Source: Candidatus Poribacteria bacterium
GTDB lineage: Bacteria > Poribacteria > DTPJ01 > WJIO01
Length of the DNA: 46,819 nt
Direction of reading: 5' to 3'
Assembly (NCBI GenBank): GCA_014730235.1
Contig: WJIO01000355.1
Location: forward strand, 1-46,819
Shown here: piece after piece, positions 1-46,819 of the stretch
How positions within the stretch are numbered: the first letter of the stretch is position 1
Layout of the letters: each line of letters starts with the position of its first letter
The notes under the pieces: generated by a model
The model's database searches: none
What the model was told of the DNA's origin: nothing
Seen by the model: the letters and a program-made list of their open reading frames with translations, nothing else
Made by a program: the position numbers and the translations under genes

Positions 1-47
1 AAGTTGAGAAAATTTTCAATTATAACCACACTGAACCCGGAAGAGCC
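1..47 (-). mobile_element. Partial ISL3-like MITE (copy A, cut by the window edge)
   Basis: One end of the 120-bp palindromic element found throughout the window. The arm ending ACTGAACCCGGAAGAGCC and the inner AAAATTTTCAATTATAACC segment match the left half of the other copies, read on the minus strand. The central hairpin would lie outside the window. The element end is 32 nt before the start codon of the DUF6785 gene. A weak -10-like TATAAC (21-26) lies inside the arm and points at that gene. Confidence 0.75.
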
Positions 48-79
48 TAAAAGATTTACTGGTCAGTCTGGATGGTGAA

Positions 80-1990
80 ATGTCTGGAAAAAGCAGCGTT
101 CGTATATCCGTTATTATTCTTGGGCTTATACTGATTCCCATAAATACATGGTGGCTTATACAGATGGAGGAGTTCCGTTATGCGGGACATCCTACAACAG
201 CTTCCCTCTTTTTCAATGTAATTTTCATTTTACTGGTTTTAATGCTTATAAACACCGTTATCCGGCGTTTTTTCCCAAAAGCAGCCCTTAAGCAGACAGA
301 ATTCCTCACCCTTTATGTAATGCTCTCCGTCTCCTCGGCTATCTCTGGGCATGACCAGATCATCGGTATCCCCCCGGCTGTCGGTTATCCCTATTGGTTT
401 GCCACTCCGGAAAATGAATGGGAAACGATTTTCTTCAACAAAATTCCGGAATGGCTCTCTATTAGTCAGAAAAAAGTTTTGCAAAATTATTATGAAGGTG
501 ATTCCAGTTTATATTTCCGGGAAAACCTGATCCCATGGATTAGACCGTTGGCATGGTGGGGAGCTTTTTACTTTGTGGTAATATTTATTATCCTCTGCCT
601 TAACTCTGTTATCAGAAAGCAGTGGATAGAACACGAAAAGCTCAGTTACCCCATAATTCAACTACCTTTAGCCATGACCAGCGGAAAAACTTTCTGGAGC
701 AATAAAGTCTTATGGTTGGGATTCGCTGTGGCTGCCTCTATTGATATTATCAATGGTCTTCACTATATTTTCCCCGTTATACCGTCATTGCCGGTAAAGC
801 AAAGAAACATCGGACATCTCTTCACATCAAAGCCCTTTAACGCTATCGGTTGGTTTCCTATCTCTTTCTATCCCTTTGCCATCGGTCTATGTTTTTTTGC
901 CCCTCTGGACTTGCTCTTTTCCGGTTGGTTCTTTTATTTATTCAGCAAAATACAGAGAATTATAGTGGCGACTATGGGTTGGAGGAGTGTTCCGGGATTG
1001 CCTTTTTATGATGAACAGGTATTTGGTGCGGCTGTTGTCATTTTTGCTTTTGCCCTGTGGGGAAGTCGGGAACATATCAAAAAAGTTTTGAAGGAGACAA
1101 CCAAGGGAAAGAGAAAACCAGATGAACCAATAAGTTATAGAAATGCAGTTCTGGGAATTGTAGTAGGCATGGTTTTACTGTTTCTGTTCTGTCGAAGAGC
1201 TGGGATGAATCCCTGGTTAATATTACCTTATTTTGCCATTTATTTCATATTATGGATGACTATAACCCGGATCAGGGCACAGTTAGGCCCACCAGTGCAT
1301 GATTTCTGGTCTTATACTGCCGGTGCAAGTTTTGGACACCCGGACATGATGCTGGTGCCATTGCTGGGAACGCGACGGATAGGGCATAACAGTCTGACAA
1401 TGATCTCGTTTTTCTGGTCTTTCAATAAAGGTTTCCGGGGACATCCTGCACCTCATCAACTGGAAGGTTTTAAACTGGCAGAACAAGCGAACATTAATTC
1501 AAGAAGACTTTTTGGTGCTATTATTCTATCTTCTATTGTAGGTATAATATTCTGTTTCTGGACACTCCTTCATTTTTCTTACAAAACCGGCGCCCCGGGA
1601 GTAAGTTATTATGCAGGTGTCTATTTTGAAAGGTATCTGACTCACTGGCTTTATTATCCCGAAGGAACGAATTATTCCCAGGTTATGGCCATGGGTGCAG
1701 GTGCGATCTTTGCTGGATTTCTTATGATGATGCGATGGCGTTTTGTCGCCTGGCCCTTCCATCCGGTGGGCTATGCCCTGTCAGGAAGCTGGACAATGAA
1801 TCTGGTATGGTTTGTATTTCTGATAAGCTGGGCCTTAAAAGCTGTGATATTGAAACAGGGAGGATACCGTTCATATAAAAAAGCCACACCATTTTTTCTG
1901 GGACTCATTTTAGGGGAATTTACAGTAGGAACTCTCTGGACTATTATAGGTGTTATAACAAAGAAACCAAATTACGCTTTCTGGTATTAA
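80..1990 (+). CDS. DUF6785/DUF6784-type polytopic membrane protein
   Basis: A 636-residue integral membrane protein with about a dozen hydrophobic segments. The first follows a short basic N-terminus (residues 9-27). I recognise the layout of the DUF6785 (N-terminal) plus DUF6784 (C-terminal) family, common in Poribacteria and Planctomycetes. Its signatures are FATPENEWETIFF near residue 107 and a C-terminal HPVGYALSGSW...GGYRSYKKATPFFLGLILGE. A second member sits at 7670-9592 with the same ATPENEWE motif. The function is not established; the fold suggests a transporter, but no substrate can be read from sequence. The ATG at 80 has only a weak Shine-Dalgarno (TGGTGA). The copy A MITE ends 32 nt upstream. 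An aldolase and a UroD-like gene follow on the same strand, separated by another MITE. Confidence 0.85.
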   Translation: MSGKSSVRISVIILGLILIPINTWWLIQMEEFRYAGHPTTASLFFNVIFILLVLMLINTVIRRFFPKAALKQTEFLTLYVMLSVSSAISGHDQIIGIPPAVGYPYWFATPENEWETIFFNKIPEWLSISQKKVLQNYYEGDSSLYFRENLIPWIRPLAWWGAFYFVVIFIILCLNSVIRKQWIEHEKLSYPIIQLPLAMTSGKTFWSNKVLWLGFAVAASIDIINGLHYIFPVIPSLPVKQRNIGHLFTSKPFNAIGWFPISFYPFAIGLCFFAPLDLLFSGWFFYLFSKIQRIIVATMGWRSVPGLPFYDEQVFGAAVVIFAFALWGSREHIKKVLKETTKGKRKPDEPISYRNAVLGIVVGMVLLFLFCRRAGMNPWLILPYFAIYFILWMTITRIRAQLGPPVHDFWSYTAGASFGHPDMMLVPLLGTRRIGHNSLTMISFFWSFNKGFRGHPAPHQLEGFKLAEQANINSRRLFGAIILSSIVGIIFCFWTLLHFSYKTGAPGVSYYAGVYFERYLTHWLYYPEGTNYSQVMAMGAGAIFAGFLMMMRWRFVAWPFHPVGYALSGSWTMNLVWFVFLISWALKAVILKQGGYRSYKKATPFFLGLILGEFTVGTLWTIIGVITKKPNYAFWY

Positions 1991-1997
1991 TTTAAAT

Positions 1998-2117
1998 GGT
2001 TCTTTCGGGTTTAGTGGGTTTATAGTTGAAAACCCTCTCAGCTTGTCATTCCTGCTTTCGCAGGAATGACAGCATAAAAAAGTTTCTTATCTTTACCCCA
2101 CTCAAGCTGGAAGAGCC
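1998..2117 (+). mobile_element. ISL3-like MITE (copy B, 120 bp)
   Basis: The outer arms start GGTTCTTTCGGGTTTAG and end CTCAAGCTGGAAGAGCC. The central hairpin has perfect 12-bp arms TGTCATTCCTGC (2044-2055) and GCAGGAATGACA (2060-2071) with a TTTC loop. Length is exactly 120 bp, as in copies D, E and F. There is no clear target duplication. Instead the right end abuts a 30-bp tail (2118-2147) shared with copy C. The element lies between the DUF6785 stop codon and the aldolase promoter. Confidence 0.85.
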
Positions 2118-2147
2118 AAAGTTTTCACGGACATAAAATTTATGCTT
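2118..2147 (+). repeat. 30-bp MITE-flanking tail repeat
   Basis: The sequence starts AAAGTTTTCACGGACATAAA and ends AATTTATGCTT. It is repeated almost exactly at 12761-12790, again abutting the right end of a MITE, and inverted at 42626-42655, abutting the left end of another. It contains the small palindrome CATAAAATTTATG. It is either an extended end of the element or a preferred target sequence. Confidence 0.7.
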
Positions 2148-2165
2148 GGTACTTATTACATTAAC

Positions 2166-2195
2166 TTGACAAAGAATTGTGTTGAAAGGTATAGA
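2166..2195 (+). promoter_or_regulatory. Sigma-70-type promoter for the aldolase gene
   Basis: A consensus -35 TTGACA (2166-2171) is followed after 18 bp by TATAGA (2190-2195). Transcription would begin near 2202, just before the AAGAAAGGA ribosome binding site. This argues against the longer GTG start at 2179, which would lie upstream of the -10 element. Confidence 0.5.
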
Positions 2196-2217
2196 TATTT
2201 CAAGAAAGGATAAATTT

Positions 2218-3006
2218 ATGAAAAATAAAACCAAAGAAAAATTGCGTAACGGTGGGTTTGCCATTGGTCATTTTGTATTGGAATTTGCCACTCCGGGAAT
2301 CGGTCATATTCTTGCCAACGCAGGATGTGATTATGTCATTTTTGATATGGAACACTCAAGTCTGACTCAGGAATCAATAAGGTTGGCCATATTATCCGCC
2401 AGAGCCGCAGGTATTACACCTGTTGTGAGAGTACCCAACAAAGATTATCACCTGATTTCAAGGCCTTTAGATGCTGGTGCTCAAGGAATAATGGTTCCCT
2501 GGGTGGAGACAAAGGAACAGGTTGAGCGAATAATAGAATCAGTAAAATATCCACCCCAGGGCAAACGTGGTGCAGCCTTTAGTATTGCACATGACGATTA
2601 TTCCAGTCCTGATATGTTAGAAACAATAAAACAGGCTAACGAGGAAAATCTTGTTATAATCCAAACAGAGACAGCAAAAGCCGTAGATAACGTAGACGAA
2701 CTCCTGTCAGTCGAAGGTGTGGATGTGGCCTGGGTTGGTCAGTGTGATTTGTCCATATCCCTGGGAATACCGGGGCAGTATGACCATCCGGATTTCCAAG
2801 ATGCCTTTAACAAAGTTCTGGAAGCATGTAAAAAGCATGAAGTTGCTATGGGTTATATACCCCTGAACTTAGACGAAGCTGTAGAGGTCATGGGTAAAGG
2901 CGTTAGATGCATTTCCTATTCTGCCGATATTTTCCTTTTTGGTCAGGTAATGAAAGAGAATATATCGAGCATAAATAAATTAATTAGTGGTCAATTTCCA
3001 GAGTGA
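2218..3006 (+). CDS. HpcH/HpaI-family 2-oxo-acid aldolase
   Basis: A 262-residue class II aldolase of the HpcH/HpaI (RhmA/GarL-like) family, which reversibly cleaves 2-keto-3-deoxy sugar acids to pyruvate and an aldehyde using a divalent metal. Visible signatures are FDMEHS (residues 42-47), GAQGIMVPWVET, the metal-ligand region IQTETAKAVDN and WVGQCDLSISLGIPGQ near residues 180-195. Substrate cannot be assigned; sugar-acid catabolism fits the surrounding glycosidases. I chose ATG 2218 because it has a good Shine-Dalgarno (AAGAAAGGA, 2202-2210) and gives the usual family length. An in-frame GTG at 2179 would add 13 residues but lies within the promoter. The gene is followed after 103 bp by a UroD-like gene on the same strand. 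Confidence 0.88.
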   Translation: MKNKTKEKLRNGGFAIGHFVLEFATPGIGHILANAGCDYVIFDMEHSSLTQESIRLAILSARAAGITPVVRVPNKDYHLISRPLDAGAQGIMVPWVETKEQVERIIESVKYPPQGKRGAAFSIAHDDYSSPDMLETIKQANEENLVIIQTETAKAVDNVDELLSVEGVDVAWVGQCDLSISLGIPGQYDHPDFQDAFNKVLEACKKHEVAMGYIPLNLDEAVEVMGKGVRCISYSADIFLFGQVMKENISSINKLISGQFPE

Positions 3007-3038
3007 ACAGGCCTAATATTATCTAGATGAATATGCCT

Positions 3039-3064
3039 GAGGAGCGGGGCGACGAAACAATCTC
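3039..3064 (+). repeat. Degenerate GAGGAGCG...ACGAAACAATCTC dispersed repeat
   Basis: The sequence GAGGAGCGGGGCGACGAAAC, followed by AATCTC, resembles a short repeat (GAGGAGCGAAGCGACGAAGC, then AATCTC) that I know from intergenic regions of many uncultured bacteria, usually next to a GTCATTGC hairpin arm. Here only a single altered copy remains, in the gap between the aldolase and UroD-like genes. A possible remnant of the other arm (TTCTTCGCAATAACA) is at 42882-42896. Confidence 0.4.
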
Positions 3065-3109
3065 TACCAAAACCACGGGTTTTTATTCAACTTTCTATAG
3101 AGGTTATTA

Positions 3110-4246
3110 ATGACAGGAAAAGAAAAAATTGAGGCAGCTTTTTCAAGATCAGGAACGCCGGAAATTCCCGCCGTAATATGCTACGAGGGGATATTTGTCC
3201 GGGATCACTGGGAGCAGATTACTTCATATCCCTGGTGGTATCGCTTTTCGCCGGATATTGAACATCAGGTTCAATGGCGGAAGGATATGATAAAAAAGGT
3301 TGATATGGATTGGTTTGTGCTGCCATATTTTTACTCCCGAACCCAGAGAAAATATTTGAGGATAGAAACAGATAATGAAGATGTTTATATGGTAAATGAC
3401 AGAAGCAATTTATCCCAGAAAATAACAAAACCTCAAGTTTCAGGATGGTCCGGGGGAAATCTACATTCGGTAAATCCCGATCACCAGGTAACTTCTCAGG
3501 ATGAAATAGATATTTTGGTGTCGATAAACCCGGACTATGACGCTGAAGAAGCATTAAGCGATGGTAAAGACTACCTGGCCAGGATACTGTTGCAGGAATT
3601 TGACCTTTTTCCCATATGCCATGTAGGATCGCCACTGTGGAATACCTATTCCATCTGGGGGTTCGAGGGCATGATGACAATGATCGCCCAAAAGCCGGAA
3701 CTGGTGGAATATGCCTGCCAGCGATTGATGATCAAAAGCATCCAGAATGTGCAGGGAGCAGCGGCATTAGGCGCAAAGGGGATATGGATCGAAGAATGTT
3801 TTACCGACATGATAAGTCCGGAGGCCTTCGATAGGCTATGCGTTCCTTTTATTCAGGGAATAGTTGAAGAATGTTGCTCATTAGGTCTTAAAAGCATATA
3901 CTATTTTTGCGGTAATCCTGCGGGAAAATGGTCTGGTTTGCTTTCAGCAGGTGCTGATGCTCTTTCGCTGGAAGAAAGCAAAAAGGGATTTATTATTGAC
4001 ATAGAAGATGTGGTTAAAAGAACTCAGGGTAAATGTGCCGTTTTAGGTAATCTGGACGCTATAAAACTTTTACTCTTTGCAGACAAAGAAAAACTTGGTA
4101 GGGAAATATCCAGACAAATTAAAGCCGGTAGACAAAATAACAACAGGTTTATAATGAGTCTCGGTAGTCCGGTTACACCTGGTACTTCAATCAACCGGGT
4201 GCGCCTGTATTGCGAACTTACACATCAGTTAGGTCTGATAAGTTAA
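3110..4246 (+). CDS. Uroporphyrinogen decarboxylase-like protein (URO-D/MtaA superfamily)
   Basis: A 378-residue protein of the URO-D superfamily, which includes uroporphyrinogen decarboxylases and corrinoid-linked methyltransferases such as MtaA and CmuA. It starts with the family-typical MTGKEKIEAAFSRSG. The core is ICHVGSPLWNTY (169-180), GAKGIWIEECFTDMISPEAF (221-240), YYFCGNPAGKW (264-274) and a C-terminal VLGNLDA plus SLGSPVTPGT. The Cys at about 267 aligns with the zinc-ligand region of MtaA-type enzymes, but the nearby His found in the second family member in this window (HTCGN) is Tyr or Phe here. A role in heme synthesis is unlikely given length and divergence. A methyl-transfer or catabolic role in the aldolase neighbourhood is possible. 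Shine-Dalgarno TAGAGG lies 7 nt before the ATG. It converges with the PAP2 gene, 8 bp apart. Confidence 0.8.
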   Translation: MTGKEKIEAAFSRSGTPEIPAVICYEGIFVRDHWEQITSYPWWYRFSPDIEHQVQWRKDMIKKVDMDWFVLPYFYSRTQRKYLRIETDNEDVYMVNDRSNLSQKITKPQVSGWSGGNLHSVNPDHQVTSQDEIDILVSINPDYDAEEALSDGKDYLARILLQEFDLFPICHVGSPLWNTYSIWGFEGMMTMIAQKPELVEYACQRLMIKSIQNVQGAAALGAKGIWIEECFTDMISPEAFDRLCVPFIQGIVEECCSLGLKSIYYFCGNPAGKWSGLLSAGADALSLEESKKGFIIDIEDVVKRTQGKCAVLGNLDAIKLLLFADKEKLGREISRQIKAGRQNNNRFIMSLGSPVTPGTSINRVRLYCELTHQLGLIS

Positions 4247-4254
4247 GAATAACC

Positions 4255-5121
4255 TTACGGAAGTTCCGGGTTAATCGCCTTTTTCAACAACAAAAACGTT
4301 CTCTTTGTAATACTCAGTCCCCGAAGAGCATAAGTTGGTGAGTATACATGGGCTAATTCATATGATCCCGCCAGTATAACTATTATGGAAATTATCCTGT
4401 GAAACCAGAAGGCCCTGGGATAACCTGTATCATACCCTGTTATTGATACAATAGAAGCTGTAAGCAGTATTAACCCTACAATTTTCTGTTTCCAGGGCCC
4501 AACTTGCCAACCCTTTTGTTTTACAATAACCAGGGCTAACCAGCTTGATACCCAACCGATAATCATACCAGCCAGAATATCTATGGGCCAGTGAATTCCT
4601 ACCATCACCCGGGATATAGCTATAATACCGGCAATAACGAATATCGCATATCGGAAAATAGTATTTCTATACATCATTACCAAACTTCCGCCAATTGTAA
4701 AAGCTGTTGTTGCATGCCCAGAGGGAAAACCGTTGCGTCTGTAACATGGCCCCGACAGAAAAAAACTGCCCTCTTCAAATATCATGGGTGGTCTGGGGGT
4801 ATTAAATATCATTTTCCCTGTCCTGAGAATAATAACGGACAATATGGATGCAACTGCGATTGTCCATACAACATCAGGGCGGCGGCGTATTAGTAGTATA
4901 ATGAGTATAGTTGCCAGCATGCCATCACCCAGTATGGTAATATTACTCCATATTGTAGTCCCTGTTACATTCTGCAAGCCGTTAATAGTCAGGAACAATT
5001 GACCATTTATCTTACAGAAATAGACAAAAAAAGATATAACTAAGGCTGTGGCAGGTGGAAACCATGTCCACATTACATCAGAATTACATACCTTGGCTTT
5101 CTGGATAAGATTTTTCCACAT
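4255..5121 (-). CDS. PAP2-family membrane phosphatase
   Basis: A 288-residue polytopic membrane protein with all three PAP2 (type 2 phosphatidic acid phosphatase) motifs: K103-x6-R110-P, PSGH at 133-136 and S170-R171...H177...D181. PAP2 proteins remove phosphate from lipid phosphates; bacterial members often recycle undecaprenyl diphosphate. About six hydrophobic helices are visible. The start overlaps the end of the upstream GT39 gene by 38 bp, so the two are translationally coupled and form the end of a four-gene operon (9592 to 4255). In this setting, recycling of a polyprenyl carrier released by the glycosyltransferase is a reasonable role. A GGAGGG ribosome binding site lies about 12 nt upstream of the ATG. 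The extra C-terminal membrane segment past residue 210 is unassigned. Confidence 0.9.
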   Translation of the reverse strand: MWKNLIQKAKVCNSDVMWTWFPPATALVISFFVYFCKINGQLFLTINGLQNVTGTTIWSNITILGDGMLATILIILLIRRRPDVVWTIAVASILSVIILRTGKMIFNTPRPPMIFEEGSFFLSGPCYRRNGFPSGHATTAFTIGGSLVMMYRNTIFRYAIFVIAGIIAISRVMVGIHWPIDILAGMIIGWVSSWLALVIVKQKGWQVGPWKQKIVGLILLTASIVSITGYDTGYPRAFWFHRIISIIVILAGSYELAHVYSPTYALRGLSITKRTFLLLKKAINPELP

Positions 5122-6667
5122 GAACTAACGCTAACCCTCCTCTCTTATAAAGAACGGTATAACTACCGAACTCTTTTAAAAGCTCAACTTTGGTTATAGC
5201 AATTTCCCCATCTTCAGGCCTTCTGTGTTTAGTTATCTTCTGCCTGTAAACACTGAAACTTGGTTGTATCATACCCCACATCACAACGTTATAATTTTTC
5301 TCTTTCGCTATTAGCGCAGCTTCTTTTATTGGTTCTTGCATTACTTCACCTGCTACAGGAAAGAGAACATTTGTAAAAATCAACAAACTCAATAAACCTG
5401 CAGGAATTATAATTTGCCATTGTCTGATGACGCGTATAAATGGAAGTATAATAAGCAATACCAGGGGCAATATACTCCAGAAGTAATACTGCCAGTCAAA
5501 AGCTGCTGAAGATTCCTTTAGCATATTCCTGATTAATTCATCGTCAATAGTATGAGTAAAACGAGGTATTATATAAGGCAGGATAAGAACCAATAAGATA
5601 AATAACAAAGCCGGTAGAATTATCAAAAAAGATGATTTTAACTTTTTTCTATACCGGGCCATCAGGATAAATAACGGCGTGCAGCCATAAAGCATATAAT
5701 GAGGAAGTTTAGTTCCTGAAATGGAGAAAAATACAAAGACAAATAAGAACCATAACCAGAGATACATGTCCATCTTATCCCGAAATATAAATCGTATTCT
5801 CTCAAAAGTTCTTATTAAAAGGGAGGTATGAGGTATTAACATTATCAGCAATACAGGTATATAGTAGAATATGGCTCCGCCGTGATTTTCCATGGGAGAG
5901 GCAAAGCGATTTACGTTATGCTTAAGGAAAAACCCGTCTATAAAAGCCTGCCCTTCTTTCAGGTATTGGGCAATATACCAGGGTAATATAATTGCCAGAA
6001 AAATAAGTATACTAACTGGATTAAATACAGCCTTAAACCAGTCCTTCCATCTACGTTGTATCGAATAAAATAGCAAAGTTACCATAAATGGAATCAAAAC
6101 AATAATCGGGCCCTTTGTAAGAAAACCTAATCCCATCCACAAAAACACCCGGTAAAGTATAATCTTTTGCCCTTCGCTGTAATATCTCCATATATCGAAC
6201 ATAACCAGAACCAAAAGCATATTCAACAGAGCATCAGCAGTGGCCGCGCTGCCTATAATAGAAGTGACGAGGGATGTGCCATGTATTACGGCGGCAAAAA
6301 CTGCGGTCTGTATATCAAGATATTTCTTACAGAAGAAAAATATAAAAATTAGCCATAATCCGGCAAAAACCGCCGATGGAAAACGGAAAGCAAATTCATT
6401 TACTCCAAAGAGTATTACACCCAGGGCCTGAAACCAGTAGATCAATATAGGTTTATCGTACCTGGGTTTACCGTCCAGATAAGTAGAGATAAAATCCCGT
6501 CGTTCAAACATCTCTCTTGTGGCTTCACTAAAAGCCCCTTCGTCCCGATCAAACAGAGGCACTGACGCTATGTTATGAAAGAAACTCAGGTATATTACCA
6601 TGGTCAGGAGAATACAAATAAAATATTTGTTTTGGTATATGTTTTGTATTTTTTCGTCTATATTCAC
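5084..6667 (-). CDS. GT39/ArnT-like polyprenyl-phosphate glycosyltransferase
   Basis: A 527-residue integral membrane glycosyltransferase of the PMT/ArnT (GT39/GT83-like, PMT_2) superfamily. The N-terminal loop carries the signature LFDRDEGAFSEATREM (residues 38-53), whose acidic residues are the catalytic site in this superfamily, and then GKPRYDKPILIYWFQA. Ten or more transmembrane helices follow, with a soluble C-terminal region from about residue 440. Members transfer a sugar from a polyprenyl phosphate to lipid A, protein or another envelope acceptor on the outer side of the inner membrane. The acceptor here is unknown. The start is GTG with no convincing Shine-Dalgarno, so translation may depend on coupling to the upstream gene, which ends 47 bp away. 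Confidence 0.88.
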   Translation of the reverse strand: MNIDEKIQNIYQNKYFICILLTMVIYLSFFHNIASVPLFDRDEGAFSEATREMFERRDFISTYLDGKPRYDKPILIYWFQALGVILFGVNEFAFRFPSAVFAGLWLIFIFFFCKKYLDIQTAVFAAVIHGTSLVTSIIGSAATADALLNMLLVLVMFDIWRYYSEGQKIILYRVFLWMGLGFLTKGPIIVLIPFMVTLLFYSIQRRWKDWFKAVFNPVSILIFLAIILPWYIAQYLKEGQAFIDGFFLKHNVNRFASPMENHGGAIFYYIPVLLIMLIPHTSLLIRTFERIRFIFRDKMDMYLWLWFLFVFVFFSISGTKLPHYMLYGCTPLFILMARYRKKLKSSFLIILPALLFILLVLILPYIIPRFTHTIDDELIRNMLKESSAAFDWQYYFWSILPLVLLIILPFIRVIRQWQIIIPAGLLSLLIFTNVLFPVAGEVMQEPIKEAALIAKEKNYNVVMWGMIQPSFSVYRQKITKHRRPEDGEIAITKVELLKEFGSYTVLYKRGGLALVHVEKSYPESQGM

Positions 6668-6714
6668 TACTTATAAAATAAAAATGCTACAAGAGGGCGA
6701 AACTCCCAATTATA

Positions 6715-7665
6715 CTATTCAGAATTAAACGATAATAACCACTTCAGGATAAACCCGGTCAATCCACCGATAAACACAGCACTGAGTATAAACAAATGCA
6801 GGTTAACCGCAGCCTGGACCGAGTTTTCCAGCGACACCCCATAGGCTTTCAGGGGTGCAGCTACGCCGGTTTCGTATGTGCCAGCGCCGGCCAGACCGTG
6901 TATGGGCAATACGCTGGTAAACTCACCCACAAGACCGGCAAACAGGGATTTGTGAAAGGTCAGACGGGTAAATTGGTTTATCAGCCATGAAAACACGCTG
7001 AGTTTTGCAACCCAGTTAGTAACAGTCAAAATCCAGGTCATTGTAAAAACCTTCGGTGTTGATGGTATACCATTTACTAGCTTTTTTACTATTACCCATA
7101 AACGAAATTCTGAATCACCTATGAAATTGCTAATTATACCTCTGGATAAATAAAAACCAACAGGAAGCAAAATAAGTAAGAACATCAGGGGAATTCCGTA
7201 AAAGGTCACTACATAGCCGTAAAGCACGGCAAAAATGCTTAATATCAACAGTGTATGAAGGTCGATAAACCTGAACCATAGTAAGCCAGGAACTGACCTG
7301 CCCATTGATATGCTGAACCATCGTTTCATGAGTATGGGAAAAGCAATCTCTCCGCTGCGCATGGGAAGTATGCTATTAAAAAAGTTGTGGGTAAGAAAGA
7401 GGCATAAACAAAGCCGAAATCTACCTCTCATCTCTGGATAAAAATAGTAATAAAATCTGACTGTCCTGAGAAAATATGTGATAAATATCAGAACCAGAGC
7501 AATTACTACAGCCGCCGGTGAAAGCCGCTGCCATGCCTTCAGAAATGTAACCCAGCCGAATTTATATTCTACCCAGACAACAAATATAATGAGTATAGGC
7601 ACAGCGACAAACCATTGCCAGTATGATATCAATCTTTTGCGTTTTTGTTGATTATCTTTATTCAC
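6715..7665 (-). CDS. LPG-synthase-TM (UPF0104-type) flippase-like membrane protein
   Basis: A 316-residue polytopic membrane protein that matches the lysylphosphatidylglycerol synthase transmembrane region family. Visible family motifs are ILPMRSGEIAFPILMKR, WFRFIDLHTL and a C-terminal PIHGLAGAGTYETG followed by two helices. In MprF this domain moves a lipid across the membrane. Stand-alone members like this lack the soluble aminoacyl-transferase domain and are thought to handle lipids or lipid-linked sugars. The GTG start is 4 bp after the stop of the DUF6785 gene, which implies translational coupling; there is no clear Shine-Dalgarno. With GT39 and PAP2 downstream it completes a module suited to flipping, transferring and recycling polyprenyl-linked sugars. 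That functional reading is an inference. Confidence 0.85.
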   Translation of the reverse strand: MNKDNQQKRKRLISYWQWFVAVPILIIFVVWVEYKFGWVTFLKAWQRLSPAAVVIALVLIFITYFLRTVRFYYYFYPEMRGRFRLCLCLFLTHNFFNSILPMRSGEIAFPILMKRWFSISMGRSVPGLLWFRFIDLHTLLILSIFAVLYGYVVTFYGIPLMFLLILLPVGFYLSRGIISNFIGDSEFRLWVIVKKLVNGIPSTPKVFTMTWILTVTNWVAKLSVFSWLINQFTRLTFHKSLFAGLVGEFTSVLPIHGLAGAGTYETGVAAPLKAYGVSLENSVQAAVNLHLFILSAVFIGGLTGFILKWLLSFNSE

Positions 7666-7669
7666 TTGC

Positions 7670-9592
7670 TTAACCCGGCAGTATCCGATAACTTACCTTC
7701 GTAAATAAACCGATAATTATCCATAATCCGCCAATAAATGACTCACCCATAACAATACCCAGGAAGAAAGGCCTCATCTGCCTGTAAAGCTTTAAACCGC
7801 CAAATTTAAGGATCACAAACTTTGAAAGCCAGCCTAGAAATATGGAAAACCAGATGGTATATGGTGCCCAACTGGTAGTCATGGCATATCCCAGGGGATG
7901 CACCCGCCACCAGAAGAATGTATATCGCATGAATATCAGAAAGGACATTACCACAAAACCGGTGATAATAAACGAAAGCTCCATCCAGTTGGTATCCCGA
8001 GGATAATTCAGGAATGATGTTAAGCGGTTAAATGGTTCAGGGTCATACCAGTAGCCCATCTTTAAGCCGCCCACATGATACCACGTCATTAGCCCAGAAT
8101 AATATGATGTCGCAATAGCCACCACCATAACAATTCCCAGCACTCCCAGCAACTGCCGACGTTTAAGCCGGACAAAGTCAGTAGCCTTAAAGCTGTTCAT
8201 TATATGGGGCATCATAAATTCCCGCAGGTCAAACATAAGGGTCTTTTCAAAAGTGAGTATAGTATGGCTGGCTGCATCAAAGCTGGAGGATCCCATGCTT
8301 ATCATCAGGTAGTCCGAAGGTCGAAATATAGCCAGTAAAAACAGAAACCCACCGTCAGCCACCATCCATGTCAGGACAATAGCCATGACATAGAAGAATA
8401 TCATAACTCCGATGGCCAGGCCGAAAGACATTCCGGCCATCCAGGCCATACCTGCGATGATAACGGTGCCAAACACAAAACCCAGCAAGGCCCAGCGATA
8501 AGGGAGAGGTTCGTTGGAATCATCCACTTTCCTTAAGCCAATAGTAACCATAAAAATATCTTTTAAATGCCGTCGAGAGAGCCAGAGTACAAAGATCACC
8601 AGGGCGATATATCCACCCATTTCCTGTCGATTGGCCAGAGTCCACCCGCTGGCCGGGAATCCTGAGGCGTATGCAACTACGCTTTGGATCTTGTATATTA
8701 TGTAAAATATCCAGAAGCTAAAGGATACATCCAGAGATAAGAGATATGAAAACCCGATAATGGATGGATAGATCATCATTATCAGGGAACGCATGGCCGT
8801 CCAGGGCCTGTCGTTAAGATATGGATCCATAGAAAAATACAGAGGTATCCGGGGAACGCTGGGAATATGGGCGTGCAAACCGTTTATAAGATGAAGAACA
8901 ACGGCAATCCCTGCGCCTATCCATAACATTCTGTTTTTCATGAAGTTGTTTACACGGTTCTTGGGCTCTGTATTTTCCACCATCTCCACTGGAAGTCTTA
9001 CCAGGGGGAAGGTAAATCTTTCATGATCCACCCATTGACGACGGAGTATAACGCTGAGGCACACCAGCACAAAATATGTCATTAACACATAAGCCGACCA
9101 TACCAGCATAGGCCTTAGCCATTCTCCCCAGGGAACACCAGCACCGGCGGGAAGCTTTTCATAGAAATATTTCACCGCCTTTGGGTCTTTGACCATCATG
9201 GAATCCGGCAGATATCGGAAAAACAGGTCTTCCCATTCATTTTCAGGGGTGGCATAATAATAGGGCGCTACCAGCATAAACAGGTGATAACGTATGAAAC
9301 CGGATGATGGAATTCCGGAAGCAACGATCATCATACACCATACGGTTATCATTTCCGATGGTCTTAAACCCCATTTAGGTTTCCATCTGGCTAAGGTTAT
9401 GAAACCTATAAACATTATAATTATGTATAGAAAAAATGACCCTATGGGAAAATGATTACCAGCAACAAAAGTACCATATATCGCATAATCATTATAAGGG
9501 GTGATAAGACAGAGAAAAATGACGCATACAAGACCGAGGATAACGGCTCTCAGGGTAACTGGATGCCAGGGTTGATTATCGGTTAATTGCAT
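7670..9592 (-). CDS. DUF6785/DUF6784-type polytopic membrane protein (second paralogue)
   Basis: A 640-residue paralogue of the protein at 80-1990. It shares the ATPENEWEDLFFRYLP motif, the HPLGYAMTTSWAP segment near the end and GGLKLYRQMRPFFLGIVMGE before the last helix. It has about twelve hydrophobic segments. Function is unknown; it is first in a four-gene operon with lipid- and glycan-handling membrane proteins and follows the GH38 alpha-mannosidase gene, so an uptake or envelope role is possible. The ATG has an AGGAAG Shine-Dalgarno. A strong inverted repeat (9689-9727) separates it from the mannosidase gene. The two paralogues are about 6 kb apart on opposite strands and are clearly diverged, so they are not a recent duplication. 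Confidence 0.85.
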   Translation of the reverse strand: MQLTDNQPWHPVTLRAVILGLVCVIFLCLITPYNDYAIYGTFVAGNHFPIGSFFLYIIIMFIGFITLARWKPKWGLRPSEMITVWCMMIVASGIPSSGFIRYHLFMLVAPYYYATPENEWEDLFFRYLPDSMMVKDPKAVKYFYEKLPAGAGVPWGEWLRPMLVWSAYVLMTYFVLVCLSVILRRQWVDHERFTFPLVRLPVEMVENTEPKNRVNNFMKNRMLWIGAGIAVVLHLINGLHAHIPSVPRIPLYFSMDPYLNDRPWTAMRSLIMMIYPSIIGFSYLLSLDVSFSFWIFYIIYKIQSVVAYASGFPASGWTLANRQEMGGYIALVIFVLWLSRRHLKDIFMVTIGLRKVDDSNEPLPYRWALLGFVFGTVIIAGMAWMAGMSFGLAIGVMIFFYVMAIVLTWMVADGGFLFLLAIFRPSDYLMISMGSSSFDAASHTILTFEKTLMFDLREFMMPHIMNSFKATDFVRLKRRQLLGVLGIVMVVAIATSYYSGLMTWYHVGGLKMGYWYDPEPFNRLTSFLNYPRDTNWMELSFIITGFVVMSFLIFMRYTFFWWRVHPLGYAMTTSWAPYTIWFSIFLGWLSKFVILKFGGLKLYRQMRPFFLGIVMGESFIGGLWIIIGLFTKVSYRILPG

Positions 9593-9631
9593 AAATTATT
9601 CTTCCTAGAACTGATTTCAAATCTATATTTT

Positions 9632-9648
9632 CCCTTTTTATAAAAGGG
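9632..9648. repeat. Short inverted repeat CCCTTTT-TAT-AAAAGGG
   Basis: A perfect 7-bp inverted repeat about 40 nt upstream of the DUF6785 start codon, within TTTTCCCTTTTTATAAAAGG followed by GCATAAAGGGGGA. It resembles a short CCCTTTATAAAGGG-type dispersed repeat seen in many uncultured bacteria. It may also lie in the promoter of the operon. Only one copy is visible here. Confidence 0.35.
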
Positions 9649-9688
9649 CATAAAGGGGGATTTATTCTTGGCTGAAATTGCTTGGGAA

Positions 9689-9727
9689 TATGAACCTGAG
9701 AAGTGGATTCCACTTCTCAGGTTCATA
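9689..9727 (-). terminator. Strong hairpin after the mannosidase gene
   Basis: A perfect 17-bp inverted repeat: TATGAACCTGAGAAGTG and its complement around a 5-nt centre. It begins 4 bp after the stop codon of the alpha-mannosidase gene. No U-rich tract follows on the minus strand, so it is not a classical intrinsic terminator. It could instead protect the mRNA 3' end or partially insulate the downstream operon. Confidence 0.5.
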
Positions 9728-9731
9728 ATAT

Positions 9732-12614
9732 TTATAAGCTAATTTTCACAGTAGCAACACCAAAGGCTGGTATATCAACCTTAAGGATATTATCTTTCAA
9801 TTCGGCAGAACTATCAGCTATGGGTCTTTCCAGAATATCAGTTTCAATAACCTCTGGTTCGGAACTCCCCATGGGAGATTTAAGCTGGATTAAGGTTGGG
9901 TCTATTCTGATTTCAGTTTCTGTAGGTTCTCCCTCCATTTCGTAAAGCCGCAGTATAATTGCATCTTCATCTTCCGCTTTTTTGATCCCTGAAAGCAATA
10001 TATTGGATGGATTTATAGAGATGAATTCCTTCTCTTTCGGTAGGTCTCCCTCATGCACATCTGTTCCTACTGGCTCCAGTTGATGGTTAAACTCATAACC
10101 AGCCCTGGCAGCGTCGGAAGGTGTCCAGTTGCCATCGTGGGGAATAATAGCGAATCTTATCTGATGCTGACCCAGTTCAGGAAGGGGATCAGGATCATAA
10201 CTGCTTCGGAGCAGCGTTAGCTTGATTTCATCTTCAGACACGTTGTGACCATATTTGCAATCGTTTAAAAGTGTAACACCTGCTTCACTCTGGCCGTCTA
10301 TCCGTTCCCCGGTCAGGTCTACCCATTTCTGAGATGGAACTTCCGCGCCATCTGTGGGGCGGCTGATATAACCGCAGGGGATCTCAAATTTTGCTTCTTC
10401 TGCCTTTATACATACAGGAAATACAACCTTCAGCATGGGAACACCGTAACCGGCATGGCCTCGCTCAAGCCAGTTGACGTTGAGGTTAAAGTCAACTCTG
10501 GGCATACCGGCTTTCAGGGATATTTCCATGGTAAAAGTGGAATCATTGAGCTTATGATGTGCCCTAATAGTAGCCATATAGGGGCCTCGGTGGCTCATAT
10601 CAATAGTTGCTCCGTCATCGAAATCTATTTGCTTGATTATCTGACCGATTTCCCACGCTGTCATACCATGCGGAGCTTCCAGCAGCCATTGCAGCATCCC
10701 AAGTTTTTTACCTTCAGGAACTAAATCCTGACCGGTTCGCTTGTCAATCAGAGATGAAACAGAGCCGGAACGCTGATCAACAGTGACTTTCAGGTATTCA
10801 TTCTCTATAACATTAGACCCATGTGCTGTAACACCCGGTTTATGTGATGCTGGTGTGTATGACCTGGCGATGGAGTAAATTCGATAGCCCATGGCCGGCA
10901 GTTGTTCAACCGGGAAAGCGATGGTCATAAATCTGTGTCCCCAGTAGTTCCCACGATCAATAACCTGTGCGGCGAATTTTTCACCTGAGCCTGATACTAC
11001 CTCTACCTGATTGTTGGGAATGTCTTTATCCCAGACCTTTACAAGAGCTACATCGTTTCTTTCCCAGGGGTTGGGATTGAATACAACAAAAGGTTCGCCT
11101 GATACTGCACCGCCGCTCAGATTAGACATTCTTCCCATAGCGCTTTCGTGTCCTGAACCTGCACCGATGCCTACACCAACTTTATCGCCGGGGGTATAAC
11201 CTTCTGGAACGCCATTCATACCTGACGTGTCGATCTTTGATGCAAGAAAGCGTAGGGCTCTGGTCTTTACCATACCAGTTCGGGCCAGAGTTTCCTGAAA
11301 CAATCCCTGGGCGTAATCATAAGTGCCTTTTACACCTGAGCCTGGGATAATGTCATGGAACTGGTTAAACATGGTATTACGCCAGCCAATAAAAAGGTCG
11401 TCGTTGGGATATGGCATATCCAGAAGCCGCCATGCCAGCACTGCTGAAATTTCAGCCTCTTCAAGGCGATTTTCGCCAAACCTGTTGGCCAGCTTGATGT
11501 TGCTCTGGGAGGTATAGCATCCCGGGAATACGAAGTTAAGCTCATCGTCAATAACCGGTAGATCGTCGGGTAGTTCAGGTTCTATGGTGTCAAAGTATTC
11601 CTCAGTTGTGCTCAATTTGACATTGGGGAATATGGGCCATGTATCCATGTCTATAGCCAGGATTAGGTCTCTCCTTGTTGGGCCTCCACCATGATCACCA
11701 ACACCATATACAAAGAGATAATCTTTAAGACCCGTAGATTTTTCGTAATCAAAGAGAAGATGAGTCATATCCGGAAATCCTGATCCTGCGCCAGCCCGAT
11801 CAAATCCTATCTCACCGTTATACCATAAAACAGCGTCGTCGAAAGCCAGTACCTTTGAGCCGTCCTTACCTTTCCACCAGAACAGTCTTTGATTTTTACC
11901 TCCACGGCAGAAATAATAACGTTTGACTCCTGCCTTATTAAGAAGCCCCGGAACGGTGTAAGCATGACCAAAAAGATCAGGTTGCCAGATCAGCTTAACG
12001 GCATCAATAGGCATACCAAATTCCCGTTTGAAAAAGCGTTTTGTATACAGCAGGTGACGACAGAGGATTTCACCCGATGCCAGATTTTCATCACCTTCAA
12101 CCCATGTGCTGGCGATGATTTCCCATTTCCCCTCTTTTACCCTTTCTTTGATTTTTTCGTATAACTCAGGCAGGTAATCCTTTGCGGCTTGATATGTGGA
12201 AGCCTGGCTTTGAGAAAATGTGAATTCCGGGAATTCATCCATAAGTCTGTCCATTGTAGAGAAAGTATCATTTATAACGCTGACTGTTTCAGGCCAATTC
12301 CACATCCAGTTCATGTCAATATGGGCATGGGCCACGCAGTAGATGGTGTATTCCTTCGCCACCAAGCCTATGGGTTTCAGGATGTCCTCTACTTTGGTGG
12401 TGATCAATTCAACATCCAGCGGTCTTTTATTCATTTCAGTTTCTGCATATTCAACCGCCTCGTCTATCAATGGCTGCCATTCGTCCTTGTTATCGGGCTT
12501 TGCGTTAACAAGACGCTGAGCAAAACAAATTTCCTGAGACAATCTGCCGAATCGTCCTTTGTCTTTATCATAAGAATTTTTTATAATGTCAAGTTTCTTT
12601 TCAAGTTCACTCAT
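9732..12614 (-). CDS. Alpha-mannosidase, glycoside hydrolase family 38
   Basis: A 960-residue GH38 enzyme, which hydrolyses alpha-mannosides with retention using an active-site zinc. The N-terminal catalytic domain has AHAHIDMNWMWNW (95-107; zinc ligands H98 and D100) and WQPDLFGHAYTVPGLLNKAG, with D213 as the predicted nucleophile. A helical middle domain (roughly 390-480) and the long beta-rich GH38 C-terminal region follow. No signal peptide is visible, so it is probably cytoplasmic and acts on imported manno-oligosaccharides. Length fits the family. The ATG has a GGGGAG Shine-Dalgarno 8 nt upstream. A MITE (copy C) ends 37 nt before the start codon and must supply or carry the leader. A strong hairpin follows the stop codon. 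Confidence 0.93.
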   Translation of the reverse strand: MSELEKKLDIIKNSYDKDKGRFGRLSQEICFAQRLVNAKPDNKDEWQPLIDEAVEYAETEMNKRPLDVELITTKVEDILKPIGLVAKEYTIYCVAHAHIDMNWMWNWPETVSVINDTFSTMDRLMDEFPEFTFSQSQASTYQAAKDYLPELYEKIKERVKEGKWEIIASTWVEGDENLASGEILCRHLLYTKRFFKREFGMPIDAVKLIWQPDLFGHAYTVPGLLNKAGVKRYYFCRGGKNQRLFWWKGKDGSKVLAFDDAVLWYNGEIGFDRAGAGSGFPDMTHLLFDYEKSTGLKDYLFVYGVGDHGGGPTRRDLILAIDMDTWPIFPNVKLSTTEEYFDTIEPELPDDLPVIDDELNFVFPGCYTSQSNIKLANRFGENRLEEAEISAVLAWRLLDMPYPNDDLFIGWRNTMFNQFHDIIPGSGVKGTYDYAQGLFQETLARTGMVKTRALRFLASKIDTSGMNGVPEGYTPGDKVGVGIGAGSGHESAMGRMSNLSGGAVSGEPFVVFNPNPWERNDVALVKVWDKDIPNNQVEVVSGSGEKFAAQVIDRGNYWGHRFMTIAFPVEQLPAMGYRIYSIARSYTPASHKPGVTAHGSNVIENEYLKVTVDQRSGSVSSLIDKRTGQDLVPEGKKLGMLQWLLEAPHGMTAWEIGQIIKQIDFDDGATIDMSHRGPYMATIRAHHKLNDSTFTMEISLKAGMPRVDFNLNVNWLERGHAGYGVPMLKVVFPVCIKAEEAKFEIPCGYISRPTDGAEVPSQKWVDLTGERIDGQSEAGVTLLNDCKYGHNVSEDEIKLTLLRSSYDPDPLPELGQHQIRFAIIPHDGNWTPSDAARAGYEFNHQLEPVGTDVHEGDLPKEKEFISINPSNILLSGIKKAEDEDAIILRLYEMEGEPTETEIRIDPTLIQLKSPMGSSEPEVIETDILERPIADSSAELKDNILKVDIPAFGVATVKISL

Positions 12615-12651
12615 GACGATAACTCCCCTGTATTACATGTTTTACCAAAAT

Positions 12652-12760
12652 GGTTCTTGCGGATTTAGTATGGTAATAATTTGAAAATTTTCTCAGCTTG
12701 TCATTCCTGCGAAAGCATAAAGAACTTTCTTATCTTTACCAAACTGAACCCGGAAGAGCC
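12652..12760 (+). mobile_element. ISL3-like MITE with internal deletion (copy C, 109 bp)
   Basis: The ends GGTTCTTGCGGATTTAGTAT and AAACTGAACCCGGAAGAGCC match the family. The right arm of the central hairpin is missing: the sequence jumps from GTCATTCCTGCGAAAGC straight to ATAAAG. This is a deletion of about 11 bp between two AGCA repeats. The right end abuts the shared 30-bp tail (12761-12790). The left end is 37 nt from the alpha-mannosidase start codon. Confidence 0.85.
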
Positions 12761-13126
12761 AAAGTTTTCACGGACATAAATTTTATGCTTCGAATCTTTA
12801 TCACATATTATACTATTTAACAGGCATAAGTGTCGAGTGCCTTTTGATTAGTTTTGTCCATGAAGCTTTAGCTGATATTTTATCAGAATACAACTTTTCT
12901 TACAATCTTAAACAGAATACCCAGATTTTCAAAGTCGAAAAAAATCTAAAGAATTTTAAACTAACTGCCGATAAAAACATATAACGAGAGTAGCAAGTTA
13001 TTCTGATCCGACTTATATAACTATATTAAGCTTTTTTCAAAACTTTTAATACTGTGCAAATTTTCATCATCTTATTTAATTTCGCATAAGATAGCAAACC
13101 CAGAATTTATATGTAAGGAGAGGGAA
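12761..13126. other. Intergenic region upstream of the sigma factor gene
   Basis: A gene-free stretch between two divergently transcribed genes. It holds the 30-bp MITE tail (12761-12790), a small inverted repeat CTGATA-TTT-TATCAG (12872-12886) and AT-rich sequence. I see no good -35/-10 pair. An AAGGAGAGGG ribosome binding site for the sigma factor gene lies at 13115-13124. Confidence 0.5.
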
Positions 13127-13687
13127 ATGGGGTTAGCATCAAATGAACCATCAAACTTGAGTGATGAGGAATTGATAAATCGAATACAAAAAGGCGATAA
13201 GGAATCTTTTGATAAATTAGTCAGGGATTATTTTCCAAAAATAAACAAAAAAGTCCGTGCTCTGGTTCCTCCGGAAGACGCAGACGATGTAACTCAGGAT
13301 GTATTACTTAATTTGGTTAAGTCCATTGATAAATTTAAAGGGAAATCTGCCTTTGCTACATGGCTTAATAGGATTGTATCTAATAGAGTAGCTGATTATT
13401 ACCGGAAAGTCTTTCGGCAGCGAAACAGATTTATTATTGAAGAAGAAATAATTAAGCAAGAACCAGCAGAAGAAGTTAATAACAATATAGAAATGGAAGA
13501 CCTGTTGATGAAATTGCCCGAAAATTATCGAGAGGTAATCCTTATGAAACTATGCCATAACCTGTCTTTTGCAGAAATTGCTTCTGAACTTGGTGTAACT
13601 TACGAAGCGGCTCGCTCAAGATACAGGCGTGGAATAAAGTGCGCTGCCAGTAAAATAGATTCTGATTTGTTGCTTACACATAATTAA
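13127..13687 (+). CDS. ECF-subfamily RNA polymerase sigma factor
   Basis: A 186-residue sigma factor with the two-domain ECF layout. Region 2 is FDKLVRDYFPKINKKVRAL...DADDVTQDVLL...FATWLNRIVSNRVADYYRK (about 26-87). Region 4 is LLMKLPENYREVILMKL...LSFAEIASELGVTYEAARSR (about 125-166). It directs RNA polymerase to a specific regulon. The ATG has a very good Shine-Dalgarno (AAGGAGAGGG). No anti-sigma factor lies next to it, which is unusual; the gene stands alone between a MITE-bearing intergenic region and a convergent gene. Its stop codon directly abuts that of the DUF4838-like gene with no base between them. Target promoters cannot be identified from this window. Confidence 0.92.
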   Translation: MGLASNEPSNLSDEELINRIQKGDKESFDKLVRDYFPKINKKVRALVPPEDADDVTQDVLLNLVKSIDKFKGKSAFATWLNRIVSNRVADYYRKVFRQRNRFIIEEEIIKQEPAEEVNNNIEMEDLLMKLPENYREVILMKLCHNLSFAEIASELGVTYEAARSRYRRGIKCAASKIDSDLLLTHN

Positions 13688-15460
13688 TTACTGAGCTTTT
13701 AGCTTTTGCTTTCGTTCCTGTGCATCTGCAATTATTGGCTCAAGGTAATTAAAAATATAGCTTTCAGGTATAATGAAAACATCTTCCTCTGCGTTTTGAA
13801 AGAGAAATTTTACTAGTTTTCTGCCTGTTTCAGTGGCTTTTTGAAAACTGACAACAGCTTTTTCTTTTTTCTGCATCTTTTGGTAATTTATACCATCAAA
13901 ATAATTACTGATAGTCTGCCATAAATACCAGGAATGATCGAGAGATATTTCCATTTTTCTGATCCTGTCAAAGCTCATCGCATCATCTACCATACTCCTG
14001 GCATTTCCCAATTCAAGCCTTAATTCTGAGAAAATATCTTCATTCATAAGCTTTAATATCTTTTCAGGTGGATCAATATAGCCAAAATGTTCCATTTGGA
14101 ACATACTATCTTCGAGCTTTGCGAAAAATCTTTTCATAGGCTCAGCCGCCGAACCATAATATTTTTCACAATAGTCATCTACTATGCTCCCCAAATCTAA
14201 AATAGGGTTCCAGATTTGTTTTGAAAATACATAATAATTCAGACTATAAGTTCCCCAGTTACCGGGTTCACAATTGGATATAATAACATCCAGAGCTTTT
14301 AAACCATTTAGATAATGAATGTCAGATACTATAGTTTGCAATATTGGAAAAGGCAGGGAATTCTGACTATAGGAACCCATATAATATTCATAAATATAAA
14401 CTTTCTTCCAGCTAGCTAATTGTTGATTAAGTTTGACCAGGATTTCGCTGTTAATTTCACATTGTTTATCCCCAATAGAATGACGATAGCATCGTGAGGA
14501 ATTCTCAAAGGTCAAAGAATTACCTTTGACAGTATTTTTTCTATTCTTCGCCAGATCGTTAAGATTATCTGAAATTAAACTAAAATTGACATCCGGGAAG
14601 CTGTTATTCAGCTCAATAAAAATATCTCCAATTTCGTTATCATATTCTGATTCAGATATAAGTGCTTTAATATCATTATCCCTTATACCCATATACTTAA
14701 TTTCAGGATTTCCCTCAATAAGCAGTTTTATCTTAACTTTAATATCACCAACAGTATCTGGTGTAATATCATCAATTATTGCATATATATTAATACCGCG
14801 TCTTTCCAGTTCACCTTTGAGTGAGGATTTATTCTCTATGTAACCTGATGAGTTTATGCCAATAAAATTCATTTTATTTTTACCCATCCAATCAACTAAT
14901 TGAATGGTTTTACTTATATCAATCAAAGAGGTAACAAAACCCCTGTGCTTAATCCCTGGAGAATCTGTATAATCAATGGGCTTTAAAAGTATATCATAAT
15001 GCCGGGGTATTACTTCCCCAATAATACCGGGAGCAAACCATCGGCAGCCCAGTATCTCCAAAAAAGTATATACGCTGTAAAGAGTTCCTCTGGGAGTTGT
15101 ACCAGCAAGCACAAGCCTTTCGCCCATGCTTTTTATTATGAATCCATCTGCACCCAGGATATTTTCATCCAGTTTAATACCCATTTTCACAGCGGCGTCT
15201 TTGCCTAACAATATCATCTTTTTCAATACAGGTTTATTGCCTTTATCCAGCGGTAGAAAGACTCCGGAGCTTTGCATAACATATCCCTGGAGTTCCTGGG
15301 CGGCGAATTCGTCAACCGATGTGAAATTGGAACCAAGTAAAATCCGGTATTCTGTTTTACCATCCAGCACGATTGGAAGCGTATCTAAACTGCTGTAAAT
15401 CATATCAGCAAAGCAAAATAGCAATACCATTAAGCATATTAAGAAAAATCTGATTCTCAT
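13688..15460 (-). CDS. Secreted DUF4838-like protein (glycosidase-related)
   Basis: A 590-residue protein with an N-terminal signal peptide (about 1-23: basic MRIR then a hydrophobic run). The region EYRILLGSNFTSVDEFAAQELQGYV...GFIIKSMGERLVLAG...RGTLYSVYTFLEILGCRWFAPG is typical of the beta-hexosaminidase/alpha-glucuronidase N-terminal domain. It is followed by a degenerate barrel and VDDYCEKYYGSAAEPMKRFF, as in DUF4838 proteins of polysaccharide-degrading bacteria. No catalytic residues can be assigned with confidence. A role in periplasmic or surface glycan degradation is likely but unproven. The ATG has a strong TGGAGG Shine-Dalgarno. The 3' end meets the sigma factor gene with zero intervening bases. 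Confidence 0.75.
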   Translation of the reverse strand: MRIRFFLICLMVLLFCFADMIYSSLDTLPIVLDGKTEYRILLGSNFTSVDEFAAQELQGYVMQSSGVFLPLDKGNKPVLKKMILLGKDAAVKMGIKLDENILGADGFIIKSMGERLVLAGTTPRGTLYSVYTFLEILGCRWFAPGIIGEVIPRHYDILLKPIDYTDSPGIKHRGFVTSLIDISKTIQLVDWMGKNKMNFIGINSSGYIENKSSLKGELERRGINIYAIIDDITPDTVGDIKVKIKLLIEGNPEIKYMGIRDNDIKALISESEYDNEIGDIFIELNNSFPDVNFSLISDNLNDLAKNRKNTVKGNSLTFENSSRCYRHSIGDKQCEINSEILVKLNQQLASWKKVYIYEYYMGSYSQNSLPFPILQTIVSDIHYLNGLKALDVIISNCEPGNWGTYSLNYYVFSKQIWNPILDLGSIVDDYCEKYYGSAAEPMKRFFAKLEDSMFQMEHFGYIDPPEKILKLMNEDIFSELRLELGNARSMVDDAMSFDRIRKMEISLDHSWYLWQTISNYFDGINYQKMQKKEKAVVSFQKATETGRKLVKFLFQNAEEDVFIIPESYIFNYLEPIIADAQERKQKLKAQ

Positions 15461-15662
15461 TATATATCCTCCAGGTATCAGGTCTTTTTAATTTTCCCTA
15501 ACTCCAACAATTTCCATTGGGCTAACCTGGCGCAGTGAAGTGAAGACATACAGCAGCGATGTTGGTTGTCTCAGATGAGAGATATTGTTGCTGTGAATCT
15601 GAATCGTTAGTATGTTGACCATGATATACCTATCTGTTTATGGATAATGATCTGATATATTT
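15461..15662. other. Intergenic leader region with an unverified 44-codon ORF
   Basis: Upstream of the DUF4838-like gene. A minus-strand ORF from 15622 to 15488 would encode MVNILTIQIHSNNISHLRQ... to ...MEIVGVREN, 44 residues, with only a weak ribosome binding site. The stretch around 15530-15600 looks richer in GC than its surroundings. It could be a remnant of a decayed gene; I would not call it a gene without homologues. Confidence 0.3.
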
Positions 15663-15790
15663 GGTTCTTCCGGGTTTAGTGGGGTTATAATTGAAAATCC
15701 TCTCAGCTTGTCATTCCTGCGAAAGCAGGAATGACAGCATAAAAAAGTTTCTTATCTTTACCACACTCAAGCCGGAAGAGCCATATATTT
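15655..15790 (+). mobile_element. Complete ISL3-like MITE with 8-bp target duplication (copy D)
   Basis: The element proper is 15663-15782 (120 bp), from GGTTCTTCCGGGTTTAGTGG to CACACTCAAGCCGGAAGAGC plus a final C. It is flanked by exact direct repeats ATATATTT at 15655-15662 and 15783-15790. The central hairpin is TGTCATTCCTGC / GCAGGAATGACA with a GAAA loop. It lies between two divergent genes, 202 bp and 222 bp from their starts. Confidence 0.9.
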
Positions 15791-15877
15791 TACCAATGTT
15801 ATAGAAATTTAACATAATTCCCCGAAGAATTCAAGCATTTTTGCCATGTATATTCTGAGGAGAATCATTTATAGCTC

Positions 15878-15907
15878 TTGTTTTTTGCGCTTGGTTTCTG
15901 CTATACT
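15878..15907 (+). promoter_or_regulatory. Possible promoter for the GH42-like gene
   Basis: TTGTTT (15878-15883) is separated by 18 bp from TATACT (15902-15907), a plausible sigma-70-type pair. The start codon at 16005 is about 90 nt beyond the expected transcription start. Confidence 0.35.
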
Positions 15908-16004
15908 GGGATCCGACGATGCAACTATAGAGTTGATATATTTGAGGCCAAATCCGGTCATATATAACACTTAAGAGAATCTATATCTAAATCTGGAGGT
16001 AATC

Positions 16005-17267
16005 GTGAATAAAACCAGTCAGATACATAAGCTTTCTCGATTTCCCATTGGCTTCTGGAGCTATACAAATTTTGAGCAGATCGGGCCTGAGGCAGTTAAG
16101 GACTACATTGATTGCGGGATGACAATAGTACAGACGCCCCGTTTCAGACCTGAAGAAGACGACGTTAAAGATATGATAACCTTTCTGGATGCCTGTCATG
16201 AATCAGGGCTTAAGGCTATTGTATGCGATAATCGCTGCTACTTCTGGTTCATGGAAAGTCTGGGCGGTGAGAGTGGATTCCGAAACAGCGTCGAGCAAGC
16301 AGTTAAGGATTTCGGGGATCATCCGGCAGTATTAGGTTTCCATGTGGGAGATGAACCCAACAAAAACTGCGTCAAGGAAGCGTTTCTGGCCAGCGCAATT
16401 CATAAGGAGATCGCTCCTGAACTTTCACCATTTCTTAATCTGGGTCCATACGGACCTGGCTCATGTGATTGGGTTGGCTATGAGGACTACGGTAAATATC
16501 TGGATGACTACGTGAGGATTGGGAATCCGGATTTCCTGTGCTTCGACGTATACTGGCAGTTGCTTCCCGAAGAAAATGGTCGCGAATTATATTTTGGCTG
16601 CCTGAAGATGTTTACCGATGCGGCAAAACGTCATAACCTTCCGCTATGGATCACACCTTTGTCAGTGGGACATTTCAGGTATCGCCGTCCCACAGAGGAT
16701 TTGTTCCGCTGGCAGGTGAACACTGCTGCTGCCCATGGCCTTAAAGGCTTTGTCTGGTTCTTCTTCTATATGCGGGAACCCCATGATAATTACCTGGTTC
16801 CCCCAATTGATGAACACTGGGAGCGCACTGAGACATTCGAATGGCTTAGTAGAGTAAATCGCACATTCCTGAAATGGCATGGGCCTGTATTGCTGAATCT
16901 GGAACTCCAGAATGTATATCATGCAGGTAATGTATGGGCCGGCTATCCGAAATTGGGAGATAACAGCAAGTTTGTGAAAAATATAGAGGGCAAGCTGCCT
17001 CTTATTATCTCAGAATTCAAGGACAATCAGGGACAGGACTATGTATCTATAGTCAACAGCAGTCAGACAGAGAATGACCAGGCCATAGTATGCTGGCGCG
17101 GCAAACCGGGTTTATACCGTGCAGGATGGCTAGACACTGAGACTTCGGCATATCCCTATGTACGTGATGAGGCAAATCGCAGAAAGCCAGCAGATGAAGT
17201 GATGACAGGGCCTTGGCTTGCTCCGGGACAGATGGAACTGTATCGAGTTGAGACAGAAAAAGTATAA
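16005..17267 (+). CDS. Putative TIM-barrel glycoside hydrolase (GH42-like)
   Basis: A 420-residue protein without a visible signal peptide. It reads as a beta/alpha barrel: FPIGFWSYTNFEQIGPE near the start, IVQTPRFRPEEDDV, LKAIVCDNRCYFWF, then HPAVLGFHVGDEPNK (106-120), where E117 is in the position of the acid/base residue of GH42/clan GH-A enzymes. Later strands include FLCFDVYWQL and LKGFVWFFFYM. The C-terminal 100 residues form a small beta-rich region. I cannot name the substrate. The start is GTG with an excellent Shine-Dalgarno (TGGAGGT, 15994-16000). It stands as a single gene, converging with the 27-residue-repeat protein gene 32 bp downstream. Confidence 0.65.
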   Translation: MNKTSQIHKLSRFPIGFWSYTNFEQIGPEAVKDYIDCGMTIVQTPRFRPEEDDVKDMITFLDACHESGLKAIVCDNRCYFWFMESLGGESGFRNSVEQAVKDFGDHPAVLGFHVGDEPNKNCVKEAFLASAIHKEIAPELSPFLNLGPYGPGSCDWVGYEDYGKYLDDYVRIGNPDFLCFDVYWQLLPEENGRELYFGCLKMFTDAAKRHNLPLWITPLSVGHFRYRRPTEDLFRWQVNTAAAHGLKGFVWFFFYMREPHDNYLVPPIDEHWERTETFEWLSRVNRTFLKWHGPVLLNLELQNVYHAGNVWAGYPKLGDNSKFVKNIEGKLPLIISEFKDNQGQDYVSIVNSSQTENDQAIVCWRGKPGLYRAGWLDTETSAYPYVRDEANRRKPADEVMTGPWLAPGQMELYRVETEKV

Positions 17268-17299
17268 CAAGGAACCCCGTCAATCACTATAAATAGAGA

Positions 17300-17728
17300 C
17301 TATTTCTCCAGCCATCTCTTTAGCTTTGCTTTAAAGTTATAACTCATTTTTTTGCCGATAGCCTCCCATTCTGCATTTGGGTCAATTCCTGCTATATCAG
17401 CAACTTCCGATCTGATTTTAGCTTCAGCTCTTCTGCCTATAGTTTCCCAATCATCATCCTGGTCTGATCCAGTCCATTTAATAATTGAGTCTCTTACATT
17501 TTTCTGGGCTGATTCACCTATTTCTTTCCATGTAGCATCTCTTTCAGCACCAGCCGCATCTGCAATATTGTTTTTCACTTTCCTCTCCATCTCATCTCCC
17601 AGTTGTTTCCAATCTTTATCTTTGGTACTCTCAGAGAAATTCTTAATATCCAGTTTAATTTGTTTTTCTATTCTTCGACCTATCTCTTTCCAGCCTGCCT
17701 TTTCATTTTTCCATTTATCTTCGATCAT
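17300..17728 (-). CDS. Small protein of five 27-residue WxxIG repeats
   Basis: A 142-residue, highly charged protein I do not recognise. The motif W-x-x-(I/L)-G occurs at residues 13, 40, 67, 94 and 121, exactly 27 residues apart each time. Examples are WKEIGRRIEKQI, WKQLGDEMERKV, WKEIGESAQKNV and WETIGRRAEAKI. Each unit then has a basic amphipathic stretch and an acidic linker rich in D, E and S. No signal peptide or membrane segment is visible, and the predicted structure is helical. Shine-Dalgarno GGAGGT is well placed before the ATG. The DNA of the five units is diverged, so the repeat is old and held by selection on the protein. A MITE (copy E) ends 31 nt upstream of the start codon. Confidence 0.8.
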   Translation of the reverse strand: MIEDKWKNEKAGWKEIGRRIEKQIKLDIKNFSESTKDKDWKQLGDEMERKVKNNIADAAGAERDATWKEIGESAQKNVRDSIIKWTGSDQDDDWETIGRRAEAKIRSEVADIAGIDPNAEWEAIGKKMSYNFKAKLKRWLEK

Positions 17729-17751
17729 TATTATACCTCCATTAAATAATC

Positions 17752-17887
17752 ACTAAAATGGTTATTCCGGGTTTCGTGTGGTAATAATTGAAAGTGTTCT
17801 CAGCTTGTCATTCCTGCTTTCGCAGGAATGACAGCATAAAGAAGTTTCTTACCTTTACCACACGAAACCCGGAATAACTACTAAAAT
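17752..17887 (+). mobile_element. ISL3-like MITE with 8-bp target duplication and covarying arms (copy E)
   Basis: The element is 17760-17879 (120 bp), flanked by direct repeats ACTAAAAT at 17752-17759 and 17880-17887. Its arms pair perfectly for about 24 bp (GTTATTCCGGGTTTCGTG... with ...CACGAAACCCGGAATAAC). It differs from the other copies at two positions, and both changes are matched in the opposite arm. The central hairpin is intact. The left end is 31 nt from the start codon of the repeat-protein gene. Confidence 0.9.
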
Positions 17888-17905
17888 TAAATATGATTAT
17901 TTAGT

Positions 17906-19624
17906 TTACCTGTTAGCAATAGCTTCACTGGTTAATAAAAAACGATCATAAATCCTCAAATCTCTTATTTCTATTCCCGGATTCGAAAACAACTTCATTT
18001 TTCCATTTGAAACAAATCTTATATCAGGGTTAAATCTTCCCCAACCAAATTGACGCTCATGGGTATTACCATCACAAAGCTTGTCATCAACAACACAGGT
18101 AATAATCTTAGGTCCTCCGTCAACAATAAATGCTACATGATGGAGTTTATCAGTTTCCAGCATGCCATTATCAATATCCCAATATGCGCTGAGGTTATTA
18201 TCATGAAACTGTATTGCCAGGGATTTATTATCCGTTACCGAAATTGACATACCCGAATTTTCATCACCTGCTTCTAGAACTTTACTTCCGGTTTTGGGAT
18301 TATCAAGGATAATCTGCATTTCAATGGTAAATCCACCATCTTTAGATAAATCCGGCAGTTCTGGTATATCTACATCAAGAGTTTCAAAAATCTCTTTTCC
18401 GTTAATACTAAACATAGCTTCATTTCTTACAGATTCTCCCTTCCCCTCTACCTGATTCCACATAGCTTCAAGTAATTTAACGTCAATTTCATGTATCCGG
18501 GCTTTTTCCTTTTCTGTTTCTGTGACCCAGTATCGCCCATCCTGTTGAATCAGATCGGGATAACTCATGCGCTTTTGTGGATCGTCATTATATAACAGGA
18601 TTTCCGGCTGTGACCAGTGTATGAAACCATCTTTTTCTATACCACCGGAAATCCAGACAGGATTGCGGTTATTAAAATCTTTACAGCCGTTATTGTGAAA
18701 CCAGAACAGGAATTTGCCGTTATCACATCGCCAAATTTTAGGGCACGCCCGGGGGTTTCGCATCACCCGACCACCAGGTGTATAAGCCATTTTTTTCGGT
18801 AAATCCCATGTTTTCCCTTTGTCCCGGCTGTATGAAATTGCCGGCCAGCCGTTGGTTGTGCGATATATACAAACCAGATCACCGTTTGATAAAGCAGCCA
18901 GATTATGCTCTTCCTGTATGGAACCAAAATCAGGATTTCTGATACCATATTCACCTTCTGGCAGCATTTCCCATCTGATTTTTTCTGGATCTTTCTCTGT
19001 CAAAATATTATCACTTTTGAATACCCAGCCTTCACCATTTCCCAAAAAATATTCTCCAAGCTTTGTATAGGAGAAATAAACAGTATCATCAACAACAATA
19101 GGCTTACATATCCCCCAGAACATCTGCACAAGCTGACCATCTTTGTATAACTTATCACAGGCGGTAACGCGCATGGGCAACCGGTATCGTTTCTCTGCCC
19201 ATGAATGGCCAGAATCATCCGAGTCTTTATAGGCATACCATCCGTGTGTATCATCCCTGCCAAGGTGTATATTATCACCGTTATAGGTATAAAAAGCGTA
19301 TATTCGACCAAATTTTGTTATCAATGGACAGGCCCATGATGCTTCAGGTCCTTCAGGTGGTTCTATATCAACTAATGGTGACCAGGTTTTACCCTTATCT
19401 GCACTTATTGAGGAGGCTACATGTTGACCTTTAGAGCCTTCTCTGCCACTTCCTGTTGTTAATATACATACCCATTCACCCTTGGGTGTAATAACTACAT
19501 ATGGTTGATCTGCGTAATTAACAGATGGTATCTCCATTCCGGTATTGACATTTCGCATATCTGCTTCCTTAAATGTTATGTTAATTGAAAATAAAAAAGA
19601 AAGTAAAGCAAGTAATATATTCAT
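17906..19624 (-). CDS. BNR-repeat sialidase-like protein with C-terminal LamG-type domain
   Basis: A 572-residue protein with a short hydrophobic N-terminus that could be a signal peptide. Three Asp-box (BNR) motifs of form S-x-D-x-G-x-x-W are visible: S74-W81 (SADKGKTW), S135-W142 (SDDSGHSW) and S266-W273 (SRDKGKTW). They indicate a six-bladed sialidase-type propeller over residues 30-400. Residues 425-570 (FTIEMQIILDN...LHHVAFIVDGG...IRDLRIYDRFLLTSEA) look like a concanavalin/LamG domain. Such proteins can be exo-sialidases or other glycan hydrolases; the catalytic residues cannot be assigned here. It starts 12 bp after the methyltransferase stop codon with a CAGGAG ribosome binding site, so the two are cotranscribed. 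Confidence 0.78.
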   Translation of the reverse strand: MNILLALLSFLFSINITFKEADMRNVNTGMEIPSVNYADQPYVVITPKGEWVCILTTGSGREGSKGQHVASSISADKGKTWSPLVDIEPPEGPEASWACPLITKFGRIYAFYTYNGDNIHLGRDDTHGWYAYKDSDDSGHSWAEKRYRLPMRVTACDKLYKDGQLVQMFWGICKPIVVDDTVYFSYTKLGEYFLGNGEGWVFKSDNILTEKDPEKIRWEMLPEGEYGIRNPDFGSIQEEHNLAALSNGDLVCIYRTTNGWPAISYSRDKGKTWDLPKKMAYTPGGRVMRNPRACPKIWRCDNGKFLFWFHNNGCKDFNNRNPVWISGGIEKDGFIHWSQPEILLYNDDPQKRMSYPDLIQQDGRYWVTETEKEKARIHEIDVKLLEAMWNQVEGKGESVRNEAMFSINGKEIFETLDVDIPELPDLSKDGGFTIEMQIILDNPKTGSKVLEAGDENSGMSISVTDNKSLAIQFHDNNLSAYWDIDNGMLETDKLHHVAFIVDGGPKIITCVVDDKLCDGNTHERQFGWGRFNPDIRFVSNGKMKLFSNPGIEIRDLRIYDRFLLTSEAIANR

Positions 19625-19636
19625 TAATCTCCTGAC

Positions 19637-20452
19637 TTATATCTTTTTTCCGTATATAAAACCAATTTTCCAGAATCTTCCGGCAAAAACTATATCCGTT
19701 CCGGCATCCTGTATACTTATATAACCTACATTCGCTGCACCTAATTGCTGGATTTTGTTCACAAGCTCCATAATATCATCTACATTGTAACCTTTGATAT
19801 AACGATAAGCGTCACATATGACAAAAGTTCCGTTCTTTTCCAGAACCCTGATAGCTTCCCGAAAAAGCTCTATACGGTCTGGAATTCTAATTTCATGAAA
19901 GACAAAAGAGCTAACTACCAGTTGGAAAGAATTGTCCTCAAAGGGTATTTCCAGCGCGCTGCCCTTTTTAAATACGCATCTGTCATTTACTCCTGCCAAC
20001 TGTGCGTTACGTTGCGCTCTTTCTTTTGAAAGTCCAAACCTTACCCAGGCGTTTGTCCATATGTCAATACCAGTAACTTCTGTTTCCGGAAAAGCTCTGG
20101 CACTCTCAACTGCTGCTCTTCCTGCCCCTGTCCCAATATCTAGAACTTTTCCTTTTCCATCCCAGATTTTCCTCAAAAAATCTATGAATTGTTTGTTAAG
20201 CTTTCTGGACAATTTCTTACTGCCGGCAAAACCCATCATTATGTGCCATATAACACCAACTATTATTAAGTCTGCCCCAACAATCCATGTTATAAGAATA
20301 AACCATAAAGAATATGACATCAAGGTAAAATAAGTGGCAGATAATAACACCGATACACCAAGGGATATAAAAAAGACAGTTAGATAACGGGCTGGTGCAA
20401 ACCCATAGTCTATTTCAACGGTATTATCCTGCAATCTTTTATTTAAATTCAT
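19637..20452 (-). CDS. Membrane-anchored class I SAM-dependent methyltransferase
   Basis: A 271-residue protein with two N-terminal transmembrane helices (about 23-45 and 49-72) followed by a Rossmann-type methyltransferase domain. Motif I is VLDIGTGAGRAAVESA (103-118), then ETEVTGIDIWTNAW, and the motif IV region is FQLVVSSFVFHEI. The acceptor is unknown; lipids or quinones would suit a membrane-bound enzyme. The start has a GGGAGA Shine-Dalgarno. The region upstream (20453-20869) carries only decayed repeats and a terminator, so this is the first gene of a two-gene operon with the sialidase-like gene. Confidence 0.82.
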   Translation of the reverse strand: MNLNKRLQDNTVEIDYGFAPARYLTVFFISLGVSVLLSATYFTLMSYSLWFILITWIVGADLIIVGVIWHIMMGFAGSKKLSRKLNKQFIDFLRKIWDGKGKVLDIGTGAGRAAVESARAFPETEVTGIDIWTNAWVRFGLSKERAQRNAQLAGVNDRCVFKKGSALEIPFEDNSFQLVVSSFVFHEIRIPDRIELFREAIRVLEKNGTFVICDAYRYIKGYNVDDIMELVNKIQQLGAANVGYISIQDAGTDIVFAGRFWKIGFIYGKKI

Positions 20453-20475
20453 TTTATATCTCCCTAAAACAATTT

Positions 20476-20570
20476 GGTTATTTTGACCTGAATGTAGAAA
20501 TGCAAAAAATCATCCAAGTAAGATAAGATGTCCTTACTATAAATATTACCACACAAAAACCGGAAAAACC
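20476..20570. repeat. Decayed ISL3-like MITE remnant
   Basis: The left end reads GGTTATTTTGACCTGAATGT and the right end ATTACCACACAAAAACCGGA, recognisable as the outer arms of the MITE family with many substitutions. The central hairpin is gone. A further half-end (ACACTAAATCTGGAAGAAAC) lies at about 20777-20796. Together these show that older rounds of insertion have decayed in this gap. Confidence 0.4.
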
Positions 20571-20664
20571 AATAATTTCCTATGAATTCTATTATATATA
20601 GACGCATAAAAAAAGGTTTTTGGTTAACAAAATTGTTTCTAGTAATCGTTAAATAATTAGTCTG

Positions 20665-20749
20665 ATATTTCTAAAATTAACTAAAACCAGATGTTGCAGT
20701 GCTTAAAGAGACACTAGCAAATGAAAATGCTACCAGGCTATCATTCCTG
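20665..20749 (+). repeat. 85-bp dispersed inverted repeat, copy 1
   Basis: This stretch, including CCAGATGTTGCAGTGCTTAA, matches the reverse complement of 43591-43675 with two mismatches that I can find. It ends in TCATTCCTG, the start of the common hairpin module, but the hairpin itself is broken here. The sequence encodes nothing obvious. Confidence 0.85.
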
Positions 20750-20805
20750 TATAATTTGTGTTTTTTCTTCATTAACACACTAAATCTGGAAGAAACAATT
20801 GCTTT

Positions 20806-20852
20806 CAATAAAAAAGCCTTGTTTGAATTATTCAAACAAGGCTTTTTTATTG
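20806..20852. terminator. Bidirectional intrinsic terminator
   Basis: A perfect 12-bp stem GCCTTGTTTGAA (20816-20827) with TTCAAACAAGGC (20831-20842) around a 3-nt loop. It is preceded by AAAAAA and followed by TTTTTT, and the symmetry extends to the outer bases. It lies 17 bp beyond the stop codon of the alkaline phosphatase gene and terminates that minus-strand transcript. Confidence 0.92.
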
Positions 20853-20869
20853 AGTATATTTTTTTATAC

Positions 20870-23242
20870 TTACTTCTGGACGATCATTTTCTTTACAGTT
20901 GAAAATTCATCAGCCTGAAGCTGATAAAAATAAACGCCGCTGCCGACGGTTTCACCAGCATCATTAAGACCGTTCCAAAAAGCAGATTTACCTTTTGTCA
21001 TGTAAGTTCCGGCTGGTTGTTCACCCATTTTTAGTGTTCTAACTAACTTACCGTTATCATTGAATATCCGTATAGTAACATCACTTGCTTCAGGAAGCTG
21101 ATAAGGAATCCATGTTTCAGGGTTGAATGGGTTGGGATAATTCTGGAACAAAGCATAATTATTTGGAACCATGCTATCAAGCTTCAAAGGTATATTGAGA
21201 TGAGCTTTTCTTATATCAACAGGATTAATGACGCTGGTATATTCAGAAACAACTGATCCAGAAGCATCTTTAATCACTATTTCCAGCTTATCATTAGCTT
21301 CAACAACACTACCGCGATTAAGATCAGCAGTTGCTACAGTAAATATACCGGAACTGGCAACAGAATCAGAAATAACTTTGCCTGTTCTTACATTCTTAAC
21401 CTCGACAATATAACCTTCGGCAGTTATATCAGCAGTACCTGTTACCACAAAAGCCCATGCTGAATTAGCCTTAAGACCCGGGGCCATTACAGGAGGTGTG
21501 TTTGTCCATGCAGCACCCACAAAGGGAACCATCTTTGATTCTTCTACATTTACTATATAGCCTTTACCACCTTCGATAGGAAAAGCAGGAGTACCAGCAT
21601 CGGGTACAAAACCAATAAATTTCCCAGCTTCTTCTTCCAATTTAATTACAACACTTGCTCCCAATTCTTCAGCAAATGTAGCAGCATTAAAAGGTGTGAC
21701 TGGTTTCAAAGGTAGAGAAACCATGTTTAAACCCGCATTGAGTTCCATAAAAAACACATTGCCGTAATTTTCACCAGGCATAGCCATAAGTTCAAAGGCA
21801 GTTTTGGCTATTTCAGTATTATCAATATATGCGCCACGGACAGGGTCCATCTCATCAGCTTTTCTTAATAAAAGATCAGCACCTGCACCCTTTGCATAGA
21901 ATGGGATTAACTGGTTGGTATGACTGCCGCTGTGCCATTCCATTCCCGGAAGATTACCTGCACCGTTATTTACTATATCGTTCCATACTGGGGGAACATC
22001 ATCATCAGGATCGTCAGGATCAGGGCCGGAGTCAGTACCGGTAAGGTAACCACATTCATGGTCACCGGTGACGATAACAAGTGTTTCATCCCAACTGCTG
22101 TTGGTGTTTACCCAGTCAATGACAGCATCTACTGTTCTGTTAAAATCTATTTCTTCTTCAATTACTCGACCGGAGGAATTACCGTGAGAAGCCCAGTCAA
22201 CTGCTCCAGCTTCTACCATGAGCAAAAGACCATCAGGATCATTATCCAGAACGTTAAGAGCTACTGTAGTCATTTCCGCCAGAGTTGGAATTCCTGGTAT
22301 AAAGGGATCAGCATAGGGTTCACCAGCAGCACCAGCATAATCACCACCTGCATCAACGGCTGATGAACTTCTGTTATACTGGAGAGTCTGATATACTTTT
22401 GGAACGCCAAGTAAACGCTTTGGGGTAGGACCATTCATATATTTATGGAATTCAGAAAGGTCCTGAACTACTGTCCATGGATCAGGATTACCATCACCAT
22501 CAACGTCTTCTACTACATTGTCAACAACACCGTCGCCATCAAGATCAAATTCAGTAGCACCAAGCTGTACCTGCTGCCACAAAGCACTACCTCCAATATA
22601 TTTGTCGCTGCTCTCTGTGGATGGTTTACCATCGTTATCGTAATCAGGATTACCACAGCCCATAATAACTTCAGTTTTACTGTCCAGGATCATTTCCTGG
22701 GCAATTTCGGCATAGTTATTTCGATTTACATTATGAGCGACAAAACCTGCTGGTGTGGCATGACTGAATTCAACACTGGATACAACACCAGTGGCTTTAC
22801 CAAGTTCTTCAGCCCTTTCACCTATGTGCTTAACAGGATTTCCGTTTACATCTACACCAATTGCTGAGTCATAGGTTTTTACACCAGTTGACATGGCTGT
22901 AGCAGCCGAAGCTGAGTCAGTGTAACCTTCTTTAAAATATTCAAACCATGTCCATGCCTTATCAGGATCGTAGCTTCCCTTATAAGTCCAGTTGCCATCA
23001 GCATCCAGATTGCCGGCAGAATAAGTAGCCATACCAACTTTTACAGGCCATTTTTCATAAACCTGCATACCAGTCTGACCATATTCATAAATACTGGCAG
23101 CGTCAACATGATAATAACCACAACCATCACTAATTAAAATAATAATGTTTTTAGGTGCATTAGCTGCAAAAGCAACTGTAGATAATACCATCAGAAAACA
23201 AAGACTAAGGCAAAACGCAAGTTTAGTTTCTGATTTTTTCAC
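20870..23242 (-). CDS. Secreted modular alkaline phosphatase (PhoA family)
   Basis: A 790-residue exported protein. The signal peptide is about 1-26 (cleaved after AFA). The phosphatase domain (30-490) has all PhoA metal and catalytic positions: D39, nucleophile S110 in TDSASAATAMSTG, H161-A-T163, E344, D349 and H353 in VEAGAVDWASHG, D394-H395 in TGDHECG and H441. Two inserts carry calcium-binding-like acidic repeats (DYDNDGKP near 200; DLDGDGVVD and DVDGDGNPD at 233-254). Next comes a module with LNMVSLPLKP and IEGGKGYIVNV, and the last 90 residues form a FlgD-like beta domain with FNPETWIPYQLPEA and VKKMIVQK, probably for surface retention. The start is GTG with GGAGG upstream. A MITE (copy F) ends 31 nt before it, and a strong terminator follows. 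Confidence 0.93.
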   Translation of the reverse strand: MKKSETKLAFCLSLCFLMVLSTVAFAANAPKNIIILISDGCGYYHVDAASIYEYGQTGMQVYEKWPVKVGMATYSAGNLDADGNWTYKGSYDPDKAWTWFEYFKEGYTDSASAATAMSTGVKTYDSAIGVDVNGNPVKHIGERAEELGKATGVVSSVEFSHATPAGFVAHNVNRNNYAEIAQEMILDSKTEVIMGCGNPDYDNDGKPSTESSDKYIGGSALWQQVQLGATEFDLDGDGVVDNVVEDVDGDGNPDPWTVVQDLSEFHKYMNGPTPKRLLGVPKVYQTLQYNRSSSAVDAGGDYAGAAGEPYADPFIPGIPTLAEMTTVALNVLDNDPDGLLLMVEAGAVDWASHGNSSGRVIEEEIDFNRTVDAVIDWVNTNSSWDETLVIVTGDHECGYLTGTDSGPDPDDPDDDVPPVWNDIVNNGAGNLPGMEWHSGSHTNQLIPFYAKGAGADLLLRKADEMDPVRGAYIDNTEIAKTAFELMAMPGENYGNVFFMELNAGLNMVSLPLKPVTPFNAATFAEELGASVVIKLEEEAGKFIGFVPDAGTPAFPIEGGKGYIVNVEESKMVPFVGAAWTNTPPVMAPGLKANSAWAFVVTGTADITAEGYIVEVKNVRTGKVISDSVASSGIFTVATADLNRGSVVEANDKLEIVIKDASGSVVSEYTSVINPVDIRKAHLNIPLKLDSMVPNNYALFQNYPNPFNPETWIPYQLPEASDVTIRIFNDNGKLVRTLKMGEQPAGTYMTKGKSAFWNGLNDAGETVGSGVYFYQLQADEFSTVKKMIVQK

Positions 23243-23264
23243 TGCAATTTTCCTCCATTCTAAA

Positions 23265-23402
23265 ATAAAAACTGGCTCTTCCGGCTTGAGTGTGGTAATA
23301 ATTTGAAAATTTTCTCAGCTTGTCATTCCTGCTTTCGCAGGAATGACAGCATGAAGAAATCTCTTATCTTTACCACACTAAACCCGGAAGAACATAAAAA
23401 CT
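23265..23402 (+). mobile_element. ISL3-like MITE with 9-bp target duplication (copy F)
   Basis: The element is 23274-23393 (120 bp), from GGCTCTTCCGGCTTGAGTGT to CACTAAACCCGGAAGAAC. It is flanked by exact direct repeats ATAAAAACT at 23265-23273 and 23394-23402. The central hairpin (TGTCATTCCTGC / GCAGGAATGACA) is intact. It lies 31 nt before the alkaline phosphatase start codon and so forms the upstream leader of that gene. Confidence 0.92.
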
Positions 23403-23423
23403 TAACTATTAGATATAACCCCC

Positions 23424-23454
23424 TTATCAGTAGTGTTTATGCTACTACTGATAA
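23424..23454. promoter_or_regulatory. Inverted repeat upstream of the alkaline phosphatase gene
   Basis: TTATCAGTAGT (23424-23434) and ACTACTGATAA (23444-23454) are perfect 11-bp arms around 9 nt. A minus-strand TATAAT (23468-23473) lies just upstream, so the repeat would fall at the very start of a transcript leading to the phosphatase gene. It could be an operator or an RNA hairpin. No U-tract follows, so it does not look like a terminator. Confidence 0.4.
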
Positions 23455-23576
23455 CTTAACATTGCAGATTATATCAAAGAAAGTTTAATTTTTAGTAATG
23501 TCATAATGAAGAAAGGGTGAATATATGGTTATGGATAGATTAAGAAGTCTCTGTATTGGTTATCATAATAAAGGAA

Positions 23577-24368
23577 TTAAAATAAGCCTTTAACCATACC
23601 ACCGTCTACCTGTATTGTTGTTCCTGTTATTCCACTGGCATTTTCCGAAGCCAGAAATACCACCAGATCGGCAAGTTCCTGTGTTTTTTGCATACGACCT
23701 TGTGGGATGTTCTCAATTATCTTATTCTTTTCCACCTCAAAACTGTCGCCGCTGGATTTTGATCTTTGTTCAAGTATCTCGTGTATTCTCTCTGTATCAA
23801 ATCTTCCCGGACAAACGTTATTTACTGTAATATTATCTTTGGCAAACTGTCTGGAAAGGGTTTTTGCAACACTGATAACACCAACGCGAAAGACATTTGA
23901 AAGTATAAGATTATCAGCAGGTTCTTTCACTGTAAAAGACGTGTTATTGATAATTCTTCCCCACCCTTGTTTTTTCATATAAGGTATAACTTCGCGGCAA
24001 ATTCTGACAACATACATTAGTAAACCCTGAAAGGCCTTCTCCCAGTTTGAATCATCATGGTCAAGGAATCCACCGGGAGGTGGACCTCCGGTATTATTAA
24101 CCAGTATGTCTATCCTGCCAAATCCTGAAATTGTTTCATTAACCAGCCTTTTTATATCGTCATAATTGCTTAGATCGCAGGCAACTGGAAGTATCTCAAC
24201 ATCATATTTATTTTTTAATTCATTTGCTGTTTCATTAAGTCTTTCCATGTTTCTTGAACAAATTGTAACTTTTGCACCTTCCCGAGCCAGTGCTTCAGCA
24301 CATGCTTTCCCTAACCCTCTGCTTGATCCTCCCACGATAGCTACTTTATCTTTTAATCCTGTATTCAT
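23577..24368 (-). CDS. Atypical short-chain dehydrogenase/reductase lacking the Tyr-Lys pair
   Basis: A 263-residue SDR-family protein with the Rossmann cofactor motif VGGSSRGLG (12-20), LVNNTGG (89-95), a Ser at 144 and the C-terminal ASGITGTTIQVDGG. The usual catalytic YxxxK is replaced: residues 156-161 read LSNVFR, that is S157...R161. Some SDR subfamilies share this S-N-x-x-R form, so it is probably a conserved variant and not a damaged gene, but classical hydride transfer chemistry is doubtful. Shine-Dalgarno AGGAGAG is well placed before the ATG. It begins 9 bp after the stop of the large outer-membrane protein gene and is last in the operon. Confidence 0.85.
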   Translation of the reverse strand: MNTGLKDKVAIVGGSSRGLGKACAEALAREGAKVTICSRNMERLNETANELKNKYDVEILPVACDLSNYDDIKRLVNETISGFGRIDILVNNTGGPPPGGFLDHDDSNWEKAFQGLLMYVVRICREVIPYMKKQGWGRIINNTSFTVKEPADNLILSNVFRVGVISVAKTLSRQFAKDNITVNNVCPGRFDTERIHEILEQRSKSSGDSFEVEKNKIIENIPQGRMQKTQELADLVVFLASENASGITGTTIQVDGGMVKGLF

Positions 24369-24377
24369 TTTTCTCTC

Positions 24378-27300
24378 CTAAAAATTGGCTGTCATTTCAG
24401 CTTCTATCCGATGGTCAGGTTTATCATCCTGGGCAATTTCCCCTCTATAGATTAACCTTGCTATTATATCAGTAAACCATTTAAGCCTGTAACTAATCTC
24501 AAGCCTTATTTTGTGACTGATGCCTTCATGAAAATCATATCGGGCAAAAGGCAGAGTGCCGCTGCTGGTTCCTCTGGCGATTTCATACCGAGTTGTTATT
24601 GATCCCTTGCTTCTGAAACGCCATACGGCTTCATTGTCGAGGGATATTGTCCTGGTGAATACCGATGGTTCGTCACTGCTGGAATCCTGATCCCGCTCTT
24701 TTTCATAAATTCCGGCTGTTTTAAATCTTGATAGCTGACCTACTGAGCTATACTTGAGAAACACTGATCGAACTTGTTTTTGTTCCGATATATTCGATAC
24801 AAGGTTATATATATCTTCATCAATCCGGCTATCATCAAGGGATGAAACATCTTCGGAAGAATTATCACGTTCCCATTCTCCACCAAGAGAAAAATTAATA
24901 TTCAGTGGAACTTCTGTTGTTATTCTCCATCTCTGTGAAGTATATTCTCTTGCACGTTCGCTTATACGCTTGTTAATATTTTTGCTGGATTCCCAGTCTG
25001 CTTTTATAGATAGCTGCTTAATGGGAGAAGCATGAAATCTGCTCCAGTATCGTCGAAGTCCATATATTGTATTCTGGTTTTGCAGATTTCGTAACAGATA
25101 AAGGTTTGTTGATGCTTCTTCCTGTTCTTCTACTAATCTGACACCTAATTCCAGAATAGATAGAGCATCTACAATATATTTTTTCAATATATTCTGTCCA
25201 TTATCTTTATCCCGACTTTGTATAAAAGAGCGAGGTCTTAAACTCAATACAGACTGCATGGTTACCGATGTAACAGGTTTATCACCAACAGATCTTATCA
25301 AACGTATATATTCGCCATTTTCCGTATCCTCTCGGTAGGTATACTCATCTATCTTTACATAGCTGCCTTCACCAGGTTTTAAGAAGCGTTTTTCTTCTAC
25401 CCCATCAACCAGATTTATTATGTAGTTTATATATACCTCTTCCTGCTGTGTTGATAGTTTTTTATCTACCTGATAACTTACTCTAAGGGGATTTATATTT
25501 AGCTTCATATCAGCCAGATTTGTTGTGGTATCAGAAGGTAAAGAATATGTTCCTTGCATTTCCCGTAATCTTTTAAATTTACGCCGGGCAAAGTAACCTG
25601 AAAAATCCAGCCATGTTTTAGGTCGGGCTGTTATGTTTGCTGAAGCGGTTTGAGCCGACGAAAGCTTTAGCCAGTTAATATCATCAGTTCCATAATCCAC
25701 ATATTCTACCTCATGGGAATATTCCCCTGAAAGGGATATTTCCTTGAAGGAAGGTATCCGAAATGTAAACCTCTGCTTTTGCTGGCGTGAATCCTGCTGG
25801 TTATCATATAAGGGCTCCAATTGGTTTACAAATTGAGCTTTTGTCTCTTCTCTTTGTGCGCCAATGTTGATCTTTTCCCATATCTTATGATCCAACTGCC
25901 ATATTTCCCGGGTTCTTTTCTGGCTGTCCCGATTATTTTTCCTGGTTAAGGCTTCCTGATATCTATTTCTTACATCAGGAATCCCCGGAAGTGATAATTC
26001 CAAGCTTCTACTCCAATGACTGGTTTCATTTTTAACTCTTTCCAGGTCATTAAGACTGTTCTCTGGTTTATATTCACTCCATGTTTTTCCCATATCGCCG
26101 CTTATTCTGACATACTCAGTAAGTATAAGCCACAGATCCAGGTCATAGGCTGATTCAGCTTGTGGGATATTTATGCTGCCTGTAGTTATTCCACCAAAAC
26201 CAATATCATTGAATTCCTCCTGAAATCCACCCCTGGCCCTGCTGGCAGTAGTTGCACCAATGGGTATAAAATCGGGATCAAGGTTGCGAATATCAAAGCT
26301 GAAACCGGCTTTTTCATCCTGATCTGAATTCCCCCTGAGTCTCCAAGCTTTAGAATCTATCTGTTTATCTAATCTGGAAAAAGTATTGGTATCGAATTTT
26401 CCTATAGCAATTTCACCGGATAAATTCACTGTATCAGCAATCTTCATTGCGCTATCAAAACCAATCACAGATCTGCTGGTAGGAGCAGGAAGTAAAATAC
26501 CGTCGTCATCAGGATCAAGTTCATTCTCCTCCAGATAAGTTATTTCTTCGGGAGTTAATAAAACCAGGGGGTTGTCCTTGTCATCGGATTCTATTGCATA
26601 TGATACACCAATATAGGTATTGGACAGGTAGTTTTTTATTCCATCTTCATATCCATTTTGGGAAAAAATGTTTATCTTACCTCTTGTGCCATATAACTCC
26701 TGCCTGTAACTGTTATCTTCTTCCAGGTATTCAAAATCCACTATAATTACATCGTTAGCTGTTATAAGATGTTTATTGGTAAATTCCACAATAGGATCAC
26801 CATAATCTCTTATTATGTAATCGTTATCATCACCTCGACGCATTTTTTCACCGTTAAGCCATACTGTTTCACTTCCTGCAATCATGATTATGAATCTGCT
26901 GTCTACATCAACCCTGTATTCATTCTGACCTTCTATACCCTGTAAAGTTATACTGGAGCTTTTACCTCTTGAAACAGCACCCAGGACTGAAAAAGATCCA
27001 ACATCAAATTTCCCCTGTGCTTGAGCACCTTCAAGCATCTTTGGCAATAAAACAAACTCCGTATCATCAAAGGATGCTTCATAATCTCCGAGAGTTGCAG
27101 ACAGGTTTTTCCCCTTTACTTCGATTAATATTCTGTCAAGTTCCTCCAATTCCTCCGTTGTTCCCTCAGGTTGCAAGGGTAAGTCCTGATCAGAAAGCAT
27201 TGCATTTACACTTACAGTCTCCGATACATTGCCGCTAACATTCAAACGCGTTGGCTGGTTGATTGTAAGACCTCTCGCGCTTTCCATGGAGAGGGATAAT

Positions 27301-27785
27301 GTTTTTGTTCCTGAAAAATTCAGTGTGGGGGGTAATTCCTGATCAGGTGTCTTTGGTGAAATTTCACTTTCTTTTTCTGGTTCTGTAATATCTTCAGTTT
27401 TGGGAGATTGGAAGATTCGATTCTGGTATAGCCTGCGGATTGATATAGGTATTATTTGATAGTTTATCCTGACTTTTGATTTCTCAGGCACCGGAGTTTC
27501 TATTAAAATCTGCCCGGTCCTGTAATCAATGGTATAATCCAGACCACGAACCTTGGGTTCATTATTAACCCATACTTTTTCCGTATTTGGTATAATAGGC
27601 CAGTATTTTAAGGGATAAGGATAAGTAAGGTTTTTGCCGTCAATTTTTTCTGTTTTTTCAAAAAGTGATCGGGAAGATATTATTTCATCCTCTGAAACAG
27701 CCCGGGCTGAATGAAAAGCTGCAATGATAAGCAGAACGGAGAAGATGATTCTTATGATCAGGGTGTGAGAAATAGGACTTGGCAT
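24378..27785 (-). CDS. Very large outer-membrane beta-barrel-like protein
   Basis: A 1135-residue exported protein. The signal peptide is about 1-29 (cleaved after ARA). The N-terminal part has a repeated surface/SprA-like pattern: NEPKVRGLDYTIDYRTGQIL...VRINYQI, then LSATLGDYEASFDDTEF and the later MRRGDDNDYIIRDYGDPIVEF. The remainder is rich in alternating, aromatic-containing beta strands separated by charged loops, and the protein ends in Phe, as expected for a barrel inserted by the BAM machinery. It is reminiscent of very large barrels such as SprA, but is smaller than SprA and I cannot claim orthology. The ATG has no clear Shine-Dalgarno. It is flanked by an NHL lipoprotein gene (48 bp upstream) and an SDR gene (9 bp downstream). 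Confidence 0.7.
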   Translation of the reverse strand: MPSPISHTLIIRIIFSVLLIIAAFHSARAVSEDEIISSRSLFEKTEKIDGKNLTYPYPLKYWPIIPNTEKVWVNNEPKVRGLDYTIDYRTGQILIETPVPEKSKVRINYQIIPISIRRLYQNRIFQSPKTEDITEPEKESEISPKTPDQELPPTLNFSGTKTLSLSMESARGLTINQPTRLNVSGNVSETVSVNAMLSDQDLPLQPEGTTEELEELDRILIEVKGKNLSATLGDYEASFDDTEFVLLPKMLEGAQAQGKFDVGSFSVLGAVSRGKSSSITLQGIEGQNEYRVDVDSRFIIMIAGSETVWLNGEKMRRGDDNDYIIRDYGDPIVEFTNKHLITANDVIIVDFEYLEEDNSYRQELYGTRGKINIFSQNGYEDGIKNYLSNTYIGVSYAIESDDKDNPLVLLTPEEITYLEENELDPDDDGILLPAPTSRSVIGFDSAMKIADTVNLSGEIAIGKFDTNTFSRLDKQIDSKAWRLRGNSDQDEKAGFSFDIRNLDPDFIPIGATTASRARGGFQEEFNDIGFGGITTGSINIPQAESAYDLDLWLILTEYVRISGDMGKTWSEYKPENSLNDLERVKNETSHWSRSLELSLPGIPDVRNRYQEALTRKNNRDSQKRTREIWQLDHKIWEKINIGAQREETKAQFVNQLEPLYDNQQDSRQQKQRFTFRIPSFKEISLSGEYSHEVEYVDYGTDDINWLKLSSAQTASANITARPKTWLDFSGYFARRKFKRLREMQGTYSLPSDTTTNLADMKLNINPLRVSYQVDKKLSTQQEEVYINYIINLVDGVEEKRFLKPGEGSYVKIDEYTYREDTENGEYIRLIRSVGDKPVTSVTMQSVLSLRPRSFIQSRDKDNGQNILKKYIVDALSILELGVRLVEEQEEASTNLYLLRNLQNQNTIYGLRRYWSRFHASPIKQLSIKADWESSKNINKRISERAREYTSQRWRITTEVPLNINFSLGGEWERDNSSEDVSSLDDSRIDEDIYNLVSNISEQKQVRSVFLKYSSVGQLSRFKTAGIYEKERDQDSSSDEPSVFTRTISLDNEAVWRFRSKGSITTRYEIARGTSSGTLPFARYDFHEGISHKIRLEISYRLKWFTDIIARLIYRGEIAQDDKPDHRIEAEMTANF

Positions 27786-27833
27786 AGGTGAATAGAAAAT
27801 ACAGGTTATCCATTGTGGGAATACGAGACATTG

Positions 27834-28838
27834 TTATTTTGAATCAGGCTGTTGATATATTATTCTGAAAATCTCTATACTGGCTGATTCCGAATCAGTT
27901 ACATAGACTCTTAATCCATTATCTACAGCAACGCCTATTGGCTTTGTGAGGATTACCTTCCCAAACTGGATTAAAAAAGTACCCTGAGAGTCAAACACCT
28001 GTATTCTGCGATTTCCCTGGTCCAATACATAAAGGTTACCAAACTTATCCAGAGCTAGATCTGTGGGATATTGAAATTGACTTTCCGATGTACCTTCCTG
28101 TCCCCAAATATCCAAAAGCGTACCGCTAAAATCCAGCTTATGTATCTGATGTTTATCCGTATTTGCTAAATATATATTACCCATACGGTCTACAGCTATG
28201 CCCTGAGGATTTACCAACTGATGTTTATTTCCACCTGATCCCTTTATTTCCATTTGTAACCTTCCCAGGGTATCTACTTTTAGTATCCGGTTATTCAATG
28301 TATCCGTAAGGTATATACTGCCGCTGGAATCAACAGCAACACTTTCAGGTGCAGAAAGATTGATAGATTCTGTGAGTTTAACATCATCTTTACCTAAAAT
28401 AACTTTAAATGTTTTACTCACAAGATTCATCTTTTGTATTCTGTCATTACCTGTATCGGCTATATAAAGGGTAAGACGATTGTCCAGGGCCAGATCCATT
28501 GGCTTAATAAACTCACCAGTCCGCCAGCCAAAACGCCCGGTAGAATCAATCATATTTCCTTCGCCATCAAGTATATAGATAATATCCATACCCGCATCTG
28601 CAACGTAAATTGTTTTATCCGGTTCTACAGCTATGCCGGCAGGGCTGGAAAAATAACCTTTTATGGAATAAAGATGATTAACTCCCAGCAAACGGGGGGA
28701 TTCTTCAGGGATAACAGATGGAACAATTCTGGGTTGTTCAGTTTTAGAACATGAAATGACGAAAAAAAGCGCAATCAGACATATAAGATAAGGGATATTC
28801 TTAATCCATTCATGAAAGTCGGAATTATTTTTTCTCAA
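27834..28838 (-). CDS. NHL-repeat beta-propeller lipoprotein
   Basis: With the TTG start I prefer, a 334-residue lipoprotein. The signal is RKNNSDFHEWIKNIPYL followed by a hydrophobic run and the lipobox VISC, with Cys at residue 30. The body holds six NHL-type repeats of form P-x-G-(I/V/L)-A-(V/L)-D...G-x-(I/L)-Y-(V/L)-A-D-x-x-N-x-R-I, for example NPQGIAVDRMGNIYLANTDK. These fold as a six-bladed propeller, usually a binding platform. An upstream ATG (28925) would add 29 residues and bury the signal peptide, so the TTG at 28838 is more plausible; it overlaps the end of the upstream lipoprotein gene by 14 bp. The context suggests a partner of the outer-membrane barrel. Confidence 0.75.
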   Translation of the reverse strand: MRKNNSDFHEWIKNIPYLICLIALFFVISCSKTEQPRIVPSVIPEESPRLLGVNHLYSIKGYFSSPAGIAVEPDKTIYVADAGMDIIYILDGEGNMIDSTGRFGWRTGEFIKPMDLALDNRLTLYIADTGNDRIQKMNLVSKTFKVILGKDDVKLTESINLSAPESVAVDSSGSIYLTDTLNNRILKVDTLGRLQMEIKGSGGNKHQLVNPQGIAVDRMGNIYLANTDKHQIHKLDFSGTLLDIWGQEGTSESQFQYPTDLALDKFGNLYVLDQGNRRIQVFDSQGTFLIQFGKVILTKPIGVAVDNGLRVYVTDSESASIEIFRIIYQQPDSK

Positions 28839-29415
28839 CTTCAAATGTAAAGCTGAATCGTATACGTTCTCCGGTTTCCTCTTTTTGAATATTTGGTATA
28901 ATAAGCTGCATGGGCGAAATATCATCAGTTGTTTTAAAGAAGACGTATATTACCTCCTTATTTCCACGCATTACCGAAAGGGTTTTATCCTCATCTATAA
29001 CACGGAAACCCCTGGAATCCCGAATATTAATACTTTTGCGCCATTCATAAAGATCAGCTGTTAGTTCTTTAGGCATAGTTGGCTTATATGATGCCCCCAT
29101 GCGGACATTTACCTGGGATTCACTCATAGGTTTTCGCACATCGCCGCCCTGAATTAAAACAAAATCCTCTTTTTTAAACTTTAACCAGTGGGATGATTCA
29201 TTTACAATCATAACTCCAAAGGCATCGGCCTCTTTAACATCTTCCAGAGGTACAACTATAAGAGAGATTTCATTCTTATGAGAAGCGGCACCTTTAACCC
29301 TCGGCAGGATAACAACATCCTGATCTGCCACCGGTAATATATTTCTGGTTACATTTAATCCGCAACCGGCTAATACTATAGTTAGTAGTATTATGCACAA
29401 TCGGCGTGTCATCAT
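28825..29415 (-). CDS. Hypothetical lipoprotein
   Basis: A 196-residue protein with a clear lipoprotein signal (MMTRRLCIILLTIVLAGCG; lipobox LAGC, Cys at residue 18). The mature part is a single beta-rich domain with the segment FGVMIVNESSHWLKFKKEDF and a C-terminal IRFSFTFEVEKK. I do not recognise the family. Shine-Dalgarno AAAGGAG is well placed before the ATG at 29415, and the gene begins 7 bp after the Gfo/Idh stop codon. It overlaps the NHL lipoprotein gene, so the two lipoproteins and the outer-membrane barrel are made together and may form one complex; that is an inference. Confidence 0.8.
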   Translation of the reverse strand: MMTRRLCIILLTIVLAGCGLNVTRNILPVADQDVVILPRVKGAASHKNEISLIVVPLEDVKEADAFGVMIVNESSHWLKFKKEDFVLIQGGDVRKPMSESQVNVRMGASYKPTMPKELTADLYEWRKSINIRDSRGFRVIDEDKTLSVMRGNKEVIYVFFKTTDDISPMQLIIPNIQKEETGERIRFSFTFEVEKK

Positions 29416-29422
29416 AACTCCT

Positions 29423-30388
29423 TTAATGTATCTGACTAAGGTAAATTCGACCTACCAATTCCATCGTCTTAAAAGCATCGGCAAAATTAGTATCGGGCAT
29501 ACGACCTTCTTTTATGCAGTCAATGAAATGTCTGCTTTCAGCAGTAAAACCATAGGACTTGCGACTTTCTGAACTCCCAGCAACATCATCAGCATTTAAT
29601 ACCACCGGATCGCTGTTATTATCGGAGTAAATAAGAGCGCTGTCATTACCATCAATAAAAGCAGATATTCCTCTGGCATGCATTTCAAAGGTATGAACCC
29701 GTTTGCCTGCTACCCAGTTTGTCAATAAAAATCCAGTGGCACCACCATGAAATTTCATCAGCGAATTAAAGCTGTTACAGTATTCTGCTCCAAGCATCCT
29801 TATATCGCTTGCCAGAGCATTTACTTCGCCGCCCATCCAGCGTAAAGTATCAACTGCATGGATCGCATCACAGGTTAATACATCAATAGCACCGCCATAA
29901 TATGGATTTGTTGGACTCATGGTGTTTTTGTAGAAAGTTGCAGAACATTGAAGTATAGGCCCTCGTTCCTCAACTATCCTTCGCGCCTCCACCATAACAG
30001 GGATGAATCGTCTGTTGAATCCAACCATAGAAAGACATCCGTTTCTTTCAGCCGTCAAAGCCATACTCTGAGTTTGAACTGCTGTAACTCCAGGTGGTTT
30101 TTCGATGAATACATGCTTTTTGTTATTAAGACAGTGAATCGTCAGGTCAAATAAATGATGAGGCGGCATAATGATGTAAACTGCATCCATTTCAACCTCA
30201 CTCACCATTTTCTTATAGTCGGTATAACGTTTTTCAATCTCGTATTTATCGCCACTATTATTCAATTTGTTTTCGTCCAGATCACAAATAGCAGCGAATT
30301 CCACATCATCAAACTCAGCTAACGACGGATAGTGCATGGAATTTGCCAAACTTCCCGCGCCGATCATTCCAACCTTTACTTTTTCCAT
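29423..30388 (-). CDS. Gfo/Idh/MocA-family oxidoreductase
   Basis: A 321-residue NAD(P)-dependent sugar oxidoreductase. The N-terminal Rossmann fold has VKVGMIGAGSLANSMHYPSL (4-23), followed by FEHGYN-free typical spacing to YIIMPPHHL and the signature EKPPGVT (about 96-102). The second domain has CDAIHAVDTLRWMGGEV, with the conserved Asp/His pair of this family. Members oxidise or epimerise sugars and inositols; the substrate is not assignable. It starts with ATG and a GAGGGG Shine-Dalgarno, 54 bp after the upstream glycosidase-like gene, which supports a linked sugar-catabolic role. Confidence 0.9.
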   Translation of the reverse strand: MEKVKVGMIGAGSLANSMHYPSLAEFDDVEFAAICDLDENKLNNSGDKYEIEKRYTDYKKMVSEVEMDAVYIIMPPHHLFDLTIHCLNNKKHVFIEKPPGVTAVQTQSMALTAERNGCLSMVGFNRRFIPVMVEARRIVEERGPILQCSATFYKNTMSPTNPYYGGAIDVLTCDAIHAVDTLRWMGGEVNALASDIRMLGAEYCNSFNSLMKFHGGATGFLLTNWVAGKRVHTFEMHARGISAFIDGNDSALIYSDNNSDPVVLNADDVAGSSESRKSYGFTAESRHFIDCIKEGRMPDTNFADAFKTMELVGRIYLSQIH

Positions 30389-30442
30389 TTCTTATTCCCC
30401 TCTTTGTGAAAACTGCATAGTTAAAATATTACCGACAGCATC

Positions 30443-32551
30443 TTAATTCCCAAATTCAAAATTATCACTATATTGTTTAAGATATATGAAACGTGTTCCA
30501 AAACCGGAAACAGTAATTTCCTCAGATTGCAATTCCTGAATTGTGTGTTTATCTTTACCACTTAAAAATTCCTGAAGAATCGGATCATAAAATGAATAAT
30601 ATTCATTTTCTAACAGTTTTAGTACCTCAGGATTATCAATAATAATCTGTGTAGACGCTTCGTCTTCAGATAAATTAATCATAGTAAGGAGTAATTCATC
30701 ATGTTCATCATGCCTTTGATGAACATTAACTAAAACATTATCATCTGAGCTTTTAACCACACTTGATTTGCTGGATAAAGCAGGATACCAATCGGCTTTG
30801 TTGGTGCCAAACATTAAAGGTATATTCCAATATTTCATCACAAGTTCTATATCATGAGCTGAGTTTTCCTGGGTTAAAACTATTGGAGACATATGCAGCA
30901 AAGAGAGGGATATTGTTCTGATGTCAATTTCATCACCCTCAGGTATTATAATACTGCCACAGCCCAGACGATGTGAATTATAAAGGATCTTTTCTTCCAG
31001 TAAATCAGCAGCATTACGGTTAAGGTTGTGTTTTCCAATCATTCTTATATCTGACCAGCTACATATCATTGATACAGGCAAAATATCAGTACTGGCGATA
31101 ACAATAAAATCTGGATTTTTCTCTCTAAATTTTGCATTGGCATATCCGATCATTTCCCTGACCCATGGGAAAGTTGGTCGCATGTATCTTTTCTGACATC
31201 CGTGTCTGGGATTTCGGCATGTAATTTTGTCATACCAAAAATCTATGTAAACACCATCAAAATCATGGTTTTCAACCAGATGGTCTATTTGTTTTTTCCA
31301 ATATTCCCGCCAACCCGGTGATCCTGGGCACATCAATCCTGTATCATACTCGTATTCCACTATAGGCTCAATACGCCAGTCAGGTCCATTTTCCTGAAAT
31401 GCCTTCGTGTGCATATCCAGATCCATTATGGATATTCGCGGTATAACTTTAATGTTATTTTTATGGCATTCTTCTATCAATTCTTTTACTTCGTCAGGCT
31501 TTTCCGCTATATACTCTCCAGGATGCCAGTTTATAGCTCCTATAAGTGTGTTAAATCCATTTTCCCTGTATGTCTGGATATCCTCTTTTGATGGGTATTC
31601 ATAGTTTTCATGATAATGCTCTACAGGTATATAAAAAGGCCTTATTGCAGAACAGTCAGGATCATATCTTTTGGGAGGTGTAACAGAAAGGGCAAAGTAA
31701 TCAATTTGTTCCCAAACATCCTTAGCGGGGGTTTGTAAGTTTCTGATAGAGAATATCTCCCATCTGATTCCGCCCTCGGCATGATCTTGCTGTCGTATTG
31801 CTGCTCCACCGGGATTTTTCCCTTCCCTTGTGCACGATATGTTTGCACCTATCTCACCCATAGGATCAACCATTTTATCCGATATACGGGTTATGCCATA
31901 ACGGTGGTGCTCAACATCCCAAACACATAATTCTATTCCGGTATTATCGTTACCTATCCAGAACCAGGGTATTAATCTGCCGTTAAATAATGTAACATCT
32001 TTTTCACCCAGAGCAGGCATATTCTCAACAGTGTAATCACCTATAGTATCGTATATGCTTTGATCTTGTAGGTAAGAATAATACTTGCATAAGTCAGGAT
32101 TAAGTATCCCCCGTGATATACACAACCACCTTATTACACAGGGTTCATATACCTTATTATGTACAATAATAAATACTGTGCCATCGCTTTGTATTTCGTA
32201 TGTTATCCTATACCTGACTGGAAATTTCTCTCCGGATGAATTGCGATATACACCATGAGTTCTTATATGAACTTCATAGGGATTTGCTGATATAATATCA
32301 CATTCAGCCTGAGTTTCATATTTAGCAGCATAGAAAGAATCTCTCAAGTCCCGAGCATCCGATAAATATATATCCGGTATTTCTGAATTCATACCGCTTA
32401 AAAAGTCGTCACCCATCACTTCCAGACGACCTATAAGCCCACTTCGTTTATCAAAACCATAAGTGAATGTTTCACCTTTAACCAAAATGGATTTTTCATC
32501 CTGGAAAATATTTAGTTTGCTTCGGTACTCGTAGGTAGATTCTTCATTCAT
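30443..32551 (-). CDS. Putative glycoside hydrolase with beta-sandwich and TIM barrel
   Basis: A 702-residue protein with no signal peptide. Residues 1-290 look like a beta-sandwich of the kind that precedes alpha-galactosidase-type barrels (GETFTYGFDKRSGLIGRLEV). Residues 300-620 read as a barrel: FNTLIGAINWHPGEY, KVIPRISIMDLDMH, TGLMCPGSPGWREYW and FDGVYIDFWYD (431-441), where D437 is a candidate nucleophile as in the GVYIDxW motif of GH36/GH31-like enzymes. A small C-terminal beta domain follows. The exact family is not clear to me and the substrate is unknown. The ATG has GGGGGA upstream. It leads the six-gene run down to 23577 and has its own promoter. Confidence 0.65.
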   Translation of the reverse strand: MNEESTYEYRSKLNIFQDEKSILVKGETFTYGFDKRSGLIGRLEVMGDDFLSGMNSEIPDIYLSDARDLRDSFYAAKYETQAECDIISANPYEVHIRTHGVYRNSSGEKFPVRYRITYEIQSDGTVFIIVHNKVYEPCVIRWLCISRGILNPDLCKYYSYLQDQSIYDTIGDYTVENMPALGEKDVTLFNGRLIPWFWIGNDNTGIELCVWDVEHHRYGITRISDKMVDPMGEIGANISCTREGKNPGGAAIRQQDHAEGGIRWEIFSIRNLQTPAKDVWEQIDYFALSVTPPKRYDPDCSAIRPFYIPVEHYHENYEYPSKEDIQTYRENGFNTLIGAINWHPGEYIAEKPDEVKELIEECHKNNIKVIPRISIMDLDMHTKAFQENGPDWRIEPIVEYEYDTGLMCPGSPGWREYWKKQIDHLVENHDFDGVYIDFWYDKITCRNPRHGCQKRYMRPTFPWVREMIGYANAKFREKNPDFIVIASTDILPVSMICSWSDIRMIGKHNLNRNAADLLEEKILYNSHRLGCGSIIIPEGDEIDIRTISLSLLHMSPIVLTQENSAHDIELVMKYWNIPLMFGTNKADWYPALSSKSSVVKSSDDNVLVNVHQRHDEHDELLLTMINLSEDEASTQIIIDNPEVLKLLENEYYSFYDPILQEFLSGKDKHTIQELQSEEITVSGFGTRFIYLKQYSDNFEFGN

Positions 32552-32617
32552 GACTTTTCCCCCGATCTTTAAGTAGGATTATCGAAAATTAAAAAATTAC
32601 TCCCCAGAACAATATGT

Positions 32618-32646
32618 ATTGTACTGCAAAATCATCTATAAATCAA
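32618..32646 (-). promoter_or_regulatory. Promoter of the six-gene minus-strand operon
   Basis: On the minus strand, TTGATT (32641-32646) and TACAAT (32618-32623) are separated by exactly 17 bp. The expected start site is about 60 nt upstream of the glycosidase-like gene. It is divergent from the DinG promoter. Confidence 0.5.
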
Positions 32647-32668
32647 CAGTGTTGTCGTCAGATCACTC

Positions 32669-32697
32669 TTGAAATCCTTCTTCATTGCAGTTACAAT
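32669..32697 (+). promoter_or_regulatory. Promoter of the DinG-like helicase gene
   Basis: TTGAAA (32669-32674) and TACAAT (32692-32697) with a 17-bp spacer. The start codon at 32772 is about 68 nt beyond the expected start site. The two -35 elements of this divergent pair are only 22 bp apart. Confidence 0.5.
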
Positions 32698-32771
32698 TTT
32701 ATCTTGAACCACATATTTTTTTCTTATTCATTACTTTAGCCAATTTTTAGAAATCTCAGATATAGAATCCT

Positions 32772-34715
32772 ATGGAACTAAAAGAAATATTCAACCCTCA
32801 AGGACTAATAGCAAAAAAACTGGAGGGATATGAGGAAAGACCCCAACAGTTGGAAATAGCAAAAGCTGTTTCTAAGGCTTTACAGGATTCAGTACATCTT
32901 ATTGTGGAAGCCGGAACTGGTGTAGGTAAAAGCTTTGCTTATCTTATTCCTATTATAAATTTTGCTGTAAATAGGTCAGAAAGGGTCGTAGTATCAACCA
33001 ATACCATAAGCTTACAGGAGCAGCTTATAAATAAAGACATACCGTTTCTTCAAGAGATTCTACCCCATGATTTTAAAGTCGTTTTAGTAAAAGGTAGATC
33101 CAACTATTTATGCCTGCGAAGACTTGAGGGTGTAATGACATATGATGAAAATCTTTTTGATACAAAAGAAGAAGATGAGATGGTAAGGATACACCAATGG
33201 GCGGAAAAAACAAAGGATGGAAGCTTATCAGATCTTGAACCACATCCCAATTTAAACGTGTGGAATCAGGTATGCGCAGAACGGGATAACTGCCTTGGCC
33301 CGGTCAAATGTCATTACGCAAAACAATGTTTTTACCAGAAAGCCCGTAGCACCATATATAAAGCAAATCTTCTTGTGGTAAACCATCACCTATTATTCAG
33401 TGATCTGGCTTTAAGAAGGGAAAATACAGGGTTTTCGGTATTACCCGGCTATAAATATGTTCTGCTTGATGAAGCTCAGAATATAGAAAATGTGGCTACT
33501 GATCACATTGGCATTTCCCTGAGCAATTTTACAGTAAGTTATCTCCTGGATTCCCTCTGCCGTCGTGATAGAAAAAGGGGACTTTTAGTTCGATTAAAAG
33601 CCGGTGATTGTTTTGATCTTGTGGATAAAGCCAGAAGCAATAGTGCATCTTTCTTTGAATTGGTGGAGCAGTGGTTTGGTTACGAAAACTCAGGTACAAA
33701 ACGTCTCAGGCAAAAGGGCGTTGTGGATAATTTGCTGGATAAACCCCTTTTGGATCTGCAAATGACCCTGAGGGATTTAAGGGAAGTGTCCCAAACTGAG
33801 GAGGAAGAAAAAGAGATATATGCCCATATAGAAAGATGTCAGAGGGTAAGGGATGAAATTAATATTTTCCTCAATCAATCTCTGGATGACTCAGTATACT
33901 GGGTAGAAATCAGCCGAGGACGCTTTAATACTGTAAGGTTAAATTCAGCACCTGTCAACGTATCAGAAGACCTGAGACCGGGACTTTTCAACTCTATGGA
34001 AAGTGTTATAATGACCAGCGCGACTTTATCTACTGATAAAAATTTTGAGTATTTCAAACAAAGGATTGGCTTAAGCAAATGCCGCGAGCTTATGCTGGGT
34101 TCACCTTTTGATTATAAAAGGCAGGTTTGTATATACATCCCGCTGGATATGCCCGATCCCCGCAGTTTTGATGCTTTTACAACAGCGGCTGAGGAAAAAA
34201 TTAAACACTACATCCAGATGACACAAGGAAAAGCCTTTGTATTATTCACCAGTTATCACATGATGAACAGGATATATAAACAGCTAAAAACCTGGATGCA
34301 GGAGCAGAATATAAACTCATTTAAACAGGCTGACGGCCTGTCTCGACATGTTATGCTGGAAAGATTTAAAAAAGACGTAGATTCTGTAATATTTGGCACA
34401 TCCAGTTTTTGGGAGGGAGTGGATGTTAGGGGAGAGTCTCTAAGTAACGTGATTGTTGTAAAGCTGCCCTTTTCTGTGCCAACCCATCCTGTGGTAGAAG
34501 CCAGAATCGAAAACATCCAGGCCAGGGGTGGAAATTCATTTATGGAGTATAATCTTCCGGAAGCTATAATAAAACTAAAGCAGGGATTTGGGCGTTTAAT
34601 AAGGACCAAAGATGACAAGGGAATAGTTGCCATCCTTGATCCAAGAATAAAGACAAAATTTTATGGTAAGTTGTTTTTAAAGTCCTTGCCCGAATGCAAA
34701 ATTATAACAGAATAA
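32772..34715 (+). CDS. dinG: DinG/XPD-family ATP-dependent DNA helicase
   Basis: A 647-residue superfamily 2 helicase of the DinG/XPD type. The Walker A motif is EAGTGVGKS (46-54). Four cysteines in the typical places could bind a 4Fe-4S cluster (C114 in NYLCLRR, then C174, C180 and C186 in the segment ending CFYQKAR). The DEAD-like box is LLDEAQN; the C-terminal motifs are FGTSSFWEGVDVRGE, KLPFSVPTHPV and QGFGRLIRTKDDKG. DinG proteins unwind 5'-tailed duplexes, R-loops and other structures during repair. No exonuclease domain is fused. There is no clear Shine-Dalgarno at the ATG. It converges with a small hypothetical gene 9 bp downstream. The gene symbol is by family, not proven orthology. 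Confidence 0.9.
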   Translation: MELKEIFNPQGLIAKKLEGYEERPQQLEIAKAVSKALQDSVHLIVEAGTGVGKSFAYLIPIINFAVNRSERVVVSTNTISLQEQLINKDIPFLQEILPHDFKVVLVKGRSNYLCLRRLEGVMTYDENLFDTKEEDEMVRIHQWAEKTKDGSLSDLEPHPNLNVWNQVCAERDNCLGPVKCHYAKQCFYQKARSTIYKANLLVVNHHLLFSDLALRRENTGFSVLPGYKYVLLDEAQNIENVATDHIGISLSNFTVSYLLDSLCRRDRKRGLLVRLKAGDCFDLVDKARSNSASFFELVEQWFGYENSGTKRLRQKGVVDNLLDKPLLDLQMTLRDLREVSQTEEEEKEIYAHIERCQRVRDEINIFLNQSLDDSVYWVEISRGRFNTVRLNSAPVNVSEDLRPGLFNSMESVIMTSATLSTDKNFEYFKQRIGLSKCRELMLGSPFDYKRQVCIYIPLDMPDPRSFDAFTTAAEEKIKHYIQMTQGKAFVLFTSYHMMNRIYKQLKTWMQEQNINSFKQADGLSRHVMLERFKKDVDSVIFGTSSFWEGVDVRGESLSNVIVVKLPFSVPTHPVVEARIENIQARGGNSFMEYNLPEAIIKLKQGFGRLIRTKDDKGIVAILDPRIKTKFYGKLFLKSLPECKIITE

Positions 34716-34724
34716 ATCTATAAA

Positions 34725-35039
34725 TTAACTGATACTCTGAATTCTTATTCTATCCTCAGGTGAGATACCAACCCCATCCTGATATGTGTTTATATATATA
34801 TGACCATCTTCGGTTTTATGATATGCGGAAAACCCGGTTTTAACCATTGCTTCCTGCATTGATTTATCCCATTCCGCAAATATCTCTTCGTTGTCTTCTC
34901 GTTGGTCTTCAGCATATTTTTCAAGCAATTCAGATGCCAGAGTACCATAAGCGGATAAATAGATATAATGGTCTTTCTCCGACTGAACAGTTACGGACAT
35001 CATGCATGAACCTTTATATATGTGGATTACATCGTACAT
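34725..35039 (-). CDS. Small hypothetical protein (104 residues)
   Basis: I do not recognise this family. The protein is soluble-looking and acidic, with two beta-like patches (SEKDHYIYLSAYGTLASELL and GHIYINTYQDGVG) around a charged helix. It is very likely a real gene: TGGAGG lies 9 nt before the ATG, and a good promoter (TTGACA-17-TAATAT) lies upstream. It shares its upstream region divergently with the aminotransferase gene. An ATG at residue 13 or 14 is a possible internal start. Confidence 0.7.
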   Translation of the reverse strand: MYDVIHIYKGSCMMSVTVQSEKDHYIYLSAYGTLASELLEKYAEDQREDNEEIFAEWDKSMQEAMVKTGFSAYHKTEDGHIYINTYQDGVGISPEDRIRIQSIS

Positions 35040-35088
35040 AATTTTTATCCTCCAGGTTCCTATCTCCTATCACTTGATTAGCCTAATA

Positions 35089-35117
35089 ATATTAACAGAT
35101 TCTATTCAGTATGTCAA
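35089..35117 (-). promoter_or_regulatory. Promoter of the 104-residue protein gene
   Basis: On the minus strand, a consensus TTGACA (35112-35117) is followed after 17 bp by TAATAT (35089-35094). The leader to the ATG would be about 43 nt. Confidence 0.6.
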
Positions 35118-35148
35118 TATTCGTTTCTGATTTCAGTACCATCAGCAC

Positions 35149-35177
35149 TTGACGAATCGCTTTAACAATGATATAAT
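35149..35177 (+). promoter_or_regulatory. Near-consensus sigma-70 promoter of the aminotransferase gene
   Basis: TTGACG (35149-35154) and a perfect TATAAT (35172-35177) with a 17-bp spacer. This is the best promoter in the window. The implied leader to the start codon at 35341 is about 157 nt, long enough for a regulatory RNA, though I see no recognisable riboswitch or strong hairpin in it. Confidence 0.75.
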
Positions 35178-35340
35178 TTGACCACTTTATGGATAATAAT
35201 ATTCCGAAACTAAAAAATCCAGATCTTAGCATAAAAATATCATCACCCCCACATATATAAAACATTCATGTTCGGGCCTGGTATACCCATATAATATTAA
35301 ACAGAATTCTGGATTATAATGCAAACAAGGAGCCAAGTAG

Positions 35341-36510
35341 ATGAAACTTGCCAAAAGAATGAGCAGGCTGGGTACGGAAACAGCCTTTGATGTATTGGTA
35401 AAAGCAAAAGCACTGGAAGCCCAGGGAAAAGATGTTGTCCACCTGGAGATCGGGGAACCGGATTTTGATACACCCAAGAATATTCGAGATGCTGGTTGTG
35501 AAGCTATAAACAGTGGTTATACTCATTATGGTCCTGCTGCCGGACTTCCTCAATTTAGAGAAGCTATAGCTAAATATATATCCGAAACCAGAGATATTGA
35601 CGTCTCTATTGACGAAATAGTTGTTACACCCGGGGCAAAGCCTATTATGTTTTTTGGAATCCTGGCCTGTGTTGACGAGGGAACAGAAGTTATTTATCCA
35701 AATCCGGGTTTTCCTATTTACGAATCAGTGATAAACTTCGTAGGTGCAAAGCCCGTTCCTGTACCATTGCGGGAAGAAGTGGACTTCAGATTCGATCTGG
35801 ACGCTTTAAAAGACAGTGTATCAGACAAAACCAGCATGATTGTAATCAATTCACCCCAGAATCCTACTGGTGGTGTATTGCTTAAAAGTGATATGGAAGT
35901 AATAGCCGAACTGGCCATGAAGCATGATGCAATCGTCCTTTCGGATGAAGTATACAGCCAGATGCTTTATGATGATGCAAAACACGAAAGTATTACATCG
36001 ATACCGGGTATGAAAGAGCGCACAATCATGATTGAGGGGCACTCAAAGACATATGCCATGACCGGTTGGAGACTGGGTTACGGTGTTATGCCATCTGATA
36101 TGGCCGAACAGATCGCAAAACTTATGGTAAACTCCAATTCCTGTACTGCCGCAATGGTGCAAATGGCAGGACTGGAAGCTCTTACAGGACCGCAGGATGA
36201 GGTTGCCAGGATGGTGGCAGAACTCAAGACCAGAAGGGATGCTATTGTCAGTGGCCTAAATTCCATTGAAGGTATTACATGTAAAAATCCTCTGGGTGCG
36301 TTTTATGTTTTCCCCAACGTAACCGCTATGCCGATGAACAGTGATGATTTTGCCGAATATCTGCTTCAGGAATATGCTGTGGCTACTCTATCAGGAACGG
36401 CTTTTGGTGAATATGGTGACGGTTATCTAAGGCTTTCTTATGCAGGTTCTCTGGACAGTATAAAAGAAGGTCTGAAACGTATAAATGAAGCGGTTAAAAA
36501 TCTAAAGTAA
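35341..36510 (+). CDS. Class I PLP-dependent aminotransferase (aspartate aminotransferase-like)
   Basis: A 389-residue fold-type I aminotransferase. Family landmarks are VVHLEIGEPDFDTP (32-45), YGPAAGLPQFREAIA, INSPQNPTGGVL (169-180), the PLP-phosphate and cofactor region LSDEVYSQMLY (200-210), and the PLP lysine K236 in IEGHSKTYAMTGWRLGYG. The closest functional group is aspartate or related amino acid aminotransferases. Shine-Dalgarno AAGGAG lies 11 nt before the ATG. It has a near-consensus promoter and begins a plus-strand biosynthetic run with thrB, folE2, argB and argD; aspartate and threonine metabolism fit well. Confidence 0.92.
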   Translation: MKLAKRMSRLGTETAFDVLVKAKALEAQGKDVVHLEIGEPDFDTPKNIRDAGCEAINSGYTHYGPAAGLPQFREAIAKYISETRDIDVSIDEIVVTPGAKPIMFFGILACVDEGTEVIYPNPGFPIYESVINFVGAKPVPVPLREEVDFRFDLDALKDSVSDKTSMIVINSPQNPTGGVLLKSDMEVIAELAMKHDAIVLSDEVYSQMLYDDAKHESITSIPGMKERTIMIEGHSKTYAMTGWRLGYGVMPSDMAEQIAKLMVNSNSCTAAMVQMAGLEALTGPQDEVARMVAELKTRRDAIVSGLNSIEGITCKNPLGAFYVFPNVTAMPMNSDDFAEYLLQEYAVATLSGTAFGEYGDGYLRLSYAGSLDSIKEGLKRINEAVKNLK

Positions 36511-36668
36511 GATTTTGTTAGAAGTATAAAGGGAAAAGTTTGGAATGTTGTCGTTTTAAGGGAAGTGATGAATCTAAAAACTTCCTGTTACTCTATGATT
36601 CTTTCCTTGTTGACTTATCTCCTTTTCCCTTATTGTATCACTTTTACTTTCCTGATTCGGAGAACTCT

Positions 36669-37571
36669 ATGAAAAAGGTGAGTGTTAAAATTCCCGCCTC
36701 TACAACTAACCTGGGTTCCGGGTTTGATGTTCTGGGTATAGCTCTTAATCTCTATAATACTGTAGAAGTTGAGTTTTCCAAATCCGGGTTATGTATTGAA
36801 ATTCAGGGAGAAGGTGCGGATGTATTGCCCAGGGATGAGGATAATCTGGTTTACAAAGCCATAAAGTCTGTCTTTGATAGTTTTGACGAGAAGGTTCCAC
36901 CCCTGACTATTCGATTAGTTAATAATATACCCCTGGCTCGCGGACTTGGCAGCAGCGGAACAGCGGCTATAGGGGGGGTAATGGCTGCAAATGCTTTGTG
37001 TGACGCTGGATTTTCAACAGACGATATTTTACTCAACGCGTCCAGTTTTGATGGTCATCCCGATAACGTTGCGACTTCTCTATTAGGTGGGTTTGTTATA
37101 GCGGCAAAAACAGAAAAACAAATATTATGTAAGAAAATAATACCACCAAAACCTTTGAAGGTAGTTGTGGTTATTCCAGATTTCCAACTGCTAACCAGTG
37201 CAGCCAGGTCTATCCTGCCAAAAACAATGAGTATCGAGACAGCTATTTTTAACATCAGCAGAGCTTCAATGCTGGTAGCATCCATGACCACTGGTGATTA
37301 TAGTCAGCTTGCAATAGCCACAGAAGATAAAATACATCAACCCCACAGAAAGGCGTTGATTCCGGGTATGGAAGAGGCCTTTGAGGCGGCTAAATCTGTT
37401 GATGAAAATGCACCAGTAGCTTTAAGCGGAGCGGGCCCAAGCCTTGTGGCTTTCTGTATAAATGATGCTGATGAGGTTGGTAAAAGCATGGCTGAAGCTT
37501 TCAATAAGCATAAAGTAAAAAGTCATTATCTAATACTGGATATTGACTATCAGGGAGCAGTTGTATCCTGA
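36669..37571 (+). CDS. thrB: Homoserine kinase
   Basis: A 300-residue GHMP kinase that phosphorylates homoserine in threonine synthesis. The N-terminus MKKVSVKIPASTTNLGSGFD is typical of ThrB. The ATP-binding motif is PLARGLGSSGTAAIGG, followed by the C-terminal SGAGPSLVAF. The open frame extends upstream to 36540, but the added 43 residues do not look like ThrB, while ATG 36669 has CGGAG just upstream and gives the usual family length. The stop codon is followed after one base by the folE2 start codon, which implies translational coupling. Confidence 0.93.
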   Translation: MKKVSVKIPASTTNLGSGFDVLGIALNLYNTVEVEFSKSGLCIEIQGEGADVLPRDEDNLVYKAIKSVFDSFDEKVPPLTIRLVNNIPLARGLGSSGTAAIGGVMAANALCDAGFSTDDILLNASSFDGHPDNVATSLLGGFVIAAKTEKQILCKKIIPPKPLKVVVVIPDFQLLTSAARSILPKTMSIETAIFNISRASMLVASMTTGDYSQLAIATEDKIHQPHRKALIPGMEEAFEAAKSVDENAPVALSGAGPSLVAFCINDADEVGKSMAEAFNKHKVKSHYLILDIDYQGAVVS

Positions 37572-37572
37572 A

Positions 37573-38346
37573 ATGAATGATGTGCAAAAAGAAGAAGCTG
37601 AACATAAGATAGATCTAGATAAAGTAGGCGTTAAAGGTGTCAGGTATCCCGTTACAGTGCTTGATAAGATTAACGGAAGCCAGGATACTGTAGCCACTAT
37701 AAGCATGTATGTAGACCTTCCCAGACACTTTCGCGGCACCCACATGAGCCGTTTTATAAAGATACTCAATCGTCACCGCCGCAGGATGACCCTTCATAAC
37801 ATAGACGAAATCCTTACCGAAATGAAAGAAAAGCTGGAAGCCAAAAGCGCACATTTGGAGATGTCGTTTCCATATTTTATCGAAAAAACCGCCCCGATAT
37901 CGGGGCAAAAAAGTACAATGGTTTATGATTGTAAATTCATGGCATCCCAGGGCGAGAAGGATGAAATAACTGTGGAAGTGCAGGTGCCGGTGATGAGTCT
38001 TTGCCCATGTTCAAAAGAGATAAGCGATCGGGGGGCACATAACCAGCGGAGTATTGTCACTGTTAGAGTAAAGACCATAGAATTCGTATGGATCGAGGAT
38101 ATAATAGAGATCGTGGAATCTTCAGCCAGTTCCGATCTATATGCTTTATTAAAACGCGAAGACGAAAAATACATAACTGAAAAAGCCTACGATACACCTC
38201 GCTTTGCAGAGGATATGGTTCGGGAAGTAGCCTTCAGGCTGGAAAAAATGCCTCAAATTTCATGGTTCTCGGTGGAAACAGAAAATTACGAAAGTATACA
38301 TAACCACAGCGCATACGCCTACGTCAGCAGAAATATCAAGCGTTGA
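37573..38346 (+). CDS. folE2: GTP cyclohydrolase FolE2 (GTP cyclohydrolase IB)
   Basis: A 257-residue enzyme of the FolE2/MptA family that converts GTP to dihydroneopterin triphosphate, the first step of folate synthesis; it replaces the zinc-dependent FolE. Typical segments are IDLDKVGVKGVRYPVTVLDK, MYVDLPRHFRGTHMSRFI and the catalytic-Cys region LCPCSKEISDRGAHNQRS, followed by a C-terminal YESIHNHSAYAYV. I take ATG 37573 because the family normally begins this way; a TTG at 37543 would overlap thrB further. The nearest GGGAG is 15 nt upstream, so coupling to thrB translation is likely. A GC-rich palindrome sits inside the coding sequence (37891-37906). Confidence 0.93.
   Translation: MNDVQKEEAEHKIDLDKVGVKGVRYPVTVLDKINGSQDTVATISMYVDLPRHFRGTHMSRFIKILNRHRRRMTLHNIDEILTEMKEKLEAKSAHLEMSFPYFIEKTAPISGQKSTMVYDCKFMASQGEKDEITVEVQVPVMSLCPCSKEISDRGAHNQRSIVTVRVKTIEFVWIEDIIEIVESSASSDLYALLKREDEKYITEKAYDTPRFAEDMVREVAFRLEKMPQISWFSVETENYESIHNHSAYAYVSRNIKR
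37891..37906 (-). terminator. Antisense terminator-like palindrome inside folE2
   Basis: GCCCCGATATCGGGGC is a perfect 16-bp palindrome, far richer in GC than its surroundings. On the minus strand it is followed by GGTTTTTTC, and it is also preceded there by TTTTTT, like an intrinsic terminator for antisense transcription. In sense it encodes TAPISGQ of FolE2, so it may be coincidental. Confidence 0.35.
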
Positions 38347-38429
38347 TACAAAAAACTAATGTCAGACATAAATTTGGACATTGGTTTGATAAATTTATTA
38401 AAATAAATATATTAAAAGGAGAGCAAACT

Positions 38430-39302
38430 GTGGAAGGTATATCCGATCTACAGGAAAACATAAAAAAAGCCGATGTTCTAATCGAAGCCTTAAAATATAT
38501 AAAGGGATTTTACGGAAAAACCATAGTGGTAAAATACGGTGGAAATGCTATGGTTGACGATATTCTCAAAGAAAAAGTTATTTTAGATATAGTGCTGATG
38601 AAATACGTCGGCATGAATCCTGTGGTAATTCACGGTGGAGGCCCGAAGATCAGCCAGATGATGGACAGGGTAGGCAAAAAAGCCGAATTCGTCCAGGGTC
38701 TACGGGTAACCGATGCAGATACTATGGAACTGGCAGAGATGGTGCTTGGTAAGATCAGCAAAGACATTGTGGCACTAATAAATCAACACGGTGCAAAAGC
38801 TGTAGGAATAAGCGGCAAAGATGCCGGACTTATAAAAGCTGAAAAATGCCGCACGGATATTGATATAGGTTTTGTAGGGGATGTGGTGGAAATAGATCCC
38901 AGGATTATTAACGTTCTGGATAGAGAGGGATTTATCCCCGTTATAAGCTCTATCGGGATTTGTGAGAAGGGACAGACATACAACATTAATGCTGACTCAG
39001 TGGCAGGAGAGATAGCTGGCGCATTGAAAGCTGAAAAGCTTATACTCCTTACCGATGTTCGTGGTATAATGAAAGATAAGAAAGATGAAAAAACTCTTGT
39101 ATCATCCCTGAAAATATCTGATATTGACCAACTTAAAGAAGATGGTATCATAAGCGGAGGTATGCTGCCGAAGGTGGAAGCATGCGTTACAGCTTTAAAA
39201 GGCGGAGTAAAGAAAACCCACATCGTTGATGGCAGGATCAGCCATTCACTGTTACTGGAAATTTTTACTGATAGCGGTATCGGAACTCAGATAATACATT
39301 AG
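38430..39302 (+). CDS. argB: Acetylglutamate kinase
   Basis: A 290-residue amino-acid-kinase-fold enzyme that phosphorylates N-acetylglutamate in arginine synthesis. Landmarks are TIVVKYGGNAM, VIHGGGPKISQMM, LVKGLRV-like VQGLRVTDADTMELAEMVL, INADSVAGEIAGAL and GGMLPKVEACVTAL near the end. I take GTG 38430 because AAAAGGAGAG (38415-38424) is an excellent ribosome binding site and the length is standard; the open frame reaches back to a TTG at 38343 that overlaps folE2, but those residues are unlike the family. It lies between folE2 and argD, so the run mixes threonine, folate and arginine synthesis. Confidence 0.95.
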   Translation: MEGISDLQENIKKADVLIEALKYIKGFYGKTIVVKYGGNAMVDDILKEKVILDIVLMKYVGMNPVVIHGGGPKISQMMDRVGKKAEFVQGLRVTDADTMELAEMVLGKISKDIVALINQHGAKAVGISGKDAGLIKAEKCRTDIDIGFVGDVVEIDPRIINVLDREGFIPVISSIGICEKGQTYNINADSVAGEIAGALKAEKLILLTDVRGIMKDKKDEKTLVSSLKISDIDQLKEDGIISGGMLPKVEACVTALKGGVKKTHIVDGRISHSLLLEIFTDSGIGTQIIH

Positions 39303-39403
39303 ATGGTGATCAGTGATCAGTAATTCGTGAGCGGTGATTATTTAAAACTTACTGAAACAAAGGGTTACCCGGAATTTCTGCGTAACGGAAAGGAGCGATT
39401 TCA

Positions 39404-40594
39404 GTGACTACAGCCGAAATAAAAGAAATGGCCAGTAAATATATTGTGAATACTTATGGCGAACGACCGATTTCACTGGCTAGAGGTGAAGGAGCATATG
39501 TATGGGATGCCGAAGGTAAGAAATACCTGGATTTGGTGGCCGGGATCGCCACTATCAACGTCGGGCATTGCAATGCCAGAGTTGTAGATGCTTTAATCGC
39601 TCAGGCCAGGCAATTGATTCATGTCTCCAATCTTTATTATATCGAACCACAGGCAAAGTTGGCAAAACGCCTGGTGGAGCTTTCTTTTGCAGATAAATGC
39701 TTCTTTTGCAACAGCGGCGCAGAAGCCAACGAAGCTGCCATAAAGGTAGCCCGTAAATATACAAAAGATAAAATAACCAAGGATAAGTATGAAATTATAA
39801 CCATGTTCAAATCCTTTCATGGTCGTACTATGACTACTATTACAGCCACAGGTCAGGAGAAATATCATAAAGGTTTTGAACCCATGGCCCCAGGATTTAA
39901 ATATGTTCCATTCAATGACCTGAAAGCCCTTGAAGATGCTGTTACTGATAAAACTTGCGCTGTTATGGTTGAACCAATACAGGCAGAAGGCGGTATAAAC
40001 ATGCCGGATGATGATTATCTGATTAAATTGCGCAAGTTGTGTGATGATAAGAACCTGCTGCTGATATTCGATGAGGTGCAGACAGCCATGGGTCGTCTTG
40101 GTACACTGTTCGGATACGAATCTTACGGAGTAGAACCGGACATAATGACTATGGCAAAGGCACTAGGTGGGGGCGTTCCTATCGGATGTATGGCCACAAA
40201 AGACCATATCGCCGAAAGTCTGTCACCGGGAACTCATGCCTCTACATTCGGCGGCAATCCACTGGTATGTTCTGCGGCTTTAGCGTCTTTAAACTACATC
40301 GTTGATGAAAACCTTCCGGATAATGCTTTGAAGGTTGGTGGGTATGTGATGGATAAGCTTAAAGAGCTTATGGGCAAATATCCTGTAATAAAAGAAGTCA
40401 GAGGTAAAGGTTTGCTTATAGGTATGGAATTAAAAGTTGAGGGTAAGGGTTTTGTTATGGAATGTATGAAAGAAGGACTTATCCTTAACTGCATCGGAAG
40501 CAGGATTATAAGAATTGCACCGCCTTTGATTATCAGCGAGAAACATGTTGACGAGGCCCTGCCAATAATGGAGAAGAACCTGGCAAACCTGTAA
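39404..40594 (+). CDS. argD: Acetylornithine aminotransferase
   Basis: A 396-residue class III aminotransferase acting on N-acetylornithine. The PLP phosphate site is FCNSGAEANEAAIKVARKY (101-119); the Asp pair region is LLLIFDEVQTAMGRLG (218-233); the PLP lysine is K252 in TMAKALGGGVPIG; and the dimer loop is THASTFGGNPL. The start is GTG with AAAGGAGCG 6 nt upstream. It is directly preceded by argB (101 bp), so the two arginine genes are linked; succinyl-ornithine or ornithine transaminase activity is possible but less likely. The gap before it contains a short direct repeat GATCAGTGATCAG. Confidence 0.94.
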   Translation: MTTAEIKEMASKYIVNTYGERPISLARGEGAYVWDAEGKKYLDLVAGIATINVGHCNARVVDALIAQARQLIHVSNLYYIEPQAKLAKRLVELSFADKCFFCNSGAEANEAAIKVARKYTKDKITKDKYEIITMFKSFHGRTMTTITATGQEKYHKGFEPMAPGFKYVPFNDLKALEDAVTDKTCAVMVEPIQAEGGINMPDDDYLIKLRKLCDDKNLLLIFDEVQTAMGRLGTLFGYESYGVEPDIMTMAKALGGGVPIGCMATKDHIAESLSPGTHASTFGGNPLVCSAALASLNYIVDENLPDNALKVGGYVMDKLKELMGKYPVIKEVRGKGLLIGMELKVEGKGFVMECMKEGLILNCIGSRIIRIAPPLIISEKHVDEALPIMEKNLANL

Positions 40595-40698
40595 GACTTT
40601 ATTATAATAGCAGATTATCCAGGTTGGATTTTGCAGATTCAACCCAACTTACACCATAAATTATTTTAGTATAGTTATAAATCTTCCAGATTATTAAA

Positions 40699-41565
40699 AT
40701 GGATTCTTTAACAGGGCTGCAGATAGAAGCTATAAATAGTGATGCTAAACCATTTTTAAAATGGGCTGGTGGAAAGCAAAAACTACTTGATGAGTATGAC
40801 AAGTATTTTCCAACACACTTTAACCATTATTTTGAGCCGTTTGTTGGAGGAGGGGCGGTTTTCTTTCATCTCTGGAATATCGGGAAATTCTCTAAGGAAG
40901 TATTTCTTTTTGATAGCAATAAAGAGTTAATAAATACATATCGGGTTGTTAGAGACAAAATAGAAGAACTAATTACAGCCATTTCCGTTCATAAAAAGAA
41001 GCATAATAAAGATTATTATTATAAAATTCGTAGTCTGGATAGGAAGAATATTTACCTGAATAATGTTGAAAGAGCCGCGCGCACTATCTATCTAAATAAG
41101 ACGTGTTATAATGGTCTTTACAGGGTAAATAGTAAGGGGCAGTTTAATGTCCCCATGGGAAGTTATAAAAATCCCTCTATTTTGTATGAGGAGGTACTCA
41201 GAACAGCAAGTAAAGCTCTTCAAATAGCCCATATTGAATGTATGGACTTTCGGGAAATTGTTGATTATACAAAGGAAGATGACTTTATTTACTTTGACCC
41301 GCCGTATAAACCTGTTAGTAAAACCTCTAGTTTCACAAGTTATACTTCCGATAAATTTAATGATAAAGATCAAAAAGCTCTAGCTTATATTTTTAACGAA
41401 TTAACCAGAAAGAAATGTCTTTGTATGCTCAGTAATTCATATTCACCTTTAATACTTGAACTATATAAAGATTTTAGGATAGAAATAGTAAGAACAAACA
41501 GGTCAATAAATTCAAATCCGGATGGTCGCGGTGATATAAAAGAAGTGGTTGTATTAAACTACTGA
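40699..41565 (+). CDS. dam: Orphan Dam-family N6-adenine DNA methyltransferase
   Basis: A 288-residue D12-class adenine methyltransferase. It has the SAM motif FLKWAGGKQKLL (19-30) with FEPFVGGGAVFFHL (45-58), the conserved Dam segment NGLYRVNSKGQFNVPMGSYK and the catalytic motif FDPPY (199-203). The closest relatives are Dam and DpnII-type enzymes that modify GATC, though specificity is not certain from sequence. No restriction endonuclease or specificity gene is nearby, so it is an orphan methylase or the survivor of a restriction-modification system. No good Shine-Dalgarno precedes the ATG. Its 3' end overlaps the convergent UroD-like gene by 7 bp. Confidence 0.88.
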   Translation: MDSLTGLQIEAINSDAKPFLKWAGGKQKLLDEYDKYFPTHFNHYFEPFVGGGAVFFHLWNIGKFSKEVFLFDSNKELINTYRVVRDKIEELITAISVHKKKHNKDYYYKIRSLDRKNIYLNNVERAARTIYLNKTCYNGLYRVNSKGQFNVPMGSYKNPSILYEEVLRTASKALQIAHIECMDFREIVDYTKEDDFIYFDPPYKPVSKTSSFTSYTSDKFNDKDQKALAYIFNELTRKKCLCMLSNSYSPLILELYKDFRIEIVRTNRSINSNPDGRGDIKEVVVLNY

Positions 41566-42605
41566 TAGCTGTAATACAAAGTCTCCAGGTATGCCCTTAT
41601 ATTTTCCACCGGTGTTTCTGGCATAATGGCATTACCGGCAGCCAGGATTAGCCCACCTTCTTTTCTATAAAACGTTTTTATACGCTTTTGACATTCTTTC
41701 CTTACTTCTTCAGGTGTGCCAAAAGGCAGAAGTTGTTGAACGTCCATACCGATCCAGAAAGCTATCTCCCCGCCGTATTTGCATGATATATGTTCATCTT
41801 CCATAGTGCCAACCTGTATGGGATGAACAGCGTCCACACCTGCTTTGATTAGATCATCCATGATTTCGGTTACATTTCCGCATGTGTGCAGCCAGAAATC
41901 CAGGTCATAATCATGGAGTGCGTTGGCCAGCTTTTTATAATACGGAGCATAGATTTTTCGAAACATATCCGGACTCATGAAAAGGCTTCGCTGTGTGCCC
42001 AGGTCATCCCCGGCCCAAATTCCATCCGCTCCGGATTCCGATGCTCTTTTTGCCCAGATTCGATAAATATCTATAAGCGCATCCATTATTACCCGCAGTT
42101 CATCAATGTGGTCGCAGAAATCATAAAGAAGGTTGCCTAAACCCCGGATGTAGGCCAATCGCTGATGCAGGTAATGACCCCATCCCACCAGGATATAGCG
42201 AGTCGGGTGATTTTCCCGGGTCCTTTTAATTCCATCAGTAATACCCGGTCGGTTGGGATCTGGCAGTTCTGAAAGAAATTGATCCAATTCATCCCATGAT
42301 TCTATAACTGCCTGAGAGTCGATAGCCAGACCTTCCGGTTTAGCCTTATTACCAAAAGCCCAGCGATATTTGGGATCATCCGACGGAGCCTGCCAGTAGC
42401 TAACACCCATTCCGGACATGATAACATCATCGGGAAATTCCCGTTGAAGCTTTACGGCAATTGGGCCCAATACTTTACGGGTTTCCACGTTCAACCAGTG
42501 GGCATTGGCCAGGGGCGGCCGAGCGGGGCAACCAAAGTGCAAAGCAGCTTTCACTTCATCACGACTGAGTTGTTTAAAATTCTGCATAATTTTTATATGG
42601 TTCAT
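41559..42605 (-). CDS. Uroporphyrinogen decarboxylase-like protein (MtaA-type)
   Basis: A 348-residue URO-D-superfamily protein distinct from that at 3110-4246. It carries SRDEVKAALHFGCPARPPLA near the start, GADGIWAGDDLGTQRSLFM (192-210) and LHTCGNVTEIMDDLIKAG (239-256). H240 and C242 are candidate zinc ligands as in MtaA/MtbA methyltransferases. The C-terminal GGLILAAGNAIMPETPVENI is typical of the group. Function could be methyl transfer or sugar-linked catabolism, but not classical heme synthesis. Two nearby ATG codons (42605 and 42587) compete, and neither has an ideal ribosome binding site. A MITE (copy G) ends 50 nt upstream. Confidence 0.82.
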   Translation of the reverse strand: MNHIKIMQNFKQLSRDEVKAALHFGCPARPPLANAHWLNVETRKVLGPIAVKLQREFPDDVIMSGMGVSYWQAPSDDPKYRWAFGNKAKPEGLAIDSQAVIESWDELDQFLSELPDPNRPGITDGIKRTRENHPTRYILVGWGHYLHQRLAYIRGLGNLLYDFCDHIDELRVIMDALIDIYRIWAKRASESGADGIWAGDDLGTQRSLFMSPDMFRKIYAPYYKKLANALHDYDLDFWLHTCGNVTEIMDDLIKAGVDAVHPIQVGTMEDEHISCKYGGEIAFWIGMDVQQLLPFGTPEEVRKECQKRIKTFYRKEGGLILAAGNAIMPETPVENIRAYLETLYYSYQ

Positions 42606-42625
42606 CTTCCAGCTCTGGTTTGGTC

Positions 42626-42655
42626 AAGCATAAAATTTATGTCAGTGAAAACTTT
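42626..42655 (-). repeat. 30-bp tail repeat, inverted copy
   Basis: The reverse complement of the tail found at 2118-2147 and 12761-12790, with a few changes (AAGCATAAAATTTATGTCAG and then TGAAAACTTT). Here it abuts the left end of copy G, whereas in copies B and C it abuts the right end. Confidence 0.65.
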
Positions 42656-42860
42656 GGTTCTTCCGGTTTGAGTATAGTAATAATTTGAAAATTTTTTCAG
42701 CTTGTCATTCCTGGGAAAGCAGAAATCCAATCTTTATGTAGATCTACTGGATTCCTGCTTCAAGCTTTTTGAAAAAGCTTGAGCAAAAAGGAATAAGAGT
42801 TTCGCAAGAATGAGAGCATAAGGAAATTCCTTATCTTTAATACACTGAACCCGGAAGAAC
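42656..42860 (+). mobile_element. ISL3-like MITE enlarged by nested palindromes (copy G, 205 bp)
   Basis: The ends GGTTCTTCCGGTTTGAGTAT and TACACTGAACCCGGAAGAAC fit the family. The centre is expanded by about 85 bp. It contains the GGAATCCAATCTTTATG...TACTGGATTCCTG module and a perfect 23-bp palindrome TCAAGCTTTTT-G-AAAAAGCTTGA (42760-42782). The left end faces the UroD-like gene, 50 nt from its start codon. Confidence 0.8.
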
Positions 42861-42881
42861 TAAACTTTATTTATTACTCCG

Positions 42882-42920
42882 TTCTTCGCAATAACAAAGG
42901 GATATAAAATTTATGCTTGG
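42882..42920 (+). repeat. Tail-like fragment
   Basis: The sequence TTCTTCGCAATAACAAAGG followed by ATAAAATTTATGCTTGG pairs with the inverted tail at 42626-42655 across copy G. This suggests that copy G landed inside an older repeat or that both tails belong to one larger palindromic unit. Confidence 0.4.
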
Positions 42921-43097
42921 TTGGTTGGGGGTTGCTTAAAAGTTGACTTAGAAAGGCTAATCAGATATAATTAATATAACACCTTTTGCTAGTTTTTTAA
43001 ACAAAAATTTAAGCAAAACCAGATTTTTGAGAGCCTTCTCAAACGGTTAATGATTACCTTCAGATAATGAGAGTAAATGAGAGGTGTTAATATATTT

Positions 43098-43236
43098 GGT
43101 TGTTCCGGCTTCAGTGTGTTAAAGATAAGAAACTTCTATATGCTGTCATTCCAGCTTCAAGCTTTTCGAAAAGCTTGAAGCTGGAATGACAAGCTGAGAG
43201 AATTTTCAATTATAACCAACCTGAACCCGGGAGAAC
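43098..43236 (-). mobile_element. ISL3-like MITE with a perfect 48-bp central palindrome (copy H)
   Basis: The arms GGTTGTTCCGGCTTCAGTGT and ACCTGAACCCGGGAGAAC flank an element in the opposite orientation to copies B-G. The centre (43144-43191) is a palindrome without any loop, from TGTCATTCCAGC through GCTTTTC|GAAAAGC to GCTGGAATGACA. The flanks ATATATTT and TATATATG are similar but not an exact duplication. Confidence 0.85.
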
Positions 43237-43501
43237 TATATATGTTAATGAATTTAATTTTGTGTGGAAATAAATTATATTTTAATATTTTTATCATATG
43301 ACAAAGGAAGATATTATATAATCCAACCATTTCTTTCTTTATGCTTTTTCCAATCAATAAATCATCTAGTATTATCTTGAAAAATTATATATTAATAAAA
43401 CAACATATTGACCACGTCTTTATTTCATAAAAGTTAAGAACCTGAGAATTCTAAAAAATCTCTAAAACCAATGTTTATAAGAATTCAGCATGAAGAAACA
43501 G

Positions 43502-43618
43502 ATGAAAATGCTCAAAGAATATAGTTCTATGTCATTCCTGCGAAGGCAGGAATCCAGTCTTTATGTGGATCTACTGGATTCCTGCCTTCGCAGGAATGAC
43601 AGCCTGGTAGCATTTTCA
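43502..43618. repeat. Nested hairpin module (GTCATTCCTGC... type)
   Basis: Perfect 27-bp arms (43531-43557 and 43574-43600) surround a 16-nt centre. Each arm is itself a hairpin (TTCCTGC...GCAGGAA). A further inverted pair ATGAAAATGCT / AGCATTTTCAT lies outside (43502-43512 and 43608-43618). No MITE ends are present, so this module exists on its own. Confidence 0.75.
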
Positions 43619-43675
43619 TTTACTAGTGTCTCTTTAAGCACTGCAACATCTGGTTTTAGTTAATTTTAGAAATAT
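43591..43675 (-). repeat. 85-bp dispersed inverted repeat, copy 2
   Basis: The reverse complement of 20665-20749 with two mismatches (facing 20717 and 20740). It overlaps the right arm of the nested hairpin module and ends 67 bp before the glgA start codon. Confidence 0.85.
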
Positions 43676-43742
43676 GAGAGAACAAATTAAACTTTGTAAT
43701 GATTCATGTCGCGCATATTGGCAACACGAGGTAATTAAAAAT

Positions 43743-45200
43743 ATGAATTCAAACAGAAAACTCAAAGTTCTTTTGGTTGCTTCCGAGATGACTCCCTTTG
43801 TAAAAACAGGTGGACTTGCTGACGTAGTTGGTTCGCTGCCTGTTGCTCTAAATTCCCTGGGTGGGATTGATGTTAGAACCATTATCCCAAAATATAAATA
43901 TATTAGTGATGAAGAATATGATATTACAGAATTAAATCATCCAATAAAATTTACCATAGACAACTATGAACATGAATTTCGTTTAAAAGTCAAAGAAATG
44001 AGCGGTGGATGGCTTTCATATTTCATTGATAGCGGAATATTCTCAGACAGAGATGGTATATACGGACATAATGATGATGCCTGGAGATTTGGCTTTTTTT
44101 CCAGATCGGTAATTGAAATGGCAAAAGCTATTAATTTTAAACCGGATATTATCCACTGCAACGACTGGCACACGGGTTTGATACCTGCATATCTTAAAAC
44201 TATATATCAGGATGAGCCGTTTTTTCAGGACACAAAAACTATATTTACCATACATAATTTAGGCTATCAGGGTGTATTTTCCAAAGATCTTCTTCCTTAT
44301 TTAGGCCTGAGTTGGGATGAATTTAAACAGGAAAAGCTTGAATTTTGGGATAGAATAAGCTTTATAAAAGGTGGCTTATCATATGCTGACTTTATAACAA
44401 CAGTAAGCAAGAAATACAGTGCAGAAATACAAACACCCAGATATGGTGAGAACCTGCACAATTTATTAAGAAGCAGAAGCGATGTCCTTTATGGAATTAC
44501 GAATGGATTGGATTATGAAGAGTGGAATCCAGCTACGGATATATATATACACAGGAACTATGATTCATCAAATATAGAGGATAAAATCCATAATAAAATT
44601 CAGCTTCAAAAAGAAAATATTCTACCTGTATCTGAGGAAATTCCCCTTTTGGGTGTTGTCTCCAGGCTTTCGCCTCAAAAAGGTCTGGATATAATAGCAG
44701 ATTCTATATATGAACTTATGTCTCGTAATATTCAATTTATACTTTTAGGCACAGGTGATGAGTATTACCAGGATTTATTCCGAAGATTTGGGGGAGAATT
44801 CAGAAACAGTGTCAGTATAAACTTAAAATTTGATTTGGTTATGGCCAAGCAAATATACGCCGGAAGTGATATATTTTTAATGCCTTCCCGATATGAACCA
44901 TGCGGTCTGGGGCAGTTAATCTCCATGCGCTATGGAACAATACCTGTGGTCAGAAATACAGGAGGTTTGTCGGATACAGTTCAGGACTATAATTCTGTTA
45001 CAGGTTCTGGAACAGGCTTTAAATTTGAGCACGAGACTAGTGACGGTCTATTATGGGCAATCGGGAAAGCTCTGGAAGTTTACAGCAATAAGGATAAATG
45101 GAAAAAACTTATAAAAAATGCAATGAACGCTAAACATTCGTGGAAAAAATCGGCTGGTGAATACATGGAATTATACAGAAAAATAACTGAAGATAAATAA
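43743..45200 (+). CDS. glgA: Glycogen synthase (ADP-glucose type, GT5)
   Basis: A 485-residue GT-B glucosyltransferase that extends alpha-1,4-glucan from ADP-glucose. The N-terminal substrate motif is VKTGGLADVVGSLP (K21 in KTGGL). Further landmarks are HCNDWHTGLIPAYL, IFTIHNLGYQG, GLDYEEWNPATD and the C-terminal MPSRYEPCGLGQLISMRYG...RNTGGLSDTV. I take ATG 43743, with GAGGT 10 nt upstream and family-standard length; the open frame extends to 43674, but those residues lie in the dispersed repeat. Glycogen storage is implied. The acyl-CoA synthetase gene follows after 55 bp on the same strand. Confidence 0.95.
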   Translation: MNSNRKLKVLLVASEMTPFVKTGGLADVVGSLPVALNSLGGIDVRTIIPKYKYISDEEYDITELNHPIKFTIDNYEHEFRLKVKEMSGGWLSYFIDSGIFSDRDGIYGHNDDAWRFGFFSRSVIEMAKAINFKPDIIHCNDWHTGLIPAYLKTIYQDEPFFQDTKTIFTIHNLGYQGVFSKDLLPYLGLSWDEFKQEKLEFWDRISFIKGGLSYADFITTVSKKYSAEIQTPRYGENLHNLLRSRSDVLYGITNGLDYEEWNPATDIYIHRNYDSSNIEDKIHNKIQLQKENILPVSEEIPLLGVVSRLSPQKGLDIIADSIYELMSRNIQFILLGTGDEYYQDLFRRFGGEFRNSVSINLKFDLVMAKQIYAGSDIFLMPSRYEPCGLGQLISMRYGTIPVVRNTGGLSDTVQDYNSVTGSGTGFKFEHETSDGLLWAIGKALEVYSNKDKWKKLIKNAMNAKHSWKKSAGEYMELYRKITEDK

Positions 45201-45255
45201 GCAAGTTAAATTAGAAATTAACTAAAATACTAATAAATTTATGAGGAAATAACTT

Positions 45256-46819
45256 ATGCTGGATAATTTCTTCAAGCCCGAATCAGTAGCTGTTATCGGG
45301 GCTTCGCGAGAAGCAGGAAAGGTAGGATATGAATTATTTAAAAACCTGCTGGAACACAAATTTCCCGGGCCTGTTTATCCTGTCAACCCAAAGGCCGATG
45401 AAATTTTAGGATTAAAAGCTTATAAAAGCGTTACTGAAATACCCGGAAAAGTTGATCTTGCCGCTATTGTTGTGCCTGCTAAATTTACACCCTCTGTAAT
45501 ACAGGAATGCGGTAAGATGAATGTAAACTCGGTCATCATTATTTCGGCTGGATTCAAAGAATCAGGTTCAGCAGGAACGAAACTGGAGCAGGAGATCGCA
45601 CAATATACCCAAAAGATGAATATCCGGGTTTTAGGTCCTAATTGTTTAGGGCTTATTGATACTCATGGAAATCTTAATGCTTCCTTTGCTCAGGGTATGC
45701 CATCCAAAGGTGAGATAGCGTTTTTTTCCCAATCAGGGGCATTGGGTACGGCTGTTCTGGACTGGGCTATTGACAGGAATATCGGGCTTTCCAAATTCAT
45801 AAGCCTTGGTAACAAAATGGATATCTGTGAGTCAGACCTAATTGAAGCTCTGGCTAATGATCCTAAGACAAGTGTAATCCTAGGTTATATAGAAGGAGTT
45901 AAAGATGGTCGTCGATTTATAGATATAGCTTCTGATGTTACAAAGAAAAAGCCTGTAGTTATTATGAAATCGGGAAGTACTGCAGCCGGTGCAAAAGCGG
46001 CTTCTTCACACACCGGAACATTGGCTGGCTCTGATAATGCCTTTCAGGCAGCGTTTAAGCAGTGTGGAGTGATTCGTGCTCAAAGCATTGCTGAATTATT
46101 CAATTTTGCCCTTACCATGGCCTATCAACCATTACCAAAGGGTAACAGACTTGCCATAATTACTAACGCCGGTGGGCCTGGGATTATCGCCGCAGATGCC
46201 TGCGAAAAATCATCACTGACAATGGCAGGTTTTCAGCGAAAGACTACCGAAAAACTTCGCAATTCTCTACCTCCGACGGCTGCTATATATAATCCTGTTG
46301 ACGTGATCGGTGATGCCAAATCCGACAGGTATATATCCGCTCTTGAAGCAGTGGAAGGGGATGAGAATACCGATGCTGTCCTGGTTCTCATGTCTCCCCA
46401 GGCAATGACTGAGCCGATAAAAACAGCCCAGGGTATAATTGACAGGTTTAAGGGAAGCCAGAAGCCAGTGCTTACATCTCTTTTAGGTGGAGCTTCGTTA
46501 AAAGAGGGAATAGAGCTTCTTGAGAAAAATAAGATACCAAACTTTTCGGATATTGGACAGGCCATAACTTCTTTAGATGCGGCGTTTAAACAATATAGCT
46601 GGGAAAATACTCCAGTTCAACAAGAGCAGAATAAAATAGAAATAGACGAGGGGAAAGTAAAAGAAATTCTTAAAAGGGCGGAACATATGAGTGAAAACAC
46701 CCTTACCGGAAAAGATGCCATGGCAGTTCTTTCGGAGTATGGATTTTTAGTTCCTGAGATGGGTTTTGCAGAGACTGGAAGAGATGCTATTAAATTAGCC
46801 AATCAAATAGGTTATCCTG
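45256..46819 (+). CDS. ADP-forming acetyl/acyl-CoA synthetase, 3' end outside the window
   Basis: The first 521 codons of a gene that is open to the window edge. Residues 1-125 are the CoA-binding domain (FFKPESVAVIGASREAGKVG). The succinyl-CoA-ligase-like domains follow, with FFSQSGALGTAVLDW and SSHTGTLAGSD (250-260), where H252 is the phosphohistidine expected for this family. From about residue 490 the sequence LSEYGFLVPEMGFAETGRDA opens an ATP-grasp domain, so the alpha and beta parts are fused. Such enzymes make ATP from acyl-CoA and ADP, typical of fermentative acetate formation. The ATG has GAGGAA upstream. Length and the end cannot be judged. Confidence 0.9.
   Translation, partial: MLDNFFKPESVAVIGASREAGKVGYELFKNLLEHKFPGPVYPVNPKADEILGLKAYKSVTEIPGKVDLAAIVVPAKFTPSVIQECGKMNVNSVIIISAGFKESGSAGTKLEQEIAQYTQKMNIRVLGPNCLGLIDTHGNLNASFAQGMPSKGEIAFFSQSGALGTAVLDWAIDRNIGLSKFISLGNKMDICESDLIEALANDPKTSVILGYIEGVKDGRRFIDIASDVTKKKPVVIMKSGSTAAGAKAASSHTGTLAGSDNAFQAAFKQCGVIRAQSIAELFNFALTMAYQPLPKGNRLAIITNAGGPGIIAADACEKSSLTMAGFQRKTTEKLRNSLPPTAAIYNPVDVIGDAKSDRYISALEAVEGDENTDAVLVLMSPQAMTEPIKTAQGIIDRFKGSQKPVLTSLLGGASLKEGIELLEKNKIPNFSDIGQAITSLDAAFKQYSWENTPVQQEQNKIEIDEGKVKEILKRAEHMSENTLTGKDAMAVLSEYGFLVPEMGFAETGRDAIKLANQIGYP

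Follow-up and report, generated by a model that had tools for sequence, protein, structure and literature searches.

The window, a stretch of 46,819 nt analysed herein, represents the whole of contig C298 from the draft genome of a Candidatus Poribacteria bacterium (G000; 5.53 Mb, 451 contigs). Approximately 90 % of its first 45.2 kb is coding, and every ISL3-type copy that it harbours is intergenic (Table 1). The 20-bp end of these copies, TCTTCCGGGTTTAGTGT, is found 15 times within the window with three or fewer mismatches, against 0.08 expected from shuffles, and all of the copies listed in the original prediction are present. Overlooked at that stage were element X, a three-part hybrid and an old element devoid of a REP core.

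Table 1. Repeat elements and their parts within the window
Feature	Position	Strand	Details
Copy A	1-47	-	Single m1 arm, truncated by contig edge precisely at REP core
Copy B	1998-2117	+	No duplication (2/8); right flank is repeat Z, left flank is not
Copy C	12652-12760	+	Shortened core; no duplication (2/8); repeat Z on right flank only
Copy D, left target-site duplication	15655-15662	.	ATATATTT; identical to 15783-15790
Copy D, arm m1	15663-15709	+	47 bp; terminal repeat GGTTCTTCCGGGTTTAGTG
Copy D, central core	15710-15735	.	CGTC-type REP (class per PMC3733652), GTCATTCCTGCGAAAGCAGGAATGAC
Copy D, arm m2	15736-15782	+	47 bp; ending ..GCCGGAAGAGCC
Copy D, right target-site duplication	15783-15790	.	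ATATATTT
Copy E	17760-17879	+	8/8 duplication ACTAAAAT
Old ISL3-type element	20476-20569	.	No REP core
Three-part hybrid	20642-20795	+	Y end 20642-20661; X left arm 20662-20739; half REP core 20740-20749; ISL3-type arm m4 to ~20795
Copy F	23274-23394	+	8/8 duplication TAAAAACT; last element base changed
Copy G	42656-42861	+	111-bp compound core; 7/8 duplication with one-base shift; within repeat Z
Copy H	43098-43237	-	Palindrome TTCAAGCTTTTCGAAAAGCTTGAA replacing core loop; 7/8 duplication
Element X	43442-43678	-	Unrelated MITE; ends CTGAGAATTCTAAAA / CTCATATTTCTAAAA; 5-bp duplication AGAAC

Exact direct repeats had been claimed for copies D (15663-15782), E and F, and each of the three does carry a duplication matching at 8/8 positions, with near-perfect examples also at copies G and H. 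The proposed length of 8-9 bp holds only for the lower value, as the junction of copy F runs from ..GGAAGAACA into TAAAAACT, placing an 8-bp duplication beside an altered final base of the element. Copies B and C, which lack a duplication and border repeat Z (here AAAGTTTTCACGGACATAAATTTTA) on a single side, are probable recombinants. Repeat Z, with ends CCAAGCATAAAATTTA, hosts many ISL3-type MITEs, including copy G and those at L051:2959 and L069:2797, and it seems that it has been copied along with its inserted MITEs, such that composite nested elements spread too. Copy A is truncated, the window being a complete contig that begins at a core edge; a second contig edge of this kind lies at L047:13, and REP cores may contribute to fragmentation of the assembly.

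Across the draft genome, the 20-bp end returned 877 matches (three or fewer mismatches) and a control pattern none, confirming that the repeat family is real. Duplications were scored in a 1.02 Mb genome sample, fetched in stretches, across the 102 short end pairs for which both flanks were available, with expectations derived from shuffled partners. A perfect 8-bp duplication is found in 37 of the 102 (mean 0.8 expected) and a 7/8 duplication in a further 19 (mean 3.8), giving 56 with at least 7/8 positions compared to 4.6 expected; allowing a one-base slip raises the count to 69. Duplications of 9 bp or more remain at background level, with at most one match. The duplicated bases are 89 % A+T, compared to 60 % in the sample, and have the consensus AAAWWTTT, whilst 103 of 125 end pairs span 300 bp or less, constituting short elements without a transposase gene. 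The family combines paired inverted ends, present in hundreds of copies, with AT-rich target duplications of 8 bp. With regard to its distribution, none of these ends are present in G001, a genome of the same order, and five or fewer are seen in any other genome of the phylum; amplification therefore seems private to this lineage. Searches for these ends in viral contigs, and for copy D in plasmids, returned no match.

A search for the source of mobility identified three ISL3 (PF01610) transposase fragments within the same genome, each at a contig edge. One of these genes, on contig C342, ends inside an inverted repeat, GGTTCATCCGGTTAATGCGT, which forms its own right end and equals the MITE end at 14 of 20 positions. 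Similar ends flank ISL3 genes elsewhere in the phylum, those of G071 and G080 being alike, and full-length relatives of ~1.3 kb with ends GGTTCATCCG occur in Bacteroidetes MAGs (L227, L228). No intact autonomous element with exact MITE ends was found in the assembly, a draft that breaks at repeats, and none of 18 pairs of ends spaced 500-3000 bp apart has a convincing 8-bp duplication (the pairs being judged by duplication, not by ORF families). Accordingly, of what had been proposed, target duplications at other copies and transposase fragments and relatives with related ends were all recovered, and a full-length element with matching ends was not. An end at L036:471-490 (contig C391) was considered as belonging to the ISL3 gene located there, and rejected in favour of a better end at the stop codon, ~290 bp nearer. 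Separately, several contigs of G004 (L151-L153, L155) break 33-55 bp from an end, GGTTCTTCAGGGTTAAGTGTGGG; these breaks are probably a collapsed ISL3 element absent from the assembly, and no PF01610 gene was found in that genome.

The ISL3-like character of the ends is also borne out by a published MITE of Microcystis in which GGCTCTTCG ends accompany 8-nt repeats and ISL3 partners (PMC11448079). This element, 187 nt in Microcystis aeruginosa PCC 7806, has ends starting GGCTCTTC, 8-bp direct repeats, a stem-loop and a match to ISL3 elements, and contains no transposase. The evidence therefore supports the window repeats as ISL3-type MITEs of a non-autonomous nature, for which Microcystis provides a precedent. 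The Microcystis element differs in numbering ~33 copies, compared to several hundred ends here, and the portion of the report available describes neither a REP core nor arm exchange (PMC11448079).

The central hairpin, which had been regarded as part of the MITE, is present, yet is not proper to it. Its arrangement, GTCATTCCTGC-NNNN-GCAGGAATGAC, fits that of a CGTC-type REP, with a CGTC/TGTC tag, an 8-bp stem and a 4-bp loop, the tag and stem reading TGTC-ATTCCTGC-NNNN-GCAGGAAT in the cores. Comparison with published members of this class (PMC3733652) reveals the same TGTC tag, ATTCC(C/T)GC stem, 4-bp loop, inverted dimers, intergenic location and, in dimeric forms, CCA tail. An unpaired CCA tail is seen in cores of 70-76 bp, which are dimers (..GGAATCCA..); most cores here, unlike those published, are 26 bp in length and have the tag on both sides, the second tag, GAC, replacing the CCA tail. 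The 151 paired cores of the sample fall into size classes of 26, 46-48, 67-68, 70-76 and 109-115 bp, with the larger ones being REP dimers or containing other palindromes nested in the REP loop. In elements with m1 and m2 arms, the loop faces either way with respect to the arms in near-equal numbers (TTTC 15, GAAA 13). Loop inversion was set aside as proof of an invertase, which is unneeded, since a REP dimer holds both orientations and the loss of one unit yields either. CGTC-type REPs are found in many phyla, and have been published without a dedicated transposase (Di Nocera et al. 2013, PMC3733652); among 145 genomes, the pattern GTCATTCCYGCNNNNGCRGGAAT is present in 17, both within this phylum and beyond. 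Two candidate movers of the core were rejected: an IS110/Piv-type recombinase, as PF02371 has no match in the genome, and a REP-flanked tyrosine transposase (RAYT), as the sole Y1_Tnp gene lies on contig C236, which contains no core.

The same core is harboured by two unrelated families. Family X has ends CTGAKAWTTCTAAAA and 5-bp duplications, and its member in the window contains a 70-bp REP dimer at 43531-43600; family Y has ends GTAATCGTTAAAAAATG and duplications of 5-6 bp, e.g. AATATT and TTTGAT. A core lies within 110 bp inward of 212 of 257 ISL3-type ends, 22 of 26 X ends and 46 of 62 Y ends. The REP also occurs in non-hybrid X and Y elements flanked by duplications of their own. It is present within at least three unrelated MITE families that have core variants in common, the sizes 26, 46-48 and 70-76 bp occurring in ISL3-type elements as well as in X and/or Y. 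Several Y elements without a core (L040, L042, L067) have a common junction, TTTAGTTGTCATTTACCATC, with one variable base, at different loci, indicating that a coreless subfamily has spread and that the REP is dispensable for transposition. These observations also bear on whether the hairpin is retained as a working RNA or DNA element, e.g. a terminator or mRNA stabiliser, with shared cores reflecting selection. The intergenic position of all window copies and the strong single-strand fold of the ISL3-type MITE (-30.4 kcal/mol, z = -7.9) are in keeping with such a role; nevertheless, the window has no match to an Rfam family, the cores are highly variable in length and sequence, and coreless copies persist, making this explanation highly improbable.

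At the core, arms from different families come together. Both arms could be assigned to one of the three families in 138 of the 151 paired cores, comprising 97 ISL3-ISL3, 9 Y-Y and 6 X-X pairs, together with 17 ISL3-Y, 8 ISL3-X and a single X-Y combination. Thus, 26 of 138 classified elements are of mixed family, and one in two Y arms has a partner from another family, although the classifier wrongly places ~6 % of random positions in a family, chiefly ISL3, such that a small number of weak hybrids may be spurious. Six hybrids retain a remnant of the partner family beyond the outer end, mostly abutting it directly (e.g. L041:5390, L052:6426 and L066:19381, with L066:16444, one of the six, identified by eye), showing that one element had entered the other, with subsequent loss of the DNA separating the two REPs. 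Such a remnant is absent from the other 20. At three loci (L036:1899-1918, L054:12293 and, on the minus strand, L051 near 15775), an m1 arm is fused to an X left arm at an identical position (GTCATTTGCTAG), and the two of these that were checked have no duplication.

Hybrids of this kind could, in principle, be artefacts of short-read assembly joined at the core, with the link between REP and MITE then reflecting a single successful ISL3 family. The assembly is a draft of 451 contigs, the window begins exactly at a core edge, and some hybrid cores are 67-115 bp, such that a few long-core hybrids could be assembly joins. Against this, 16 of the 26 hybrids have cores of 26 bp, which is shorter than the usual assembly words, and several have partner remnants abutting the outer end. 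As non-hybrid X and Y elements with duplications of their own also contain REPs, and as the same layout recurs in other assemblies (G003 and G107, see below), we consider an origin by artefact to be quite improbable.

Beyond this genome, G003, from another family of the phylum, harbours the REP inside MITE P (ends GACCT..AGTTGGGACAT, with an 8-bp duplication, GCATTCCC, in L180), and also inside MITE Q (ends CGATGAT..), with a hybrid at L204:2699 consisting of the left part of P joined to the right part of Q. In G107, from a different phylum, many REP copies lie within repeat R, which has inverted ends GRCTGTCCYATAAT and no firmly placed duplication; the same layout is probable here, and less secure than in G003. 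Element R itself occurs in several copies within a further palindromic repeat, AAATCCCCCTT..AAGGGGGATTT, generating three nested layers (L234-L248). Other sampled genomes, e.g. G125, showed REP units and dimers only.

Taken together, these elements are, with good probability, non-autonomous ISL3-type MITEs that carry the REP as a passenger and exchange arms by recombination or slippage between cores. An ISL3 transposase, of the DDE type, would act in trans on the 20-bp ends, and the REP would be carried and multiplied by several MITE families. Where two elements are nested or adjacent, recombination or replication slippage between their cores would then remove the intervening DNA, and one arm of each element would remain. 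Alternatively, the REP could itself be mobile, with the arms as its target, having been inserted into the hairpin tips of MITEs by a RAYT-like or IS110/Piv-like enzyme or a phage integrase. Such mobility would suit the central position of the core in several unrelated families, both here and in G003, the further palindromes nested in the REP loop, the location of all CGTC-1 dimers of H. neapolitanus within palindromes (PMC3733652), and the use of dRS3 by a phage integrase in Neisseria (PMC3898611). It is nonetheless unlikely, given that the genome offers no PF02371 match and only the one Y1 gene without a flanking core, that Y and m3 elements are asymmetric about the core, and that the coreless Y junction is equally explained by deletion between GTCATT and GTAATT.

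Several components of the passenger model are already known: the ISL3 MITE kind, a MITE with a REP, CGTC-type REPs in palindromes, as in H. neapolitanus (PMC3733652), and dRS3 mosaics. QMITE2 of Coxiella burnetii likewise contains a REP, differing in that this is of the GTAG type, is a target of IS1111, is confined to one family and, in the part of the report available, is not described as an inter-family joint (PMC5896051). In Neisseria, the 20-bp inverted repeat of dRS3, ATTCCC(N8)GGGAAT, separates repeat modules, and recombination between copies has been suggested (PMC3898611). There, however, RS modules form arrays, whereas the elements described here are single MITEs bounded by inverted ends and by target duplications; their core stem reads ATTCCT, with T at position 6, and so departs from the dRS3 pattern. 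The cores therefore work similarly to neisserial mosaic elements (NIME), without being members. Unlike published CGTC-type REPs, those described here lie mid-element in no fewer than three MITE families that make target duplications; no instance of several arm-exchanging MITE families built around one shared CGTC REP was found in the open-access literature searched, and priority is not established by this.

We tentatively raise the possibility, with the layout seen in three genomes, a small number, that MITEs are a general vehicle for multiplying CGTC-type REPs across phyla, and that the REP is a universal joint by which new MITEs are built from old arms. If true, such a vehicle would account for a REP class without a transposase of its own, and the presence of REPs in several MITE families with swapped arms offers a testable answer, namely spread as a passenger coupled with a recombination joint. 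Such a joint would help to explain mosaic repeats, e.g. those of Neisseria, and would show how MITE families acquire new combinations of arms and delete the DNA in between.
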